Source: an uncultured Bacteroidales bacterium
Lineage (GTDB): Bacteria; Bacteroidota; Bacteroidia; Bacteroidales; Muribaculaceae
Length of the DNA stretch: 10,634 nucleotides
Assembly: GCA_945828175.1 (NCBI GenBank)
Contig: CALZQD010000027.1
Span: 1 to 10,634 of the forward strand
Reading direction: 5' to 3'
Positions within the stretch are counted from its first letter, which is position 1; every line of letters starts with the position of its first letter. This document shows positions 1 through 10,634 of the stretch, one piece after another. The translations under genes were made by a program, and so were the position numbers. The notes under the pieces are model-generated. The model searched no databases. It was not told the DNA's origin and was given only the letters and a program-made list of their open reading frames with translations.

Positions 1-441
1 GACGCCTAACGACACGGCCATCTCGTTTTCATTGGCCTTGAGCACCGGGCCGACGGCCGCGATGGCGCTGCCGCCGCAGATTGCCGTGCCCGAGGCTATG
101 AGGTATGAGGTCTTGCGGTTGATGCTGAGCCAGTAGCCGACCATCACGCCGAAGGCCATCACGCCGATGACCGAAACGACCGTAAACATCATGCCCTCAG
201 AACCCGATTTGAGCGATTCCTCGATGTTCATCTTGAAACCGAGGCACACGACTGAGGCCTGAAGCAGATATTTCGACGTCTTTTTATTGAATTTGGGGTA
301 GGGGTTTTTAAAAATGAAAGCAAAAATCAACCCGGCGAGCAGAGCTACCGGGGCGGTGATTGTCGGCAGTCCCCAATGATCGAAGGGGAACACGATGAGC
401 GCGATAATCAGTACATAGATCAGTTTGGCTACTTGTGTCAT
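1..441 (-). CDS. YeiH-family putative sulfate exporter (N-terminal part, gene runs off left edge)
   Basis: This is an inner-membrane permease of the YeiH / conserved hypothetical 698 family, often annotated as a putative sulfate exporter; the substrate is not established from sequence. Only the first 147 residues are present, in frame to base 1. Hydrophobic segments are visible at about residues 7-20, 27-46, 57-70, 84-104 and 112-132. The family signature GTAICGGSAIAA lies at residues 118-129, followed by the polar stretch KANENEMA. Full-length members are roughly 320-350 residues, so more than half is missing. The ATG at 441 begins MTQVAKLIYV, a plausible membrane N-terminus, 28 bp after the aroE stop on the same strand. 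It is therefore probably transcribed from the aroE promoter. The family call is firm, the substrate uncertain. Confidence 0.88.
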   Translation of the reverse strand, partial: MTQVAKLIYVLIIALIVFPFDHWGLPTITAPVALLAGLIFAFIFKNPYPKFNKKTSKYLLQASVVCLGFKMNIEESLKSGSEGMMFTVVSVIGVMAFGVMVGYWLSINRKTSYLIASGTAICGGSAIAAVGPVLKANENEMAVSLGV

Positions 442-469
442 ATTAAATGATTGATAATGATGTTCGACT

Positions 470-1237
470 TCAGAAGACAGGTTTCTGCCATATGTTCCAT
501 GCCGCGAAAGCCTGCAGCAGAAGCATCTCGAGGCCGTTTTTGACGTTGGCGCCGCTCTGTCGCGCCTTGCGCATGAACAGCGTGATGTCGGGGTTGTAGA
601 GAAGGTCATAGCAGAGATGATTCGGCGTCAGAAGTTCGTAGGGTATGTCGGGGCACTCGTCGACGTGGGGATACATGCCTAACGGCGTCGTGTTGACGAC
701 AATCAGGTGCGAGGCCATCACCTCGGGCGTCAGCTCGGCGTAGGAGATTACGCCCGGGCGGCTGCTGCGCGACACGAGCGTCGACTCGATGCCGAGCTGC
801 GACAGCGCGTGGACGACAGCGCGCGACGCTCCGCCTGTGCCGAGCACCAGGGCGCGGTGCTTATGCCCCGCAGGCAGTAGCGGCTCTATCGAATCCCTGA
901 AGCCGATGACGTCTGAGTTATAGCCCTTCAGCGTCAGCTTCTCGCCGTTGCGTATAAATTTGATGACGTTGACCGCGCCGATTTTCGCCGCATCGTCGTC
1001 GAGTTCGTCGAGATAGGGTATGACTTGTTCTTTATAGGGAATCGTGACGTTCAGTCCGCGCAGCGATGGATTATCCCTGATGATGTCGGTGAATCGCTCG
1101 ATTTCGGGAATCTCGAAGTTGACGTAAGCCGCGTCGATATTTTCAGCTTCAAACTTGCGGTTGAAAAAATCGCGGGAAAACGAATGTCCCAGCGGATAAC
1201 CGATGAGACCGTAGAGTTTTTCTACATGTTTGTCCAT
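470..1237 (-). CDS. aroE: shikimate dehydrogenase AroE
   Basis: It catalyses NADPH-dependent reduction of 3-dehydroshikimate to shikimate, a cytoplasmic step of aromatic amino-acid and folate precursor synthesis. The 255-residue protein has the full motif set. GLIGYPLGHSFS (10-21) supplies the shikimate-binding serines S19 and S21. NVTIPYK (63-69) carries catalytic Lys69. GAVN (87-90) and YNSD with Asp109 complete the substrate pocket. The glycine-rich loop LGTGGASRA (132-140), and Arg157 in VSRSS, fit NADP binding. NTTPLGM (182-188) and the C-terminal NGLEMLLLQA (234-243) are also typical. It is slightly shorter than the E. coli enzyme (272 residues) but looks complete. The ATG at 1237 is preceded by a -7 element and no strong Shine-Dalgarno site. 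It lies upstream of, and probably in an operon with, the YeiH-family gene. Confidence 0.96.
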   Translation of the reverse strand: MDKHVEKLYGLIGYPLGHSFSRDFFNRKFEAENIDAAYVNFEIPEIERFTDIIRDNPSLRGLNVTIPYKEQVIPYLDELDDDAAKIGAVNVIKFIRNGEKLTLKGYNSDVIGFRDSIEPLLPAGHKHRALVLGTGGASRAVVHALSQLGIESTLVSRSSRPGVISYAELTPEVMASHLIVVNTTPLGMYPHVDECPDIPYELLTPNHLCYDLLYNPDITLFMRKARQSGANVKNGLEMLLLQAFAAWNIWQKPVF

Positions 1238-1257
1238 AGGAGTTGATTTATTCTTCG

Positions 1258-1265
1258 CAAAGTTA
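1258..1265 (-). promoter_or_regulatory. Bacteroidota-type -7 element for aroE
   Basis: Read on the minus strand this is TAACTTTG, an exact match to the TAnnTTTG -7 consensus of the Bacteroidota primary sigma factor. It lies 20 bases upstream of the aroE ATG. I could not find a clear TTTG -33 element at the usual spacing, so the call rests on the -7 box, its distance and the divergent intergenic position. Confidence 0.5.
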
Positions 1266-1340
1266 ATTAGAAATGTTGATTTGACGTGCTTGTCGATGCT
1301 AAAAATAAACTTTGTTGATTATAATAATGAAATTTTTTTG

Positions 1341-1348
1341 TAAATTTG
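1341..1348 (+). promoter_or_regulatory. Bacteroidota-type -7 element for the topoisomerase operon
   Basis: TAAATTTG exactly matches TAnnTTTG, and the ATG of the topoisomerase gene is 26 bases downstream, leaving a leader of about 20 nucleotides. A TTTG at 1311-1314 is spaced 26 bases away and a weaker GTTG at 1314-1317 is spaced 23. Neither is ideal for a -33 box. The surrounding 137-bp divergent gap is A+T-rich, in contrast with the G+C-rich genes on both sides. The same 12 bases recur ahead of hsdM. Confidence 0.6.
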
Positions 1349-1374
1349 TAGGAACACTCTTTCTTATACCATAG

Positions 1375-4089
1375 ATGACAGATATAAACGACAGTCAATA
1401 TAACGACGAGGAGAACGACAACGAGTTTACCGAGGGCAACGAGGCTCAGGGCGACGAGCGCCTGATGTCGGTCGCGCGCGACGGCGATATGGTCAAATAC
1501 CACCTCCGCGGCATGTACCGCAACTGGTTCCTCGAATATGCCTCTTATGTGATACTCGAGCGCGCCGTGCCGCACATCGCCGACGGCCTCAAACCCGTGC
1601 AGCGCCGTATCCTACACACGATGAAGACTCTCGACGACGGCCGATTCAACAAGGTAAACAACATCGTCGGCTCGGCGATGCAGTATCACCCCCACGGCGA
1701 CGCGTCAATCACCGACGCACTCGTGCAGCTCGGCCAGAAAGACCTCCTCATCGAGAAGCAGGGCAACTGGGGCAATATCCTCACCGGCGCCTCGGCAGCC
1801 GCCTCGCGTTACATCGAGGCGCGCCTGTCTGAGTTTGCCCTCGAGACGCTCTACAACCCCAAGATCACCGAGTGGACCCCGAGCTACGACGGCCGCAAGA
1901 ACGAGCCCGTGACCCTGCCCGCCAAATTCCCGCTGCTGCTCGCCCACGGCGCCGAGGGCATCGCCGTCGGTCTGTCGTCGAAGATTCTGCCGCATAACTT
2001 CAACGAAATCATCGACGCAGCCGTCGCCTATCTCAGCGGCGAGGACTTCGTGCTTTACCCCGATTTCCCCACCGGCGGCTTCATCGACGTCTCGCGCTAT
2101 AACGAAGGCCGTCGCGGCGGCGCCGTCAAGATCCGCGCCAAGATTGAGAAGGTCGACAACCGCACCCTCGCCGTCACCGAGATACCCTACGGCAAGACGA
2201 CGGGCATCATCATCGACTCTATCCTCAAAGCCTACGAAAAAGACAAGATAAAGATACGCAAGGTCGACGACAACACGGCCGAAAAAGCCTGCATCCTCGT
2301 CCACCTCCAGCCCGGCACGTCGAGCGACAAGGCCATCGACGCCCTCTATGCCTTCACCGACTGCGAGGTCAGCGTCTCGCCCAACTGCTGCGTCATCGAC
2401 GACCGCAAGCCCTGCTTCCTCGGCGTCGACGACCTCCTGCGCCACAGTGTCGACTCGACCCGCGGCATCCTCGAGGCCGAGCTGCGTGTTCGCCTCGCCG
2501 AGCTTCAGGAGCAGAGGCTCTTCGCCTCGCTCGAGAAAATCTTCATCGAAGAGCGCATCTATAAGGATAAGGAATACGAGCAGGCGCCCGACATCGAGTC
2601 GGCCGTAAGGCATATCGACAGCCGCCTCGAGAAATACAAGCCCTCGTTTGTCCGCGAGATAAACGACGACGACATCCTCAAGCTCGTCGAGATCAAGATG
2701 AAGCGTATCTTCAAGTTCAGCTCCGACGAGGCCGACGACCGCATCGCCGAGCTCGACCGCAAGATTGCCGACGTCAACGACAAGCTCGCCCATATCGTCG
2801 ACTACACCATCGAATGGTATAAGCGCCTCAAGGCCAAATACGGCGACGCCTATCCCCGCCGCACCGTCATCCGCAATTTCGACAACATCGAGGCCGCCAA
2901 CGTCGCCGAGGCCAACGAGCGCCTCTATATCAACCGCGAGGACGGCTTTATTGGCACAGGCCTCAAGAAAGACGAATTCATCTGCAACTGCTCGTCGCTC
3001 GACGACATTATCATCTTCTACAAAGACGGCCGCTACAAGGTCGTCAAGGTTCAAGACAAGCTGTCGGTCGGCAAGAATGTGCTATATGTCAATGTCTTCA
3101 AGCGCAACGACTCGCGCACGATCTATAACGTCATCTACCGCAACGGCGCGGGCGGCATCTACTATATGAAGCGCTTCGCCGTCACGGGCGTCACGCGCGA
3201 CAAGGAGTATAACCTCACCCAGGGCCAGCCCGGCTCGAAGGTGATGTGGTTCTCGGCCAACCCCAACGGCGAGGCCGAGGTCGTCAAGGTGACGCTCAAA
3301 CCCAAGCACCGCCTCAAGACCCTCCAGTTCGACGTCGACTTCGCCAAGCTGGCCATCAAGGGCAAGCAGTCGCAGGGTAACCTCGTGACCAAGAACGAGG
3401 TGCATCGCTTCTCGCTCAAAGAGCACGGCGCCTCGACCCTCGGCGGACGCGAGGTATGGTTCGACCCCGACGTGCTGCGCCTCAACTACGACGGCCGCGG
3501 ACGCCTCCTCGGCGAGTTTATGGGCGACGATCTCGTGCTCGTCGTGCTCAAGAACGGCGAGTATTATACCACCGGCTTCGAGGCCACCAACCACTACGAC
3601 GACAATATCCTCAGAATCGAGAAGTTCCGTCCCAAACAGGTGTGGACGGCGATACTCTTTGACGCCGACCAGGGCTATCCCTATATCAAGCGCTTCATGT
3701 TCGAGCCCTCGGCGCGCAAGCAGCGCTTTATCGGCGACAACGAGCGCTCGTCGCTGATACTGCTCACCGACACTCCTCACGCTCGCTTCGAAGTCCGCTT
3801 TGCCGCGCCCGACGACTTCCGCGAGCCGCTCATCGTCGACGCTGAGAGCTTCATCGGCCTCAAATCCTTCAAAGCCAAGGGCAAGCGCCTCGTCACCTAT
3901 ACGCTCGACACTGTCACCGAAATAGAGCCGCTCATCGTCGACAGCGATGACGACGATGACGCCGCGACCTCCGACATCATCGCCGACGGCGACGAAACCG
4001 CCGATGGCGGCGCCTCGGCCCACGAGAGCGAAGACATTTCTGACGACGAGCTCCGTGACGAAATCACCGGACAGAAACGAATCTTCTGA
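1375..4089 (+). CDS. DNA topoisomerase IV / gyrase subunit A (type IIA, ParC-like)
   Basis: This is the DNA-breaking and rejoining subunit of a type IIA topoisomerase, acting with a B subunit not in the window. The 904-residue protein has a short acidic N-terminal extension (1-30), then the winged-helix core. PHIADGLKPVQRRIL (66-80) and YHPHGD (104-109) are classic, and AAASRYIEARL (141-151) carries catalytic Tyr146 preceded by Arg145. A coiled-coil-rich middle (about 375-480) is followed by a C-terminal beta-pinwheel region (about 520-850) and a strongly acidic tail from about 860. The canonical GyrA box (QRRGGKG) is absent, and IKGKQSQGN occupies a comparable loop, so a decatenating ParC-like role is more likely than gyrase. 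The E. coli GyrA Ser83 equivalent is Ala110 and the Asp87 equivalent is Asp114. The stop overlaps the next start by one base. Confidence 0.93.
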   Translation: MTDINDSQYNDEENDNEFTEGNEAQGDERLMSVARDGDMVKYHLRGMYRNWFLEYASYVILERAVPHIADGLKPVQRRILHTMKTLDDGRFNKVNNIVGSAMQYHPHGDASITDALVQLGQKDLLIEKQGNWGNILTGASAAASRYIEARLSEFALETLYNPKITEWTPSYDGRKNEPVTLPAKFPLLLAHGAEGIAVGLSSKILPHNFNEIIDAAVAYLSGEDFVLYPDFPTGGFIDVSRYNEGRRGGAVKIRAKIEKVDNRTLAVTEIPYGKTTGIIIDSILKAYEKDKIKIRKVDDNTAEKACILVHLQPGTSSDKAIDALYAFTDCEVSVSPNCCVIDDRKPCFLGVDDLLRHSVDSTRGILEAELRVRLAELQEQRLFASLEKIFIEERIYKDKEYEQAPDIESAVRHIDSRLEKYKPSFVREINDDDILKLVEIKMKRIFKFSSDEADDRIAELDRKIADVNDKLAHIVDYTIEWYKRLKAKYGDAYPRRTVIRNFDNIEAANVAEANERLYINREDGFIGTGLKKDEFICNCSSLDDIIIFYKDGRYKVVKVQDKLSVGKNVLYVNVFKRNDSRTIYNVIYRNGAGGIYYMKRFAVTGVTRDKEYNLTQGQPGSKVMWFSANPNGEAEVVKVTLKPKHRLKTLQFDVDFAKLAIKGKQSQGNLVTKNEVHRFSLKEHGASTLGGREVWFDPDVLRLNYDGRGRLLGEFMGDDLVLVVLKNGEYYTTGFEATNHYDDNILRIEKFRPKQVWTAILFDADQGYPYIKRFMFEPSARKQRFIGDNERSSLILLTDTPHARFEVRFAAPDDFREPLIVDAESFIGLKSFKAKGKRLVTYTLDTVTEIEPLIVDSDDDDDAATSDIIADGDETADGGASAHESEDISDDELRDEITGQKRIF

Positions 4090-4952
4090 TGAAACGCCTC
4101 TTTAATACAATCGCCCTGGCTCTCGCTACCATCGTCGCAGCGGCTCAGAGCGACAGCACCGCCGTCGAGCCTTTGCGTCCCGTCACCTCGGCCTACAGCC
4201 TTGAGTTTGGCTCGTCGCACCTCACCGACACCTATCTCACGCCGCTCAACTACGACGGCTCGACGGCTGCCATGTCATACGAGCGCCTGCAGGCCCCTCG
4301 CTTCAATCCCGAGGGATCCATCATGCAGTTGCGCGGACGTCTCGCGCTCGACCGCGATCAGAATCCGGCACGCAACGCTACGATGTGGGGTCTCGACCTC
4401 AACGTCGACTGGGGCGTCCTCTGGCGCTTGAAATCATTGCGTCTGCCGCAGGGTCTCGCCATCTCGGGCGGCTTCAACACAGGCCTCGACATCGGCGCGC
4501 TCTACCTCGCCCGCAACGGCAACAATCCCGTGACGGCCAAGGCCGCATGGACCGTCGGCATCAGCGCGATGGCCGTCTATAACTTCAGGCTCGGCTCGCT
4601 GCCGCTGACACTGCGCTATCAGCCCTCGATGCCGCTTACCGGTGTCTTCTTCTCGCCTGACTATGGCGAGCTTTACTACGAGATTTACCTCGGCAACCGC
4701 AGCGGCCTCGTCCACTGCGCCTGGCCGGGCAACTATTTCAGGCTCGACAATCTCCTGACCCTCGACCTGCGCTTCAAGGGCGCCACCCTGCGCCTCGGCT
4801 ATCACAACGAGGTCTTTTCGGGCAAGGTCAACAATATCGTCAGCGGCCACACCGTCCACAGTTTCGTCATCGGCCTCGCCAACGAGTGGATTTCGCTCTC
4901 GCCCCGGCGCAAGCTCTCTGATGACACTAAAATTATTTCAGCAATTTATTGA
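4089..4952 (+). CDS. DUF3316-like exported protein of unknown function
   Basis: The 287-residue protein begins with a good Sec signal peptide: MKR, a hydrophobic stretch (about 5-18), and a probable cut after about residue 20. It is therefore predicted to be in the periplasm or outer membrane. The mature part has alternating polar and hydrophobic strands and aromatic-rich segments such as YGELYYEIYLGN (192-203), consistent with beta structure and possibly a small outer-membrane barrel. Segments such as SSHLTDTYLTPLNY (42-55), QNPARNATMW (91-100) and FFSPDYGELYYEIYLGN (187-203) resemble, from memory, Bacteroides proteins of the DUF3316 family, whose function is unknown. Its ATG shares a base with the topoisomerase stop (TGATG), and its own stop overlaps the next start in the same way. 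It is probably translationally coupled to both neighbours. Length is typical for the family and nothing looks broken. Confidence 0.8.
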   Translation: MKRLFNTIALALATIVAAAQSDSTAVEPLRPVTSAYSLEFGSSHLTDTYLTPLNYDGSTAAMSYERLQAPRFNPEGSIMQLRGRLALDRDQNPARNATMWGLDLNVDWGVLWRLKSLRLPQGLAISGGFNTGLDIGALYLARNGNNPVTAKAAWTVGISAMAVYNFRLGSLPLTLRYQPSMPLTGVFFSPDYGELYYEIYLGNRSGLVHCAWPGNYFRLDNLLTLDLRFKGATLRLGYHNEVFSGKVNNIVSGHTVHSFVIGLANEWISLSPRRKLSDDTKIISAIY

Positions 4953-5965
4953 TGATTAAGAAAATACTATTGGCTCTGATTGCTTCGGTCGCGCTCTCAG
5001 CCTGTCATAAGACCGAAAAGTGGGACGCCGACGTCTACGGCAATTTCGATGCCCTGTGGACTATCCTCGACGAGCATTACTGCTTCTTCGAGCAGAAAGA
5101 CATTGACTGGGACGCCGTCTACAGCAAATACCACAAGCGCCTCGGCGACGAGATGACAGCCCGCGAGTTTTTCGACATCTGCTCCGACATGCTCGCCGAG
5201 CTCAAGGACGGCCACGTCAACCTCAGCTCGAGCTTCGACGTCTCATACTATCGCAAATGGTGGAGCGACTATCCCCAGAACTACGATTCGCGCCTCGTCG
5301 AGCAGTATTACCTCGACTTCGACTATTCGTCGGCCGGAGGCATGAAATATACCGTTCTGCCTCAGAATGTCGGCTATATCAACTACGCTTCATTCTCATA
5401 TATGGTGGGAGAGGGCAATCTCGACGCCATCCTCTACAGCTTCAAGCCCTGCCGCGGCCTCATCATCGATATCCGCGACAACGGCGGCGGCGACATGACC
5501 AACGTCGAGACAATCGTGCGCCGTTTCATCAACGAAAGGATTCTCGCCGGATACATCTCGCACAAAACCGGACCGGGCCACAACGACTTCTCCAAGCCCT
5601 ACGCCTATTACTTCGACCCCGCTCCCGCGGGCCGTCGCCGCTGGCTAAAGCCCGTCGTCGTGCTGACAAACCGCAGCACCTTCAGTGCCGCCAACAACTT
5701 CGTGTCGATAATGAAACTTCTGCCCAATGTCAAGATAGTCGGCGACCGCACCGGTGGCGGCAGCGGCATGCCCTTCTCGTCTGAGATACCCTGTGGCTGG
5801 GGCGTACGCTTCTCGGCCAGCTCGGTTCTCGACGCCCTCGGTCAGTCGACCGAAAGCGGCATCGACCCCTCGCCCGGATGCAAAGTCGACCTCGACCCCC
5901 TCAAAGCCCTCCAAGGCACCGACACCATGCTCGACAAAGCCATCGAAGTCCTGTTGGGGGAATAA
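4952..5965 (+). CDS. S41-family peptidase, predicted lipoprotein
   Basis: This is a predicted serine peptidase of the C-terminal-processing (S41/tail-specific protease) family, anchored to the envelope as a lipoprotein. MIKKILLALIASVALSAC has a lipobox with Cys18 as the lipidation site. The N-terminal helical part carries LKDGHVN (84-90). The S41 core follows: GYINYASF (141-148), RGLIIDIRDNGGG (168-180), VVVLTNRSTFSAANNF (235-250) with probable nucleophile Ser245, and IVGDRTGGGSG (262-272). The Lys general base of classical Ser/Lys CTP enzymes is not evident, as in some S41 subgroups. No PDZ domain is obvious. The start is the ATG at 4952, overlapping the upstream stop in TGATG; a TTG one codon earlier is less likely. 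The last 14 codons and stop are duplicated downstream with synonymous changes, which suggests an insertion at this gene end. Length is 337 residues. Confidence 0.9.
   Translation: MIKKILLALIASVALSACHKTEKWDADVYGNFDALWTILDEHYCFFEQKDIDWDAVYSKYHKRLGDEMTAREFFDICSDMLAELKDGHVNLSSSFDVSYYRKWWSDYPQNYDSRLVEQYYLDFDYSSAGGMKYTVLPQNVGYINYASFSYMVGEGNLDAILYSFKPCRGLIIDIRDNGGGDMTNVETIVRRFINERILAGYISHKTGPGHNDFSKPYAYYFDPAPAGRRRWLKPVVVLTNRSTFSAANNFVSIMKLLPNVKIVGDRTGGGSGMPFSSEIPCGWGVRFSASSVLDALGQSTESGIDPSPGCKVDLDPLKALQGTDTMLDKAIEVLLGE
5919..5965 (+). repeat. Left copy of 47-bp direct repeat (3' end of the S41 gene)
   Basis: Bases 5919-5965 recur at 6366-6412, an offset of 447. The first 34 bases are identical. Over the whole 47 bases I count four differences (5953, 5954, 5959, 5964). 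All are synonymous or swap one stop for another: both copies encode DTMLDKAIEVLLGE plus a stop, TAA here and TGA in the right copy. This copy forms the functional end of the peptidase gene. Confidence 0.93.
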
Positions 5966-5998
5966 TCACCGATATTCCACCATCTAAATGTTTTGATT

Positions 5999-6364
5999 AT
6001 GACTAAGATAGAAAATGAAAAGCAATATCAGTGGGCGGTAGAACGGGTGGAAAAATTATTACCGCTCGTTAACGACGATACCCCCGAGACCGATCCTAAC
6101 TACATAGAATTGGTCCTACTGTCTAATCTCGTCGCAGATTATTCCGACGAGCATTATTCTGTCGGTGATCCATCGCTGGTAGATGTTATGAAGCTTCGCA
6201 TGTATGAAATGGGCTTGACTCAGGCCTCGCTTGCCAAACTTATAGGCGTAAGCCCTTCACGCATTTGCGATTTTCTTTCAGGCAAAAGTGAGCCGACCAT
6301 GAAAGTCGGCCGAGCCATAAGTAAAAAACTCAACATTGACCCCGCGATAGTACTCGGAGTCTAA
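5999..6364 (+). CDS. HigA-like HTH (Xre family) antitoxin, orphan
   Basis: The predicted 121-residue DNA-binding protein resembles HigA-type antitoxins. Its N-terminal helical region contains NEKQYQWAVERVEKLL (6-21), like the EEQY segment of E. coli HigA. A C-terminal HTH (about 62-115) reads GLTQASLAKLIGVSPSRICDF (72-92) followed by LSGKSEPTM (93-101). HigA proteins normally neutralise a HigB mRNA interferase and repress their own operon, but no HigB gene is adjacent: only 33 bp separate this gene from the peptidase stop and no small toxin frame fits. The ATG at 5999 is preferred over an in-frame TTG at 5993. The stop at 6364 ends two bases before the right repeat. Base composition differs from the flanking G+C-rich genes, suggesting transfer. 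It could be a solitary regulator or an anti-addiction gene. The family call is good, the role uncertain. Confidence 0.82.
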   Translation: MTKIENEKQYQWAVERVEKLLPLVNDDTPETDPNYIELVLLSNLVADYSDEHYSVGDPSLVDVMKLRMYEMGLTQASLAKLIGVSPSRICDFLSGKSEPTMKVGRAISKKLNIDPAIVLGV

Positions 6365-6365
6365 T

Positions 6366-6412
6366 CCGACACCATGCTCGACAAAGCCATCGAAGTCCTC
6401 CTGGGAGAATGA
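6366..6412 (+). repeat. Right copy of 47-bp direct repeat (relict S41 gene end)
   Basis: This copy lies just after the HTH gene stop, with 34 bases identical to 5919-5952 followed by a diverged 13-base end. It would still encode DTMLDKAIEVLLGE and a TGA stop but has no gene upstream to continue, so it is now a non-coding remnant. Its TGA directly touches the stop of the convergent phosphatase gene, as expected for the ancestral gene end. Confidence 0.9.
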
Positions 6413-7162
6413 TTAATTAAACGCTTTATCGTTGAGGATGCGGCCTTTGAGGCGGTCGCGGTCCTTGAGATAGTCGCTCGACGCAAGATAGCGGTCGATG
6501 ATGTCGGCGTGAGCCGCGTTGTGGAGGTCGGTACCGACGAAATCAACCAAACCCTTTTCAATCAGCATCTCCGCGATTTTGCGCTCATCCTTGCCATAAC
6601 CTCCGGCAAGACTCAGCACATTGATCTGGAACATCGCTCCGGCGTTATGAAGCACCTCATAGCGCTCGGGGTGCTTATAATAATATGAGTAGCGCTCGGG
6701 ATGGACGAGGATAGGGCGCAGCCCGCGCACCTGCAGGTCGAAGATGACGCTGTCGAGATTGCCCGGCTCGCGCACAAACGGATTTTCGATAAGGATATAA
6801 TTGTTAGGCAGAGTCATAAGACGCTCAGCCTCAAGCTCGCGGGCGAAAAGGTCGTCGATGCGATACTCCGCCGAATTCTCTATGACAATATCAGTCCCGT
6901 CGTCAGCCAAAGCCTTTTTCAGAGCCTCGCGGGCAGCGCCGACCGTCTCAGGCGTGTTCGGGAACGTCAGGTTCGTCACATGCGGACTCGCGATGATTCG
7001 CTCCAGACCCCAAGCCTTCATGCGCTTGATCAGCTCGATCGACGTCGCCGCGTCAGGCGACCCGTCGTCGATGCCCGGCAGCACATGACAGTGGATGTCG
7101 GTTTTGAAAAAAAACTCCTGAGGCTCAACCGCCCCCTTCGACCTCTTGAATATATTGAACAT
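6413..7162 (-). CDS. CpsB/YwqE-like PHP-family tyrosine-protein phosphatase
   Basis: A metal-dependent phosphatase of the PHP fold, of the type that dephosphorylates bacterial tyrosine kinases controlling capsule or exopolysaccharide export (CpsB, YwqE); it is cytoplasmic. In the 249-residue protein, metal-binding motifs appear in order: TDIHCHVLPGIDDG (21-34, His24 and His26), ASPHVT (58-63, His61), NSAEYRIDD (96-104, Glu99), LVHPERY (152-158, His154) and VGTDLHN (209-215, Asp212 and His214). LIENPF (124-129) is also typical. All metal ligands expected for the family appear present, and length matches the roughly 240-260 usual for it. No tyrosine kinase or polysaccharide gene is in the window, so its partner is elsewhere. 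It runs convergently into the S41/HTH unit with no intergenic gap and diverges from hsdM. The ATG at 7162 is supported by the upstream -7 box. Confidence 0.92.
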   Translation of the reverse strand: MFNIFKRSKGAVEPQEFFFKTDIHCHVLPGIDDGSPDAATSIELIKRMKAWGLERIIASPHVTNLTFPNTPETVGAAREALKKALADDGTDIVIENSAEYRIDDLFARELEAERLMTLPNNYILIENPFVREPGNLDSVIFDLQVRGLRPILVHPERYSYYYKHPERYEVLHNAGAMFQINVLSLAGGYGKDERKIAEMLIEKGLVDFVGTDLHNAAHADIIDRYLASSDYLKDRDRLKGRILNDKAFN

Positions 7163-7182
7163 AGCGTTTTCAGATTTTTCTG

Positions 7183-7190
7183 CAAAATTA
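7183..7190 (-). promoter_or_regulatory. Bacteroidota-type -7 element for the PHP phosphatase gene
   Basis: On the minus strand this reads TAATTTTG, matching TAnnTTTG, 20 bases from the ATG. This is the same distance as at the aroE promoter. No good TTTG -33 box is found at normal spacing: the closest, at 7203-7206, is only 12 bases away. Confidence 0.48.
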
Positions 7191-7245
7191 GCTCATCTTT
7201 TACAAACTAACGCCTAAAATTCTGTCATAAAATCAGAAATATGGC

Positions 7246-7253
7246 TAAATTTG
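7246..7253 (+). promoter_or_regulatory. Bacteroidota-type -7 element for the hsd operon
   Basis: TAAATTTG matches TAnnTTTG and lies 19 bases before the hsdM ATG. A TCTG at 7221-7224 sits 21 bases upstream, an acceptable spacing for an imperfect -33 box (consensus TTTG). The twelve bases TAAATTTGTAGG are identical to those at 1341-1352 in front of the topoisomerase operon. Confidence 0.58.
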
Positions 7254-7272
7254 TAGGCAAACACTATTAGAT

Positions 7273-8811
7273 ATGATAACAGGACAGATAAAGAATCAGA
7301 TAGATCAGATATGGGATATTTTCTGGCAGAGCGGCACTACAAACCCCATGACCGTTCTCGAGCAGATGACCTATCTCTTTTTCATAAAGATGCTTGACGA
7401 TGCGCAACTTGATCGCGAAGCTATTTCAAATCAGCTCAATATAGACTATTCTGCTGAAGATACATATTCATATGGCACTTGGTATAATCCCGAAACCAAG
7501 CAGAAAGTGCCCGTCGAAAATCTCCGCTGGCATGTATTCAAGCATTTCGAGCCTGATGAAATGTACCGCACGATTCAGCGCGACGTTTTCCCTTATATCA
7601 AAACATTAAACCGTGGCGAGGATTCTGCTTATTCGCGATTCATGGGTAATGCAACTTTCATGATTGCTTCGCCTCGCGCCCTTGTCAGAATTGTCGACGG
7701 CATCGACACTCTCGATATGAAAGACCGCGATACTATGGGCGACGTCTATGAATATATCCTCGGCAAGATGGCCGCGAGTGGCAAAAACGGCCAGTTCCGT
7801 ACGCCCCGCCACATTATCCGCATGATGGTCGAGATGATGCAGCCCTCGCTGAACGACACCATCTGCGACCCGGCAATGGGCAGTGCCGGCTTTATTGTCG
7901 AAGCCGCCAAATATATAAAAGCCCATTATAAAAACGAACTGATGCAACGTCGAAACGATGAGCATTTCCGTCACACGATGCTTCACGGCTTTGACACCGA
8001 CCAGACCATGCTCCGCATTGGTGCCATGAATCTGATGCTGCACGATATCAGCAACCCCGACGTTGCCTTCCGTGATTCGCTTTCAACCGATAACACCGAC
8101 ACCGACCGCTATACCCTTATTCTCGCAAACCCGCCGTTCTCGGGCAGTCTCGACAACGAGGCAGTCGCCAAGTCGCTTCTCGCCATTGCCAACACCAAGA
8201 AAACCGAGCTGCTTTTCATCTCGCTTTTCCTCCGCTCGTTGCAGATTGGTGGCCGCTGTGCCTCCATCGTCCCTGACGGCGTTTTGACTGGTACATCAAA
8301 TGCCCACAAGGCTGTCCGCAAAGCCATTATTGACGGCAACCGTCTCGAAGCAGTCATCTCTATGCCTTCAGGCGTATTCAAACCCTATGCCGGAGTCTCC
8401 ACCGCCATCCTCATCTTCACAAAGACCGGAGCCGGGGGCACCGACAAGGTATGGTTCTACGACATGAAAGCCGACGGTTTTTCGCTCGATGATAAACGTA
8501 ATCCAATCGCCGACAATGACATCCCCGACATCATCGCCCGTTTCCGTACACTTGTAGGGACGCACGGCTCGTGCGTCCAATCGCCCGAAGCATCGCGAAA
8601 ACGAACAGACCAATCCTTCCTTGTCCCGGTCGAAGAAATCCGCGAGCACGACTACGACCTCGCTTTCAACACCTACAAAGAGACAATCCGCGAAGTCGTG
8701 GAATACGAAGCCCCCGAAGTACTTATCGGTCGAGCTGCTGCTCTCGCCGCCAAAATTACCGACGGCATCAATTCACTTCAATCTCTAATCGCCGCAGACC
8801 ATGAAGCATAA
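7273..8811 (+). CDS. hsdM: Type I restriction-modification methyltransferase subunit HsdM
   Basis: This is the N6-adenine methyltransferase subunit of a type I RM system, which works with HsdS to methylate its target site and with HsdR to restrict. The 512-residue protein has the HsdM N-terminal helical domain (about 1-140), then GQFRTPRHIIRMMV (173-186). SAM-binding motif I is DPAMGSAGF (199-207), a variant of the more common DPACGTAGF, and catalytic motif IV is NPPF (286-289). The C-terminal segment DYDLAFNTYKE (460-470) corresponds to the DYDLSxNRYKE block of related HsdM proteins. Residues 427-441, between IARFR and RKRTDQSF, look like an in-frame insertion. A perfect DNA palindrome encodes part of it, and related proteins as I remember them have a shorter linker there. 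Activity is probably kept, since the insert sits outside the catalytic motifs. It overlaps hsdS by 11 bp. Confidence 0.96.
   Translation: MITGQIKNQIDQIWDIFWQSGTTNPMTVLEQMTYLFFIKMLDDAQLDREAISNQLNIDYSAEDTYSYGTWYNPETKQKVPVENLRWHVFKHFEPDEMYRTIQRDVFPYIKTLNRGEDSAYSRFMGNATFMIASPRALVRIVDGIDTLDMKDRDTMGDVYEYILGKMAASGKNGQFRTPRHIIRMMVEMMQPSLNDTICDPAMGSAGFIVEAAKYIKAHYKNELMQRRNDEHFRHTMLHGFDTDQTMLRIGAMNLMLHDISNPDVAFRDSLSTDNTDTDRYTLILANPPFSGSLDNEAVAKSLLAIANTKKTELLFISLFLRSLQIGGRCASIVPDGVLTGTSNAHKAVRKAIIDGNRLEAVISMPSGVFKPYAGVSTAILIFTKTGAGGTDKVWFYDMKADGFSLDDKRNPIADNDIPDIIARFRTLVGTHGSCVQSPEASRKRTDQSFLVPVEEIREHDYDLAFNTYKETIREVVEYEAPEVLIGRAAALAAKITDGINSLQSLIAADHEA
8558..8578 (+). repeat. Perfect palindrome inside hsdM (9-bp arms, 3-base loop)
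   Basis: GGACGCACG at 8558-8566 and its exact reverse complement CGTGCGTCC at 8570-8578 flank the loop GCT. The element is read in frame through hsdM codons 429-435 (GTHGSCV). Its composition and the flanking TGTAG suggest a dispersed palindromic repeat of the kind scattered in some Bacteroidota genomes. This is from memory and untested. Confidence 0.75.
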
Positions 8812-9952
8812 CTGGGAGTATAGGCAACTGGGCGAAATTTGCGAAATATTAGATTCGCAACGGAAGCCTGTCACAAAAAGTGATAGGATTCCTGGTCCTT
8901 ATCCCTACTACGGAGCATCAGGGATTCAGGACTATGTTTCGGATTATATTTTTGATGGAGATTTTCTCCTTGTCGGAGAAGATGGCGCAAAATGGGGAGC
9001 CAACGAAAAAAGTGCATTTTCTATTTCTGGAAAATCTTGGGTAAATAATCACGCTCATATCCTTGACTTTAAGAAAAGTCGAGTCTCTCAAAAACTTGTT
9101 GAATATTTCTTATGTGGTTGCGACCTCAATAAGATTATTACTGGAACAATAGTTCCAAAATTAACTCAAAAGAATCTCGTCTCAATTCGTATTCCTGTGC
9201 CGCCGATGGAGGTGCAGGAGCAGATTGTTGCGGAGCTTGACAAGATAAACGAGACGATTGAAGATTGCCGCGAGTTGCTTCGCAACCTCGACGCCCTCGC
9301 TCAATCTCTTTTCTACGATTACTTCGGTGATATTTACACTAATCCCAAAGGCTGGGTTACCTGTAAATTAGGTGATGTGTCAGAAAAGATTTCAAACGGT
9401 GCTAATACCAAAATTGAACTTGATACATACAAGACCGAGGGCATTATGTTCTTTCGTTGTCAAAATGTATGGCGAAATAGGTTTGACTTGTCGGATATAG
9501 TTTTCGTAGATGACGAGACAAATTCAAAAATGAAGGGCTCAATCTTAAAACATAATGACTTATTAGTCACTAAGATTGGCCGTTTATTTACAGAAAACAG
9601 TAGCTTAGGTCGTGTAGCTTTATACGAAGGTGAAGACTATAAGGCAAATTTGAGCGGCAATTTGAGCTTTATAAGACTTAAACCAATCGTTGCCCCCAAA
9701 TTTATACTTTATATTCTCATATCAGACTATTTTCGAGATTATGTGCGTAATACTACCTCGGGAGGTATTGATAAACGCGCTTTGAATAATTCTCAACTTA
9801 AAGAGCTACAAATTTATCTACCTCCGCTTGAACTTCAAGAGAAATTCGCCGCACGGATGGAAGAGATTGAGGCTCAAAAGAAAATTGTCGAGGATACGAT
9901 CGCAGAACTGCAAACGCTTCTCGACAGCCGCATGGACTATTGGTTCAACTGA
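8801..9952 (+). CDS. hsdS: Type I restriction-modification specificity subunit HsdS
   Basis: It provides target recognition for the HsdM/HsdS methylase and the full HsdR-containing enzyme. The 383-residue protein has the standard two-part layout. TRD1 (about 1-130) begins WEYRQLGEICEIL and contains GPYPYYGASG (32-41) and LLVGEDGAKWG (56-66). A central conserved helical spacer (about 131-178) contains PPMEVQEQIVAELDKINETI. TRD2 (about 184-340) begins GWVTCKLGDVSEKISNG. The distal conserved region is PPLELQEKFAARMEEIEAQKK (341-361) with a helical tail to 383. The two TRDs predict a bipartite target, but the bases cannot be read from sequence. The TRD-coding stretches are richer in A+T than the spacer, in line with TRD exchange by recombination. 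No second hsdS or inverted repeat is seen. The ATG at 8801 lies inside the last codons of hsdM, so the genes are likely coupled. Confidence 0.95.
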   Translation: MKHNWEYRQLGEICEILDSQRKPVTKSDRIPGPYPYYGASGIQDYVSDYIFDGDFLLVGEDGAKWGANEKSAFSISGKSWVNNHAHILDFKKSRVSQKLVEYFLCGCDLNKIITGTIVPKLTQKNLVSIRIPVPPMEVQEQIVAELDKINETIEDCRELLRNLDALAQSLFYDYFGDIYTNPKGWVTCKLGDVSEKISNGANTKIELDTYKTEGIMFFRCQNVWRNRFDLSDIVFVDDETNSKMKGSILKHNDLLVTKIGRLFTENSSLGRVALYEGEDYKANLSGNLSFIRLKPIVAPKFILYILISDYFRDYVRNTTSGGIDKRALNNSQLKELQIYLPPLELQEKFAARMEEIEAQKKIVEDTIAELQTLLDSRMDYWFN

Positions 9953-9967
9953 AAAAACTCTCTTGAT

Positions 9968-10588
9968 ATGGAACATGACAACTTACGGAATCCGGCTTTT
10001 GTGAAACGCGACAGCATCGTTAGCGGCAAAGAATACGCTCAGCTGCTCGGGCGCCTGAAAGAACGTTTCCGCCGCTCGCAAATCAAGGCAGCTGTAAAGG
10101 TCAATACCGAAATGCTGGAATTTTACTGGTCGATGGGCCGGGAAATATCACAACTCTATCAATCGGCTAAATGGGGCACTGCATTTTTCGATTGCCTCAG
10201 TCTTGATTTGAAAACCGAGTTTCCCAATCAGACAGGCTTTTCATCTGCAAATATTCGATACACCAAACGCTGGTTTGAGTTTTATAATCAGCGAGATATA
10301 ATTCTTCACCAACCTGGTGAAGAATTTCGTCAGCAAGCTGTTGACGAATTAGAAATGCCTGTTGAGTTTGGTCAAGTGCCGTGGAAACATCATGTTTATA
10401 TCTTTACCCATTCCAAATCTGTGGCTGAGGCATTGTTCTATATCGACAAGACGATAGCGAACGGATGGAGCCGCGCAGAACTTGAAGCGGAGATAGACGA
10501 TGACCTTTTCAGCAAGGAGGGAAAAGCAATAACCAATTTCGACGAGAAACTACCCGCTCCTTACAGCGGACTTGCCAAGGCCATACTC
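9968..10588 (+). CDS. DUF1016/YhcG-like PDDEXK nuclease-family protein, N-terminal part (cut by contig end)
   Basis: A partial gene starts at the ATG at 9968, 15 bp after the hsdS stop, and reads MEHDNLRNPAFVKRDSIVSG. Genuine sequence gives 207 residues ending in GLAKAIL at 10588. What follows is adapter, so nothing beyond should be translated. The N-terminal region resembles the DUF1016 (YhcG) family. EYAQLLGRLKERFRRSQIKAAVKVNTEMLEFYW is a helical segment at about residues 22-54; FSSANIRYTKRWFEFY (about 92-107) and VPWKHHVYIF (about 139-148) match the usual family blocks. In full-length members a C-terminal PDDEXK nuclease-like domain follows; it is absent here. Such genes are frequent companions of type I RM loci, though their role is poorly defined. 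It probably shares the hsd operon, with hsdR perhaps further downstream. Confidence 0.85.
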
Positions 10589-10634
10589 CTGTCTCTTATA
10601 CACATCTCCGAGCCCACGAGACGTAGAGGAATCT
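10589..10634 (+). other. Illumina Nextera adapter, i7 index and P7 start (non-genomic)
   Basis: CTGTCTCTTATACACATCT begins at 10589. It is the Nextera mosaic end in read-through orientation, followed by CCGAGCCCACGAGAC (10608-10622), the rest of the read 2 adapter. GTAGAGGA (10623-10630) sits in the i7 index position and matches, from memory, index N712. ATCT (10631-10634) is the expected start of the P7 tail. These 46 bases are a library artefact at the contig end. Confidence 0.98.

Follow-up and report, generated by a model that had tools for sequence, protein, structure and literature searches.

The window analyzed here, a complete contig of 10,634 bp, contains the last 47 bp of an S41 peptidase gene twice, at 5919–5965 and at 6366–6412, and between the two copies lies a solitary HigA-like antitoxin gene that is preceded by a remnant of a higB toxin gene. 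The same site is uninterrupted in relatives, and similar arrangements are found around toxin-antitoxin (TA) modules at unrelated loci. We consider it rather likely that a higBA module arrived together with a foreign S41 end and displaced the native end, as an insertion with a long target duplication, and that the toxin was deleted later. The relevant features are as follows.

4949..5965, plus strand, S41 peptidase gene, the target (from the ORF list; PF03572, E=8e-28; PF14684)
5919..5966, plus strand, left copy of the gene end, an identical stretch of 34 bp (5919–5952) followed by 13 bp with four silent or stop differences
5966..5974, plus strand, 9-bp junction from the S41 stop to the higB remnant, where intact higBA loci would have the higB promoter and 5' part, both absent here
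5975..5987, plus strand, remnant of the higB 3' end, TTCCACCATCTAA, identical at 13 of 13 positions to the same place in locus L035
5999..6364, plus strand, higA, a solitary HigA-like HTH antitoxin gene (PF01381, E=3e-11)
6366..6412, plus strand, right copy of the gene end, taken as the displaced native S41 3' end from the contact of its stop with the phosphatase stop and from the uninterrupted relatives
6413..7162, minus strand, CpsB/CapC-type phosphatase gene, convergent with S41 (PF19567, E=8e-43)

The duplicated gene end and the higB remnant

The contig belongs to a 1.9-Mb genome assembled in 316 contigs and 82% complete, and its S41 protein has its closest named relatives in MAGs labeled uncultured Bacteroidales or Muribaculaceae. 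Its gene order runs from a gene that we take to encode a topoisomerase/gyrase subunit A-like protein through DUF3316, the S41 peptidase, and the HTH gene to the convergent phosphatase, and the DUF3316–S41 order is common to the window and its relatives. The stretch after the phosphatase (7273–10588) holds type I modification and specificity genes, with no sign of a restriction subunit in the window, and then a DUF1016/PDC-S02 gene truncated by the contig end. Rfam returned no RNA family in the window. The final stretch, 10589–10634, resembles an untrimmed Nextera transposase adapter with its index, so the last codons of the ORF at 9968–10633 are probably not genomic. Both this contig end and the fragmentary assembly would suit a chimera of two strains, formed during assembly or amplification of an uncultured genome, but such an artifact is scarcely credible as the source of the repeat, given the similar flanking duplications in other genomes and the fact that 34 bp is short for a joining error.

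The duplication around a lone HTH gene, which the first-pass annotation had reported, is confirmed. The repeat finder aligns 5919–5966 with 6366–6413 at 44 of 48 positions (92%). Within this alignment an exact core makes up 34 of the 47 bp (5919–5952 = 6366–6399), and the 13 bp beyond it contain four differences, every one of them silent or an exchange between TAA and TGA, which a codon comparison confirms as first described. The codons concerned are CTG/CTC, TTG/CTG, GGG/GGA, and TAA/TGA, and both copies encode DTMLDKAIEVLLGE* with the amino acids unchanged. None of the first 10 codons differs and four of the last five do (clustering P = 0.0037), while a set of four random single-base changes would be silent throughout with a probability of ~0.0024. 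The repeat scores 40 against a maximum of 20.5 in 1681 cross-pair comparisons, so chance is no explanation for it.

The main rival to an imported gene end is a plain target duplication followed by drift. According to this history, which is the simplest one, the native end was copied once and the four differences arose later in a single lineage. We judge it unlikely, since all four differences would have had to fall within the last five codons, and since all four are silent although the right copy lies outside any gene. If the left end were foreign and a crossover had taken place within the identical block, silent-only differences beside such a block would be expected. This pattern makes it probable that the left copy was imported with the insert, as had been proposed, and the S41 gene now probably terminates in an imported 3' end.

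According to the ORF list and Pfam, the insert contains one HTH_3 gene, higA, which starts 33 nt downstream of the S41 stop. The short higB remnant at 5975–5987 was overlooked in the first-pass annotation. When the remnant was compared with 24 other loci, the score of its match to L035 was reached by 0 of 500 shuffles and the match to L048 gave p = 0.008, with the remaining 22 loci above 0.02; L033, which encodes the closest HigA in the genus, has no significant match (p = 0.188). The stop of the remnant lies 11 nt ahead of the higA start, and this gap measures 10–12 nt in 9 of 11 loci that have higB, the two exceptions having 16 and 3 nt. Intact higB loci also have an upstream segment that is presumably promoter-like, and this segment is absent in the window. 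Since the 13 bp upstream of higA are those of a relative's higB 3' end, the insert corresponds to a higBA operon without its promoter and toxin. Judged by its sequence, it is a decayed two-gene operon and no natural one-gene cassette. The gene itself is identified as a HigA antitoxin, an HTH_3 protein of ~120 aa with higB directly in front of its gene, by PF01381, by higB upstream in homologous loci, and by the 13-bp higB tail; with ~13 bp of higB recognizable, the module has no intact toxin gene and does not qualify as a functional HigBA module. The antitoxin gene may be cotranscribed with S41 and probably depends on S41 transcription or read-through.

HigA homologues occur in 21 of 49 genomes of the genus (E <= 0.001) and in 65 of 397 genomes of the family (E <= 1e-40). 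Among 73 higA places in the family, 72 were used, one at a contig start (G036) being left out; lacking upstream DNA, L176 and L233 cannot score, and L224 has 74 nt. A HigB match lies directly upstream of higA in 61 of these 72 loci (the window counted among the 72) and is partial in six of the 61, and one relative's HigB corresponds to PF09907 with E=1e-32. Eleven loci have no HigB match, but the higB 3' tail is retained in 5 of them (L225, L223, L228, L178, and the window), L223 and L228 being near-identical to each other, and L231, though counted as having a HigB match, retains merely the tail. The tails in these five loci and in L231 indicate that loss of the toxin 5' part with the antitoxin kept is recurrent.

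The uninterrupted site and the polarity of the copies

An empty S41–phosphatase site, which had been proposed as a check on the insertion, is present in two related genomes. The phosphatase alignment begins 15 bp past the S41 stop in G044 and 213 bp past it in G013, with no ORF of 60 aa in between; the same place holds ~1.0 kb in G034 and ~2.1 kb in G033, the latter with an ORF that was named ATPase-like by eye. Neither higA nor higB was detected in the examined DNA of these four loci (13 kb each for G044 and G013; best E = 1.2). No HTH gene lies downstream of S41 in any of 109 S41 loci, a set of 80 named loci and 29 from the genus whose genomes partly overlap and several of which end a few hundred bases past the stop. 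P0001, the representative of the closest S41 protein cluster (94% identical), likewise ends in EVLLGE. Uninterrupted sites were found for two of the other loci described below, in G035 for a patatin-like gene and in G161 and G121 for a gene that we take to be gltD-like, and here too the examined DNA contained no higA or higB (best E 1.2).

The stop of the right copy (6410–6412) directly adjoins the stop of the convergent phosphatase gene. This stop-to-stop contact, together with the two uninterrupted relatives and with modest polarity evidence from G038, bears out the earlier view that the right copy is the original gene end. The flanked locus in G038, L182, can be compared with its sister genome G035, where the site is uninterrupted and the same gene is 91% identical. 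Past the stop, the right copy of L182 resembles G035 with p values of 0.017, 0.018, and 0.035 over 28, 40, and 70 nt, although over the first 24 nt shuffles are as good (p = 0.257), while the left copy has no resemblance to G035 (p 0.198–0.555). The right copy also has a CTG codon like G035, and the left copy has TTG like G033. Comparison of these sequences would therefore point to the polarity seen in the window, with the right copy native, and this support is modest because the G038 DNA further to the right of that copy has no match to G035. The evidence from L191 in G136 runs a little the other way. Its relatives G161 and G121 have the repeated block once within the 400 nt read; compared with G161, the left copy scores 32 and the right copy 22, and compared with G121 the scores are 22.5 and 22, so the left copy looks slightly more native, against the polarity of the window.

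Flanked modules elsewhere in the family

A comparison of the 500 nt upstream of the module with the 120 nt downstream of higA at the 72 loci placed six above the cross-pair maximum of 20.5: L191 (82.5), the window (40), L208 (33), L182 (30.5), L207 (30), and L206 (26.5). A broader comparison of 700 with 400 nt, for which 1261 null values had a maximum of 24, added L204 (41) and L205 (36.5). L207, whose repeat looks interspersed, and L205, whose repeat is the promoter of a second module, were left out. On this curation, 6 of 72 higA loci carry an imperfect duplication of an upstream gene end or terminator, and four of these, the window, L191, L182, and L204, are strong. The repeat at L191 is 156 bp long, with an identical right part and a diverged left part, and its right copy reaches the contig end; at L182 the end of a patatin-like gene is repeated with a terminator-like hairpin. 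Both of these loci thus have identical and diverged parts, as in the window, and the right copy begins 1, 5, and 6 nt past the higA stop in the window, L182, and L191, respectively. Direct repeats as expected of an insertion with a long target duplication flank the window module over 47–48 bp and the L182 and L191 modules over 81–156 bp. The repeats at L206 and L208 are hairpins. At L204, where ~165 bp are repeated, and at L206 the copies are diverged throughout, which speaks for plain duplication followed by drift.

Identical flanking repeats of at least 11 bp within 300 nt were found, among 22 loci of the genus, in the window only; in wider oriented flanks of the genus loci, identical repeats reach 17 bp, and the 17-bp repeat (L036) is the L182 case. 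In a same-locus null of 2103 values, two exceeded 26.5, both at loci that are themselves duplicated (L204 and L225). In L225 (oriented, reverse complement), a DUF1016/YhcG nuclease gene beside higA lies between 53-bp terminator repeats (2463–2515 and 3679–3731, 52 positions identical) near the end of what is presumably groEL, and a presumed groEL end also seems to adjoin higA in L035 and L044. The flanked nuclease gene implies that cargo other than TA modules can show such a repeat.

An unbiased scan of three genomes (2.0 Mb, 1661 ORFs, threshold score 28) gave 29 direct-repeat pairs, and when coding paralogues, tRNA, low-complexity, and interspersed pairs had been set aside, six were counted as noncoding or gene-end pairs around cargo. 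The six cargoes are a Fic gene, hicAB, a DUF234 ATPase, a DUF3990 pair, ssb–fabG (named by eye), and a 508-aa ORF. Toxin-like cargo makes up three of the six: the Fic gene, hicA with a hicB-like gene, which has no Pfam match and which we presume to be hicB, and the DUF3990–DUF3791 pair, which we assume to be TA-like. The Fic-family gene (L273) lies between repeats at 17120–17209 and 18498–18589, of which the first ~56 bp are identical; the DUF3990–DUF3791 pair at L319 (3305–4318), which has a weak match to an ART-like domain, lies between 63-bp repeats with an identical stretch of ~38 bp. At the scan threshold, 5 of 72 higBA loci compare with 6 of 1661 ORFs (p = 4e-5), or 4 of 71 with the window removed (p = 0.00045); all six curated loci would give p = 3e-6, but L206 scores about 26, below the scan threshold, and 5/72 is preferred.

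The same test, for gene-spanning repeats with a score of at least 26, was applied to higBA, to 26 of 28 HicA and 28 of 39 DUF3990 loci, and, as controls, to 28 of the 47 S41 orthologues and 21 of the 29 patatin loci. Repeats were found at 10 of 72 higBA, 6 of 26 HicA, and 2 of 28 DUF3990 loci and at no control locus (S41 0/28, patatin 0/21), which amounts to 18 of 126 against 0 of 49 before curation (p = 0.0039), with controls that are core genes at fixed places and so favor a difference. Several of these hits were discounted: L207 and L209, which look interspersed, L205 for its second-module promoter, and the coding duplicate L203 among higBA; L379 and L392, which are hicB/hicA paralogues, and L377, which is the tandem hicA region of L392, among HicA. 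The curated higBA loci stand out weakly from the 49 controls, with p = 0.08 (6/72), p = 0.078 without the window (5/71), and p = 0.15 for the strict four; the three TA families together give 9 of 126 (p = 0.063), or 11 of 126 (p = 0.036) if the ambiguous L389 and L424 are admitted, and these recurrences are small numbers whose repeat classes were partly judged by eye and post hoc.

Two hicAB loci and one DUF3990/DUF3791 pair look similar to the flanked higBA loci. At the hicAB locus L395, the gene end LRFKDIIFEE* is duplicated and the differences before the stop are again silent only, which argues against plain duplication with later drift. The target gene of L395 is shorter in G004, where its inner part is absent, and the outer 49-bp match is thus weaker evidence than the last 41 bp. 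At L376, which is part of a prophage-like stretch, the left copy does not coincide with the end of a complete gene.

Possible routes of insertion and relation to known systems

The window has the geometry of an element replacing its target's 3' end, and the identical 34-bp core could be read as an attachment site that mimics the gene end, belonging to a small element that was served by a recombinase in trans and later decayed. This is quite improbable. Allowing up to 3 mismatches, the core occurs twice in 397 family genomes, both times in the window and in none of the other 396; a 33-bp part of it has no match in viral contigs. There is no ORF in the insert besides higA, and no recombinase among the seven window proteins scanned (ORFs from 4089 rightward), in agreement with the earlier report of cargo without a recombinase. 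The absence of the core elsewhere and of a recombinase in the insert leaves a site-specific element unsupported, and flanked modules at unrelated genes with unrelated repeats would not be explained by one site-specific recombinase. The minimal trans-mobilized single-gene cassette with its own core that the first-pass annotation had envisaged is likewise not supported: the insert is the wreck of a higBA operon, the core is absent from the other family genomes searched, and the repeats elsewhere are unrelated to it. An integrase or satellite reading was rejected on the same empty searches. Nor does the insert look like an insertion sequence or transposon, which would have a transposase and a short target duplication of fixed length: higA is its one ORF, and the repeat of 47–48 bp has other lengths at other loci. 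An integron gene cassette would have an attC site common to cassettes; the flanking repeats seen here vary between loci and are gene ends or terminators.

Plasmids were rejected as a source, the HigA relatives in 70 plasmid records all being <60% identical, and so were phages, for which the best of five records is 76% identical and is an unannotated 4.9-kb record. Two viral contigs, L144 (2050–2719) and L145 (2702–3366), encode a HigA 59% and 53% identical to that of the window, each with a higB-like ORF in front of higA, as judged by eye. None of these relatives is close enough to be the source of the window higA. We also rejected a left end that was a higB-derived hybrid, in which LLGE-stop would presumably have had to be spelled in frame by chance.

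The reading that we favor is that a foreign gene end and module recombined into the locus, homologously on one side and illegitimately on the other, or that the module transferred had target repeats around it beforehand. A higBA module would have been pasted at the S41 3' end on the DNA of a related bacterium, with that bacterium's own S41 end beside it. A crossover within the 34-bp identical stretch would then fuse the host S41 gene to the foreign end, leaving the S41 protein unchanged, and at the opposite junction higA would be rejoined by its end to the S41 end, so that the native end was not lost but displaced rightward. This would yield an insertion whose long target duplication is a mosaic, and a later deletion might have removed almost all of higB together with its promoter, so that higA remained alone. 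The end of higA, AAACTCAACATTGACCCC, resembles the S41 sequence just upstream of the core, AAAGTCGACCTCGACCCC (p = 0.003; equaled by none of 303 other in-frame S41 windows), a similarity that was noticed post hoc and at the window locus only; it would be consistent with partial homology having guided the join.

A more general possibility, which we hold to be doubtful, is that TA modules of the Muribaculaceae move as recombinase-free cassettes that are released and re-enter as small circles through gene-end repeats. Recombination between the flanking repeats would free a circle, of ~450 bp here and ~0.9 kb for an intact module, which may then use the common repeat to insert at the same gene end of a relative. 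The gene end would be swapped silently and the native end kept behind, and each transfer would thereby leave a mosaic repeat.

In the literature searched, which included few subscription journals, we found no description of TA systems inserted with a long target duplication, and the novelty of such duplication around TA modules is provisional. A 2020 review describes the integration mechanism as unelucidated (PMC7167474). The duplicated ends around TA modules of this family are possibly the footprint of movement without an enzyme of their own, and the duplicated, partly mosaic gene ends at higBA, hicAB, and DUF3990 modules give that footprint a searchable and testable form. It implies that modules insert at the 3' ends of genes and leave the host gene unharmed.

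Insertion of restriction-modification units with a long target duplication was reportedly described by Nobusato 2000 and Furuta 2010, as cited in PMC3874152 and PMC3031569. Long and variable target direct repeats, on the order of 100 bp, there surround recombinase-free cargo. The window is similar in having cargo without a recombinase, long target repeats, and uninterrupted relatives, but its cargo is a type II TA module, and the repeats here are gene 3' ends or terminators that are partly mosaic, with identical and diverged stretches. Compared with HigBA modules (HigB_toxin PF09907 and HTH_3 PF01381), the window has the higA family, the spacing, and a higB remnant but neither toxin nor promoter, so that its antitoxin is solitary.

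Some integrative elements replace the 3' end of their target gene, such as e14 at icd and SGI1 at trmE. As with these elements, the gene end in the window has apparently been replaced with silent differences and the native end displaced, though the insert has no recombinase, shares no attachment core that we could find, and carries one small gene. Finally, antitoxins without a toxin are known as orphan antitoxins and anti-addiction modules (PMC2654758; also PMC7192599, PMC10790755). The window antitoxin is likewise without its toxin and captures decay at the point where the toxin has been lost and the antitoxin retained, and it differs from those cases in that a deletion scar and a flanking duplication show a possible origin.
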